From contig JAFXSQ010000056.1 of NCBI GenBank assembly GCA_017525525.1, positions 1 to 47,529 of the forward strand: a DNA stretch of 47,529 bases, read 5' to 3'. A model generated the notes under the pieces. That model saw only the letters and a program-made list of their open reading frames with translations. It did not search any database and was not told the origin of the DNA. Positions 1 through 47,529 of the stretch are shown one piece after another; position 1 is the first letter of the stretch, and each line of letters opens with the position of its first letter. The stretch comes from Lachnospiraceae bacterium (GTDB taxonomy: Bacteria; Bacillota; Clostridia; Lachnospirales; Lachnospiraceae). Position numbers and translations under genes: made by a program.

Positions 1-124
1 TTATGACTTCGTCATAATCGCACCTCCCTCGTATAATATGTAATGGCACGATTGCTAAAGCAATCCTGCCCAGTCGGTCGGTGCGATGCAAAATTATGAC
101 TTCGTCATAATCGCACCTCCCTCG
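1..124. repeat. Interspersed two-hairpin repeat, one partial and one full copy
   Basis: A 31-nt block beginning TTATGACTTCGTCATAATCG occurs at 1-31 and again at 94-124, so the window opens inside a repeat. The full copy (about 38-124) has hairpin 1 at 45-70 (GGCA..GATTGC / GCAATC..TGCC) and hairpin 2 at 81-116 (GTGCGAT / ATCGCAC outside, TTATGAC-TTC-GTCATAA inside). A diverged copy lies at 20872-20950, with base changes on both sides of the stems. No coding potential; function unknown. Confidence 0.8.
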
Positions 125-172
125 AAGAATCTTTTATAATTATAATGTTACTATTTTACATTATTATTACCC

Positions 173-203
173 AAAAAGCCACATATTTATTGCTTTATGG
201 GGC
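173..203 (-). terminator. Probable intrinsic terminator of cysE
   Basis: On the minus strand GCCCCATA (203-196) can pair with TATGTGGC (185-178), with one mismatch, and is followed directly by TTTTT. It lies 33 nt after the cysE stop codon. Confidence 0.5.
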
Positions 204-235
204 ATTTATAAGTCCTTAGCGAACCCTCTCGTCTG

Positions 236-1132
236 TCACATATCATTCATCTTCAAGGCCGGGTGCTTAGAGGTTACTCTCGTATTCTTCGGCACCGAAG
301 CCGTGATAAATGTATTGCCGGCGATCACGGAGTTTTCTCCTATGACCGTATCACCGCCCAAAATGGTCGCATTGGCATAGATTACCACATTGTCCTCTAT
401 GGTGGGATGGCGCTTGACGCCCGAGAGAGCCTGGCCCTTTCTGGTCGAAAGCGCGCCCAAGGTCACGCCCTGGTATATCTTCACATGACTGCCTATCACG
501 GTTGTCTCGCCTATAACAATACCTGTCCCGTGGTCTATGCAGAAGAATTCGCCTATGTCGGCGCCCGGATTGATGTCTATGCCTGTCCTGCTGTGCGCCT
601 GCTCGGTCATGATTCTCGGGATGTAAGGCAAACCCAGGTTGTAGAGCTCGTGGGCATACCTGTACACAAATATCGCGTAAAGCCCCGGATAGGAAAAAAT
701 GATATCCTCCTTATCCTTCGCAGCGGGATCGCCGTAGAATTCTGCGGTCACATCTTTCATAATCATCTCCTGCACCGCAGGCACCCGCCTTATGAATTCT
801 GCCGCCACAGTCCTTGACTTCTCATCAAGCTCCGCGCAGTCCTCAATTTTCTCCACATAGGAATAAGCGTTCTTCGCCTGCTTGTAGAGCTTTTCATAAA
901 TTTCCGCTAAGGTCGTAGCCGCAAAGCTCTCCTTGTCCACATAGGTCATGTTTCTCGAGCCAAAAAAGCCCGGGAAGGTAACGCGCCTCAAGTCATCAAT
1001 CACAGTCATGATTGTCTCGCGGTTCGGAACCTTATCCTCTATGGACATGTCAAATATCTTCTCGTTGTCATAGCTTTCCTTCAGCTTATGCGCGGCCTCG
1101 TCTATCAACGACGTTATTTCTGTTGCTTTCAT
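236..1132 (-). CDS. cysE: Serine O-acetyltransferase
   Basis: Makes O-acetyl-L-serine from serine and acetyl-CoA, the first step of cysteine synthesis, in the cytoplasm. The 298-residue protein has an alpha-helical N-terminal half and, from about residue 175, the left-handed beta-helix of hexapeptide repeats typical of the family, with the active-site DHGTG motif near residue 200 and an upstream DPAA motif near 135. It resembles the EpsC-like long form found in Clostridia and Bacteroidetes. I chose the ATG at 1132 because AAGGAG lies 6 nt before it; the upstream TTG at 1150 has no better ribosome site. It sits 84 nt after the DUF4125 gene and may be cotranscribed with it. No cysteine synthase is adjacent. 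Confidence 0.93.
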   Translation of the reverse strand: MKATEITSLIDEAAHKLKESYDNEKIFDMSIEDKVPNRETIMTVIDDLRRVTFPGFFGSRNMTYVDKESFAATTLAEIYEKLYKQAKNAYSYVEKIEDCAELDEKSRTVAAEFIRRVPAVQEMIMKDVTAEFYGDPAAKDKEDIIFSYPGLYAIFVYRYAHELYNLGLPYIPRIMTEQAHSRTGIDINPGADIGEFFCIDHGTGIVIGETTVIGSHVKIYQGVTLGALSTRKGQALSGVKRHPTIEDNVVIYANATILGGDTVIGENSVIAGNTFITASVPKNTRVTSKHPALKMNDM

Positions 1133-1182
1133 ATATGTCTCCTTATGCAAGTTCCTTCGTTATCGCTCATGATGACATCAGC

Positions 1183-1216
1183 GTGTCAATACCTTTTCTT
1201 TAGCCCGAAGAATCTT
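1183..1216. repeat. Short interspersed repeat abutting a stop codon
   Basis: This 34-nt block matches 24892-24925 at 31 of 34 positions. The conserved end, TTTAGCCCGAAGAATCTT, also partly recurs at 123-135. It touches the stop codon of the DUF4125 gene at 1217 and fills most of the gap before cysE. Confidence 0.75.
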
Positions 1217-3955
1217 TTAATCCGCCAGTTTCTCTTCAGCGTCCTTCACATCACGGTAGCCGTAAAGCTTCGCCGTATTGTCCATGATCATGTAAGCTAA
1301 GTTCATACCCAGCCTCTTAAGCCCTACTACGAACCTTCCGTACAGGTACAACGTATCGTCGGAATAGGTCATCAGTTCTCCACGAAGGTAGGTCTCGTAG
1401 GAGGTTTCAAACGGAGTGTCCTCACTCGTGTGGATCTTCCGTGCATTCCCTGCCATGCGCGGGTACTTTTTAGCGAACTCCTCCATCCACTCTACCTGTA
1501 TCTTGATGATTAATCCGGCTATAGCTCTGTGCTCATCGGTTTTCTCAGGGAGGCTGTCCTTGAAGCTTTCATACTCCTCCGGAGCTGTGGACTCCATCAT
1601 GCGTCCGTATTTCTCGGTAACCAGGTTCCTGCCTTCTGCCTCAGCGGTCACCAGGTCGTAGAGGAAGCTTCTTAAAAGCTCGTCCTCCCAAGTCATGTAC
1701 TGGCTTTTCCTCATGATGGAAAATGTATTCCAGTTGTCCTGGCAGTCTGCCCTTCCGCCCTCGTTCTTAACCTTGTCAAATTGCTTCCACTCATGAAGCA
1801 CTATGGAATCCACCAGCGCATCATGGCTCATGGAGCTTATGTCTTCATTTTCCGGTGTCTGCCTCTTCTCGGAATATTCCTTAACCTCTTCCGGCTTCAT
1901 ATCCGTCCTCAAATCCACCTTTCTGTCAAGCCTCACATTAACAGGCTCTTTTTCTGCGGCAGTGTCTGTGTTTTCTGTGTCATCAGCTCCAGCCGCCGCA
2001 AGCTGCGCAACATACGTATCAAGAAATGTATCGCTGCCCGACACGAGTCCCTTATCTTTAAGTCCGTCCAGGATAAGCTTTGCAACCCTCTCGAATAATA
2101 CAACAGCTTTATCGTCTGTATTAAGCTTTGTGGGAATATACTCCGTTCCCGCCCATGCATCCCTCTGTGTCGAAAGCAGAGACATTTTGTCTAATTCAAC
2201 AGTCACTTCATTCAATTCCAGAAGCTTCGCCGCCCCCTTTGCAAGCCACTTGTAGTACGGAGCATAGCTTCTGTTTATCAGATAAACCAGTTTTAACGCA
2301 CTCTCGGCCGCTTTGCCTTTTATAATCAAAGCCGTCAGGTCATCGCCTCTGGCCATGGCCCTTGCGTAATTGCTCTGAGCAGTCTGCGAAAAATCATGAA
2401 GTGTCTGCGCGAGCCTTAAGCGCCATACTCTGTCGGGATAGTAAGCCTTAAGCCTTCTCCTTATCCGCGTAAAGCTTCCCTCTCCGTCCGCGAACACTGC
2501 TCCGTTAAGCGCCGCGGCAAGAGCGGCCTCATCCATGGAAAGCCACCTTTCCTCCGTCAGGAAGGTGTCAAGGTCGGTATGCTCATTTACGGTTATTCCG
2601 AGAAGCCTTTGATAGTAGCGGCCTACTGTGGTAACTCCACGCCTTTCATCCGCTATAATAAGGGCGTTCCCGTCATCACCGTAATCTTCGGCGTGTCTCT
2701 TTACCAGCTTGCCGTATTCCTCCTGAAGCTCTCTTCCTATCGCGGAATAATCGGCATCCGTCAGCCATATGCAAAATCCGAGACAGTAGTCATGGTCCTT
2801 CGAAATGTCATCCTCAAAGCCGAAACAATCCGAACCCTCGCCGCACATTCCCGCAGCTATCCTTCCGGCATACTCCGGGAAGAGCTCCCTTATCATCGGT
2901 TCGCCGTAATTCTCATAAAAGTCTCGACAGCGCTCAAGGTTGTTCCTGAAGGATTTTTTACCCTCTTCGTTTGCCTGCGCGTTCAAGCTCGTATTGTTGA
3001 TTGTTACAGGAGCAAAGGCGTTTCGTTTCTGTCCTGCAGAATTAGTGTTTTGTCTATCCGGTTCGCCATTTTGTCTATCATCATAGTCATCTGTTATCCC
3101 GGCTTTTTTCTTTGCCGCCTCCAGCCTCTCCAAAACAGCGTTGTACGAAGCATTTCTTCCGGTATGCTTCTCTATCTCATTTAAGCTTCTCTCATAAAAT
3201 TCTATTGCGAGATTAAAATCCGCCGCAAGCATGTAGGCATCGCCCTTCGTAGAAAGCGCCGCTCCGTAATGGTAATCCCTGCCGCCGTCAATCTCAAATC
3301 TGTAAAGCGCCTGATCAAGGACCAAAAGAGCTTCGTCGTAGGTGTCGTAGTATTCCGCAGAGAAGCCTTCGTCAAAGGCGCTGTCGCTCTTTTTCTCCTG
3401 CTCCCTCCTGCATATAGAGATAAGCGTCATGGCCAGGTTAGTCCTGGTAGTTGCCTGCTCTATCCTGGCATCCGGAAAAGCGTCCACCACCTCAAGCGCC
3501 TTCTTTAAGAGGGTTACCGCCGAGTCAAGATCTCCCATCTCCTGATATAGCAGACTCCAGTTGTTATAAAGACCGGAAAATGCAAAATCACCGTCGGAGA
3601 GATTGGCTCTGTATATGCTCTCGGTCTCACGGTAGCACAGCATGGACGCCTTATACTCACCGAAGGCTCTCTGAGTGCTCGCCACATTCAACAAAGCGGT
3701 AGCGTACTCAGTTGTTCCCGCAAGATTAAGCTTGTCAAGCATGCGCTTGGTCAGCTCGCAGTAGTGCAGTCCCTTCTCCTTCTTGCCCGTATCGCGGCAC
3801 AGGCCTAGCATCTCGTTCATCAGGGTAAGAGCGCTGCTACCATCTCCTTCAGTCAACGCTTCCTCAACCTTATTCTCCAAAAATTCATCAATCTCATCAA
3901 GGGAATAAACACCATACATATTGTCGTATTCCATTAAAACCTTATTGATATCCAT
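1217..3955 (-). CDS. TPR protein with DUF4037 nucleotidyltransferase-like and DUF4125 domains
   Basis: Large cytoplasmic protein (912 residues) of unknown role. Residues about 1-285 form TPR-like helical repeats, followed by a polar linker (about 287-335). From about 340 comes a DUF4037-like region carrying GEGSDCFGFEDDISKDHD at 372-389, which fits the GS...D.D active-site signature of minimal nucleotidyltransferases. The last 200 residues match DUF4125 (LHEW...NTFxxMR motifs). No signal peptide or membrane segment is visible. The ATG at 3955 has GGAGGG close upstream. DUF4037 and DUF4125 together are known from Lachnospiraceae; the target of any nucleotidyl transfer is unknown. The domain names come from family memory, not from a search. 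Confidence 0.8.
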   Translation of the reverse strand: MDINKVLMEYDNMYGVYSLDEIDEFLENKVEEALTEGDGSSALTLMNEMLGLCRDTGKKEKGLHYCELTKRMLDKLNLAGTTEYATALLNVASTQRAFGEYKASMLCYRETESIYRANLSDGDFAFSGLYNNWSLLYQEMGDLDSAVTLLKKALEVVDAFPDARIEQATTRTNLAMTLISICRREQEKKSDSAFDEGFSAEYYDTYDEALLVLDQALYRFEIDGGRDYHYGAALSTKGDAYMLAADFNLAIEFYERSLNEIEKHTGRNASYNAVLERLEAAKKKAGITDDYDDRQNGEPDRQNTNSAGQKRNAFAPVTINNTSLNAQANEEGKKSFRNNLERCRDFYENYGEPMIRELFPEYAGRIAAGMCGEGSDCFGFEDDISKDHDYCLGFCIWLTDADYSAIGRELQEEYGKLVKRHAEDYGDDGNALIIADERRGVTTVGRYYQRLLGITVNEHTDLDTFLTEERWLSMDEAALAAALNGAVFADGEGSFTRIRRRLKAYYPDRVWRLRLAQTLHDFSQTAQSNYARAMARGDDLTALIIKGKAAESALKLVYLINRSYAPYYKWLAKGAAKLLELNEVTVELDKMSLLSTQRDAWAGTEYIPTKLNTDDKAVVLFERVAKLILDGLKDKGLVSGSDTFLDTYVAQLAAAGADDTENTDTAAEKEPVNVRLDRKVDLRTDMKPEEVKEYSEKRQTPENEDISSMSHDALVDSIVLHEWKQFDKVKNEGGRADCQDNWNTFSIMRKSQYMTWEDELLRSFLYDLVTAEAEGRNLVTEKYGRMMESTAPEEYESFKDSLPEKTDEHRAIAGLIIKIQVEWMEEFAKKYPRMAGNARKIHTSEDTPFETSYETYLRGELMTYSDDTLYLYGRFVVGLKRLGMNLAYMIMDNTAKLYGYRDVKDAEEKLAD

Positions 3956-4047
3956 GAACCCTCCAAAACCCCGTCAAAGGTATTTTTGCGCACAATAATC
4001 TGACGTTAATGATAAGCCAAACAAGGCATAATTTCAAGAAGATTTCA

Positions 4048-4076
4048 TTGTGTTTTGGACGAATTTAAGCTATACT
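4048..4076 (+). promoter_or_regulatory. Predicted sigma-A promoter of rfbC
   Basis: TTGTGT (4048-4053), a 17-nt spacer and TATACT (4071-4076) lie 28 nt before the rfbC start codon. The -10 is good and the -35 moderate. Confidence 0.55.
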
Positions 4077-4104
4077 GTTCGAAAAATATCAGGAGGAAAC
4101 CAAA

Positions 4105-4680
4105 ATGGCAGAAAAATTCGGAAAAATAACTGTAGAAACCTGTGAGATAGAGGGCTTAAAGGTCATAACTCCGTCGGTATTCGGGGATGAGCGCGGATAC
4201 TTTATGGAGACCTACAACTACAATGATTTCGCGGCAGCCGGCATTGATGTAAAATTCGTGCAGGATAATCAGTCCAGCTCAAAAAAAGGCGTGCTCCGCG
4301 GACTTCATTTCCAAATCAATTATCCGCAGGACAAGCTTGTCCGCGTGGTCAGCGGAGAAGTCTTCGATGTAGCGGTTGACTTAAGGAAGGGCTCGGCAAC
4401 CTTCGAAAAGTGGTTCGGAGTAAGGCTCTCGGCCGAGAACAAAAAGCAGTTCTTCATACCGAAGAACTTCGCGCACGGGTTTATCGTGCTTTCGGAAAGC
4501 GCGGAATTCACTTACAAGTGTACGGATTTTTATCATCCGAATGATGAGGGCGGATTGCTTTGGAGCGATCCGGAGATTGGGGTTGAGTGGCCCATGCCCG
4601 AGGGGATGACACGAGACGACCTCACGATATCCGACAAGGATAAGGTGTGGGGAGGAATTAAAGACTTTACAGCGAAATAA
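4105..4680 (+). CDS. rfbC: dTDP-4-dehydrorhamnose 3,5-epimerase
   Basis: Third enzyme of dTDP-L-rhamnose synthesis: epimerises dTDP-4-keto-6-deoxyglucose at C3 and C5, feeding cell-surface polysaccharide. At 191 residues it is the usual length. The cupin fold motifs are clear: the early DERGYFMETYN segment, the substrate/active-site stretch VLRGLHFQ (His near residue 71), the VAVDLRKGSATFEKW segment and FAHGF near residue 125. AGGAGGA lies 8 nt before the ATG. It stands alone, on the opposite strand to its neighbours, with its own promoter; rfbA, rfbB and rfbD are not in the window, so its pathway partners must be elsewhere. Confidence 0.95.
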   Translation: MAEKFGKITVETCEIEGLKVITPSVFGDERGYFMETYNYNDFAAAGIDVKFVQDNQSSSKKGVLRGLHFQINYPQDKLVRVVSGEVFDVAVDLRKGSATFEKWFGVRLSAENKKQFFIPKNFAHGFIVLSESAEFTYKCTDFYHPNDEGGLLWSDPEIGVEWPMPEGMTRDDLTISDKDKVWGGIKDFTAK

Positions 4681-4698
4681 CACTGTCTCTCCAATGAC

Positions 4699-4980
4699 GC
4701 ACAAAGGAGCACTATATAAGTACGCAGGACGCTCGCGCTTAACTGAGACCTTAGCGAACGAAGTGAGCTTAGTTCGAAGTTACACAGAGTACTATTTCAC
4801 GGCTTGCGGTTCGGGCTTAGCCTCCTCGCAAGCTCGTCGGAGCCCTGTCGCATGGGCGGTATCAACGACTCACTTCGTTCGTCGGATACACGCTCCAGCC
4901 CTTCTAAGCTCGTGAGGGACCTCGCTAAGAAGGGACGCCGCTCTATAGCCTGCTTTACTTATATATGTGCTCCTTTGCGC
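4699..4980. repeat. MITE-like long inverted-repeat element
   Basis: Most of the gap between rfbC and tex is an imperfect inverted repeat. The left end (4699-4722, GCACAAAGGAGCACTATATA...) is the near-perfect reverse complement of the right end (4956-4980). A second, looser pair lies inside (about 4750-4772 with 4904-4929), and a third is GAACGAAGTGAG with CTCACTTCGTTC. It has no credible ORF. The layout suggests a non-autonomous transposable element or a very long hairpin; no target-site duplication is evident to me. Confidence 0.6.
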
Positions 4981-5013
4981 TGTTTATCGATATAATATCT
5001 TCATCTCATACTA

Positions 5014-7152
5014 TTATATTATCATCGTCAGGCTTATTCTGCCTTTCTTCTCATCAACCGATAATACCTTTACTTCCACTATGTCGCCCACGCTTACTAC
5101 CTCGAGGGGGTGCTTTACGAACTTTTTGTTCGTGAGCTGGGAGATATGGACCAGGCCGTCCTGGTGTACTCCGATGTCCACGAAGGCTCCGAAGTCGATT
5201 ACGTTGCGGACTGTGCCCTTGAGGATCATGCCTTCCTTTAAGTCTTTGAGCTCGAGGACATCACTGCGAAGGACTACCGGCGGGAGGTCGGCACGGGGAT
5301 CGCGGCCGGGGGAGGATATCTCCTTTACTATGTCGCGCAAGGTAGGCTCGCCCACGCCGAGCTTATCGGCCATGATTTTGTAATCCTTAACGAAGAGGGC
5401 TGCGCCCTCCTTAACGTCGGCCATGGAAAGACCGCACTCTGAAAGCAGCGCTTTGGCGGCATCATAGCTCTCGGGATGAACTCCGGTGTTGTCTAACGGA
5501 TTAGAACCGCCGGCTATTCTCATAAAGCCCGCGCACTGTTCGTAGGCCTTCGGGCCGAGGCGCGGTACCTTGAGAAGCTCTTTTCTCTCCTTGAAGCTTC
5601 CGTTTTCTTCACGATAGGTTACTATATTCTTTGCTATATTCTTGTTGATTCCGGAAATGTACTCCATAAGAGGCGCGGAAGCGGTATTTAAGTCAACGCC
5701 AACCGAGTTCACGCAGTCCTCAACCACTCCGGTCAATGCCTCTCCCAACTTCTTCTGGTTCATATCATGCTGGTACTGACCTACTCCGATGGACTTCGGG
5801 TCAATCTTTACAAGCTCTGCCAAAGGATCCTGCACTCGTCTTGCTATGGAAGCAGCGCTTCTCTGTCCCACGTCAAACTCTGGGAATTCCTCTGTGGCAA
5901 GCTTGCTTGCGGAATAAACCGAAGCTCCTGCCTCGTTTGTGATCACGTAGCTTACCTTCTCAGGAATCTCCTTTATAATCTCGGCAACTATCATCTCGGA
6001 CTCGCGGCTGGCGGTTCCGTTGCCGATGGAGATAAGGCTTATGCCGTACTTCTTAATAAGCTGCTTAACCTTATCCTTAGCCGCTTTAATCTTCGCTTCG
6101 TTCGTAGGCGCTGTCGGGTAGACTACCGCTGTGTCGAGCACCTTGCCGGTCTCATCGACTACCGCAAGCTTACAGCCTGTTCTGAAAGCCGGATCCCAGC
6201 CGAGCACCCTGCGTCCCGCAACAGGCGCCTGCATCAAAAGCTGATGGAGATTCTTTCCGAATACCGTAATTGCGGAATCTTCGGCCTTCTCGGTCAAGAA
6301 TGACCTTATCTCTCTTTCTATGGACGGAGCTATAAGTCTGTCATAGGCATCGGCTATGGCATCCTTTATGTATTGTGTAGTGAACGGGTTCTCTCTTACT
6401 ATTTTCTCGCTCTCCAAGTATCTTAAGATCTCCTCCTCGGGAGCCTCTATCTTCACGGTTAAGAACTTCTCATTCTCGCCACGGTTAACAGCAAGCACCT
6501 GATGATCCGGAAGCTTTCCTATGGGCTGTCTGAAATCATAGTAGTTCTCATACACAGACTCTGCCTCCGCATCCTTTGCCTTGCTGACCAAAAAGCCCTC
6601 CTTCTCAGTCATCTTCCTTATCTTAGTTCTGTAGTCAGCCTCATCGGACACGCCCTCCGCTATTATATCAAGCGCGCCGGCTATGGCTGCATCTTCATCC
6701 AATACTTCCTTTTCCTCGGAGATATAATCCTTTGCATCCTCCCTTATATCATGATTGGTCATCTGAAGCAGGATTATGTTCGCGAGACCTTCAAGTCCCT
6801 TCTCCCTTGCTACATCGGCCCTGGTTTTCTTTCTCTGCTTATACGGTCTGTAGAGATCCTCCACCGTAACAAGCTGCTCTGCCGCAGTGATCTTCTCCCT
6901 TAATTCATCTGTCAGCTTGCCCTGCTCCTCGATGGCGGCAATAACCTGCTCCTTTCTCTCCTCCAAGTTCCTTAAGTATGTCAGTCTCTCGAACAGTGTT
7001 CTGAGCTGTTCATCATTCAGCTCTCCGGTTTTTTCCTTCCTGTACCTCGCGATGAAAGGAATTGTGTTGCCCTCATCGATAAGGGCTACCGCTGCCTCCA
7101 CCTGCCAGGTCATTACATTTATTTCCTTCGCTATCATTTCCGGTATATTCAT
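5014..7152 (-). CDS. tex: Tex-family RNA-binding transcriptional accessory protein
   Basis: Conserved nucleic-acid-binding protein linked in other bacteria to transcription, RNA metabolism and toxin expression. The 712 residues follow the family order: N-terminal helical region, a YqgF/RuvC-like domain around residues 320-450 (RVLGWDPAFRTGCKLAVVD), helix-hairpin-helix motifs around 470-560 (NTASAPLMEYISGINKNIA, VPRLGPKAYEQCAGF), and a C-terminal S1 domain (about 635-710; LKEGMILKGTVRNVIDFGAF). The ATG at 7152 has GGAG about 10 nt upstream. Transcribed alone, between the tad terminator and the inverted-repeat element. Confidence 0.95.
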   Translation of the reverse strand: MNIPEMIAKEINVMTWQVEAAVALIDEGNTIPFIARYRKEKTGELNDEQLRTLFERLTYLRNLEERKEQVIAAIEEQGKLTDELREKITAAEQLVTVEDLYRPYKQRKKTRADVAREKGLEGLANIILLQMTNHDIREDAKDYISEEKEVLDEDAAIAGALDIIAEGVSDEADYRTKIRKMTEKEGFLVSKAKDAEAESVYENYYDFRQPIGKLPDHQVLAVNRGENEKFLTVKIEAPEEEILRYLESEKIVRENPFTTQYIKDAIADAYDRLIAPSIEREIRSFLTEKAEDSAITVFGKNLHQLLMQAPVAGRRVLGWDPAFRTGCKLAVVDETGKVLDTAVVYPTAPTNEAKIKAAKDKVKQLIKKYGISLISIGNGTASRESEMIVAEIIKEIPEKVSYVITNEAGASVYSASKLATEEFPEFDVGQRSAASIARRVQDPLAELVKIDPKSIGVGQYQHDMNQKKLGEALTGVVEDCVNSVGVDLNTASAPLMEYISGINKNIAKNIVTYREENGSFKERKELLKVPRLGPKAYEQCAGFMRIAGGSNPLDNTGVHPESYDAAKALLSECGLSMADVKEGAALFVKDYKIMADKLGVGEPTLRDIVKEISSPGRDPRADLPPVVLRSDVLELKDLKEGMILKGTVRNVIDFGAFVDIGVHQDGLVHISQLTNKKFVKHPLEVVSVGDIVEVKVLSVDEKKGRISLTMII

Positions 7153-7208
7153 GCTGCAAGTACTCCTTTACTACTTAAATCGTGGTGCATAATAAGCGAC
7201 CACCGAAA

Positions 7209-7236
7209 GAAGATTTTACCAAAATAAAGTCTTCCC
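7209..7236 (-). terminator. Terminator-like hairpin after the tad operon
   Basis: On the minus strand GAAGACTTTA and TAAAATCTTC form a 10-bp stem with one mismatch around TTTTGG, followed by TTT, 14 nt after the FHA gene stop. The same bases could also serve as a tex promoter (TTGCGG, 17 nt, TAAAAT at 7213-7241); the two readings are not exclusive. Confidence 0.45.
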
Positions 7237-7249
7237 CGCAACAAAAATG

Positions 7250-8182
7250 TCACTCCACATAGAACTCCTCGCCTGCAAAGCTGACAACATCGCCCGGCTC
7301 AAGCTCTACCGGCTCGTCCGGGACAAGTATTCTGCCATTGACATACGTGCCGTTCGCAGATTCGCAATCCATAACCGTAAGCTTTCCTTCATGAAGCATC
7401 AATACCGCATGCTTTCTGCTTATCTGAAGTGTCCTTATGCTGTAATCCGTATCCTTCTTGTGTCTGCCTATTACAAAAGGTTTGTCCTCATGAGATATGG
7501 ACATCTTTTTTAAAGCTCCGTTTTTCAAGGGCATAAGGCTTACGGTTTTCTGCAAGGGCGTTGCGCTTTCCTCAGTCGAATTCGGCAGAAGCGTAAGCAT
7601 TGCCCTCTGCCCTCCTTCGTCTGCCGCCTTCCCTTGAGGCTTCATGACCGGCAGGCCCGGAACCGCAGGGACATTTCCTTTGAGAAGCTCGTAATTGCCG
7701 TACAGACATTTCATCCCATCTGTGTCCCTTGCATCAAAATGAAGCATCAGAAATTCAAGGAAATGCTGCAGCTGCTTCCTCAAGCTTTTTCCGTAGCCCG
7801 GCACATATAGCAGCCTTAAGCTCTTTTCTTCATACCTGTAAAGCATAAAGCCCGGATCAAGCACAAGGTCATCGCCACTTAAGAGATACGCCTCAAGCTC
7901 CTTCACACAGTCATTTATCTGCATTAGGAGCATATCCAAAAGAGCACCGTCCGGCTTCAGTCTGCACAAGAGACTGCCGAGGATATAATCATTTTCCGTA
8001 TCGTAGGTAAGCGTCATCTGACCGTCCACCGATACCATAACCGGCCTTATGATATAGGGAATGTCGTTCTCCAAAAGCATTCCGAACACATAATTTCCGT
8101 CCTCCTTTCCCGGATACTCACGCTTCCCAAGACAGGCACTGATATATTTTTTTATTCCGCTATTCCCATAAATAATCTCCAT
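7250..8182 (-). CDS. FHA-domain protein (DUF6382-type N-terminus), last gene of the tad operon
   Basis: Cytoplasmic protein of 310 residues. The C-terminal about 90 residues are a forkhead-associated domain, which binds phosphothreonine peptides: the hallmark residues are visible as the FVIGR strand, the IRTLQISRKHAVL segment (Ser-Arg-Lys-His) and the CESANGTYVNG loop. The N-terminal about 180 residues match the DUF6382 type that often precedes FHA in Clostridia. The ATG at 8182 is chosen because GGAGGT sits 9 nt upstream; it lies inside the end of the preceding tadE-like gene (23-nt overlap), implying translational coupling. A Tad-linked FHA protein suggests control of pilus assembly by a Ser/Thr kinase, but no such kinase lies next to it. 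Confidence 0.85.
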   Translation of the reverse strand: MEIIYGNSGIKKYISACLGKREYPGKEDGNYVFGMLLENDIPYIIRPVMVSVDGQMTLTYDTENDYILGSLLCRLKPDGALLDMLLMQINDCVKELEAYLLSGDDLVLDPGFMLYRYEEKSLRLLYVPGYGKSLRKQLQHFLEFLMLHFDARDTDGMKCLYGNYELLKGNVPAVPGLPVMKPQGKAADEGGQRAMLTLLPNSTEESATPLQKTVSLMPLKNGALKKMSISHEDKPFVIGRHKKDTDYSIRTLQISRKHAVLMLHEGKLTVMDCESANGTYVNGRILVPDEPVELEPGDVVSFAGEEFYVE

Positions 8183-8570
8183 AAAGCTGCCACCTCCGAA
8201 GCCTTCCTGATGTTTTATCATACTCTGTTTTATACTCTGTACTGCTGCCTGCCGTATATCCACCTCTCACGCTCCGCTCGACATGATAAAGGCTGACCGA
8301 GACCTCTCCCCCAGAGGCATTTACCGAAGCTCCCGTATCCGCTCCACCTATAACTGCATGCCCAAAGGGCAGGCCTGTTTCCGACCCGGTCTCGTTTTTA
8401 TTGCTGTCCTTAGTGTAGGTATAGAGATATACATAGCTTTTAGCTCTTACATCCCCGTCATTTATCGCATCTATGAAAATGCCCGCTATCATTACTATCA
8501 TCAGAATAAGCAGCGGCATAATGAGCGTAAGCTCCAAGGTTGCGTATCCCTTGTTATCTTCTTTATCCAT
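8160..8570 (-). CDS. TadE-like pseudopilin
   Basis: 136-residue class III prepilin-like protein. It begins with a short charged leader and a processing site of TadE type, DNKG|YATLE, with Glu at +5, followed by one long hydrophobic helix (PLLILMIVMIAGIFIDAI). The rest would be extracytoplasmic and is rich in Tyr, Ser and Gly. The ATG at 8570 puts the leader at normal length; the upstream in-frame extension overlaps the previous gene and lacks a clear ribosome site. It starts 11 nt after the previous stop. TadE proteins are minor pilus components processed by the TadV peptidase. Confidence 0.82.
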   Translation of the reverse strand: MDKEDNKGYATLELTLIMPLLILMIVMIAGIFIDAINDGDVRAKSYVYLYTYTKDSNKNETGSETGLPFGHAVIGGADTGASVNASGGEVSVSLYHVERSVRGGYTAGSSTEYKTEYDKTSGRLRRWQLYGDYLWE

Positions 8571-8581
8571 AAAACTCACAC

Positions 8582-9310
8582 CTACCCTCCCGAGCATCTT
8601 GAACAGGGCGGTATCCCTCCTGCCTCGGATTTCTTTATCCTGTACACCGTCCTTTTTAAGCCACTGCAATTCATACCGCAGTGATACTTGTCTCCCTCGT
8701 CGGTTATATACACATACTCCGAAGCCTTCGCTCCACAGAATTCACAGGGCTTATAACCCGCATCCTTTGCCTCCGAGAGCGATGCGCCATGAATACTCAA
8801 GGAAAGATGCGTACACGACCTCGACTCATGATATACCTCTTTGTTGTCCGTTATATACACATAGCTTTCCTCAGCCTCACCCGCCTCTTCTCCCTCTTTC
8901 TTGCCTGCTCCGTCATATATCCTCTGCTTTATAACATAAGTCCTGAACCGTTCCAATTTCGGCATCAGCGGAGTGTTCACAACAACCGTATAGCTTACTC
9001 TCATATACAGATAGCCGTCATCTGTATATGTTCCCAGGAAGTTAACTCCACTTTTTCCGCCGCTTATGTACCGTTCAACCAGGTCCTCGTCATCCACATA
9101 GCTTGAGAACTTCACAAAGGGAACAGCCAACGCCGCAGCCTCGCTTATGTAAGCGCTTTCCGCCGTGTACTCCGCTGTCTCCACCGCAGCCTCGTACACA
9201 CATGCCTCTGCCTGCTTTGCCATACACATCATGTACAGGCACAGGAAGAGCATCAGAAACAAGGGTGCTCCAACGACAGCCTCAACAACTGCGCTTCCCT
9301 TATTATTCAC
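8582..9310 (-). CDS. TadE-like pseudopilin with two C-terminal Ada-like Cys/His modules
   Basis: 242 residues, GTG start at 9310 with GGAGGTG 7 nt upstream. The N-terminus, NNKG|SAVVE with Glu at +5 and then a hydrophobic helix (PLFLMLFLCLYMMCM), is a TadE-type prepilin signal. After an Ala/Tyr-rich region and a Glu-rich linker (134-148) come two tandem copies of a module: YVYITD...YH...C..L...PC.FC at 149-192 and YVYITD...YHC..NC..L...PC.RC at 198-239. The pattern resembles the Ada-type metal-binding motif found at the ends of several secreted proteins. The modules should face outside the membrane. Metal binding is an inference from the residues. Confidence 0.82.
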   Translation of the reverse strand: MNNKGSAVVEAVVGAPLFLMLFLCLYMMCMAKQAEACVYEAAVETAEYTAESAYISEAAALAVPFVKFSSYVDDEDLVERYISGGKSGVNFLGTYTDDGYLYMRVSYTVVVNTPLMPKLERFRTYVIKQRIYDGAGKKEGEEAGEAEESYVYITDNKEVYHESRSCTHLSLSIHGASLSEAKDAGYKPCEFCGAKASEYVYITDEGDKYHCGMNCSGLKRTVYRIKKSEAGGIPPCSRCSGG

Positions 9311-9477
9311 AAATTTGCACCTCCCTGATTATTATTCGCATGCTCCGGAATCCCCTGATAAAAAGCACATATCAGCATGTGATTAACATACAAGCCCCTG
9401 TTTCCCCTATATTTTTATTTGGATCCATGCGCTTGGGCGGGACCCTATGCCTATCAGAGGATACCGCAGCATGCGTT

Positions 9478-10974
9478 TCAATACTCGGTAACCAAATGAT
9501 TAAAAAACTGTCTTCCGTCGTAGCTTGCCGTAAAATCAACACCGGCGGCAACCGCACAGTCAGCAATCTTAAAGCTCCCATCCTCCTTCGAGGCGTTAAG
9601 CTGCATCAAATCAAGCATCCTGTAATTTATTCTGTCCGTCTTTAACGCCATCAGTATGCATAAGAAATCCTCATAGTTAAGACCATGCTCGGCTTCCGGA
9701 ATCTCACCCGTAACCGTGTCGCTTAAGCGCTTTATGTCCGTTATCCAGTTATCGTAATTCTTGGTAAATGCAATCTTCTTTCCCGCCGCAAGCGCCCTCA
9801 CATCCGCCATGGCTTCCACATAAGACCAGCAGCCTGCAAGCAGATATTTGAGCACCGGCTCGGGAATGAGCACCAAAAACGAAAGCGTAGTGGCTATAGA
9901 TGTTACAATAGCCATCTTTTCCGCGTCCCTAACAAGGTACGCATAGCACACCGGAGTCCTTAACCATACCAGCTTATTGATTACACTTTTCATATTGTCA
10001 TAGTCCGATTTCTTCCCGGCGATCAGGTATTCCATCTCATACTTAAGCACAGTCTCCTCGTTCCGGTCGCCATTAGTCAGACTGTTAAAACAGCAACGGG
10101 CATATGCCATGGAAACCCCCGAATTATAAAGCCCCTCTCCCCAGCCTCCGCTTTCCTTCAGCCGGTCTTCAAAACGGTCTATGTTCTTAAACTTTCTATC
10201 CTCACCGAATTGTTCAAAGAGCTCGTCCAAGCCTCCCACCGAAAGCATATGTGACGGAAGCTCATCCGTTTCTATCTCCTCATCCGAAAGCTCCGTCCCC
10301 TCCGGAAGGATTATTCCGAGCAAGCCCTTTGTTTTAAGCTTCTTGGTGAATTTTCTCGGATCCTTTACCTTGAATATGCTGACCTTTTCTGCCTTGACCT
10401 CCTCACCGTTACCTCCGTTCTCATCATTATCACTGTTTTCACCCGCGCCATCTTCGGAATCGCTTTCATCATCGTCCCCTTCTTCTCCGTCCCCGCTTCC
10501 TCTTGCCTCATCTATCTCATCGATCAGCTCCCCGGGCACAGTCCCGTCGCTTCCGCCTGTTTTTTCCATAATCATATCCACCCCGGTTTCGACAGCCGCA
10601 TACTTCATGTAATCGGACATCTGCTCCTTAAGCGGCTCACACTCATCGTCATATATCATCCTAAAATCATTAAACCTGACATCGCAGTCGGTAAACGCAT
10701 CTCCCAAGTTTTCCTTATATTCGCTCAAAAGTCTCTCCTCAAGTCCCGCCTCTCCGGCTCCGCCGGCATTTTTATCAAAGAGGAGAATATGATAATGCTC
10801 GAAAATGTACCTGTTATAATCACTTTTAAGCCCTGAAACGGCAGTTCTTGCAGCGCACACAGCCTTCTCCTTTGCCGCATACAGCTGCACCGCCTTGAAT
10901 GCCACGGTAAAAAGCGGCAGCATTATCAGAACCATAAGACATAAAAACACGGTTACTCTTCCTTTATTATTCAT
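9478..10974 (-). CDS. DUF5702 protein, Tad-associated pseudopilin-like
   Basis: 498 residues. It starts MNNKGRVTVFLCLMVLIMLP, which looks like a TadE/TadG leader and membrane helix, but Phe replaces the usual +5 Glu after the predicted cleavage site. A long acidic low-complexity stretch (about 155-195) splits the protein, and a second hydrophobic segment (AIVTSIATTLSFLVLIPEP) lies near residue 360. DUF5702 proteins accompany Tad loci in Clostridia; their role is unknown, perhaps that of TadG. AGGAGG precedes the ATG. The 167 nt between this gene and the next hold no gene with a ribosome site. Confidence 0.75.
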   Translation of the reverse strand: MNNKGRVTVFLCLMVLIMLPLFTVAFKAVQLYAAKEKAVCAARTAVSGLKSDYNRYIFEHYHILLFDKNAGGAGEAGLEERLLSEYKENLGDAFTDCDVRFNDFRMIYDDECEPLKEQMSDYMKYAAVETGVDMIMEKTGGSDGTVPGELIDEIDEARGSGDGEEGDDDESDSEDGAGENSDNDENGGNGEEVKAEKVSIFKVKDPRKFTKKLKTKGLLGIILPEGTELSDEEIETDELPSHMLSVGGLDELFEQFGEDRKFKNIDRFEDRLKESGGWGEGLYNSGVSMAYARCCFNSLTNGDRNEETVLKYEMEYLIAGKKSDYDNMKSVINKLVWLRTPVCYAYLVRDAEKMAIVTSIATTLSFLVLIPEPVLKYLLAGCWSYVEAMADVRALAAGKKIAFTKNYDNWITDIKRLSDTVTGEIPEAEHGLNYEDFLCILMALKTDRINYRMLDLMQLNASKEDGSFKIADCAVAAGVDFTASYDGRQFFNHLVTEY

Positions 10975-11001
10975 AATTCTCCTCCTTTCACGTATACTCT
11001 T

Positions 11002-11175
11002 TTATCCGTAGATGCTTTTCGCGTCTTTATTTATGGAATTCCATACATTTTGCACAAGCGCAGTAATCTGGTCTCTGAATATAACCACAAGCGCCACTAA
11101 CACGACTATGATCAAGACTATCTCCACTACGCCCATTCCTTCATCTTCTTTAAAGAAGTCTTTTAATAATTGCAT
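11002..11175 (-). CDS. flp: Flp-type IVb major pilin
   Basis: A 57-residue gene. The protein begins MQLLKDFFKEDEG, then MGVVEIVLIIVVLVALVVIF; cleavage after Gly13 leaves Glu at +5 and a purely hydrophobic helix, the hallmark of Flp pilins, followed by a short polar tail (RDQITALVQNVWNSINKD). GGAGG lies 5 nt before the ATG. It lies between the TadC and DUF5702 genes, 24 and 27 nt from its neighbours. It should be the main subunit of the pilus assembled by this operon. Confidence 0.92.
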   Translation of the reverse strand: MQLLKDFFKEDEGMGVVEIVLIIVVLVALVVIFRDQITALVQNVWNSINKDAKSIYG

Positions 11176-11199
11176 ATTAATCCTCCTTTGTTTAAAAGC

Positions 11200-12663
11200 T
11201 CAGAAACCTGACACGGCCGGATATATAACTATAAGCATTGTAACCGCCAACAATATGACCATGGGGATAAGAAGTGCAGTCGATGCTTTTTCGCCCCTTT
11301 CCCGGATATTATCGCGCTGTTCCGCGACCGCCTGTCTTATCTCATCATCCATAAGCTTCAGCAATTGTTTATCATTTACCGATACGCCGTGCGACAGATT
11401 GGAAAAAAGCCTTCTGTAGCAGGGTAGCGAAAGCCTCTGCCCTAGTTCTTCGTAGGCTGACGCTTCACCCTCACCGGTTTCAATCTGATTTAAGGAATAT
11501 TTAATCTCTTCACCCATATACATTATCTTATAAATTCTTTCATCAGATTTTTTGGAGGAGTCGCCTGTTTGCAATAACTCATTTCTTTCTCCTCCTTGTT
11601 TTGCAATATAATTCAACGCTGCGCGGATTGTCATACCTGTAGCGATCAGCAGCGAAAGCCTGCTCACGAATTCGGGAAATTGAGCTTGCAGCACATCATC
11701 TCTCTCCTTCTCCTCCTCCCTAAGCCTGCCTGCTGCCAATCCTACAGTGGCGAATGCTAATACAAACCCCAATGCGAAAATCTTCAAGGTGTTCGGGATC
11801 CTGGTGTCAGACATACTTACACTTACCCCTTCGATTTCACCGGGAAGTGCGAGTTGTCTTTGGTTTCTGCCTTCTTTTTCCAGCTTCGCTAGCTCGTCCT
11901 CTATGTAAGCATACACAGTCTCTTCCTCGACCTCTTTAACTATAGTCAGGCTGTAGTCACATTCAGCCTCATAGTCAAGGTAATACGCCTTCGCTGTAAG
12001 GACCACATTCACGGCGTCTGTCGGCAGATTATCCCGAAGCACACGCCCGAAGGAGGTCAGATATTCAGGTTCATGAGAGTTCCACTCTAACCGGATTACA
12101 TCTTGCACATCCGAAAGCGGAAGCGTTATATCCCCTGTCACTTTTTCAAATGAACCGCCCTCTCCCATCACTCTTTCCTCCATTCCGAGAAACATTTCCC
12201 GGGCGCGCAAATCAAATTCCTCCCGGGTCAGCTCCACCGGAGCTACCTTAAGCGTTCCTTTCTCACTTACCTCTCCTGACGTGAGAACCAGCTCATACTC
12301 CCTTTCGCTACCGTTATAATCCTCCCTTTCCAGTACAAAATCCTGCGACTCACATGCCTCCTTTAATGAAACATTCAGGGCAAGCACCGCCGTCGCAAAT
12401 ACTATGGTAATCAAAAGAGCTATGATCTTTGCATACCGGTCTTCGGTAAGAGCTTCAAGCTCGTCGGAACCGGCCACGCGAAGCTTCCTAAGAGCACTCC
12501 GTGTCTTCTCCGGATTTAATGCACTCTTAAGCTTTGTATATATGGTAAACGCCATACCGTAAGGCACAGCGGATACACCTTTTCCTTTATATCTTTTTAT
12601 ATTTTTCCTGCTTATTGCCAAAAGAGGTATGTACAATAAGCAGATTACTACACTCACTATCAT
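11200..12663 (-). CDS. tadC: TadC-like inner-membrane platform protein with a large extracytoplasmic insertion
   Basis: Membrane platform subunit of the Tad secretion machine (T2SS-F family). The last about 180 residues carry the GspF-type domain (LREEEKERDDVLQAQFPEF, LSLLIATGMTIRAALNYI) and a final membrane helix. Unlike typical TadC (about 300 residues), this one has 487: membrane helices near 1-17, 80-97 and 295-312, and between the last two about 190 residues predicted to lie outside the membrane. The start ATG at 12663 has GAGG 7 nt upstream. The gap to tadB (180 nt) is filled by an interspersed repeat. Confidence 0.82.
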   Translation of the reverse strand: MIVSVVICLLYIPLLAISRKNIKRYKGKGVSAVPYGMAFTIYTKLKSALNPEKTRSALRKLRVAGSDELEALTEDRYAKIIALLITIVFATAVLALNVSLKEACESQDFVLEREDYNGSEREYELVLTSGEVSEKGTLKVAPVELTREEFDLRAREMFLGMEERVMGEGGSFEKVTGDITLPLSDVQDVIRLEWNSHEPEYLTSFGRVLRDNLPTDAVNVVLTAKAYYLDYEAECDYSLTIVKEVEEETVYAYIEDELAKLEKEGRNQRQLALPGEIEGVSVSMSDTRIPNTLKIFALGFVLAFATVGLAAGRLREEEKERDDVLQAQFPEFVSRLSLLIATGMTIRAALNYIAKQGGERNELLQTGDSSKKSDERIYKIMYMGEEIKYSLNQIETGEGEASAYEELGQRLSLPCYRRLFSNLSHGVSVNDKQLLKLMDDEIRQAVAEQRDNIRERGEKASTALLIPMVILLAVTMLIVIYPAVSGF

Positions 12664-12685
12664 CTGTTTTCCTCGTATAATGATT

Positions 12686-12814
12686 CTTCCTGTTGCTTCG
12701 CAAGCCCTCGCATTTCGTCATAAGGGGTACCGCTTGCGGTGGATTCCTTATGACATCGAAGGCCGGCACCGTAACGCTTCGCATTACGGTCAGCGTCACT
12801 TTGTTCAGAATGAC
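12686..12814. repeat. 129-bp interspersed hairpin repeat, copy 1, between tadB and tadC
   Basis: The first 85 nt are identical to 24673-24757; the last 44 nt are diverged. It contains an outer stem (GTCATAAGG / CCTTATGAC) with an inner CCGC-TTG-CGG, then a second hairpin (GTAA...TTAC) that reads TCAA...TTGA in the other copy, so both sides changed together. It lies in the transcribed tad operon. Small ORFs across it are by-products of the repeat. Confidence 0.85.
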
Positions 12815-12842
12815 GCCCTGTCTTATCCGTAATGACACGCTT

Positions 12843-13589
12843 TCACTTAAGCTTCTTCAATACCCTGTCCGTCAACAAGGCGGACAACAACACCAGACTT
12901 AAGCTTACCGTCATTACCAGCTTTCCCGGAAGCGTGTCGTACATCATCTCCATGTAACCGGGATTTGTAAGCCTCATATAAGCGATAATTGCAAAGGGCG
13001 TAGCAACCATAACCATGCTCTCAAGCCTCTTTGCGGCAACCATAGTCTGCACCTCCGACAACAGCATCTGCCTGTCAGCTATCCCGTCCGCGGTTCTTCT
13101 TGTCACTGCAGACATTTCTCCGCCGTAATACTTATTGATTGAAATAAGTCCCGCAAAATCCATTATCTCCTTTATCCCGTTTCTTTTACCCATTTCCCTT
13201 ATAAGCTGTTCCGGCGTTCTGCTTAAGGTAAGTCCGTGCGCCATGACAAGAAGCTCTTTTTTCATAAGCGCCGCTGCCGGCCCCGTACCGGTATAATTCT
13301 CCGAAAGCCTTATGATAGCCGTTTCAAGGGAGCGTCCGGCGTTAAGCTCTCCTGCGAGCATGACCAGAAAATCTTTGAATTCCACTGTCAGCTGATCTTT
13401 CTTTTTCTCTTTTGCCGCCTGAACATCCTTCCTGTAAAGCAGCACACATACCGGTATCGCCGGCAGGACTCCCCATACCGAATTGTATATAAGGTACGCG
13501 ATTAGCATGCATAACCCGCTGAGCTTTACTGCCTCAAGGATGTGCCACGCCGGATCAAAGCTGTTCAAGCTCCCTTTCTCCTTCTTCAT
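12843..13589 (-). CDS. tadB: TadB-like inner-membrane platform protein
   Basis: 248-residue T2SS-F family protein, partner of TadC in the membrane platform that works with the TadA ATPase. It has N-terminal hydrophobic segments (about 25-52), a cytoplasmic four-helix domain (FLVMLAGELNAGRSLETAI, YYGGEMSAVTRRTADGIAD), and two C-terminal membrane helices (VMVATPFAIIAYM and LVMTVSLSLVLLSALL). The ATG at 13589 lies inside the end of tadA (35-nt overlap), and a TTG at 13598 is too close to the weak GGGGG site, so ATG is preferred. Confidence 0.87.
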   Translation of the reverse strand: MKKEKGSLNSFDPAWHILEAVKLSGLCMLIAYLIYNSVWGVLPAIPVCVLLYRKDVQAAKEKKKDQLTVEFKDFLVMLAGELNAGRSLETAIIRLSENYTGTGPAAALMKKELLVMAHGLTLSRTPEQLIREMGKRNGIKEIMDFAGLISINKYYGGEMSAVTRRTADGIADRQMLLSEVQTMVAAKRLESMVMVATPFAIIAYMRLTNPGYMEMMYDTLPGKLVMTVSLSLVLLSALLTDRVLKKLK

Positions 13590-14802
13590 AGAGTGCAAGT
13601 ACCCCCTGACTTTCCAGTTTATGTATATTGATCATGTCATTTATCTTGGTTATCCGTCCCTTTATCCTTCCGTTTTCCTCTCCCTGCGAGATAAACTCGT
13701 ACAGAGTGTTCAATACTATCTCGTTATCCTTCACGCCCTTCACCTCACTTATACTCAAAACCCGCCGACTCTTGTCCTTAAGCCTCCCCAAATGAATCAC
13801 TACATCAACCGCGCTCGCTATCTGCTTTCTTATGGCCTCCATGGGAATATCCATTCCCGTGAGAACCATGGTCGCAAGCCGCTCTAACATGTCATACTCT
13901 GAATTTGCATGTGCAGTGGAGAGAGAACCATCGTGACCGGTATTCATAGCTTGAAGCATATCCACCGCTGCCGCATCCCTGACCTCGCCCACTATTATCC
14001 TGTCCGGGCGCATCCTCAGGCTCGTCTTGATGAGATCCCTTATGGTGATTTCATTCTCTCCGGAGCTGCTTTTGTTTCTTGTCTCAAGCCGGACAAGATT
14101 TTTCACGCCTTTGATCCTTAGCTCCGCGGAGTCCTCTATGGTTATTATCCTCTCGTCCTTCGGTATGCAGCCGGACAGCGCATTTAAGAATGTAGTCTTG
14201 CCCGAGCCGGTAGAGCCTGAAATCAGCATATTGTACTTTCCCATAACCAAGGCTTTAAATACCTTAATCATTGGCTTGTCAAACGAACCGAGCCTGCTCA
14301 GCTCCAAAAGATCCGGCTCCCTGTCGGAAAACCTCCTTATGGTAAGCGCGGGACCGTCTAGTGAAACCGGAGCCAAAACCACATTTACCCTCGAACCGTC
14401 CTTTAATCTCGCATCGACTATCGGCTCCGCTTCATTTACCTTTCTGTCGCAGTCGGCAACTATCCTCTGTATGACGCTCATCAGGCGTTCTGCGCTCTCA
14501 AAATGTCTGTCCGTAGCTATGATGTGTCCCTTTTTTTCGATAAAGATAGTCCCCGTGCCGACCAGCATAACCTCCGAAACCTCCGAATCCTCCAGAAACT
14601 CCGTAAGCACATCCAGTCTTCTGAGCGAATTAAAGAGCTCATTTCTGATCTCAAGCTTATCCTTTAAGCTAATCCGCTCCTCCTTTGTCTGCTCGAGTAT
14701 GCATCTGTCGATAAGCGTCCTTATCTCCTCATCCTTAAGGTAGTGGCTCATATCAAGCCCTTCCTCTACCCTTTCGCGAATCCGCTTTTTTATGTCTGTC
14801 AT
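13555..14802 (-). CDS. tadA: TadA/CpaF-type secretion ATPase
   Basis: Cytoplasmic hexameric ATPase of the type II/IV secretion family that powers Flp pilus assembly. At 415 residues it has the CpaF layout: N-terminal helical domain, then the ATPase core with Walker A (ISGSTGSGKTTFLNAL, near residue 203), Asp box (IITIEDSAEL), Walker B (MRPDRIIVGEVRD) and the His box (NTGHDGSLSTAHANS). All catalytic motifs look intact. The ATG at 14802 follows the tadZ stop by 2 nt; GGAGGG is about 12 nt upstream. Confidence 0.95.
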   Translation of the reverse strand: MTDIKKRIRERVEEGLDMSHYLKDEEIRTLIDRCILEQTKEERISLKDKLEIRNELFNSLRRLDVLTEFLEDSEVSEVMLVGTGTIFIEKKGHIIATDRHFESAERLMSVIQRIVADCDRKVNEAEPIVDARLKDGSRVNVVLAPVSLDGPALTIRRFSDREPDLLELSRLGSFDKPMIKVFKALVMGKYNMLISGSTGSGKTTFLNALSGCIPKDERIITIEDSAELRIKGVKNLVRLETRNKSSSGENEITIRDLIKTSLRMRPDRIIVGEVRDAAAVDMLQAMNTGHDGSLSTAHANSEYDMLERLATMVLTGMDIPMEAIRKQIASAVDVVIHLGRLKDKSRRVLSISEVKGVKDNEIVLNTLYEFISQGEENGRIKGRITKINDMINIHKLESQGVLALYEEGERELEQL

Positions 14803-14804
14803 GG

Positions 14805-15692
14805 CTATGCCAGCTCCCTCCTTATCCAAGCTGCAAGGGATGTATCATCCTGTGCAACCTGCATATACTTTATCTTTGAATTGAGCGCAGGCAGCGGGCC
14901 ATAAGAGAGCTGCTTTTTGAACACATCAAGCCTCTCGTATGCATATTCATCCTGAAGCGTGGTAACAAATATCCTGTCACAACCAAGCAGAACCTTTAAG
15001 TCCGACATGGCGCCTGTGCCCAAGTCGAAAACTATGTATCTGTAGTTCGTTCGCTCCTTCAACACAGAGATCATGAATGCCACATCCTCCCAAGAAAGCT
15101 GCCTTAATTCCAGATGCTCGGCTCCCTTAAGAAGCTCCCCTGCGTCCGGTTTGATATGGTTACAAAAACTCTCGTCCCTTCCGGCTATCATAAACAGCAA
15201 CCGGTCTATCATGAGCATCTCCTCATCCGTTCCGCGAGTCTGATAGTCCCCGAAGGCTATGTACAGGCTGTCTTTAAAGCAATTGCATATCCCCTTGGCA
15301 AGTCTGGTCTTTCCGCTTCTGCCCAAAGGCGAGCACACGCCTATCACCATCGATTGGCCCGTTACAACCTCCTGTTTTTCATGAACAAAACGGCCTTTAA
15401 GCTCATTTAGGATTTGGTCTGCTCTTGAATATTTGAACACTCCGCCTTTTCCTCGTCCCGTTGTCAAAATAAATGCCGGAAGCGTAATCTCACCGACAAG
15501 TTCCCTGCACTCCTCCGGAATAAGCAGCATGTCTATTTCATTAGACAAAGCGCTCTGTTTCAGCTGCTCGGCCGAGGAGTAACCGTAAAACGTAAAACCG
15601 CTCTCGCCATGTCCCTTCACGTCATTGACATAGGCCATAAGCCGTTGCATATAAAGGCTGTCAGTATCGAAGATTCCTACTCTTAAACCCAT
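14805..15692 (-). CDS. tadZ: TadZ/CpaE-like atypical ATPase
   Basis: ParA/MinD-superfamily protein that, in characterised Tad systems, marks the pole and recruits the pilus machinery. About 295 residues: an N-terminal receiver-like half (GLRVGIFDTDSLYMQRLM) without an obvious phosphoacceptor pattern, then an ATPase half with a Walker A-type CSPLGRSGKT near residue 120. The signature Lys of the deviant Walker A motif is replaced, as in other atypical TadZ proteins. The second in-frame ATG (15692) is 9 nt after GGAGG and is preferred to the one at 15698. Confidence 0.87.
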   Translation of the reverse strand: MGLRVGIFDTDSLYMQRLMAYVNDVKGHGESGFTFYGYSSAEQLKQSALSNEIDMLLIPEECRELVGEITLPAFILTTGRGKGGVFKYSRADQILNELKGRFVHEKQEVVTGQSMVIGVCSPLGRSGKTRLAKGICNCFKDSLYIAFGDYQTRGTDEEMLMIDRLLFMIAGRDESFCNHIKPDAGELLKGAEHLELRQLSWEDVAFMISVLKERTNYRYIVFDLGTGAMSDLKVLLGCDRIFVTTLQDEYAYERLDVFKKQLSYGPLPALNSKIKYMQVAQDDTSLAAWIRRELA

Positions 15693-15707
15693 CCTCATGC
15701 CCCTCCT

Positions 15708-16148
15708 TCAAGCCCCGTAAAGCTGCTCTGACACACAGAGAATCACCATTCCGGCCAGCGCGGGGACAGACATATGAACCTTTTGTCTTACATACACACC
15801 CTTTAGGGCATGTATAATAAGTCTTATCACACCGTACAACGCCGTCAGCAGAAACATCAAAGCCGCAACCTTTATCACCCTTCTTCCCGCAAATGCGCCG
15901 CACACGCAGAGAAGCTTTATGTCTCCGGCGCCCAGCACACGGTACTTGAAAAATATCATCAGAACCGCCGCCGGAAGAACAGCCCACAGAAGTCGCGAAG
16001 GAAGAACTGATATGCCGTTACAAGCCGCGCTCAGGCAAAGCCCGCAGATAAGTCCAGCAAGGTTAAGCCGGTTCGGTATCCTGTCTGTCTTTATATCAAA
16101 ACAGGCACAGCAAACCAGGAACAGACATAGCAAATAATCACATTCCAT
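15708..16148 (-). CDS. tadV: Prepilin peptidase of TadV/CpaA type
   Basis: A24-family membrane aspartyl protease that removes the leader of Flp and TadE-like prepilins. 146 residues with about five hydrophobic helices. The two catalytic aspartates are seen in FDIKTDRIPN (Asp18) and in GAGDIK (about residue 76). It lacks the methylase domain of larger PilD enzymes, as TadV does. First gene of the operon; GGAGG is 10 nt before the ATG, just after the structured leader at 16186-16499. Confidence 0.92.
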   Translation of the reverse strand: MECDYLLCLFLVCCACFDIKTDRIPNRLNLAGLICGLCLSAACNGISVLPSRLLWAVLPAAVLMIFFKYRVLGAGDIKLLCVCGAFAGRRVIKVAALMFLLTALYGVIRLIIHALKGVYVRQKVHMSVPALAGMVILCVSEQLYGA

Positions 16149-16533
16149 TTAATCTATTCCTCCGTTATTAAGTTTTGTTTTCAAACAACTATGCAGGTTG
16201 TCTGTAAGCCCCGATTCAAAAGTTCTTACCTCCGTACAGGACGTAAGTGTGCATATTCAGTTAGGTGCTTTCTTATTCCCAGAAATAAAAGTGTGTGGGG
16301 TTGACGCCTTATGCGGCCATCGCTGAAACTTATAGAAATCCTAAAAATCTTTACAGATTCTGTGGCCTGATCAATGTGCAAAGAACGCATGCAAGCCTAT
16401 ATTTTTAAAGCATTTTTTCATGTACAACTCATTCGTATAGGGAAACAAAATAAGTGCAGCGCGTGACTCATAATTCGTCACAGACAACCTGCACGATTGT
16501 AAGAACAATGAATACGGCATTTGCCGTAAAGAG
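16149..16533 (-). ncRNA. Long putatively structured leader of the tad operon
   Basis: About 380 nt without a gene precede tadV. On the minus strand, TGCAGGTTGTCTGT (16493-16480) is exactly complementary to ACAGACAACCTGCA (16205-16192); the pairing extends outward to about 20 bp with G-U pairs and one mismatch, closing a loop of about 270 nt. The same 5' segment can instead form a local structure: GTGCAG (16494-16489) with CTGCAC (16459-16454), enclosing GTGAC/GTCAC (16481-16463). The exclusive choice is riboswitch-like. No known riboswitch class is recognised. Confidence 0.5.
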
Positions 16534-16553
16534 AACATACCACAAATGCCGTA
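16513..16553 (-). promoter_or_regulatory. Paired operator-like palindromes at the tad promoter
   Basis: Minus strand TACGGCAAATGCCGTA (16528-16513) is a perfect palindrome located at the expected transcription start; TACGGCATTTGTGGTA (16553-16538) is a related site overlapping the -10 and spacer. Their centres are 25 bp apart. This is a typical arrangement for a dimeric repressor. Confidence 0.5.
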
Positions 16554-16562
16554 ATTTGTAAA
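16534..16562 (-). promoter_or_regulatory. Predicted promoter of the tad operon
   Basis: Minus strand TTTACA (16562-16557), a 17-nt spacer and TATGTT (16539-16534). It is the best sigma-A-like match upstream of tadV, overlaps the operator-like palindromes, and implies a leader of about 380 nt. Confidence 0.45.
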
Positions 16563-16637
16563 GACCTAATTTTTAAAAATTTGCCCGGCAGCAAGAACAA
16601 CAAGAACTCGTCACAAAGAACAATCCGCGCAAAAGGC

Positions 16638-17096
16638 TTATTTACGCCCCGGATCCGTATTGATCTCGTCGTGGTTCACACGGCTCTCACCGTCCACGGC
16701 GTTCGCATCATAGAGATCCTTCTTGATCTGGCTGCTGCTTATCTCGGGAGTTCTCTCGAGATACACAACCTCCACTCCCTCTTCCTTCAGGAAGTCGAAC
16801 TTGCCCTTCCAGTCATCACCCATAACAAAGGTGTCGATATGATACTCATGCATGTCGGACCGCTTCTGATTCCAGCTCTCCTCGGGAATCACAAGATCCA
16901 CATACCTTATTGCCTCGACCAAGGCCTTCCTCTGCTCGTAAGAGAAATAACAGGTCTTGTTCTTCTCCTTAAGGTTAAACTCGTCCGTGGAAATAACCAC
17001 GATAAGGTAATCGCCGAGAGCCTTGGCTCTCCTCAAAAGATTGATATGACCGTAGTGCAAAAGGTCAAATGTTCCGTAGGTTATTACTCTTTTCAT
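16638..17096 (-). CDS. tagD: Glycerol-3-phosphate cytidylyltransferase family protein
   Basis: Makes CDP-glycerol from CTP and glycerol 3-phosphate for poly(glycerol phosphate) polymers. 152 residues with the nucleotidyltransferase signature YGTFDLLHYGHINLLRRAK (HxGH at residues 14-17), the FNLKEKNK stretch, a GDDWKGKFD segment and RTPEISSSQIK, all characteristic of TagD. The C-terminal about 20 residues are extra and polar. GGAG lies 7 nt before the ATG. It follows a glycerophosphotransferase gene by 37 nt, consistent with both acting on the same CDP-glycerol pool. Confidence 0.92.
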   Translation of the reverse strand: MKRVITYGTFDLLHYGHINLLRRAKALGDYLIVVISTDEFNLKEKNKTCYFSYEQRKALVEAIRYVDLVIPEESWNQKRSDMHEYHIDTFVMGDDWKGKFDFLKEEGVEVVYLERTPEISSSQIKKDLYDANAVDGESRVNHDEINTDPGRK

Positions 17097-17111
17097 AACA
17101 ATTCTCCGTAA

Positions 17112-17145
17112 ATATCAAGACTCTTCGCTTCTCTCAGCGTGACGC
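17112..17145. repeat. Repeat remnant at the end of the glycerophosphotransferase gene
   Basis: Minus strand reads GCGTCACGCTGAG..GAAGCGAAGAGTCTT, a degenerate copy of a GTCATTCTGA..GCGAAGAATCTT type intergenic repeat. It supplies the last codons and the TGA of the upstream gene and ends just before the tagD ribosome site. A second remnant with the same layout is at 28565-28591. Confidence 0.5.
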
Positions 17146-18390
17146 CTTTCTTTCCGCAATCATCACGCGCTCGTTAAGCTTGTCCATAAGCTCCTCAAAG
17201 TTATCCGGCTGGGCCTCCATGGTTCTCTTCTTCTCGCGAGCCGCCTTAGAAACCGCCAGCTTCCGGTAGGACTCCTCATCGAAAAACCTTGCAAGCTTTG
17301 CCACAAGCCCCTCGGTATCCCTTGCGCCGTAGCCCCTTACCATGCCCTTGTAGTCGGTAATAAAGCCTCTCTCCTTCGTCGCATAATGCTTATAATCCGG
17401 AGCATAGTAAAGCACCGGCTTGTCATAGGCAAATGCATCAAAGCAGACCGACGAATAATCCGTCAAAAGCACAGAAATGTACGGCAGCACCGTATTGATG
17501 TCAAAGCTTCCGTCCAGATACAGCACATGCTCCCCGAGTCCTTCAAGCTTTACCGCATCCTTTGCCGCCGAGTGGGGCTTTTCAACCCAGAGGCAGCCGT
17601 TCTTCTCGATAAACTCCCTGACCGAAGCATCCGAAAGCGGATGCGGAACCTCGCCGCCCTCCCTGAAGGTCGGCACATAAAGTATAACCCTGTCATGTTC
17701 TTTAAGCTTCTCTGTTACAGCCCTTTCACCGTCTAACGGATTAGACAGTTCTATATCCCTCGGATAACCGCATTCTATAAACTGCTCCTCAGGCACACCA
17801 CAGAACATGGACAAAAGCCTTGTACACTCCCTGCCTGTCGAGAAGTAATAAGCCTTGTCCCAGTGACCGGGTGTGAACAGTGCGTTAAACAATCTGTTAT
17901 TTCTAAGGAAATGCTTGATCCTTCCCTTGATACCGCTCTTCTTTACATTTTCACCGGTAGACTTTCCGGCCTTAAGAGGTATGCCGTGCCACATATTGAT
18001 CTTCACGGCCTTGCCGGAAAACTGCCCCATGATATCACCCTTATAACCCTTTACCGGGTGGCTCATATTGCACACAACATGAACTCCGGCCTTGAAGTGA
18101 TAATACAGGCTTTTAAGACTGTTCATCATGTACACTTCACAGCCCCTGCCTTTAAGCTCATCATAAATCTCATCACTTCTTGTGACCCACACGAGCTTGT
18201 CTATGTCATAGAGCTCCTTGTTTTCCTGCAGATACTGGTACAAAAACCTGCTGTTGTCCGCGTACCTGTCGCCCATCCATGAACCGAAAAGAAGAACCTT
18301 CCTGTCACGCCTTATGACCAGATTCACCGCACCGGTAAAAAGATTTACAACAGGCGCAAATATCCTTAACGCTATGTGTCCGTATCCCAT
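17134..18390 (-). CDS. CDP-glycerol glycerophosphotransferase family protein (TagB/TagF-like)
   Basis: Transfers glycerol phosphate from CDP-glycerol onto a lipid-linked or polymer acceptor at the inner face of the membrane. 418 residues, one hydrophobic N-terminal stretch (about 8-24), then the Glyphos_transf domain: KINMWHGIPLKAGKSTG (near residue 133), VILYVPTFREGG, LWVEKPHS, and VLLTDYSSVCFDAFAYDKPVLYYAPD near 310-335. The last motif and the HG pair contain the catalytic residues known for TagF. Its length suits a primase-like or single-step transferase rather than the long polymerase form. Own promoter at 18466-18494. Confidence 0.9.
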   Translation of the reverse strand: MGYGHIALRIFAPVVNLFTGAVNLVIRRDRKVLLFGSWMGDRYADNSRFLYQYLQENKELYDIDKLVWVTRSDEIYDELKGRGCEVYMMNSLKSLYYHFKAGVHVVCNMSHPVKGYKGDIMGQFSGKAVKINMWHGIPLKAGKSTGENVKKSGIKGRIKHFLRNNRLFNALFTPGHWDKAYYFSTGRECTRLLSMFCGVPEEQFIECGYPRDIELSNPLDGERAVTEKLKEHDRVILYVPTFREGGEVPHPLSDASVREFIEKNGCLWVEKPHSAAKDAVKLEGLGEHVLYLDGSFDINTVLPYISVLLTDYSSVCFDAFAYDKPVLYYAPDYKHYATKERGFITDYKGMVRGYGARDTEGLVAKLARFFDEESYRKLAVSKAAREKKRTMEAQPDNFEELMDKLNERVMIAERKASR

Positions 18391-18465
18391 AATCCATTAA
18401 CCCTCATAAAATCCTGAAACTGTAAGCTCATAATCGTTCCTTAAAAAGCCTTATATAACTTCAAA

Positions 18466-18494
18466 ATAATACCATAAAACCTCGTTTTTTTCAA
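18466..18494 (-). promoter_or_regulatory. Predicted sigma-A promoter of the glycerophosphotransferase-tagD operon
   Basis: Minus strand TTGAAA (18494-18489), 17-nt spacer, TATTAT (18471-18466). It lies 75 nt upstream of the ATG and downstream of no other gene on this strand except prs, whose terminator is beyond. Confidence 0.65.
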
Positions 18495-18536
18495 TCGGAA
18501 ACCACCAACCGTATTATTGTATTATTTGACAAATAT

Positions 18537-18579
18537 AAAAAGCTCCCCGGCGGAAAGTCATTTCCACCGCGAAGCTTTT
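18537..18579 (-). terminator. Intrinsic terminator of prs
   Basis: Minus strand AAAAGCTTCGCGGTGGAAA and its partner TTTCCGCCGGGGAGCTTTT form a long stem around TGAC, ending in a T run. It lies 27 nt after the prs stop. Confidence 0.8.
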
Positions 18580-18605
18580 GTGTATGATTTATAAACCGTT
18601 ACCCC

Positions 18606-19820
18606 TTAGTCCTCATCAACCTTCGGAGCCTTGTAGTTATCGGTAATCGTTCCCTTCTCCTTGTACTCCTGTATACGCGCCTGTATCCTTGCGGACTGGT
18701 CGAGCAGACCGCTGATGGAAGCGTTGTGGTTCAGGTGATCTATAAGTATGGCTATATATTTGCTCAAATCAGCCGACTCATACCATGGGCGGTCGAAGAG
18801 CTCGGGGTTCTGGTAAGTGAGGTTCGTGGTGATAACCTTCTCTATCACGCCTTCCTCGTAAGCCTTGTCGAAGAAGTCCGGTCCGCTGGTGAAGAGACCG
18901 AAGGTAGCAAGCGCATAGACACGCTTTGCATTTCTCCTCTTGAGCTCACGCGCCACATCCAGCATGCTCTCGCCCGAAGCAATCATATCGTCGACAACGA
19001 TAACATCCTTGCCGGCCACGTCATCACCTAAGAACTCATGGGCAACTATCGGGTTCTTTCCGTTGACAACCGTTGTATAGTCACGGCGCTTGTAGAACAT
19101 GCCTACGTCAACGCCTAAGTGGTTTGCAAAGTAAATAGCCCTGTTCATCGCGCCCTCATCCGGACTTATAACCATCATGTGGTCGCTGTCCAAAGTAAGA
19201 TCCGGAGTAGTGCGAAGCAGCGTCTTTATAAACTGATAAGTGGGCATGATGTTCTCGAAGCCGCTTACCGGGATTGCATTCTGCACCCTCGGGTCGTGAG
19301 CATCAAAGGTTATGATGTTCTCCACGCCCATGCCTATAAGCTCCTGAAGCGCAAATGCGCAATCCAAAGACTCACGGCTGTTTCTCTTGTGCTGCCTGCT
19401 CTCATAAAGGAACGGCATGATGACCGTAATCCTCGCAGCCTTTCCGGCTATAGCAGCGATGACTCTCTTCAAATCCGAATAGTGATCGTCCGGAGACATC
19501 ATGTTCTCTTTCCCGCATATCTTGTAAGTTACATTGTGGTTCATCACATCCACAAGCAGGTAAAGATCATCACCTCTTACGGTCTCCTTAAGCATTCCCT
19601 TCGCCTCGCCCGAGCCGAATCTCGGACACTCCGACTTAACGAGATAAGAATTCTTCTTGTATCCCGTAAATGTAAAGTGCTCGTTTTCATCATTTTCTCT
19701 CTCCGCTCTCCAGCGCGAGATGTAGGAATCAACCTTAAGTCCAAGCTCAGTCGAGCTCTCCAAGGCTATAATTCCGAGTTTTCCGACAGGTACATTGATA
19801 AGATGGCTTGTATCCGGCAT
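18606..19820 (-). CDS. prs: Ribose-phosphate pyrophosphokinase, long form
   Basis: Makes PRPP from ribose 5-phosphate and ATP for nucleotide, His and Trp synthesis. The PRPP-binding signature DVIVVDDMIASGESM (near residue 278) and the ATP-loop region MPFLYESRQHKRNSRESLDC near 155 are clear. At 404 residues it is about 90 longer than the usual 315; the extra length is in the N-terminal part, including the charged RAERENDENEHF segment and GDDLYLLVDVMNH region, and a longer C-terminus. Such long forms occur in Clostridia. GGAGG lies 7 nt before the ATG. It follows the loader gene by 38 nt. Confidence 0.9.
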   Translation of the reverse strand: MPDTSHLINVPVGKLGIIALESSTELGLKVDSYISRWRAERENDENEHFTFTGYKKNSYLVKSECPRFGSGEAKGMLKETVRGDDLYLLVDVMNHNVTYKICGKENMMSPDDHYSDLKRVIAAIAGKAARITVIMPFLYESRQHKRNSRESLDCAFALQELIGMGVENIITFDAHDPRVQNAIPVSGFENIMPTYQFIKTLLRTTPDLTLDSDHMMVISPDEGAMNRAIYFANHLGVDVGMFYKRRDYTTVVNGKNPIVAHEFLGDDVAGKDVIVVDDMIASGESMLDVARELKRRNAKRVYALATFGLFTSGPDFFDKAYEEGVIEKVITTNLTYQNPELFDRPWYESADLSKYIAILIDHLNHNASISGLLDQSARIQARIQEYKEKGTITDNYKAPKVDED

Positions 19821-19858
19821 GATTTTCCTCCTGCTTTCGCATAATTGCGCACTATAAG

Positions 19859-20851
19859 TTACTTGTTTAGCTGTTCTCTTCTCTTAATATATCTCACATC
19901 ATCACCGTACATCAAAAGCACGGTGTAATCTGCAATTATCCTCGACACTATCCTTTCCTGATACCTCTTGCTGAAGCTCTCCCAGGAGCAGTTTGTCGAT
20001 ATGAGCACAGGCTTGCCCGCCCGCGCCCTGCTGTTGATTATCTCAAAAAGCTGCGAGTTGACTAAGCTGTTAGTCATCTCTGTTCCAAGGTCGTCGATAA
20101 TAAGAAGCTCTGTCTTCTGCACAAGCTCATATAGCGCGCCGGCATCCTCTTCTTTCTCTATAAGATAGGCTCCGACCACATCGTTAAAAAGCTCATTTGC
20201 CGAAAGATATAAGACCGAGTGTCCTCTCTCAAGCAGACGACCCGCTATACAGTTTGAAAGAAATGATTTGCCGCGTCCGGTCTCGCCGTAGATCAGCATA
20301 CCCTTTACAATCTTTTCACTGTCAAACGAATCGACAAAGTCCTCAGCAAGCCTTAAGGCCCTCTCCGCATTCTCCCTCGGAGTAAGCTCCATATCCTTCC
20401 ACTTTTGACTACTGTAGTAGTCAAGATTGAAGTTGTCAAAGCTTTCCATCCGGAACACATTCCCGAGATTCGACTGCCTGTAGAGTCTGTCAGTCAGTTT
20501 CTTATTATAACATGAACAGCGTACTCCGTCGACATCTCCCGTATCCTTGCACAACGGACAATCAAATACCGGCTCAAGATAATTCTCCGGGTACCCGTTC
20601 TCCGTAAGAAGTCTTTTTAACTCCTTTGATTTTGCAAGACCGCTTTCCTTCTTCTCCGCAGCCTTTCCCTTCAGGACACGTTCCCTTATCATATCGATAT
20701 AATCGAGCTTTGAACCAACCTCAAGCTCCTCTGCCCCGGGAATCTTCTTATACACCTCTTCGCGTCTTTCGTCAAGTAGCTGTCTGTTCTTAAAGCGGAT
20801 TTCGTCATATTCACTTTTGATATCCAGCAAATCCTGCCTTGTCAGTATCAT
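19859..20851 (-). CDS. DnaI/DnaC-type helicase loader ATPase
   Basis: AAA+ ATPase that loads the replicative helicase. 330 residues: N-terminal helical region, a four-cysteine zinc-finger-like segment (CPLCKDTGDVDGVRCSC) near 110-127, and an AAA+ core with Walker A GETGRGKSF near 195, Walker B ELLIIDDLGTE near 253 and sensor ISTNCSWESF. This order matches DnaI of Bacillus. The ATG at 20851 is preferred to the in-frame start at 20920 because the upstream codons lie in an interspersed repeat. The gene follows dnaD, its functional partner. Confidence 0.88.
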   Translation of the reverse strand: MILTRQDLLDIKSEYDEIRFKNRQLLDERREEVYKKIPGAEELEVGSKLDYIDMIRERVLKGKAAEKKESGLAKSKELKRLLTENGYPENYLEPVFDCPLCKDTGDVDGVRCSCYNKKLTDRLYRQSNLGNVFRMESFDNFNLDYYSSQKWKDMELTPRENAERALRLAEDFVDSFDSEKIVKGMLIYGETGRGKSFLSNCIAGRLLERGHSVLYLSANELFNDVVGAYLIEKEEDAGALYELVQKTELLIIDDLGTEMTNSLVNSQLFEIINSRARAGKPVLISTNCSWESFSKRYQERIVSRIIADYTVLLMYGDDVRYIKRREQLNK

Positions 20852-20871
20852 CGTTATTCTTTCTTCCAAAT

Positions 20872-20950
20872 ATGTAATGGCATGATTACTTCGTAATCCT
20901 GCCCGGACGGTCGGAGTCATTCTAAATCATGACTTCGTCATGATGACTCC
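20872..20950. repeat. Two-hairpin interspersed repeat, copy overlapping the dnaD stop
   Basis: Homologous to 38-124. Hairpin 1 (20879-20903) is GGCA..GATTAC-TTC-GTAATC..TGCC; hairpin 2 (20913-20950) is GGAGTCAT...ATGACTCC outside with CATGAC-TTC-GTCATG inside. Compared with the first copy, stem bases differ on both sides and still pair. The dnaD stop codon (20938-20940) lies inside hairpin 2. Confidence 0.8.
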
Positions 20951-22104
20951 TTCCTGTTGCCCGATTGCGCCAAAAAGAGCTTTTCCATCTCTTTAAGCTC
21001 AGCCTCATTATCCGAGTGCATAAAATCATTTATGCTTCCCACGCTCGTCTTGCCCATCTTCGCCTCTGCGGCCTTCTTTGCCTTGCTTTCGGCAAATTCC
21101 TTGTTGACCCTCTCCACATCGGCTTTGGTCTTCACGCCCTTTTTGTACCAGTTTTCCATAATACCGTTGATGTATTTGAAGTTGGCCGAAGCAGGCTTTT
21201 CCGCAACCGCAAGCTCCGCGGCGTACTCAACCATCTCGTCGGTAAAGCCGTACTGCTTGGTCCATACATCTATGTAGTTCATCTCTATATTCGTAGGATA
21301 TCTGCTCCTTATGCCCAGCTGCTTATAAAGGCTTTTGACTAATCCGGTAGTCATATCGGTCTGGGCCTTCGCCTCTTCCTTGGAGGTTATGCCCTCATTA
21401 TACCAGGCCACGGCGACAGCCTCCATGTAACGGCTGTTCTTCTTTCCCATCGTCACGCAATATTCTATCAGAAACTCTATAAGATCGACATCAAAGTTAA
21501 GCTTGTCGTAAATGTATGAAAGAGTTTCCTGATCCCTCTGTGTAATCGGTTTTGCGAACAGCTCCTGAAGCATATAGATAAGGCTGCTAAAATCCTCATC
21601 ATGCAAAAGGTCATTTAAATCATCCCTGGTAATCGGAGTCTTCTCCGGAAGTACCCTTTCGGACTTTGTATAAGTTGTCTTTGCTTCTACCTTTTTTGCC
21701 GGCTCCGGCTTCTTGTCCGATATAATCTTCTCGGCCTCAGCCTCTTCGCTTACTGTAAGCTCACGAACTCGAACTATATCGGCTTCACGCTTCTCTGAAC
21801 CATAATATGACTTTAGCGGGAGCAATACTATCCCAGACGGCCTTCCTTCTCCGTCATAATTAAGCCTTATCGCATCACGCCCTATCCAATACTTGATTGC
21901 GCGGCAGATGTCATTCTCTGTCAGATTAAAATGATCCGCTATCTGCGACACAGTGATATTCTTCTCGAGATTAAGAAGACGCACAAGATAAAGATAGACC
22001 TTTACATAGTCACCGTTTGCCTCCGTCATATAATAGTCTATGAAGAAGTTGGAAATGGCTGAATAGGTCTCATTGTTTTCTGTTGAAATACTGATGCTTT
22101 TCAT
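20938..22104 (-). CDS. dnaD: DnaD-domain replication initiation protein
   Basis: Primosomal protein that bridges DnaA and the helicase loader. 388 residues: an N-terminal winged-helix domain (FFIDYYMTEANGDYVKVYLYLVRLL, then VSQIADHFNLTENDICRAI), a polar linker (about 120-155), and two DnaD/DnaB2 domains (about 165-230 and 255-330) ending with the VEYAAELAV...FKYINGIMENWYKKGV signature. The C-terminus runs into an interspersed repeat that provides the stop codon. ATG at 22104 has a GGGGAAG site. It has a strong promoter (22141-22168) with DnaA boxes upstream, and the loader gene is downstream. Confidence 0.88.
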   Translation of the reverse strand: MKSISISTENNETYSAISNFFIDYYMTEANGDYVKVYLYLVRLLNLEKNITVSQIADHFNLTENDICRAIKYWIGRDAIRLNYDGEGRPSGIVLLPLKSYYGSEKREADIVRVRELTVSEEAEAEKIISDKKPEPAKKVEAKTTYTKSERVLPEKTPITRDDLNDLLHDEDFSSLIYMLQELFAKPITQRDQETLSYIYDKLNFDVDLIEFLIEYCVTMGKKNSRYMEAVAVAWYNEGITSKEEAKAQTDMTTGLVKSLYKQLGIRSRYPTNIEMNYIDVWTKQYGFTDEMVEYAAELAVAEKPASANFKYINGIMENWYKKGVKTKADVERVNKEFAESKAKKAAEAKMGKTSVGSINDFMHSDNEAELKEMEKLFLAQSGNRKESS

Positions 22105-22140
22105 ATAGTTTTCTTCCCCTGTATTTGTGTTGCGAGGGTT

Positions 22141-22168
22141 ATTATAGCATCAGATTTCCTTTAGTCAA
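22141..22168 (-). promoter_or_regulatory. Sigma-A promoter of dnaD
   Basis: Minus strand TTGACT (22168-22163), 16-nt spacer, perfect TATAAT (22146-22141), 36 nt before the dnaD ATG. Confidence 0.8.
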
Positions 22169-22202
22169 TCGAACACTCTTTTGCCACACTGTGAAAGAAA
22201 AA

Positions 22203-22220
22203 TGTGGATATTGTGGATAA
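22203..22220 (-). promoter_or_regulatory. Tandem DnaA boxes upstream of dnaD
   Basis: Minus strand TTATCCACA (perfect DnaA-box consensus) followed directly by ATATCCACA (one mismatch). The pair lies about 35 bp upstream of the dnaD -35 and is repeated exactly at 22343-22360. Confidence 0.7.
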
Positions 22221-22310
22221 TGTTAATTAGAGTTTACAGTAAAAATAATATCGCCGAAAACCCTCATTTATCCGTCATTCACCATTTGCATTATGTTAAC
22301 CTAATCAATA

Positions 22311-22343
22311 ACGACCACCGCGTTTGTCTAACGCAGTGGTCGT
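22311..22343 (-). terminator. Hairpin after murC
   Basis: ACGACCACCGCGTT (22311-22324) pairs with AACGCAGTGGTCGT (22330-22343) with one mismatch and a 5-nt loop. The T tract on the minus strand is poor, so termination strength is uncertain. Confidence 0.5.
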
Positions 22344-22360
22344 GTGGATATTGTGGATAA
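22343..22360 (-). promoter_or_regulatory. Second tandem DnaA-box pair, at the murC stop
   Basis: Identical 18-nt copy of 22203-22220, 140 bp away, directly against the murC stop codon. Contains one perfect and one near-perfect DnaA box in the same orientation. Confidence 0.65.
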
Positions 22361-23743
22361 TTATTTTTTTACCAGGTTTTCGCCGATAGAAACTACGTTT
22401 CCGGCCCCCATAGTTATCAACAAATAATTTTTTTTGTAATTATTTTTTACGTACTCCTCTATCTTGTCAAACTGTCCCAAATATGTGGCATTTCCGCCCT
22501 TGACATTGATGAGCTCGGCGAGATCCTTCGAGGATACCGTTCCGTCATCCTTCTCTCTCGCAGCGTAGATATCCGCAAGCAGCACTTCGTCACACACCTT
22601 AAGCGCCTCGGCAAACTCATCAAGCAAAGCCTTAGTCCTGCTGTAGGTGTGCGGCTGAAAGATCACGCAGAGCTTCTCGGGTTTAAGCTCTCTTGCGCTC
22701 TTCAATGTAGCCGTTATCTCCGTGGGGTGGTGCGCGTAATCATCCACCACAATCACTCCCTGTTCGGTTACGCCCTTTTTCTCAAAGCGCCTCTTTGCGC
22801 TCTTGCATCTCGACAGCCCCTTTAATGTAAGCTCACGATCAACTCCCAGGTAGTCCGCGGAAGCAATGGCTGCCATGGAATTCATCACATTGTGAAGTCC
22901 GGGCACGCCCAGCGAAACCTTTACGGGCTCGCGCTCCTTCGATACAAGCGTATATGTCGGGAGACCGTTCTCGTCGTAGTTTATGTCCTCCGCGCGATAA
23001 TCATTTTCCTCTTTTAAGCCAAAGGTGATAACCCTCTCGCTCGTTCCCGAAGCAACAAAAGCGGCGCTGTCCATGTCACCGTTTAATACGACCACTCCGC
23101 CCTTCACGGTCTTGCCCGCAAAGGTCTTGAAGGACTCCTTTATGTTCTCAAGATTCTTAAAGAAATCGAGATGATCCGCGTCCACATTCAGGATGATGGT
23201 AACAAACGGATTTAATGCGTGGTAACTGTTGGTATACTCGCAAGCCTCGGTTATAAAGTAGTCTGACTTGCCCACGCGGATATTTCCCTGAATGGCATCA
23301 AGCATACCGCCGATGGAAACCGTCGGATCAAGCCTCGCCTCCATGCAGATGTAGGACATCATGGAAGTGGTTGTTGTCTTGCCGTGCGTTCCCGCAACCG
23401 CTACCGAATACTTATAATGATCCATGATCTGCCCGAGCAGCTCCGCGCGCTTCAGCATGGGGATAGAAAGCTCCGTCGCCCTCACATACTCCGGATTGTC
23501 CGGGTGAATCGCCGCGGTGTATATTATTACATCTATATCCTCCGTTATGTTCTCTCTTACCTGACCGATTTTGATATCTGCCCCGAGCTTCTCAAGCCTT
23601 TCGGTCACGTCGCTCGCCTTCATATCAGAACCGCACACCGCAAAGCCTTCCATAAGAAGCACCTCGGCAAGGCCGCTCATGCTGATTCCGCCAATACCCA
23701 TAAAATAAGCCTTCACGGGCTTTTTAAAGTCTACCTTATACAT
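22361..23743 (-). CDS. murC: UDP-N-acetylmuramate--L-alanine ligase
   Basis: Adds L-Ala to UDP-MurNAc with ATP, the first amino acid of the peptidoglycan stem, in the cytoplasm. 460 residues, normal length. The Mur ligase domains are complete: N-terminal Rossmann domain (FMGIGGISMSGLAEVL), ATP-binding loop VAGTHGKTTTTSMM near 115, central domain (LNVDADHLDFF), and C-terminal domain with DDYAHHPTEITATL and IFQPHTYSRT. AGGAGA lies 6 nt before the ATG. It is separated from mecA by a hairpin terminator, with little room for its own promoter, so readthrough from mecA is likely. Confidence 0.97.
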   Translation of the reverse strand: MYKVDFKKPVKAYFMGIGGISMSGLAEVLLMEGFAVCGSDMKASDVTERLEKLGADIKIGQVRENITEDIDVIIYTAAIHPDNPEYVRATELSIPMLKRAELLGQIMDHYKYSVAVAGTHGKTTTTSMMSYICMEARLDPTVSIGGMLDAIQGNIRVGKSDYFITEACEYTNSYHALNPFVTIILNVDADHLDFFKNLENIKESFKTFAGKTVKGGVVVLNGDMDSAAFVASGTSERVITFGLKEENDYRAEDINYDENGLPTYTLVSKEREPVKVSLGVPGLHNVMNSMAAIASADYLGVDRELTLKGLSRCKSAKRRFEKKGVTEQGVIVVDDYAHHPTEITATLKSARELKPEKLCVIFQPHTYSRTKALLDEFAEALKVCDEVLLADIYAAREKDDGTVSSKDLAELINVKGGNATYLGQFDKIEEYVKNNYKKNYLLITMGAGNVVSIGENLVKK

Positions 23744-23785
23744 TTTTTGTCTCCTTTAGCAAGTAAAAACTATTATCATTAGTAA

Positions 23786-23813
23786 AATCGAGTAGGGAAA
23801 CCCCTACTCGATT
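23786..23813 (-). terminator. Hairpin terminator between mecA and murC
   Basis: Perfect 12-bp stem, AATCGAGTAGGG with CCCTACTCGATT, 4-nt loop, followed on the minus strand by a short T-rich tail. Probably a partial terminator, since murC follows closely. Confidence 0.7.
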
Positions 23814-23831
23814 GTTATAATTCCTGATAAA

Positions 23832-24650
23832 TCAAAGCTTTGAAAGCGTCTGAATGGCATTCCCGTGAACTATAATCTTAAAATACTCATCCATATGCGC
23901 TCTCGAAGCGTATGTCGATCTCTGCCTTGTTCCGTACTCACCCACCACGTTGCAGGTCTGGGTAAACTCGGCATCGGTGTTGTTATTATTGGTCATATAC
24001 AGATAAAATCGCTTGTCTGTCGGGTTCTTGTACAGAGTGTTGTCGCTTCGGTACACATCTCCCACAAGCTTCGAGGTTACAATAACCTGGTCTAAGGTTC
24101 TGAAGGCATATATCCTGAAGGCTTCAAGAGACTTTGTCTTAGCATCCTTCGAAGCTTCGCTTCCTGCCTTGATAACATTGCCCGACTCATGGCCCTTGCC
24201 TGCCGAAAGAGTGGACTCAAGATGCTTTAAGGCTTCTATTATACCCTCTGCAACTGTCCTTTTGGCTTCCGGAGTTATGCCCATCCCCGTAAGCTCGCCT
24301 CTTTCATCCTCGGGAAGATCGGTATCGGTGTCAATCTCGAAATCGTCATCCTCCTCCGGCGTTCCGGTAAAACGCGAAAACCTCGTATCAAGCTCATCGG
24401 GATCCTCAACCTTGGTTATAATAAGAACCAGATTCTCTCCCGAAAGCGGGATAGCCTCTATCATAAGCGGAACATCCTCCGCCTCAAAACCAACCTCGGT
24501 TTCGGCCTGAAGCATAAGCTCCCTGAATAAAGCCCTTGCCTTATCCGTACCGTAAGCCAGCTCGGAAAGCTTTATTCCCTTTCCGTCAAGGTCCTGCTTG
24601 CTAAGCGTACACTTTATCTGATTATCATTAAGTCTTTCGATATGATACAT
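23832..24650 (-). CDS. mecA: MecA-type adaptor protein
   Basis: Adaptor that delivers substrates to the ClpC protease; in Bacillus it controls competence. 272 residues: N-terminal substrate-binding domain (MYHIERLNDNQIKCTLSKQDL... LMLQAETEVGF), an acidic linker near 93-118, and a C-terminal ClpC-binding domain with the RTLDQVI segment and DKRFYLYM near the end. GGAG lies 7 nt before the ATG. The promoter at 24982-25010 implies a 5' leader of about 325 nt largely built from interspersed repeats. Confidence 0.9.
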   Translation of the reverse strand: MYHIERLNDNQIKCTLSKQDLDGKGIKLSELAYGTDKARALFRELMLQAETEVGFEAEDVPLMIEAIPLSGENLVLIITKVEDPDELDTRFSRFTGTPEEDDDFEIDTDTDLPEDERGELTGMGITPEAKRTVAEGIIEALKHLESTLSAGKGHESGNVIKAGSEASKDAKTKSLEAFRIYAFRTLDQVIVTSKLVGDVYRSDNTLYKNPTDKRFYLYMTNNNNTDAEFTQTCNVVGEYGTRQRSTYASRAHMDEYFKIIVHGNAIQTLSKL

Positions 24651-24672
24651 ATAATCACTCCATTTAAAGATC

Positions 24673-24801
24673 CTTCCTGTTGCTTCGCAAGCCCTCGCAT
24701 TTCGTCATAAGGGGTACCGCTTGCGGTGGATTCCTTATGACATCGAAGGCCGGCACCTCAACGCTCCGCATTGAGGTCTGCGTCGCTTCGCTCAGGATGA
24801 C
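24673..24801. repeat. 129-bp interspersed hairpin repeat, copy 2, in the mecA leader
   Basis: Same element as 12686-12814: the first 85 nt are identical, and the second hairpin has compensatory changes. It begins 22 nt upstream of the mecA start codon and is transcribed in the mecA leader. Confidence 0.85.
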
Positions 24802-24925
24802 ACGCGGGTGTCATTCTGAGAGGAGAAACGCAAATGACGAAGTCATTTTTTTAAATGCGTTTCGACAACATGACACGATTATGAATTAATCGTGTCAATA
24901 CTATTGCTTTAGCCCGAAGAATCTT
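24797..24925. repeat. Run of further hairpins and a shared 34-nt block in the mecA leader
   Basis: Three more hairpins follow: ATGACAC-GCGG-GTGTCAT (24797-24814); AAACGCA...TGCGTTT enclosing AAATGAC-GAA-GTCATTT (24826-24862); and TGACACGATT / AATCGTGTCA, a perfect 10-bp stem (24871-24897). 24892-24925 matches 1183-1216. The 24651-25155 gap thus holds repeats and two divergent promoters, and no gene that I can support. Confidence 0.7.
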
Positions 24926-24981
24926 ATTCACAATCCATTTACACTAATCCAATTGCCTCATCTGCAGTGTATATTTAGTTG

Positions 24982-25010
24982 AATATACCACAGCAAAGCG
25001 AAGTTGTCAA
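24982..25010 (-). promoter_or_regulatory. Strong sigma-A promoter of mecA
   Basis: Minus strand TTGACA (25010-25005), 17-nt spacer, TATATT (24987-24982). Nearly consensus. Confidence 0.8.
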
Positions 25011-25080
25011 ACACCGCATAAATCAGGAGAAGGAGCTTGCAACCGTTCAACAGTTTTTTTTAACCGTTCGTAAGTGATAA

Positions 25081-25110
25081 TTGCCAATTGTGTAGCTTCT
25101 GTGTTATACT
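25081..25110 (+). promoter_or_regulatory. Promoter of the DUF2225 gene with upstream direct repeats
   Basis: TTGCCA (25081-25086), 18-nt spacer, TATACT (25105-25110). Just upstream, AACCGTTC occurs twice (25041-25048 and 25062-25069), 21 bp apart, i.e. two helical turns. Confidence 0.65.
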
Positions 25111-25155
25111 GTTACATTATTATGCATATGAAACCTTGTCTTTTGGAGGAGAAGA

Positions 25156-26130
25156 ATGGGACTTTTATCAGGACTCAAGGAGCTCGGTCTCGGGAGCCTT
25201 GAAGATACAACCATAATAGAAGACAAAAAGCAGGAAAAGAAAGCCGACGAACCGGTAATCGAGAAGACGCCGGAGGAGCTCGAGCTTGAGGCTATCTTCG
25301 ACAGGACCATAACCTGTCCGGTATGCGACCTGCAGTTCAAAACCAAGGTTATGCGTCCGGGCAAGGCAAAGCTTGAGGGAACAGACACCGATCTTCGCCC
25401 GCGCTACGAGAAGATGGACCCCTTAAAGTATGACGCCATAGCCTGCACCAACTGTGGATACGCCGGACTTACGAAGTATTTCCCGCATCTTGCAAGCAGA
25501 CAGTTAAGAGATGTAAAGGAGCAGATTTGCGCAGGCTTCAAGGGCTATGCAACCCACGAAGGCATCTACACCTATGATGATGCCATCATGCGCTACAAGC
25601 TCGCGCTTGTATCCACGGTTGTCAAGAAGGCCAAGAACAGCGAGCGCGCCTACACAGCCTTAAAGCTCGCCTGGGTATTAAGAGGAAAGAGGGAAGGCCT
25701 CGAAAAGGAATTGAATCCCGCCCCTCCGAAGGCATCGCCCCAGGGCAGCGCGCCGCAACCGACAGCTCCACAGCAGCCCGCAAAACCGCCTCTTACCGAG
25801 GAGCAGAAAAAGGAATACCGCGAAACCATAGTCAGACTTTACGAGGATGAAAAGGAAGCTTTGGGAGTCGCTTATGACGGTTTTACCATCTCTCTTTCCA
25901 AGGAGTCGGCGCCCATAGCCAATATGGACGAGAACACAGTTGTTTTCCTCCTTGCGGAGCTTGCGCACCGTCTTAAAAAGTACGACGAAGCGTCCAGACT
26001 TTGCGGTATAGTTCTTACCAACAAAGATACTCAGCCGAGATTGAAGGAACGCGCCTACGACCTTAAGGAGGCGATTCAGGCAGAGATGAAGAAACAGAAG
26101 GAAGCCGCAGCGGCCGCAGGAGCTTCATAA
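25156..26130 (+). CDS. DUF2225 family protein
   Basis: 324-residue cytoplasmic protein of unknown function. Residues about 50-110 carry two CxxC pairs (CPVCDLQF and CTNCGYAG), a probable zinc site and the hallmark of DUF2225. The region 110-200 is helical (TPR-like, with YDDAIMRYKLALV), then a Pro/Ala/Gln-rich linker (about 195-220), and a second helical part ending in an Ala-rich tail. GGAGGAG precedes the ATG by 6 nt. Monocistronic: own promoter and a strong terminator. Confidence 0.8.
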   Translation: MGLLSGLKELGLGSLEDTTIIEDKKQEKKADEPVIEKTPEELELEAIFDRTITCPVCDLQFKTKVMRPGKAKLEGTDTDLRPRYEKMDPLKYDAIACTNCGYAGLTKYFPHLASRQLRDVKEQICAGFKGYATHEGIYTYDDAIMRYKLALVSTVVKKAKNSERAYTALKLAWVLRGKREGLEKELNPAPPKASPQGSAPQPTAPQQPAKPPLTEEQKKEYRETIVRLYEDEKEALGVAYDGFTISLSKESAPIANMDENTVVFLLAELAHRLKKYDEASRLCGIVLTNKDTQPRLKERAYDLKEAIQAEMKKQKEAAAAAGAS

Positions 26131-26155
26131 AACAGGATAAATAATTGCATTTCAA

Positions 26156-26188
26156 ATGAGACAGCCCTCACCCGGCTGTCTCATTTTT
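26156..26188 (+). terminator. Strong intrinsic terminator of the DUF2225 gene
   Basis: Perfect 11-bp stem, ATGAGACAGCC with GGCTGTCTCAT, 7-nt loop, followed by TTTT. Lies between convergent genes. Confidence 0.9.
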
Positions 26189-26197
26189 CTTAAAATA

Positions 26198-27439
26198 CTA
26201 CTCTGTACTGCAGTGCACCGTTCTTCCCCATGACATGGTTATCTTGGGCATATCTATGATTATCCAAAGCACCGGCACCGACATGGCGCACCTCTCGTCA
26301 ACCTCGGGAGCGCAGCCGTCCGTTAGGATAACCAACGCGTTAGGCAGCTTATCACTCATATACTCAGCCATGTAGTCGAAAATGACCTGAAAGCTCGTGC
26401 CTCCGCCGCCGGCCGGCGTTATCCCATTAAAATCCTCCTCGCTTGAGAATTCTACCGGTTCGGTTATGCCTGCATCAAAGAACGAAATCATACCCCTGCA
26501 GCCATTAATCTCGTTGATGACATTCATAACCTCGGTATAAAGCCTGGTAAGCTGCTTGTCAGAAATTGAGCCCGAGGTGTCCACACAGAACCATATATCC
26601 TGCATTGCCTCACGCTCATATGTGTTCTCCGCCGGCAGCATGTAGGGCGAATCGACAAATCTCCTGTCCGGAGGAGCAAAGGAGTAGTCGGTATAATACA
26701 CATAAGAATTCACGAAATCACGCAGCAGCTCCTTCCACCTGAGCTTTGCTTCAAGCGCTCTCTCTTCAAGAAGCTTTCTTACCGATTGCGGAAATATGCT
26801 TTCTCCGTAGCCCTTTGCAAGAATTGTCTCTATCTCGCTCTCAAAGCGGTCCTCATCCGACTGACTGACACTTATCAATTCCCACACATCATGGTTATCC
26901 AAGGTATCATAATCCTCCGGCGAATCCGATGACATGCCTCCTCCCGGCTTTCTGACCGGAATCTGCGGATTCTTAAGCAGCTCATAGTAGACCTCCTCCG
27001 CGCTGAAATTACAGCCCTCCAGCCCCGAGGGCGTAAGATGTATAGCCGGCTCTCCGTCCACTATAATATCCGTCTCTCCCATGCACTTTAATATATTTGA
27101 ATTAACAACTATATCACAGGCTATGTTAAAAAGGAGATGAAGCTTTCCCTTTCCCCTCTCCGGATGCTTTAATACACAGTGCATAACCTCATGCATCAGC
27201 ACAAAGCTTAGCTCCTTATCCGAAAGACGGTTCATAAAATCGGGATCAAAAACTATCCTCCTCATGTCCGTGCAGGCTGTCTCACACCTTGCCAGCGCAA
27301 AATCCATGCGAATCAAAAGCTCGCCGAAAAACGGCTGCTTTTTCAGCATAAGTGTCCTTAGGTAAGTCAGCCTGTCAATCATAGCCCTTTTGTCAGGAGC
27401 GCCCGCAGGCGCTTTGCCCTTAATAATCTGCTCACTCAT
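26198..27439 (-). CDS. DUF2201-type metallopeptidase-like/VWA protein
   Basis: 413 residues in two parts. Residues about 15-115 form a putative zinc-metallopeptidase-like domain with HEVMHCVLKH (HExxH at 83-87). Residues about 280-410 form a VWA domain with an intact MIDAS: DTSGS at 287-291, Thr in GGGGTSF near 348, and TDG near 373. No signal peptide, so both act in the cytoplasm. The ATG at 27439 (GGTGA upstream) is preferred to a TTG directly on the previous stop. Starts 6 nt after the MoxR gene. MoxR ATPases commonly work with a VWA protein as adaptor; proteolysis is unproven for this family. Confidence 0.88.
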   Translation of the reverse strand: MSEQIIKGKAPAGAPDKRAMIDRLTYLRTLMLKKQPFFGELLIRMDFALARCETACTDMRRIVFDPDFMNRLSDKELSFVLMHEVMHCVLKHPERGKGKLHLLFNIACDIVVNSNILKCMGETDIIVDGEPAIHLTPSGLEGCNFSAEEVYYELLKNPQIPVRKPGGGMSSDSPEDYDTLDNHDVWELISVSQSDEDRFESEIETILAKGYGESIFPQSVRKLLEERALEAKLRWKELLRDFVNSYVYYTDYSFAPPDRRFVDSPYMLPAENTYEREAMQDIWFCVDTSGSISDKQLTRLYTEVMNVINEINGCRGMISFFDAGITEPVEFSSEEDFNGITPAGGGGTSFQVIFDYMAEYMSDKLPNALVILTDGCAPEVDERCAMSVPVLWIIIDMPKITMSWGRTVHCSTE

Positions 27440-27445
27440 AAGCAA

Positions 27446-28549
27446 TCACCCCATTTTTTGAACAGCCTTCAGCCAGTCCATATAGGACGGAACCTTCATA
27501 AGGCGCATCTTGATGCTCTCCATGCCCTTAAGATCGTTGAAAAACAGCATCTGAAAATCCTCGGGGAAGCCCTTCGCGTACTTGCATATATTGTTTAACT
27601 CCTGCACGGTTATATCCTTTGTATGTCTTGCAACGTATACCGTAAGGGAGCTTATCACCGCGTGAAGCACGTCCGACATCCCCGGAAGATTAGGCTCTTC
27701 ACCCCTGACTATCCTTTCGGTATCGGGAAGATACTTGTACATCGCGCACCAGCCCTCAAACTCCAGAGCTATCCCTGTGCCTATATCTCCTGCTATGTCG
27801 TTGTGAAGCTCGGACATATCCTCATACAGGCCCTCACAGGCATAAAGCAGGTCGCTTACGCTCTTCCAGGATCTCGGAGTGGGAAATGCTATCTCGTCGC
27901 TCTCGCTCTTCGCATAGAGCTTTGAATTATCGTATGATAAAAAGCCGAGGACATACGGATGGATGTTTTCGATAATAGCCCAGGCCTTGAAGCTGTCATA
28001 ATCCGGCTGCACATTAAAATGCCTGAAGCGGTTCATAAGCTCCGGAGCCATGCGCGTCTCATACTTTGAGGTACCTCTCGCCGGATTTGCAGCCGCAATA
28101 ACAAATGAATTCTCGGGGAAGCTGTGCGTCCACGCCTTTCTGTCAAGGATAAGCTGCAAGGCGGCTGCCTGAACCGCCGGAGAAGCCTTGTCCAACTCGT
28201 CGAAGAAGTAGATGTAGTATGAACCGGCCCCATCGTCCGCATATATCTCAGGCCTTAACCACACCGTAGTTTCCCTGTCCTCACTTGCAACGGGTATGCC
28301 TATCAAGTCGGTAATCGTACAACTTGTAAGACGCACATCCACCACCTTTACGGGCTTGCCGAGGTTCTCCGTAAGCCTGTCCGCCACCTGGTACACAGCA
28401 GAGGACTTTCCTACTCCCGTAGGGCCAAACATCATAATCGGACGGATGTCACGGCACGGGGTTCCCGCGCCGATCATCCTCTCGTAATATCTTGATATAC
28501 AATCCACGGTATTTCCGGTGGATATTCCGGGTACATTTATTAATGCCAT
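27446..28549 (-). CDS. MoxR-family AAA+ ATPase
   Basis: 367-residue cytoplasmic AAA+ protein that probably remodels a target together with the VWA protein next to it. Walker A is FGPTGVGKSS (about 41-50), Walker B YFFDELDKAS (about 114-123), sensor 1 FVIAAANPA, and an arginine-containing APELMNRFRHF box follows. All look intact. ATG at 28549 follows GGAGGTG by 7 nt; the in-frame GTG three codons earlier is part of the ribosome site. It lies 45 nt after the helicase gene. Confidence 0.9.
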   Translation of the reverse strand: MALINVPGISTGNTVDCISRYYERMIGAGTPCRDIRPIMMFGPTGVGKSSAVYQVADRLTENLGKPVKVVDVRLTSCTITDLIGIPVASEDRETTVWLRPEIYADDGAGSYYIYFFDELDKASPAVQAAALQLILDRKAWTHSFPENSFVIAAANPARGTSKYETRMAPELMNRFRHFNVQPDYDSFKAWAIIENIHPYVLGFLSYDNSKLYAKSESDEIAFPTPRSWKSVSDLLYACEGLYEDMSELHNDIAGDIGTGIALEFEGWCAMYKYLPDTERIVRGEEPNLPGMSDVLHAVISSLTVYVARHTKDITVQELNNICKYAKGFPEDFQMLFFNDLKGMESIKMRLMKVPSYMDWLKAVQKMG

Positions 28550-28564
28550 AGTATTCACCTCCGT

Positions 28565-28591
28565 AAAAAGACTCTTCGTTCAGAATGACAC
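28565..28591. repeat. Repeat remnant between helicase and moxR genes
   Basis: Minus strand GTGTCATTCTGAACGAAGAGTCTTTTT, ending at the ACGGAGG ribosome site of the next gene, as the remnant at 17112-17145 does before tagD. Confidence 0.5.
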
Positions 28592-28594
28592 TTA

Positions 28595-31500
28595 CTATTT
28601 CATTGCCTCAAGCTCACCGTCTATCCTTTCAAGCTCGGCTTTGAGCTCCTCTATCTCGTCATCATATGGGTTACCGACTGCAATCTCGGTTTTGGTAAGC
28701 TCAAGTCTCTTGTTGAGTGTCTCAACCTGCTTCTCGTTGCTCTCAATTCTCTTGGATATGCCGTTCAAGGTGGCATCGATTGCCTGCGTGCATGACACCG
28801 GCGTCTTGTCTGTCATGTCGATCTTGTAGGAGCCGCCGCCGGTGCGCCTTACGATTATATAAGGCTTGTCCGGAAGCATGTTCGCAGGGAGAAATACCTT
28901 AAAGTACATGTAGCTGTTGAAGAAGGTCTCCTGCTCACGCATTACATTACCCTTCAGAGCCCTTAAGAGCTTCTCACCGAAGACCTCACGCTCTGACACC
29001 GGCATGGTCTCCCTGTGCTCCCTGTAGTAACTGCGGTCAGCCTTTAAGGAAGCTATTCTGTACTCAGTCTTCTTAATCTCCGTGGGAAGGTTTGAAAGCT
29101 CGTTGTTTAAGTCATAGAGCTCTCTCTTCCTCTGGCGCTGAGCTATCCTGCTGCGCTCTAACTTATTTGCGGCTATTACGCGCTGCTTTATAAGCGGATT
29201 GCCTACTGCGATGGCCTTAACCTCTGAGCAGTCAAGCTCAACCTTGTCTATGTCGGACTCGGTTCTGTGGAACTCGGACATAGAGCCCGCAAGGAACGAA
29301 CCGATAAAGCGCTGCTTGTTCTCCAAAATCTGCCATACATAAGCATCAAAGCTCCTGGTGGTTATATATCTGAACTGGAATACCTCCTTGTTCAGATTGC
29401 CCTGGCGTATAAGGCGCCCCTCTCTCTGTGTGAGATCCGAGGGCCTCCAGGGCGCGTCAAGATGATGAAGCGCGATAAGGTGCTTCTGTACATTTACGCC
29501 CACACCGAGCTTCTGGGTTGAGCCTATCATAACCTTAATCTCACCGGAATCAAGCATGTCCAAAAGCTTATTCTTCTTCGCCTCGGTAGTGCCCTCGTGG
29601 ATAAATGCTATCTCCTTTGCGGGTATGCCCTTAGCTATAAGGTACTTTTTAAGCTCATCGTATACATTGAATTCGTTCTTGGGAGTAGAGTAGTCGCAGA
29701 ATACTATCTGCGTTGCATCGGGGTAAAGCTTGTAGAGCTCCCACACCTTCTCGGCGCAGACTCCGGCCTTACACTCGTGCTGCGCTATCACGGCAGTGCC
29801 GTCCACATGCCTTATGTCTAAGGCGGCCTTTCGTCCGTCGGTAACTACCTTAAGAATATTGTCTTCACTCATGCTCACTGCTCTTGTCCTTATGGCATCC
29901 GTGCGCTTAACTATCAGCTCGTTGTAAGCAAGATGATAAGGAGTTGCCTCCACCGGAACGTCCGTATAGCCGTTAAACTCAGGCACATCCATATCTTCCT
30001 TCGAAATATGGTAGAAATCACACACCTCGCCAAAAAGAGCCATAAGCTCCGGCAGGTTGTGATAGTGACTTATGCGCGTCATGTAACGGAAGCTGTGCGA
30101 GTTCACATCTATCTCGAACTGGGTTGTGGAGCTTCCGAAGGTGTTCGCCCACTCACCGAAGCTTGATATAAGACAGGCATCCAGGGTATCGGGCTGAAGA
30201 TAGGTCTGGAACACGAACAGGTCTGCGATAGAATTCGTGAGCAGGGTTCCCGTTGCGAATACTATCTTTCCGCCTTTTTTCTGCACAAACCTTACCTTGT
30301 CCATGAGAAGATCCGCCTTCTTGCTGCCTACGCCGTGAAGCCCGACAACATTCTCAAGCTTTGTGTCCATGGTTATATTCTTGTAGTTTTGGCACTCGTC
30401 GACAACGAGAGTTGTTATTCCGAGCTTGTCAAAGCATAAGCTGTCGTCGCCCTTGTATTCCTTAAGCACCTTCTCCTTACGCTTCTTTAAGCTTTCGTAC
30501 TTATTTTTATAAGCCTCTCTCTCCCACGGGCTGCCGCAGCTGTTGCTCTTTGCAAATGCCTCGCTGATTTCCTCATCGAACTTCTTCTTGTAGTACTGAT
30601 TCGACATGCAAAGCATATCGAACTTGCTGTAGGCTATGTAGATGGCAACATATTTCCCATGCTTTATCTTATCGATTATCGCCTGCTTCTCTCCGGGCTT
30701 AAAATCGTCCGGGGATATGGTCAGTATCTTGTCCTGAGGATAGAGCGTCTTGTGGGCATTTACCGTTCCCGCAAATGTTGCGTTGGGCACTACTATCATA
30801 TTCTTCTTTGAAATGCCCATCCTGTAAAGCTCATGCACGGCTATGATATAGCAGAAGGTCTTGCCGCTTCCCACATCGTGACAGAGAACCGAGTTGGGAT
30901 TAAGGATGATGCGCATTGCGGCATCCCTCTGGTGCTTGTAGGGTGTAACCGCCGGATTCATGTCCGAGAGTGAGAGCATGTCTCCGGAATAATGCGGCAT
31001 GGCGAAAGCGTAAGTATTGCAATACTCATTTACAAGCTCTTCTATCACCTTCGGGTTCAAGGAGAGCCACTCCTGGAACTTCCCGAGTATCTCATTCGCC
31101 TTGCTCTGCGCGAGCATCGTCTCCTCCATGTTCACGACCAGCTTAAAACCGGACTTGGTGTCTGCGGGAACCTCGTCCTTAACCTTGGTCGTCACTGCGT
31201 TAAGCAGATTCTCTATAAGCTTTACCGCGGAAACCCTCTTGGTTCCGTATGTGAAGTTGTTGAGCACCGCCATGGGCTTATAGTACATCTTAAGCTTCCA
31301 CTTGCCCGCAGCCCTGTAGACCTGAGGTATAACCCTTAATTCAAGCAGCCACTGTACAAAGTGCGCGATATGCTTTGTGTATATCCACGAGGAGCCGAGC
31401 TTCATATGTATATCGAAGGCCGACGGTCTGGCCGGCATGCGTGACTTAAGCAGCGCTATATTCGCTTCGAACCTCTTATAATACTTGTCAAGCTTCTCAG

Positions 31501-31885
31501 CCTCCGTAAGAAGGTCCTTGATATTGCCCCGCACGTACTCTGCTTCCAAAACCCAGTCGCCGTACTCGTCACGGTTTGCCACATAAGCATCAGGCTTCTG
31601 GAAGATAGTCTTCCCGCCGTGAAGCTCAAGTATCTCATCCTCACTCATAGCTGCAAGATGGGCCATGTACCTTACATCCACTTTTCCCTTATCGTTGATG
31701 CAGCGCATGAGAGCATCCTCTGCGGTACAGCTTCCCCGTGTCGCGGGATCAAAGCTCTCCTGCTTCTTCTCCGTTTCCTTCTCCATCGGGTTAAGATCGG
31801 TAAAGCCTTCGAAAAGGTCGGTTATAACCGTGCCTCTTACCATGCTCATCGAGTTTAACGAACGTAAATCAGTCAAATTCATCAT
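28595..31885 (-). CDS. Stand-alone SNF2-type DNA helicase related to mobile-element methylase-helicases
   Basis: 1096-residue superfamily 2 protein. Helicase motifs: TPYKHQRDAA (Q-like), Walker A HDVGSGKTF near 336, motif II VVDECQNYKN near 493 (DECQ instead of DEAH/DESH), motif III ATGTLLTNS near 543, LGVGVNVQ, and motif VI LTQREGRLIRQGN near 850. The whole stretch from about 200 to 950, including the FTYGTKRVSAVKLIENLLNA and SEVKAIAVGNPLI segments, resembles the helicase half of very large methylase-SNF2 proteins of conjugative elements, but the methylase half is absent. A coiled-coil-rich tail closes the protein. GGAGGTG lies 4 nt before ATG-ATG (31885/31882). First gene of the helicase-MoxR-VWA cluster. 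Confidence 0.88.
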   Translation of the reverse strand: MMNLTDLRSLNSMSMVRGTVITDLFEGFTDLNPMEKETEKKQESFDPATRGSCTAEDALMRCINDKGKVDVRYMAHLAAMSEDEILELHGGKTIFQKPDAYVANRDEYGDWVLEAEYVRGNIKDLLTEAEKLDKYYKRFEANIALLKSRMPARPSAFDIHMKLGSSWIYTKHIAHFVQWLLELRVIPQVYRAAGKWKLKMYYKPMAVLNNFTYGTKRVSAVKLIENLLNAVTTKVKDEVPADTKSGFKLVVNMEETMLAQSKANEILGKFQEWLSLNPKVIEELVNEYCNTYAFAMPHYSGDMLSLSDMNPAVTPYKHQRDAAMRIILNPNSVLCHDVGSGKTFCYIIAVHELYRMGISKKNMIVVPNATFAGTVNAHKTLYPQDKILTISPDDFKPGEKQAIIDKIKHGKYVAIYIAYSKFDMLCMSNQYYKKKFDEEISEAFAKSNSCGSPWEREAYKNKYESLKKRKEKVLKEYKGDDSLCFDKLGITTLVVDECQNYKNITMDTKLENVVGLHGVGSKKADLLMDKVRFVQKKGGKIVFATGTLLTNSIADLFVFQTYLQPDTLDACLISSFGEWANTFGSSTTQFEIDVNSHSFRYMTRISHYHNLPELMALFGEVCDFYHISKEDMDVPEFNGYTDVPVEATPYHLAYNELIVKRTDAIRTRAVSMSEDNILKVVTDGRKAALDIRHVDGTAVIAQHECKAGVCAEKVWELYKLYPDATQIVFCDYSTPKNEFNVYDELKKYLIAKGIPAKEIAFIHEGTTEAKKNKLLDMLDSGEIKVMIGSTQKLGVGVNVQKHLIALHHLDAPWRPSDLTQREGRLIRQGNLNKEVFQFRYITTRSFDAYVWQILENKQRFIGSFLAGSMSEFHRTESDIDKVELDCSEVKAIAVGNPLIKQRVIAANKLERSRIAQRQRKRELYDLNNELSNLPTEIKKTEYRIASLKADRSYYREHRETMPVSEREVFGEKLLRALKGNVMREQETFFNSYMYFKVFLPANMLPDKPYIIVRRTGGGSYKIDMTDKTPVSCTQAIDATLNGISKRIESNEKQVETLNKRLELTKTEIAVGNPYDDEIEELKAELERIDGELEAMK

Positions 31886-31903
31886 AGCGCACCTCCTATC
31901 ATC

Positions 31904-31982
31904 GAGCAAGTCGACGTAGCCGAAACCTGCTCGCGCGCGGGGCACCGGTCAGCTTCAGCTGACATCTACATTTCGGTGCCCC
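31904..31982 (-). promoter_or_regulatory. Hairpins in the leader of the helicase gene
   Basis: Minus strand has GGGGCACCG / CGGTGCCCC (9 bp, 31982-31939) enclosing GTCAGC-TGAA-GCTGAC, then GAGCA / TGCTC (31932-31904), 17 nt before the GGAGGTG ribosome site. I see no clear promoter here. Confidence 0.55.
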
Positions 31983-31991
31983 AGCGCATAT

Positions 31992-32038
31992 AAAAAAACA
32001 GCGACTCCTATAGCTCACACTATATCAATCGCTGTTTT
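31992..32038 (-). terminator. Intrinsic terminator of proS
   Basis: Minus strand AAAACAGCGA and TCGCTGTTTT ends of a bulged stem, followed by TTTTTTT, 29 nt after the proS stop. Confidence 0.85.
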
Positions 32039-32066
32039 CTTCCAAATATTGCACAATTAAAAACTG

Positions 32067-33800
32067 TTATTTTACTTTTTCATTGATTTCCGAAAAAAGC
32101 GTGGCAATCATCTTCTTGGTCTCCTCCAAGGCATCGTCAACACTGACCTTGTTTGTGAACCTCTTATCTCTTGTCACAATCTCGACCTCACCGTTTACCG
32201 CGTTCTTAGGTCCTATAACTACCCTGACCGGAACGCCCAGGAGATCCGCATCCGCAAGCATCGCTCCGACGCTCACCTTCCTGTCGTCATAGATAACCTC
32301 TATGCCCGCATCAAGCATCTCCTTATATAATCTGTCACCGATAGACTTGCACTCCTCCTTGTCCACGCGCATGCAACAGATGTGCACCTGCCAGGGGGCG
32401 ATGGATATCGGCCAGATCGGGCCGTAATCGTCGCGCTTTGCCTCGCACACCGAAGCCGCAAGTCTGCCAACGCCTATTCCGTAGCAGCCCATGATCGGTG
32501 TCTGCACCTCACCGTTCTCATCGGTGTAGGTCATGCCCATGGACTTGCTATACTTGGTTCCGAGCTGGAAGATATTGCCCACCTCGATACCCCTGCTTAT
32601 ATGTATGGTCTTCTTGCCGCAGCACGGACATATGCCGCCTATCTGTATCTTAGCCACATCCACATACTCAACCTCTCCCACATCACGCTTGATGTTGAGA
32701 CCTGTGTAGTGGTAGTCAACTTCATTTGCTCCCGCGCACAGGTTCTCTATGCCGCAGAGAGACTTGTCGTAAATGATGGTGCAGTTCGCATGCTGTCCGT
32801 AAGGACCGCAGAAGCCTGCAACCAGACCGCTTTCCTCGGTGATAACTGCAGGGTGAACCTTCTCGCCGAGCAGGTTGGTGAGCTTCGTCTCATTTACCTC
32901 GTAGTCGCCTCTCAAGAAGACAACCACGTACTCGTCATTCATGTTCTTCTGATATATAACGGCCTTGCAGGACTCCTCAACCTTGCTGTTAAGGAAGGTG
33001 CATACCTCCTCGATGGTCTTGCAGCCCGGAGTGTGAACCTTGGTCAGCTCTCCCGCAGGCGCGCAGCCGCTGTTGTCAACTGTTGTGTCGGCAGCCTCCA
33101 TATTCGCGCTATAGCCGCACTCGTCGCAGAGAACTATGGAGTCCTCGCCGGCATCTGTAAGAAGCATGTACTCGTGGGACACGCTTCCGCCGATCATGCC
33201 CGAGTCGGACTTAACCGCAACCGTCTCCGGTATGCCTACACGGGCAAATATCCTGTCGTAGGCCTTCGCCATCCTGTCGTAATACTGTTCCAAATCCTCC
33301 TGCGAGGTGTGGAAGGAATAAGCATCCTTCATGGTAAACTCACGAACTCTTATAAGTCCGGCGCGCGGTCTTGCCTCGTCCCTGAACTTGGTCTGTATCT
33401 GGTATATGGAGAACGGATACTTGGCATAAGACTGTCCGTACTCGCGCACAAGCTGTACCGCAGCCTCCTCATGTGTCATGCCGAGCACCATGGATGTGCC
33501 GTTCCTGTCCTCGAAGCGAAGCAACTCCTCGCCGACGCTGGTAAACCTTCCCGACTCCTCCCACAGAGCGCCCGGAAGAACCACCGGGAACATGACCTCC
33601 TGGCAGTCGACCGCATCCATTTCCTCTCTGATTATATTCTCAATCTTAGTCGTTATCCTCTTCATCGGGGGATAAAGAGAATATATGCCGTTTGCGACAT
33701 ACTTGATGTACCCGCCCTTTACGCAAAGCGCATGGCTCTCTATAACGCAGTCCGACGGACGCTCCTTGAAGCGCTCGCCTACAAGATTAGCTAATTTCAT
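32067..33800 (-). CDS. proS: Prolyl-tRNA synthetase, bacterial type
   Basis: Charges tRNA-Pro. 577 residues with the long bacterial architecture: class II motif 1 (GIYSLYPPMKRITTKIENIIREEMD), motif 2 (TKFRDEARPRAGLIRVREF near 150), the inserted editing domain (about 225-385), motif 3 (GCYGIGVGRLAASV near 440) and the C-terminal anticodon-binding domain (WQVHICCMRVD...). ATG at 33800 has AGGAGG 11 nt upstream; the longer in-frame start lacks support. Own promoter at 33908-33937. No T-box sequence is seen in the roughly 100-nt leader. Confidence 0.97.
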   Translation of the reverse strand: MKLANLVGERFKERPSDCVIESHALCVKGGYIKYVANGIYSLYPPMKRITTKIENIIREEMDAVDCQEVMFPVVLPGALWEESGRFTSVGEELLRFEDRNGTSMVLGMTHEEAAVQLVREYGQSYAKYPFSIYQIQTKFRDEARPRAGLIRVREFTMKDAYSFHTSQEDLEQYYDRMAKAYDRIFARVGIPETVAVKSDSGMIGGSVSHEYMLLTDAGEDSIVLCDECGYSANMEAADTTVDNSGCAPAGELTKVHTPGCKTIEEVCTFLNSKVEESCKAVIYQKNMNDEYVVVFLRGDYEVNETKLTNLLGEKVHPAVITEESGLVAGFCGPYGQHANCTIIYDKSLCGIENLCAGANEVDYHYTGLNIKRDVGEVEYVDVAKIQIGGICPCCGKKTIHISRGIEVGNIFQLGTKYSKSMGMTYTDENGEVQTPIMGCYGIGVGRLAASVCEAKRDDYGPIWPISIAPWQVHICCMRVDKEECKSIGDRLYKEMLDAGIEVIYDDRKVSVGAMLADADLLGVPVRVVIGPKNAVNGEVEIVTRDKRFTNKVSVDDALEETKKMIATLFSEINEKVK

Positions 33801-33907
33801 TTCTGATGTTTCCTCCTGATCCCTTGCATGAGATCTCCGCCACAATCAACCGACGAAGACCTTATGCCTTTGCTTTTATTCACAGCCTGAAGCTGCGCAT
33901 GTTCTGT

Positions 33908-33937
33908 ATTCTATCACTTGACGAACATTTTGGTCAA
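33908..33937 (-). promoter_or_regulatory. Predicted sigma-A promoter of proS
   Basis: Minus strand TTGACC (33937-33932), 18-nt spacer, TAGAAT (33913-33908), about 108 nt before the ATG. Confidence 0.65.
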
Positions 33938-33950
33938 GCGGTTAAATGTT

Positions 33951-34883
33951 TTACTCGGACCGTCTCTTTATCTCCTTAAAAAATGTCCCGACCTCAGCCC
34001 AGGCTTTCTTGGACTCCTCCATGATTGCGCCCGCCACCTGGAACACGTGGAACATGCCCGGGTACTCGGAGTAACGAAGAAGCACACCCGCTGACTTGGC
34101 CGCATCGCGCACCGCTCTTGCGTCGTCAAGCAGCATCTCGTGGGTTCCGACCTGTATAAGCATGGGCGGAAAACCTCCGAAATCCGCGAATGCCGGGGAT
34201 ATATACGGGTGACGCCTGTCAATTATTCCCGGGTAGGGGTTCTTGAATATAAGGTCGTCACCGGAATTGCCGAAGACCGGATCTATATCATGATTTGTCC
34301 GGTAGCTCTCGCCGCTTGCGGTAAGGTCCGTCCAGGGCGACATAGCCACTATCCCCGCCGGGATTTGCCTGTCCCTGTCCAGAAGGTATCTGCACAGCGC
34401 CATGGCAAGTCCGCCGCCTGCCGAATCTCCGCAGAGGACTATCCTGTCACCGTTATAGCCCTTTCCCCGCAGATAATCATAGCACACCACCGCATCGTAA
34501 AGCGCCGCCGGGAAAGGATTTTCCGGCGCCACCCTGTAGTCGGGCGTCAGCACGGGCGCGCCGCTTGATACCTCGGAGTAGTATCCCGCCATTCGCCTGT
34601 AGTTGGTCTTAAAGGCACCCACATAGCCGCCGCCGTGAAGGTGCAGCAAGACATAGTCCGTGTCGCAGGTATCATTCTCTATAAGCTCCGCGCGAAAGCA
34701 GCCCATATCTATCTTGCTGCTCGTTATGTGCTCGGGGTAGGAAAAGCTCTTGTCAAAATCGCTCTCCCCCCTGTGGTCCCCGATTATATGATCCTTTATA
34801 TATGGCGTTGAGTTAAACCGCGCCACCACTTCCCTTATCAACTTAGCCTTCTTACTGATTGTTTCTTTAGAATGCTCATCCAT
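33951..34883 (-). CDS. Alpha/beta hydrolase of the hormone-sensitive-lipase type
   Basis: Carboxylesterase of 310 residues. Motifs of family IV esterases are complete: oxyanion HGGGYVGA near residue 84, nucleophile GDSAGGGLA near 154 (Ser of GDSAG), acid in the DARAV segment after GTHEMLLDD near 254, and His in YPGMFHVF near 284. No signal peptide, so cytoplasmic. Third gene of an operon with a DUF6320 membrane protein and an alcohol acetyltransferase-like protein; it may hydrolyse the product or a related ester. AGGGAG precedes the ATG. Confidence 0.9.
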   Translation of the reverse strand: MDEHSKETISKKAKLIREVVARFNSTPYIKDHIIGDHRGESDFDKSFSYPEHITSSKIDMGCFRAELIENDTCDTDYVLLHLHGGGYVGAFKTNYRRMAGYYSEVSSGAPVLTPDYRVAPENPFPAALYDAVVCYDYLRGKGYNGDRIVLCGDSAGGGLAMALCRYLLDRDRQIPAGIVAMSPWTDLTASGESYRTNHDIDPVFGNSGDDLIFKNPYPGIIDRRHPYISPAFADFGGFPPMLIQVGTHEMLLDDARAVRDAAKSAGVLLRYSEYPGMFHVFQVAGAIMEESKKAWAEVGTFFKEIKRRSE

Positions 34884-34899
34884 AAGCTCTGTAAGCTCC

Positions 34900-35568
34900 C
34901 TAAACCCTAAACCTTCTCTTAAGCTCGCCCGTGGCCTGCCTTCCGCCGAAGACTATCATGCCCGCGAGCACAATTATCGTGAACATGGCCGTACCGACAC
35001 AAACCCAGTAGAAGCTCTCCTTCCTGACCAGGCAGACTATCGCAAGTATAACGCTTAAAGCCACCATGAAAACCTGTCCGAATATGTACAGCCTGTAGTG
35101 CCTTATCTCCGAGAGCATGAGACACACAAGCGCTATATCAAAGGCCGCAACCGCCGCGGGCGCACCTATCGTAAGGCCCCAACTGCCGTAGCCTACGACC
35201 GCATTTACCACGAAGATTACTATCACGGTCGCAAAGGTCTCTATCACGAGCTTTCGCTGCAGGCTTCTGTTGTTTCTGAAGGAAAAGGTAAATGTAAAGC
35301 AGCCGAACACAAGTCCCACTCCCGCCAGAGCCGACCACGGATAATCGCTTTTCGTAAAAATGTTCACGATTATCATAACAATCTCTGCCACCACCGAGGA
35401 GAAGATGATTATCTTTACCGCAAGCTGCATCTTCTTTATGCTCGGGCTCACATCCGGGTAGCCTGAGGTTTCGTGGGCCGTGTCGCCCATCTCAAGAGGC
35501 GCCCCGCACAACGGACACACCTTGGACTCATCCCTTATTCCGATTCCGCACTTTCTGCAACTACTCAT
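34900..35568 (-). CDS. DUF6320 zinc-ribbon membrane protein
   Basis: 222 residues. The N-terminus is a zinc ribbon (CRKCGIGI...CPLCGAPL, residues 4-23); then about six membrane helices from residue 48 to 212. Matches the DUF6320 type known from Clostridia; function unknown. Its ATG overlaps the stop of the acyltransferase gene by 8 nt, so the two are translationally coupled, suggesting a shared membrane-linked role. Confidence 0.8.
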   Translation of the reverse strand: MSSCRKCGIGIRDESKVCPLCGAPLEMGDTAHETSGYPDVSPSIKKMQLAVKIIIFSSVVAEIVMIIVNIFTKSDYPWSALAGVGLVFGCFTFTFSFRNNRSLQRKLVIETFATVIVIFVVNAVVGYGSWGLTIGAPAAVAAFDIALVCLMLSEIRHYRLYIFGQVFMVALSVILAIVCLVRKESFYWVCVGTAMFTIIVLAGMIVFGGRQATGELKRRFRV

Positions 35569-36829
35569 AGCACACCCCGTTAGTTTCGATTTCTAAGCCG
35601 ATTCCGTCCTTTGCAAGCTGCCTGAAAAAGGCCTTGGGCACATCCATCTCCTTTATGCCCTGGCTCATGGAGAACACGAGAGTGTCCCCGTAGGAGCACA
35701 CCGCTCCCTTTATATTCTGCCCCTTCGACATGGAAAGCAGAGCATAAAAGCTGTCTATGTAATCGGCATAGGGCTCGTCTACCTTCACCACTCCCAGGTT
35801 AGTGAGGGTTCCCGTGTTGGCCTTTGCCGACGAATAGTAGGCTATCTTCATGCCTATGTTTTTCAAAAAGAGGGGAAATGCCCTCAGCATATAGTTCATC
35901 TGGTTAGACACATTATAGGAGAAAAGCTTCTCGAGGTTGTCCTTGTCTATCTGCGTGTTAAGGCTGTCCTTAATCTCGCCCAAGACCTCCTCAAATGTAT
36001 AGCTTTCCTTTGTGGGCTTGAACACCGCCGAAACCACTGCAAAGAAGTTCTTCGTGGTCTCCGACTCAAAGTAGGGTCTTAAGTTCACCGGCACACAGGT
36101 ACTGATCGGCTTCTTCGACGGCTTGCCCTTTAAAAAGCCCTTGTAAATGGCGTAGGTAAACACGCCGACTATGTACTGGTTTATGGTCACGCCGTAGCTC
36201 TTTGCCACGCGCTTTATGTCCTGCAGATTAATATACCCCTGAACCACGCCGTACTGTCCCATCGTGAAGCTCTCGCCCTTCACGATAACGGCCTTCTCGG
36301 TCTTGTAGCCCTTCTTCGCCTTGGTTTTGTAATTCTCCAGATAGCTGTCCTCACTGTCTAACGAAGTAGTCGCCGACAGCTTGTCGAGCTCCGGTCTTTT
36401 AAGCTCCTCATGCATCAGCCTCAAGTACTGGTAGGTAAGCTCCTTCAAGAAAAGAAAGGCACCGTTGCCGTCCGTCAAAGCGTGAAAAACCTCAAGGTTG
36501 ATCCTCTTTTTGTAGTAGGTAACCCTGAACTGATAATCATTGTTGTTGTAGGGATTGATATAAGCGCACGGAAATGTATCCTCCTCGTGAACCTTCGGAG
36601 CCGGCTTTTCATTGGTCTCAAAATAATACCAGAAAAGTCCCCTCTTCATCTTCATGTTGAAGACATCAAAAAACGGGAGCACAAGGTTAAGAGCCTCCTG
36701 CAGAAGCTCTCCGTCTATGTTCTCCTTTAGGTTAACGGCCACACGATACACGTTGCTCATTCCCTCTCTCGCTATCACAGGAAAGAGGTTTGCCGTATTA
36801 TCAAGCTTGTCCCATCTTATGTCCTTCAT
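35561..36829 (-). CDS. Alcohol acetyltransferase/condensation-domain-like acyltransferase
   Basis: 422 residues of the chloramphenicol acetyltransferase/condensation fold. The catalytic HxxxDG motif is present as HALTDGNGAF near 115, and the second-half segments VPVNLRPYF near 236 and ALLSMSKGQN fit alcohol acetyltransferase-like or PapA-like enzymes. Substrates are unknown; a lipid or alcohol acceptor is likely given the membrane and esterase genes after it. The conserved start WDKLDN.A supports the ATG at 36829, yet no Shine-Dalgarno is visible; the ilvE terminator lies just 12 nt upstream. Confidence 0.82.
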   Translation of the reverse strand: MKDIRWDKLDNTANLFPVIAREGMSNVYRVAVNLKENIDGELLQEALNLVLPFFDVFNMKMKRGLFWYYFETNEKPAPKVHEEDTFPCAYINPYNNNDYQFRVTYYKKRINLEVFHALTDGNGAFLFLKELTYQYLRLMHEELKRPELDKLSATTSLDSEDSYLENYKTKAKKGYKTEKAVIVKGESFTMGQYGVVQGYINLQDIKRVAKSYGVTINQYIVGVFTYAIYKGFLKGKPSKKPISTCVPVNLRPYFESETTKNFFAVVSAVFKPTKESYTFEEVLGEIKDSLNTQIDKDNLEKLFSYNVSNQMNYMLRAFPLFLKNIGMKIAYYSSAKANTGTLTNLGVVKVDEPYADYIDSFYALLSMSKGQNIKGAVCSYGDTLVFSMSQGIKEMDVPKAFFRQLAKDGIGLEIETNGVCYE

Positions 36830-36840
36830 AATTGTAAGAA

Positions 36841-36865
36841 AGGGGGACCTTTTTCAAGTCCCCCT
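36841..36865 (-). terminator. Intrinsic terminator of ilvE
   Basis: AGGGGGAC with GTCCCCCT, 9-nt loop, 8-bp perfect stem, followed on the minus strand by TTCTTAC. It stands immediately upstream of the next gene's start. Confidence 0.7.
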
Positions 36866-36875
36866 GATATCCTTT

Positions 36876-37898
36876 TTATGCTATCTCCTTAATCCATCCC
36901 TCGGGAGCTTCGATGCGTCCCATCTGGATACCTGTAAGGGTATCGTAAAGCTTCTTGGTGTACGGTCCCATCTCCTCCATGCCGCTCGGGAAGTCGATTT
37001 CGTTGCCGTGATCGAATATCTTGCCGACCGGCGAGATAACCGCTGCGGTACCGCAAAGTCCGCACTCTGCGAAGTCCTTAACCTCTGAGAAGAGAACCTC
37101 TCTGTGCTCTACCTTCATGCCGAGGTACTTCTCTGCAACAACCATGAGTGATCTTCTCGTGATTGAAGGAAGAATGCTGTCCGACTTCGGAGTTACAAGT
37201 GTACCATCCTTTGTGATGAAGATAAAGTTGGCACCGCCTGTCTCCTCAACCTTGGTTCTTGTACCCGGATCAAGATACATATTCTCTGCATAGCCCTGCT
37301 CATGTGCCTCAACGATAGCGTGAAGGCTCATGGCGTAGTTAAGGCCTGCCTTTATATGACCGGTTCCGTGCGGAGCCGCTCTGTCGTAATCGGATACTCT
37401 GATAACGATCGGCTTTGCGCCGCCCTTGAAGTAAGGGCCGACCGGTGTGGTAAATACTCTGAACTGATAATCATTTGCCGGCTTAACTCCGATAACCGGG
37501 TTGATACCGAACATGTACGGTCTGATGTAGAGCGTAGCTCCCGAACCGTACGGAGGAACATAATCTATATTGCCCTTAACGGTCTGAACGATAGCGTCCA
37601 CCCACTTGTCCTCCGGATAAACCGGCATCTCAAGTCTCTTACAGGTATCAGCCATGCGGGCTGCGTTAAGGTCCGGACGGAAGGTAACGATACGGCCGTC
37701 CTCCGTGGTGTATGCCTTCAGGCCCTCGAAACAGGTCTGAGCATACTGGAGCACGCCTGCACACTCGCTCATGGTGATGGTATCATCATCTATAAGTGCG
37801 CCCTCGTCCCACGCGCCGTTAGTGTAATTCGCAACAAATCTCTTATCGGTCTTTACGTAACCGAAGCCTAGACTTCCCCAATCGATGTCCTTTGCCAT
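36876..37898 (-). CDS. ilvE: Branched-chain amino acid aminotransferase
   Basis: PLP enzyme of fold IV that interconverts Leu, Ile and Val with their keto acids. 340 residues, the long IlvE form. Visible motifs: YTTEDGRIVTFRPDLNAARM (near 62), ATLYIRPYMFG, the PLP-lysine segment GTGHIKAGLNYAMSLHA (Lys near 185), EETGGANFIFI and ECGLCGTAAVISPV near 277. GGAAG lies 9 nt before the ATG. Single gene with a promoter-like sequence at 37943-37971 and a terminator. Confidence 0.96.
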   Translation of the reverse strand: MAKDIDWGSLGFGYVKTDKRFVANYTNGAWDEGALIDDDTITMSECAGVLQYAQTCFEGLKAYTTEDGRIVTFRPDLNAARMADTCKRLEMPVYPEDKWVDAIVQTVKGNIDYVPPYGSGATLYIRPYMFGINPVIGVKPANDYQFRVFTTPVGPYFKGGAKPIVIRVSDYDRAAPHGTGHIKAGLNYAMSLHAIVEAHEQGYAENMYLDPGTRTKVEETGGANFIFITKDGTLVTPKSDSILPSITRRSLMVVAEKYLGMKVEHREVLFSEVKDFAECGLCGTAAVISPVGKIFDHGNEIDFPSGMEEMGPYTKKLYDTLTGIQMGRIEAPEGWIKEIA

Positions 37899-37942
37899 AA
37901 TGATCTACTTCCTTTCCAATGTAAAATAAAAATACGCTTTCT

Positions 37943-37971
37943 ACTATACCACTATTAAATCAAGATTGAAA
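37943..37971 (-). promoter_or_regulatory. Possible promoter of ilvE
   Basis: Minus strand TTTCAA (37971-37966), 17 nt, TATAGT (37948-37943). Good -10, weak -35. Confidence 0.45.
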
Positions 37972-38052
37972 GAATTTTTTTAAATGATTTGTTTGTCGCG
38001 GAATGCAGTGTTCAGTGGTCAGCCGGGGTTGTGGCTCGGCAGCTTTCGTGTG

Positions 38053-39174
38053 TTATGACATGGCTGCTGCCTTGTCCAGCAGTCTCTTTGTAAATGCCTC
38101 GGGACTCTCCTCCTTCTCCCTTATCAGGTAGTCGGAGGTCACCGCAAGTGAATCATCCACTCCGGCAAGTCCAAGCTTTACACTTTTTATCAGAAGCCGG
38201 ATGACCGATTCCTTCTGCGGTCCTGCCATAAGGAGGTACTCATCCTCGCCGAGCGAGAATATCTCCGAGTCCTCAGGCTTTATGCTGTTTAGTACCGGTA
38301 TCAGCCTGCCCTCGCTCCGCGGCACCTTGAAATAGACCCCGATACCGTTTGGATAACCGCTCTTTTCCATGTAATCGTTCATATCGGCTAAGAACTCTTT
38401 GTTGTAAAATCCGTTTATCGGATCCATATAGCGGTATCTCTTCTTGACAGTGCCCCATGTAAGAACTGCCGCAAGCACAAGGAACGGGAACCTTGCGTCA
38501 AAGGTGGTTAACCAATCTATCAGAAACGGGTAATTAATCCAGATATCTACCGGAAGGATCGCATAGATGTAGTTAAACGCGTATCCGGCTACCAGCGGTA
38601 TCACAAATACATCCAGCCTTAAGCATGTGGGCGCCTTCCTCTCCTTATTCGATTTCCATGCGATCCATATGGCATTGGCCACATAATAGAACTGAAGGAT
38701 GTAGCACCAATTGCCGAGCCACTCCGCGAGGATGCGCTTAAGATCGGCTAACTCCCTGAACACCGGCGATCTCACGTATTTTATTATGATCGGAATGCAC
38801 GCGAAAAGAGCGGCAGGGATGATAGCCCTTTTATACTTCTTTTTTACATGATCAAGGCTTTTGTATACAACAAAATCCACAAAGCGGTTCCAGCAGATTA
38901 TGATAAAGAGGATGATCAGCTCCCTCAAGAACTTCAAGGTATACATAAGCGTGATTTTTAAAGCAAATATAGTTTCATTGTTTACATCATCAAAGGACGG
39001 ATTGTACAGCATGTAACACTTGTCCGATACAATTCCTGCCACGATCAGCACCAACACCATGAAGATATTCTTTGCATCGGGTGTATCCCTCTTTCTGATA
39101 TGTTCATTTTTGAAGAAAAGTACGGCCATGCAGGCAAACGCTATGCCATAGATAACCATGTCTTTATAATTCAT
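38053..39174 (-). CDS. Multi-pass membrane protein with a degenerate GGDEF domain
   Basis: 373 residues. About seven membrane helices (residues 8-245) are followed by a cytoplasmic domain that opens with DPINGFYNKEFLADMNDY, the usual entry of GGDEF domains (DPLTGLYNR). The active-site GGDEF is replaced by LGEDEYLLMAG, and the domain is short, so it is unlikely to make cyclic di-GMP; it may sense or bind a nucleotide. Last gene of a four-gene operon, 15 nt after a GNAT-like gene; GGGAGGAAAG lies upstream of the ATG. Confidence 0.72.
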   Translation of the reverse strand: MNYKDMVIYGIAFACMAVLFFKNEHIRKRDTPDAKNIFMVLVLIVAGIVSDKCYMLYNPSFDDVNNETIFALKITLMYTLKFLRELIILFIIICWNRFVDFVVYKSLDHVKKKYKRAIIPAALFACIPIIIKYVRSPVFRELADLKRILAEWLGNWCYILQFYYVANAIWIAWKSNKERKAPTCLRLDVFVIPLVAGYAFNYIYAILPVDIWINYPFLIDWLTTFDARFPFLVLAAVLTWGTVKKRYRYMDPINGFYNKEFLADMNDYMEKSGYPNGIGVYFKVPRSEGRLIPVLNSIKPEDSEIFSLGEDEYLLMAGPQKESVIRLLIKSVKLGLAGVDDSLAVTSDYLIREKEESPEAFTKRLLDKAAAMS

Positions 39175-39189
39175 AACACACTTTCCTCC

Positions 39190-40029
39190 CTATCCCCTGC
39201 ATCCGCTTATTGCTTCCCTGCCTGTCCTGCCGGCGAAAAGCTTAGCCGCAAGAGCTTTCACCATCGCATTGTGTCGGCGTATGACTATCCTTGTGTCCGA
39301 CGGGTAATTCTCAACCGCTCTTCTTGCGGAGAAGGCGATCATACTGAGTAAGTCTATCTTCGAGTCGGGCCCCGATGCGTGAAAGAGCACCGGCATCAGT
39401 ACTCCGGATGAAAAGCGATGTATGAGGAACATGCCGCTCACCTTTCCGTCCGTGATGACGCAGCTTGAAGCCGTCTCGTCAAACCAATCCTTCTCAAGGT
39501 ACTCTAAGTCCTCAACTAAGCCCTTCTTGCCTTTAAAGAGGCAGTTGGTAACACCCTGCATAAACTGCAGCTCCATGAGCTCGTCTAAGCCTACTACATT
39601 GTCTCCGAGCTTCTTCTTTAGTGCCATTAAGGACTTCACATCCTCCACAGTAAGCTCTATGTCCCTGCTCTCGCCCTCTTTGATCTCGAAGCCGTCGTCC
39701 TTTAACCCCTTTTTTTCTTCTTCGGAGATGTCTTCAAGCTCTAAGAAGGACATCGTCACCTCAGAGCCCTTGATCTGAGAATCAAACTCAGAAAGCAAGG
39801 ATGCCAACGCATCCCCGCCTTCCGAGTTGATAAGATATATCTCCGCATCGGTATCCGCTTCATCCTCCATGTTCTTGTACTCCCAGACCATAGCGCCGGC
39901 CGGAGAATTATCCTCTCCCACCGCTGCGATTCCCCGGTAGAACATTCTTCCTATGCTTTCCGAGATATCAGGTTCAAGAACACTCTCGTATTCCGATACA
40001 TTTTCGTTGTTTAGTTCTATTATATCCAT
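39190..40029 (-). CDS. GNAT-like acetyltransferase homologue (second of a tandem pair)
   Basis: 279-residue cytoplasmic protein. It has the outline of two fused GNAT-like halves: an N-terminal half with AGAMVWEYKN and a C-terminal half beginning SSCVITDGKVSGMFLIHRF and followed by an IDLLSMIAFSARRAVENYP helix. The acetyl-CoA P-loop (Q/RxxGxG/A) is not clearly present. It resembles the gene before it in length and layout, suggesting an old duplication. Starts 3 nt after that gene; GGAG is upstream. Confidence 0.55.
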   Translation of the reverse strand: MDIIELNNENVSEYESVLEPDISESIGRMFYRGIAAVGEDNSPAGAMVWEYKNMEDEADTDAEIYLINSEGGDALASLLSEFDSQIKGSEVTMSFLELEDISEEEKKGLKDDGFEIKEGESRDIELTVEDVKSLMALKKKLGDNVVGLDELMELQFMQGVTNCLFKGKKGLVEDLEYLEKDWFDETASSCVITDGKVSGMFLIHRFSSGVLMPVLFHASGPDSKIDLLSMIAFSARRAVENYPSDTRIVIRRHNAMVKALAAKLFAGRTGREAISGCRG

Positions 40030-40032
40030 ATG

Positions 40033-40848
40033 CTAAAACTCCGCCTCGTATATCAGTTTCTTCTTTGCATTCGGGAAGAAATTCCTCGCTATAAGCGCCG
40101 AAGCATCGGTCACCGCATCGAAGTATATGCGACGCCCCTTGTAATTCTTCTTGGCTTCCTTTGCCGCCGGTACAAGTATGGACATAAGCGCCTTGCCATC
40201 TAAGGAATAAAGATACGAAAGGTTCAGGTCTCCGGCCGCATCCCTCTGTACGATCATCAACGAAAGGATATCTCCGCCCTTCTCTACCGCAAAGCAAAGC
40301 TTTTTCTCACAGGTCGCCTCAAAGTCTTCGGGAGAGCTTATGGTCAAGTGGTCCATGGTCTTATCTAACGCTTTATTTCTAAGCTCCTCAGGCATATCGA
40401 AGAGATATTCAGGGGCATAATCCATCTCGCCCTTTTTCTTCAGAATCTCAGCGCCGGTGAAGTCCTCCGTTGTCACCGCGTATCTGTCATAGGCATAATC
40501 CACATCCACCACAAGATCCGGGGTGGATATGGCCAGGAAGAAATCATACAGTCCGCTCTCGTCATCCACATCAAACTCCGCGCGTATCGGGCATATGCCC
40601 AGGGAGTTCACCATACGGCGTACCTCCTTGATAAGCCCTGTTCCGATCTTATTAAGCCTCTTCTCGGGACTTACATACAGCCAGACCACCTTATACTCAT
40701 ACCCGGAATACAATACGGACACAGCTCCGCACACCGTGCCGTCATCCTCGTAGGCAGCTAAGGATATACCTCTTCCGTCGCAGAAGGCTCCGGGCAAAAC
40801 CGAGTCAAATTCTGCTTTATTCTCATTGGTAACTCTGATATAGTTCAT
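40033..40848 (-). CDS. GNAT-family acetyltransferase-like protein (first of a tandem pair)
   Basis: 271 residues. The N-terminal half has a GNAT core: VCGAVSVLYSGYEYKVVWLYVSPEKRLNKIGTGLIKEV, where RLNKIGTGL fits the acetyl-CoA binding motif A. The C-terminal half repeats the fold loosely (GGDILSLMIVQRD..., MSILVPAAKEAKKNY). Substrate unknown. It lies 6 nt after the 806-residue protein gene; AAGGGG straddles that gene's stop. Confidence 0.7.
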   Translation of the reverse strand: MNYIRVTNENKAEFDSVLPGAFCDGRGISLAAYEDDGTVCGAVSVLYSGYEYKVVWLYVSPEKRLNKIGTGLIKEVRRMVNSLGICPIRAEFDVDDESGLYDFFLAISTPDLVVDVDYAYDRYAVTTEDFTGAEILKKKGEMDYAPEYLFDMPEELRNKALDKTMDHLTISSPEDFEATCEKKLCFAVEKGGDILSLMIVQRDAAGDLNLSYLYSLDGKALMSILVPAAKEAKKNYKGRRIYFDAVTDASALIARNFFPNAKKKLIYEAEF

Positions 40849-40854
40849 CCTGTT

Positions 40855-43275
40855 TTACCCCTTTTTATTCTTTTCCTCATGGAAGGCCTTGTAGCTTGTC
40901 TCATACATGGTAATAAAAGTATCGACCATTTCTTTATCGGAAAGATCCGGACCAAGACCGCTTATCGTACCTAAAGAGGTTTCAGAATTGAGGTGGATAT
41001 GATATCTCGAATGCCCATACATTATTAGTAATGTACAAAATTCCCTGTACATATTCTGGCACTTATCAAACAGCGGATTTTTATCATAATAGTCCTTAAG
41101 GAAGGGAAGGTTCTTGTAGGGACCCTCAAAGGTAAGAGTTTTTTCGAACAACAGCCACAGCCTGTCCATGTCCTTGATCATATTCTCCATGGCTTCGGAG
41201 TAAGGCTGCTCACCTTTATTAAGCGGCTCAAGCAGGTCCTTCCTTAGCTGTTCGGGTGACGGAAGCTCAAACTGTCCCTCGTAGTACTTCTTTGTCTCTT
41301 CCTCAACCATCTCCTGAATGATCTTCTGACTATTCTCCCTTGCTTCCCTATCCTTACGCTTATTTGTCGCTTCATCCCACTCAGAATCAATGTTGGGGCC
41401 GACCACATATGTTACTACGTTGTTGATAAATCTCATGTTCCACAGATGAGCTTCCATATCGGCCGCAGTCAAAGGCTTCCAGTTTTTATCAAAGTTGACC
41501 GGTCTTAAGATAGAACCGCACACCCTGGAAATGTCCTTGTCGCTCGAGAACTTTTTGTACACCTGTGCATAAGCTGTTCTGTAATGCGGGCAATCAATAA
41601 AGTTAGAAGCGTCACGGATATTCTTGTACAGTTCAAAGGACTTCTCATCAAAGAGTTTGTTTTTATTTTTTGACTCGATCTCGGCCTTGGCATCCTTAAA
41701 GGTCTTAAAGCGATTTTTTCTCCTGTAAGATGCTTCCTCCGTTTGCAGGGCTTTCTCGGCCTCGGTTACCCTCGGATATGCCTCTTCATACTTAACTAAC
41801 TGATCGTTTATCAATTCCTTATACTCCGCTTTTTCGTCGGCTAAGGTAGCCTTATCCTTGCCGGCTTTTTCGTCTCCTTTTTTAAGCGTATAGTACGTGC
41901 GATTGATGTTATGCTCGAAGCCCAGAGTATAATCCACCACGAGGCTAAAGAACTTCGTCGCTTCAAACTTTGTCCTGAGCAGCGGATTATTATAGTATTC
42001 ATATATATCCGGATCACATTTAGCATAATTATCCAATCTCAAAGAAAGGTGCGCAATCTCATAAATACCGATAGGATCCTTCTTGATAAAGTATAAGGGA
42101 CCTTTTTTTCTAAGCTCCTCGGGTGTCGGTAGCTTGTAATCCTTAATTCTGTCCATGGCCTCAAACATCAGCTGCTTTCTCTCAAAGCTCTTATCTTTGT
42201 CGGAGTATGCCTCGAGCCACCTCTTATTCCACTCTTCCTTTTTGCGTTCTTCCCTATTGATAGGCTTTCCGTTCTTGTCTCTCTTGACATAGCGAATCAT
42301 GGACATAACTTCATCATGTCTTGATGAATCGTTCACACCGAACACTTCCTCGGTATGTGAGGCGGCCTCCACGATCTCCGGTCTGGAAGACTCGGCCATA
42401 AGCGTAGAAAACATAAGGGATATCTGTGCGTCCTCTCTGGTCGCGTGAGGATTACCGGACTCCTTGATCATCCTGTCAAGGTGTGCTTTGTCGTTGACGC
42501 CTAATGCATCCTTCCACTTCTCGAGTGAATTTTCACCGTATTTTTTAAGAGACTTCTGAGCATCCGCAATCTCCTTTAACAGACCGGACTCGATAGACTT
42601 AAAGTCTTTCTCGTGCTCCTTACCAAGCAGGTTCTTAGCCTGATCGTAGAGTACCGACAGACAGGAAAGCTTTGCCTTGGCTATACGATACTCCTCGTTC
42701 CTGTCGCTTGTAGCCTTCACCTTGGCGGCGTTGATCATACCGTCCATTCTCGCGCGCATGATCTCATCGCGCCTTTTGTAGAGCTCTACGGGCGCAAGCG
42801 CACCCTCTCCGTCTTCATCTATATTCAGCTTCTCTTCAAGCTTTCTTGCCTTCTCAAAGCTCTTTGCTGCCGCTCTTGCCTTCTTCTTACGCTTGTCGGC
42901 ACTTCTGTTGGTGTGTTCGTCGGCATACACATCAAGAGTCAGGTTTTTGTCGCTCGCAAGCTTTGCGTAGCGCTTTACCTTCGACTGCATGTAGCCGGCG
43001 TCCCTAAAGTAATACTCCGTGCGCTCCGCAAAGGAGGACTGCTCCTGCTTTTCGCGTATGCGCTCCTCGGCATAGGAAGCTGTGTCCGTATCATACTCCG
43101 TGCCCGCGCCCATGCCGGAGCTTTCCTGCCTTTTATACACATCGGGAGCTTCTTCTTCCTTGACAAACGCAGTGTTTAATTCCTCCTGAATATCAAGCTC
43201 AGTCCTGACATCCGGCTGTTTTTCACCTGCCTGCTTTTTACGCTTCTCATCCAAATAATTCTCTAACTGTCCCAT
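40855..43275 (-). CDS. Large charged, coiled-coil-rich protein of unknown function
   Basis: 806 residues; not recognised. It is very rich in Lys, Glu and Asp and almost wholly alpha-helical in appearance, with likely coiled coil at about 110-260 and 480-560 and a disordered N-terminal about 90 residues. No signal peptide or membrane helix. AGGAGG lies 5 nt before the ATG. It comes 100 nt after the ABC1-kinase gene, whose flanks have a similar composition, and is tightly followed by two GNAT-like genes. A scaffold or a target of the kinase is a guess. Confidence 0.7.
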   Translation of the reverse strand: MGQLENYLDEKRKKQAGEKQPDVRTELDIQEELNTAFVKEEEAPDVYKRQESSGMGAGTEYDTDTASYAEERIREKQEQSSFAERTEYYFRDAGYMQSKVKRYAKLASDKNLTLDVYADEHTNRSADKRKKKARAAAKSFEKARKLEEKLNIDEDGEGALAPVELYKRRDEIMRARMDGMINAAKVKATSDRNEEYRIAKAKLSCLSVLYDQAKNLLGKEHEKDFKSIESGLLKEIADAQKSLKKYGENSLEKWKDALGVNDKAHLDRMIKESGNPHATREDAQISLMFSTLMAESSRPEIVEAASHTEEVFGVNDSSRHDEVMSMIRYVKRDKNGKPINREERKKEEWNKRWLEAYSDKDKSFERKQLMFEAMDRIKDYKLPTPEELRKKGPLYFIKKDPIGIYEIAHLSLRLDNYAKCDPDIYEYYNNPLLRTKFEATKFFSLVVDYTLGFEHNINRTYYTLKKGDEKAGKDKATLADEKAEYKELINDQLVKYEEAYPRVTEAEKALQTEEASYRRKNRFKTFKDAKAEIESKNKNKLFDEKSFELYKNIRDASNFIDCPHYRTAYAQVYKKFSSDKDISRVCGSILRPVNFDKNWKPLTAADMEAHLWNMRFINNVVTYVVGPNIDSEWDEATNKRKDREARENSQKIIQEMVEEETKKYYEGQFELPSPEQLRKDLLEPLNKGEQPYSEAMENMIKDMDRLWLLFEKTLTFEGPYKNLPFLKDYYDKNPLFDKCQNMYREFCTLLIMYGHSRYHIHLNSETSLGTISGLGPDLSDKEMVDTFITMYETSYKAFHEEKNKKG

Positions 43276-43375
43276 GTTGCCTCCTTTTTATACATTATAT
43301 GATCTACATAATAGTTCAACTATAGCACACAAAAGTCACGAAAACCACATAAAGTTAATATTCCGCATGAATAAT

Positions 43376-46300
43376 TCAACTGAATATAGCAGAGATTGCA
43401 TCACCTAATCCAAGCTTTCCGCTTACCACAAACTTTCCGGTATTCACGATCCCAAGCCGTCTGATCGATGCAAGCTTGTTTTGCTCGAGCACGTGTCCCA
43501 TCATGTCGAAGAAGGTTTTCGGTGCCGGTACTTCGTTGCTTAAATCCTTTTCTTCATCGATCATGACTTTAAGCTTATCTAAGGTGATCTCCCTGAGAAC
43601 ACCCATAAATGCGTTTCTTGCTGCATTTGTCTCTGCAGAATCATCAGGATGCTCATCCTGAACCATCCGGAAATTCTCATATGCCTCTTTTAATTCCGGC
43701 CCTCTGTGTTCTTCATCAGCGAACATCAATTCAAAATCCTTTTCTATTTTTTTGCGTAATTCTTCCTCCTGATTTTGATCATTACTCTTGTGAAGCATAT
43801 CTTTTATCGGCCCAAGCGCAGTATAATCAAAGCCTTTTTTATCATTTAACAGAAGCTTCCTGTACTCCGTAAGGAGCTTCTGCTCGCGATTGCGCTTTTC
43901 CTTTGCGGAGAAATCCAGCGGGTTTTGCTTTACCTCGTTTAGAGCGTTCACTGCTTCACTTAGCTGCAGCCTTTCTCCGGCCGAGCGTTCTCTTACAAGC
44001 TTGAGCCACTTATTCAGATTATCGATATAAAGCCGATAGCTTTCCGCATCATTCGGAATTATATTGATCTCATTGTTCATAGCCTTTTTTTCTTCCGCAT
44101 TCAAGAACTTCTCGGCATTATTCTGAAACGGAATGATAGCCGATGTCTTTGCGCTTCTTAACAACATTGATGCTACTGACTTTTCAGCCTGATCATTCGG
44201 TCTTTCCTGAAGGCTTTGTCTTTGTTTTTCCAAGTCATTTACCGCGTATTCCACGCATTTCAAGATTGCTGTGGGCATATCCTTCGATCTCAGATACTTG
44301 TTTTCAAATTCCTCCGGCTTCATGGAATTAAAATCCTTCAGTATGGGCTGCGGATCCGGCATACTGCTGGTATAGAGTTCCTTTAGTCTCGCAATGCGCT
44401 TCGACTGGTCATTCGTACGTACATCCGGATCATGCAGGATGTTCAATACGGGATCCGTCTCAAAGGCAATGTCCATATCGTCCACCTGCCGGATCGTTTC
44501 ATGCAATTCCTTCAGCTTTGCATTCATATCCTCTATCGTGTTATGAAGTCTCTGCTGTGCCTGTGAGAAATTGAAGACGGCTGCCGGCATCTCGAAACCG
44601 AGCTCCTGCGCCTTAATTAGCGCAGCGAGTATTCGCTGTCCCACATCCTGCTCAGTACCAAGCTTCATAATATCCTCAAATGCCTTCAGAAGCTTAGCGC
44701 GGTTCATCTGATAGTATTCCTCCGGTGTTTTTTCAAGCAGCTGATGAAAACCATGCAGGAAACTCTTCGCATCCTTAACGGTTGCACTGGTCATCATAAG
44801 CATGATCTTCTCCTGCTGGTTTTTGCTTAACTGCGTACAGTTACCGAAATCGATCACCGTGGCAAGGTTATCGTCTATCATTATATTACCGGAATGCAGA
44901 TCGCCGTGATAGAAGCCGGCACCATAGATGCCCTCCATTACCCACTTCTCGGCAAGCTTAACAATATATGTCTGTCGCTTTTCAAGCTGATTTTTAAGCT
45001 CGATCAGCTTTGTTCTTAAGGCTGCACGCTTCATGTAATTCTTTTGCGTGATCTTTAAGCTGTTCTTATTGACGCTTCCGTCTTTATTTATCTTATAGAA
45101 GGGGGTTATCAGCTCCTCCTTCTCCTTGTCTATATCCTCCATGTATTTGTCAACCGTAGTCCCGGGGGCCATCTCCACGATCATGGCATTTTCAGTAGGC
45201 TCCGCTAAGTCCGACAGCTTCATGGATTGCACAATACCCGCACCCTTGTCATAGATCTGTCCGGCCAGTACATTTCTTGCCTCTATGGTAAGGTCAACCT
45301 CTTCGTCAAAACGCTCAAGCTGACCCTCATAGGTCGCAAGCATACCGCCGGTAGTGTCTGTCATGCGGGCGCATTCACGCATGATATGCTTCTCGCGTTC
45401 CATGCGGTTTCTGGCATCCGGTCGAAGGATCTTCACCACAACCTCTTTTCCCTCCTCGGGAAGGTTCGGACCGAAGGCCTTGCACAAAAACGCCTGTCCG
45501 ACAGAAGCCGCACCAAGCGATTTTGAAACCTCTATCTTAGTAAGCTTATCATGTGATCGCTGGACAAGGCTTAAAAGCTGTGCCTTGACCACCTGCTCCG
45601 GAATCGGATTCAGGTTTGACTTCATATCCTTTACGGCAAGCTTCAATTTGTCCGGCAAGGAGCTGTCCGGAAGCCCCTGGAGCATCTTTTGAAGCAGCGG
45701 GCCGGCGCCCTTGAAAAGCCCGCCTAAGAAGCAGCCTTCCTTCTCTTTCTCGTAAGCCTCCCGCTTCTCCACCGTATCCAATTCCTCAGGATTCTTCCGG
45801 ATGCCCGCATTTCTGATTGCCGAAGCAAACATCTTTCGCTGATCCTCGTAGGACATATTAACAAAATAATTCTTCAACACAAGCTTTGTGAATAGCCCCT
45901 GGCCCTTTCTTCCCTTTGCGGCATCCTCTATGATCTTCTGAAGATATGCAGAACCCTGCTTCGGGCTCAGATTAGCCACATTGTCGATATTATCGAGCGC
46001 ATTATCGCCGCCAAACATATTATCAACAGCCTTTTCGATTTCCTCCTGCAGTCCCTTCGAAGCCATAAGGACTTTTTGGTCGATCAAACGCTCTGCTTCT
46101 TTCATCTTTTCCTTGATCTCTTTTGACATTAACGATAATCCGGCGGCAAGCTTCGCCTTCTGCACAAACTCTTTTGACACAAGGAAATTACCTTCTGTGT
46201 TTCTGATCTCGTCAAAAGCCGGATCCGTCACAACTGCCTCGATCTGGTTTATGATCATATCCTTGACGTTATCCAAGCCTTCATCGTCTCCGCCATTCGG

Positions 46301-47386
46301 GAGCGCCATTTTCTCAACAGTCCGGCGGATGAGCTCCGGATGGTTGATCATAAGCAAAAATGTGTTGAAATTCTTATTCTCCTTTACCGCTCCCGGAATA
46401 AGCATGTCGTATATGCGGCTTTCCTTTTGTTTGGCACGATTGTCCGATTTGCTCTCTTTTTCATCAATATACTGGTCTGTGGTGTTCCAGCTTTCCTCAC
46501 CAAACATAAGATCCGCAATAAAATTCTTGATCCTTGCCTCCTCCGGTGACCATGTAGGCTCGTTTACTGCTGCCACCGTTTTTTTGATCTCTACCGCCGC
46601 GTTCTCAGCCAGCTTTGCCTGAGGCTGTTTTTCCGTGCGCTGCAAAAATGCTATGGCTTCCGCGCCATTTACCTTTTCCACTGCGACATTCTCTATCTGG
46701 GAAATCTCGTACATGATCTCAGTCTTGTTCATCTTCCCCGACAGCAGACCAATCGCGTAATCATAGAGCATGCTGTAACTGATATTAGAAAAATAACCGG
46801 CGTTCTTTCCGATTGCTTTTTTGAGCACGGACAGACAGCGCTGACGAAGCCGGCCCACATCACCCGGCGTCATATCATTATCAGGCTTCCTAAGGCTTTT
46901 CAAAACCTGAAGGACATCCTGATCCTGATATGCTTCAACGTGCTCACAGATATCCGAATCAATTTTGTCAGCCAGATAAAGAGAATTAAACGGAAGCATG
47001 ATGCTCCGGTTCTCTATTGTGACCTCTATGGTTGTATCATCTCGCACAATGCGCACCGGCGTGCCGGCAACCTTCACCGTTACCGCACTGATCTTAGGCA
47101 TTTTGACAAGTGTGTTCCTAAGGTTCACCAGGTCCGTGTTCAGATTCTTTTTCTCCTTCACGGTCTTCATGAACAAATCCGGGCTCTGATCCAATACAAA
47201 CAGTCTGGCAATCTCCCTCCCGGTTCCCTTAAAGTAATTCAGGTAATTTCTTACTCTGTCCGTCTTTTTAAACTCATCTCGTATATCAAATGCTCGCGGT
47301 TGCTCCACAGGCTGCTGCGCTCCTTCGGCATTCTCTTGTTTAAGCGTAGCATTCGCTATGCGAGTTGCACAGGCTACATAACCCAT
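43376..47386 (-). CDS. Giant protein with a central ABC1/UbiB-type kinase domain
   Basis: 1336 residues. The centre (about 550-880) is an atypical protein-kinase-like ABC1/AarF/UbiB domain: Ala-rich loop GAASVGQAF (625-633), Lys in VVVKILRP (652), EVDLTIEARN (696-705), catalytic YHGDLHSGNIMI (826-837) and metal-binding DFG (846-848). The N-terminal KxGQ motif of the family is poorly kept (FKGAGPLLQKM). About 550 residues before and 450 after are helical, charged and unrecognised. No membrane helix. ABC1 proteins usually support quinone synthesis; this size and context differ. Strong promoter at 47464-47492, but no clear ribosome site before the ATG; a GTG at codon 27 with GGAG upstream is an alternative. 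Confidence 0.82.
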   Translation of the reverse strand: MGYVACATRIANATLKQENAEGAQQPVEQPRAFDIRDEFKKTDRVRNYLNYFKGTGREIARLFVLDQSPDLFMKTVKEKKNLNTDLVNLRNTLVKMPKISAVTVKVAGTPVRIVRDDTTIEVTIENRSIMLPFNSLYLADKIDSDICEHVEAYQDQDVLQVLKSLRKPDNDMTPGDVGRLRQRCLSVLKKAIGKNAGYFSNISYSMLYDYAIGLLSGKMNKTEIMYEISQIENVAVEKVNGAEAIAFLQRTEKQPQAKLAENAAVEIKKTVAAVNEPTWSPEEARIKNFIADLMFGEESWNTTDQYIDEKESKSDNRAKQKESRIYDMLIPGAVKENKNFNTFLLMINHPELIRRTVEKMALPNGGDDEGLDNVKDMIINQIEAVVTDPAFDEIRNTEGNFLVSKEFVQKAKLAAGLSLMSKEIKEKMKEAERLIDQKVLMASKGLQEEIEKAVDNMFGGDNALDNIDNVANLSPKQGSAYLQKIIEDAAKGRKGQGLFTKLVLKNYFVNMSYEDQRKMFASAIRNAGIRKNPEELDTVEKREAYEKEKEGCFLGGLFKGAGPLLQKMLQGLPDSSLPDKLKLAVKDMKSNLNPIPEQVVKAQLLSLVQRSHDKLTKIEVSKSLGAASVGQAFLCKAFGPNLPEEGKEVVVKILRPDARNRMEREKHIMRECARMTDTTGGMLATYEGQLERFDEEVDLTIEARNVLAGQIYDKGAGIVQSMKLSDLAEPTENAMIVEMAPGTTVDKYMEDIDKEKEELITPFYKINKDGSVNKNSLKITQKNYMKRAALRTKLIELKNQLEKRQTYIVKLAEKWVMEGIYGAGFYHGDLHSGNIMIDDNLATVIDFGNCTQLSKNQQEKIMLMMTSATVKDAKSFLHGFHQLLEKTPEEYYQMNRAKLLKAFEDIMKLGTEQDVGQRILAALIKAQELGFEMPAAVFNFSQAQQRLHNTIEDMNAKLKELHETIRQVDDMDIAFETDPVLNILHDPDVRTNDQSKRIARLKELYTSSMPDPQPILKDFNSMKPEEFENKYLRSKDMPTAILKCVEYAVNDLEKQRQSLQERPNDQAEKSVASMLLRSAKTSAIIPFQNNAEKFLNAEEKKAMNNEINIIPNDAESYRLYIDNLNKWLKLVRERSAGERLQLSEAVNALNEVKQNPLDFSAKEKRNREQKLLTEYRKLLLNDKKGFDYTALGPIKDMLHKSNDQNQEEELRKKIEKDFELMFADEEHRGPELKEAYENFRMVQDEHPDDSAETNAARNAFMGVLREITLDKLKVMIDEEKDLSNEVPAPKTFFDMMGHVLEQNKLASIRRLGIVNTGKFVVSGKLGLGDAISAIFS

Positions 47387-47463
47387 GTGACGAAGTAAAC
47401 TTACTGTCAGTTGACAGAGGACAGAGTATCCCTGATAAGAAAAAACGAATTCAAGATGACCGC

Positions 47464-47492
47464 ATTTTATCCCGTCTTCTCTTTTCTGTCAA
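47464..47492 (-). promoter_or_regulatory. Strong sigma-A promoter of the ABC1-kinase gene
   Basis: Minus strand perfect TTGACA (47492-47487), 17-nt spacer, TAAAAT (47469-47464). The leader is about 71 nt and contains CTGTCAACTGACAG (47417-47404). Confidence 0.8.
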
Positions 47493-47529
47493 CTTTACTA
47501 TATATTGCTTATTCTTTCACGGATTGCAA

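What the first reader, a model, noticed from the sequence alone, without database searches (positions are those of the whole stretch)
26198..31885. Three-gene cluster: stand-alone SNF2-type helicase, MoxR AAA+ ATPase, metallopeptidase-VWA protein
MoxR-VWA pairs are known as chaperone-like and conflict-system modules. Here the pair is in one transcription direction with a 1096-residue DNA helicase of a type normally fused to a DNA methylase on conjugative elements. The helicase has lost the methylase half and has DECQ in motif II, the MoxR and VWA catalytic motifs are intact, and gaps are 45 and 6 nt. No integrase, relaxase or phage gene is nearby, so it looks like a recruited or defensive machine: DNA-translocating sensor plus ATPase plus VWA effector. 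That role is inference.
Basis: partly seen in the sequence, partly recalled or inferred. Interest (0 to 1): 0.8.

Follow-up and report, generated by a model that had tools for sequence, protein, structure and literature searches.

The report
Conserved helicase–MoxR–peptidase operon in Clostridia
Three neighbouring genes (a DNA-tracking motor, a ring-shaped ATPase and a predicted protein-cutting partner) form a fixed, sporadically spread unit in gut and rumen bacteria that looks like an undescribed defence machine, though its function is untested.

Summary
In detail: a stand-alone SNF2-type helicase, a MoxR ATPase and a metallopeptidase-VWA protein, minus strand, motifs intact. In 78 of the 80 best MoxR relatives of a genome scan, helicase and VWA genes flank MoxR in the same order and strand, most often overlapping by 4 and 14 nt. 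In reverse, 391 class genomes gave 7 helicases of this type (window included); 6 have both partners adjacent, the seventh stops at a contig end; none of 23 lower-scoring loci examined does. Triad helicases lie on one side of a fully supported branch, opposite DarB-like fused or phage-type ones; the three proteins' distances correlate at 0.87–0.90. The unit is sporadic, reaches Bacilli, Erysipelotrichia and one actinomycete, and has many WYL regulators nearby (24 in 0.80 Mb of flank, about 0.5 expected). Broader defence-gene enrichment was not clear against a control. I read it as a probable anti-invader system: a new variant of MoxR–VWA conflict systems with an SNF2 motor as third subunit. Function is inferred. 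The window copy belongs to a deep, rare subgroup.

The parts
28595..31945 (-). Stand-alone SNF2-type helicase/translocase (1116 aa from GTG 31945; 1096 aa from ATG 31885)
   Evidence: model mean pLDDT 83.9; best PDB fold matches are SNF2-family remodellers, E 1.6e-14
30956..31762 (-). N-terminal region (about residues 62-330, approximate) shared with methylase-fused DarB-type helicases, where it lies between methylase and motor
   Evidence: The three-row triad helicase profile matches the fused or phage-type homologues from model position 22-49 onward; three fused homologues tested have Eco57I methylase upstream
30857..30880 (-). Helicase motif I (Walker A) HDVGSGKT
   Evidence: VGxGKT in all 64 aligned triad helicases
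30389..30400 (-). Helicase motif II DECQ (DEAH in most relatives)
29399..29428 (-). Helicase motif VI QREGRLIRQG
27446..28558 (-). MoxR-type AAA+ ATPase (370 aa; ATG alternative at 28549)
28403..28426 (-). MoxR Walker A GPTGVGKS
   Evidence: GKS in all 81 aligned rows
26198..27445 (-). Putative zincin-like metallopeptidase fused to a VWA domain (415 aa)
   Evidence: model mean pLDDT 85.8
27164..27193 (-). Presumed zinc motif HEVMHCVLKH (HExxH...H)
   Evidence: Glu kept in 71 of 76 rows; His at 85, 89 and 94 at least 95% conserved in 76 rows
26567..26581 (-). VWA MIDAS-type motif DTSGS
   Evidence: D289, S291, S293, T350, D376 at least 95% conserved in 76 rows

Best explanation
The three genes encode one machine, inherited and exchanged as a cassette: an SNF2 double-stranded-DNA translocase, a MoxR AAA+ ring, and a VWA protein carrying a zinc metallopeptidase. 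The most likely role is protection against invading DNA. The SNF2 subunit binds and moves on foreign or abnormally protein-loaded DNA and acts as the sensor. The VWA domain, through its metal-dependent adhesion site, docks substrates or the helicase to the MoxR ring. ATP hydrolysis by MoxR then remodels the target and hands it to, or unlocks, the peptidase, which cuts invader proteins on the DNA or an abortive-response target. In a subset of copies a WYL-domain regulator encoded near the operon probably controls expression. Shown here: the conserved operon, conserved catalytic motifs, correlated divergence, a predicted SNF2 motor fold, and WYL enrichment. Inferred: complex formation, translocase and protease activity, substrate, anti-invader function.
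For: Conserved order with overlap-type spacing: helicase to MoxR -4 nt in 47 of 80, MoxR to VWA -14 nt in 44 of 80. Reverse adjacency 6 of 7 (window included) against 0 of 23. Distance correlations 0.90, 0.90, 0.87 over 61 loci, 0 of 999 permutations as high; 0.79, 0.77, 0.72 without the window subgroup. Triad helicases one side of a branch with SH-aLRT 100 (33 against 18 rows, quick search). Motifs: helicase 64 rows, MoxR 81, VWA 76. SNF2 fold. Sporadic: 9 of 397 family genomes with triad-type MoxR (over 460 bits), 7 of 391 class genomes with triad-type helicase, own genome counted in both. WYL: 24 proteins in 21 of 80 loci, about 0.53 expected at the 0.66/Mb of 41 genomes; Pfam finds WYL in 21 of the 32 clustered proteins and 9 of 129 immediate neighbours. 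GmrSD by Pfam in L097 and L138, by profile similarity also in L093 and L136; a PD-(D/E)XK protein directly after the VWA gene in L136. Published MoxR-vWA systems are proposed counter-invader systems (PMC7159879, PMC12839542; passages only).
Against: No experiment. The PADLOC tally near the operon (33 families in 131 proteins) is not clearly above the control (19 families in 131) except for WYL (4 against 0). 59 of 80 loci show no such WYL gene in the DNA held; none of the 10 window proteins scanned is one. The same WYL type with PcfJ-like and DUF2779-like genes also occurs in G001 and G015, which lack the triad. Relatives of all three proteins occur in phages, 75 PHROG families match among 131 second/third neighbours (no control run), and the phage MoxR-vWA pair has been proposed to work in virion assembly (PMC7824862), so a role for, not against, mobile elements is possible. 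Five of 76 VWA proteins lack the catalytic Glu. Correlated distances could partly reflect shared host ancestry. The WYL profile was built from part of the set it was counted in.
Confidence: 0.5

Rival explanations
1. It is cargo that helps mobile elements: a DarB-like protection or DNA-processing module, kept on decayed integrative elements, in which the SNF2 motor shields or remodels incoming DNA and MoxR-VWA assembles or clips element proteins.
For: Closest helicase relatives are methylase-helicase proteins of phages and other elements (DarB is a virion antirestriction protein, PMC5512222, passages). MoxR-VWA relatives are common in phages (472 records with a VWA match) and occur on plasmids (85 records). 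L141 sits by serine recombinases; PcfJ-like genes are 3 of 129 immediate neighbours; 75 PHROG families match among 131 further neighbours.
Against: Only 2 of 54 viral-contig MoxR relatives have the helicase in the DNA held, and one of these (L142) is itself interrupted by an element. Only 1 of 80 genome loci has a serine-recombinase-like ORF in the DNA held (tyrosine recombinases and transposases were not searched as such). Of the 25 of 152 Pfam families shown for immediate neighbours most look like ordinary chromosomal genes.
Confidence: 0.25
2. A house-keeping style nucleoprotein remodeller: SNF2 plus MoxR-VWA clears stalled or cross-linked proteins from the host's own DNA (a bacterial analogue of DNA-protein-crosslink proteolysis).
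For: A metallopeptidase paired with a DNA translocase fits that chemistry (inference). NAD-dependent DNA ligase genes are 3 of 129 immediate neighbours, directly downstream in L097, L105, L138; DNA polymerase/PHP-like genes lie in the flanks of 4 loci (clustered by similarity; Pfam support for 2 of 129 immediate neighbours).
Against: Sporadic distribution (7 of 391 class genomes) and WYL association fit accessory genes better.
Confidence: 0.15
3. An ordinary MoxR-VWA chaperone pair that matures only the helicase, which has an unrelated function; peptidase domain non-proteolytic.
For: MoxR-VWA pairs such as RavA-ViaA and NorQ-NorD are described as assembly chaperones (abstract starts in the listing). 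Five of 76 VWA proteins lack the catalytic Glu while the His positions stay at least 95% conserved.
Against: 71 of 76 keep the Glu of HExxH.
Confidence: 0.1

Closest known systems
MoxR-vWA centred ternary conflict systems (VMAP-ternary, iSTAND type; PMC7159879, PMC12839542, passages read)
   Same: MoxR AAA+ plus vWA plus a third component encoded together; proposed counter-invader role; peptidase effectors occur
   Different: Third component here is an SNF2 translocase as a near-invariant operon member, not VMAP or iSTAND; vWA is fused to a DUF2201_N putative zincin; hosts found are mainly Clostridia. In the passages read SWI2/SNF2 appears as one of several variable effector modules
Phage MoxR + metallopeptidase-vWA pair (jumbo phage group 2.2, PMC7824862, passage read; phrog_1297/phrog_1314)
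   Same: Same two domain architectures, strong profile matches
   Different: No helicase in the DNA held for 52 of 54 viral loci; proposed there to act in virion assembly
DarB-type methylase-SWI2/SNF2 polyvalent proteins (phage P1 DarB; PMC5512222, passages read; phrog_10089)
   Same: Same SNF2 motor family and same region before the motor
   Different: No methylase found, about 1100 aa stand-alone, own side of a fully supported branch, tied to MoxR-VWA in 78 of 80 and 6 of 7 loci
SNF2-containing defence systems DISARM (DrmD) and BREX (BrxHI/II)
   Same: SNF2-type helicase subunit; weak matches to the C-terminal motor part (1.3e-10 at best)
   Different: The other nine window proteins scanned match none of their components; the NCBIfam DrmD cut-off is far from met (34.4 of 610 bits)

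Membership tests
VMAP-type MoxR-vWA ternary system | MoxR and vWA genes adjacent | tested here: met
   80 of 80 loci
VMAP-type MoxR-vWA ternary system | VMAP (or iSTAND) third component | tested here: not met
   The third conserved gene is an SNF2 helicase; Pfam reported no such domain in the ten window proteins scanned
DarB / methylase-helicase polyvalent protein | Adenine methylase fused N-terminal to the SNF2 motor | tested here: not met
   No methylase in Pfam for the window helicase; three fused relatives tested show Eco57I
DarB / methylase-helicase polyvalent protein | Homologous SNF2 motor and preceding region | tested here: met
   phrog_10089 E 3.5e-191 over residues 72-1115
Phage metallopeptidase-vWA/MoxR pair | DUF2201_N + DUF2201 protein with MoxR partner | tested here: met
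DISARM or BREX | Full DrmD/BrxH match and cognate partner genes | tested here: not met
   Only partial motor matches, far below the NCBIfam cut-off, no partner among the ten proteins scanned
Anti-phage defence system | Protection on challenge | not testable with these tools
   Needs experiment
Anti-phage defence system | Enrichment near known defence genes | tested here: inconclusive
   WYL enriched; other PADLOC families not clearly above control
RavA-ViaA / NorQD chaperones | MoxR-VWA complex acting on a metalloenzyme target | not tested
   No such target gene was looked for; complexes could not be modelled

The most novel reading that the evidence does not exclude
A new class of immune machine in which a DNA-translocating SNF2 motor is the invader sensor and licenses a MoxR-powered zinc protease: proteolytic rather than nucleolytic immunity against incoming DNA, carried as a three-gene cassette through Clostridia and beyond.
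Probability: 0.3. Interest if true: 0.85.

Novelty: new variant of a known kind. Interest (0 to 1): 0.66.

Why it matters
It turns a three-gene guess into a defined operon family with a reliable sequence signature, present in what the record titles show as isolates rather than MAGs (for example Lachnospiraceae NE2001, XBB2008, AB2028, YSD2013; Anaerotardibacter muris). If defensive, it would link DNA translocation to ATP-driven proteolysis, and would give the phage and plasmid MoxR/metallopeptidase-VWA pairs a testable functional context.

Tried and rejected
Empty-site test: the flanking proS and DUF2225 genes were sought in 37 genus genomes and eight neighbourhoods compared. The two genes are not together in any of these eight (several are short contigs), so no empty site could be compared: inconclusive. 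General defence-island enrichment: PADLOC on 131 second/third neighbours (same strand, 130-750 aa; 131 of 225 collected) against 131 of 160 proteins, either strand, from 20 regions at round positions of four genomes: only WYL stands out. PADLOC on immediate neighbours at the laxer 1e-10 also gave mad3 2, AriA 2, mad8 2 and one retron-type RT, but mad3 and RT matches occur in the control too. Immediate neighbours scanned were 129 of 130 (L123:1-331 left out; L090 was excluded beforehand). PHROGs on the 131: 75 families at 1e-10, no integrase named among the 25 shown. WYL as an obligate partner: rejected; in 26 genomes a copy of at least 330 bits is in 5 of 12 triad-bearing and 2 of 14 triad-free genomes. 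Helicase inactivated by DECQ: rejected. Plasmid home: VWA relatives on 85 plasmid records are all under 60% identity, the 20 listed 25-30%. PDB sequence searches gave only short weak stretches for the VWA protein and one SNF2 remodeller for the helicase. Promoter scan: no promoter-like site between proS and the helicase start; 11 in the region against 7.0 (sd 2.7) in shuffles: uninformative. A fold search of the VWA model could not be run.

Full report
What is there. On the minus strand the window holds three abutting genes: helicase 28595-31945 (ATG at 31885), MoxR 27446-28558 and metallopeptidase-VWA 26198-27445. Upstream is proS (32067-33845); downstream, convergent, a DUF2225 gene and then a mecA-type gene. 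Pfam gives DUF2201_N + DUF2201 for the VWA protein, AAA_5 for MoxR and Helicase_C for the helicase. PHROGs gives strong, nearly whole-length matches for all three, among them phrog_10089 'DarB-like' for the helicase. The window is the whole of contig C9 of a 3.19 Mb, 75-contig genome.

Is it a unit? In 78 of 80 the helicase lies directly upstream and in 80 of 80 the VWA gene directly downstream. The exceptions are L090 (helicase about 5 kb downstream of the VWA gene) and L108 (contig end). Spacing is overlap-type: -4 nt in 47 and -14 nt in 44. The 65 helicases not cut by a contig end run from 475 to 1360 aa, median 1162, so a few are shortened. Because these loci were chosen by MoxR, I ran the reverse test. 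In 391 genomes of the class, 64 helicase matches reached E 1e-300, in 61 genomes. Seven score above 1250 bits, the window among them; the rest are at or below 1127, mostly in frames over 2000 aa. Of the seven, six have MoxR and VWA directly adjacent (one of them, L331, with the helicase split by a stop) and the seventh (L329) stops at the contig end. Of the 23 lower-scoring loci returned, none has either within 1.5 kb. Of 80 near genomes searched, own included, four carry all three together: G000, G007, G019 and G032. In 397 family genomes nine, own included, have a triad-type MoxR (over 460 bits); eight show the helicase beside it, the ninth (L203) is held only as a 2.8 kb stretch.

Relatives of the parts. 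In a tree of 51 motors, 33 triad helicases and 18 fused or phage-type ones fall on opposite sides of a branch with SH-aLRT 100 (quick search, unrooted). The window copy groups with L061, L062 and L063 in a four-row subgroup (100), with 53-58% identity to them and 35-39% to the others. That subgroup shares a MoxR variant (YFFDELDKA, AANPARG). Anaerotardibacter muris (Actinomycetota) lies among rows of Clostridia, and of the 80 loci 74 are Clostridia, 2 Bacilli, 2 Erysipelotrichia, 1 Bacillota without class and 1 Coriobacteriia: I read this as horizontal spread. Three fused relatives tested carry an Eco57I methylase upstream of the motor, so the triad helicase corresponds to the half after the methylase. 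Whether the methylase was lost or never present is open; a few helicases on the other side also look stand-alone (L039 without methylase in Pfam; L333, L348, L352 by frame length).

Are the parts active? In 64 helicases the VGxGKT of Walker A is invariant, motif II is mostly DEAH with DECQ in a few including the window, and the core residues of motifs III, V and VI are kept. MoxR Walker A (GKS) and Walker B (DE) are in all 81 rows. In 76 VWA proteins the presumed zinc-binding histidines and the MIDAS residues are at least 95% conserved, and the catalytic Glu is present in 71; L116, L119, L122, L125 and L129 lack it. The helicase model (mean pLDDT 83.9) matches SNF2 remodellers bound to nucleosomes, with target-normalised TM-scores up to 0.76 and about 14% identity; that such motors translocate on double-stranded DNA is recalled knowledge. 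The VWA model (mean pLDDT 85.8) puts HExxH in a long helix.

Co-inheritance. Pairwise distance matrices over 61 loci correlate at 0.90 (helicase-MoxR), 0.90 (helicase-VWA) and 0.87 (MoxR-VWA), with 0 of 999 permutations as high; without the window subgroup 0.79, 0.77 and 0.72. Host ancestry may contribute.

Neighbourhood. The strongest recurrent neighbour is a WYL-domain regulator: 24 proteins in 21 of 80 loci (18 loci at 300 bits or more), in 0.80 Mb of flanking DNA, where 0.53 would be expected from 68 WYL matches in 41 genomes, own included. The profile was built from part of the same set; Pfam independently finds WYL in 21 of the 32 proteins of the cluster (8 members match leucine-rich repeats, chained in by the clustering) and in 9 of 129 immediate neighbours. 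Other recurrent genes: a roughly 680-aa AAA protein (15 of 84 loci, two of them the same contig), PcfJ-like, DUF2779, metallophosphatases, a NAD-dependent DNA ligase directly downstream in L097, L105 and L138, and GmrSD-type restriction genes in L097 and L138 (Pfam), L093 and L136 (profile similarity). G001 and G015 have the WYL-PcfJ-DUF2779-like set without the triad. Of the 25 of 152 Pfam families shown for immediate neighbours, most look like ordinary chromosomal genes. PADLOC families other than WYL are not convincingly above the control.

Mobility. L141 holds the triad on a contig with two serine recombinases and, by my reading of the translation, a spoVAD end; L142's helicase is cut by a recombinase/mobilisation element, also by my reading. 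One of 80 genome loci (L112) has a serine-recombinase-like ORF. Viral contigs mostly have MoxR, usually with VWA, alone: 2 of 54 with the helicase.

How it works. I judge it a multi-subunit anti-invader machine: SNF2 motor as DNA-engaging sensor, VWA as adaptor, MoxR ring as power stroke, zincin as effector. Each link between parts is inference from families. Published analyses treat MoxR-vWA ternary systems as conflict systems (PMC7159879, PMC12839542, PMC10910872) and the phage metallopeptidase-vWA/MoxR pair as a virion assembly aid (PMC7824862); of these I saw the passages returned by term search. DarB and the methylase-SNF2 dyad are from passages of PMC5512222. Passages of PMC10853773 did not bear on it.

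Novelty. Searches of the open library for MoxR+VWA+SNF2+helicase, DUF2201/MoxR, vWA+MoxR+anti-phage+metallopeptidase, MoxR+von Willebrand+phage defense+helicase, DUF2201 alone, and MoxR+defense system+WYL+helicase listed no paper whose title or abstract start describes this operon (for DUF2201/MoxR 20 of 310 papers were listed), and the passages I read describe no SNF2-MoxR-metallopeptidase-VWA operon. Subscription papers are mostly not held. I file it as a new variant of a known kind: it fails the third-component test for VMAP/iSTAND ternary systems and the methylase test for DarB, but is built from the same parts.

Noticed in passing
window 32067-33845: proS is of the bacterial, editing-domain type; only 5 of 37 genus genomes (own included) have a close full-length copy (77-94% identity in the other four), the rest only weak partial matches or none, so proS itself looks horizontally exchanged.
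   Followed up: partly
L059 11103-13527 (G000:C66) and G000:C3 around 47057-49098: The same genome carries two further, more distant MoxR-VWA pairs; no second helicase of this type was found in it, and the C66 pair has the reverse order, VWA then MoxR.
   Followed up: no
PHROGs phrog_1314; many phage records: The phage family that matches the VWA protein is labelled 'HNH endonuclease' in PHROGs and in many of the 40 phage records listed, although Pfam reads our member as metallopeptidase + VWA; probably a mislabel.
   Followed up: partly
L058 11527-14154 (G032:C104): The helicase of this relative lacks nearly the whole second motor domain in frame, while MoxR and VWA are full length; real deletion or assembly artefact unknown.
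   Followed up: no
L142 3651-8793: A serine-recombinase element with Mob-like and ParB-like genes (my reading of the translations) appears to interrupt a triad helicase gene.
   Followed up: no
L097 12734-14689, L105 11958-13922, L138 12675-14561: A NAD-dependent DNA ligase gene lies directly downstream of the VWA gene on the same strand in three related loci.
   Followed up: partly
G001:C11:2005-3060 and G015:C17:4338-5393: A WYL regulator of the operon-associated type sits with PcfJ-like and DUF2779-like genes in genomes without the triad, suggesting a broader recurring gene island.
   Followed up: partly
L116, L119, L122, L125, L129: VWA proteins of these loci lack the catalytic Glu of HExxH while the His positions stay at least 95% conserved over the 76 rows: possible pseudo-peptidases.
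   Followed up: no
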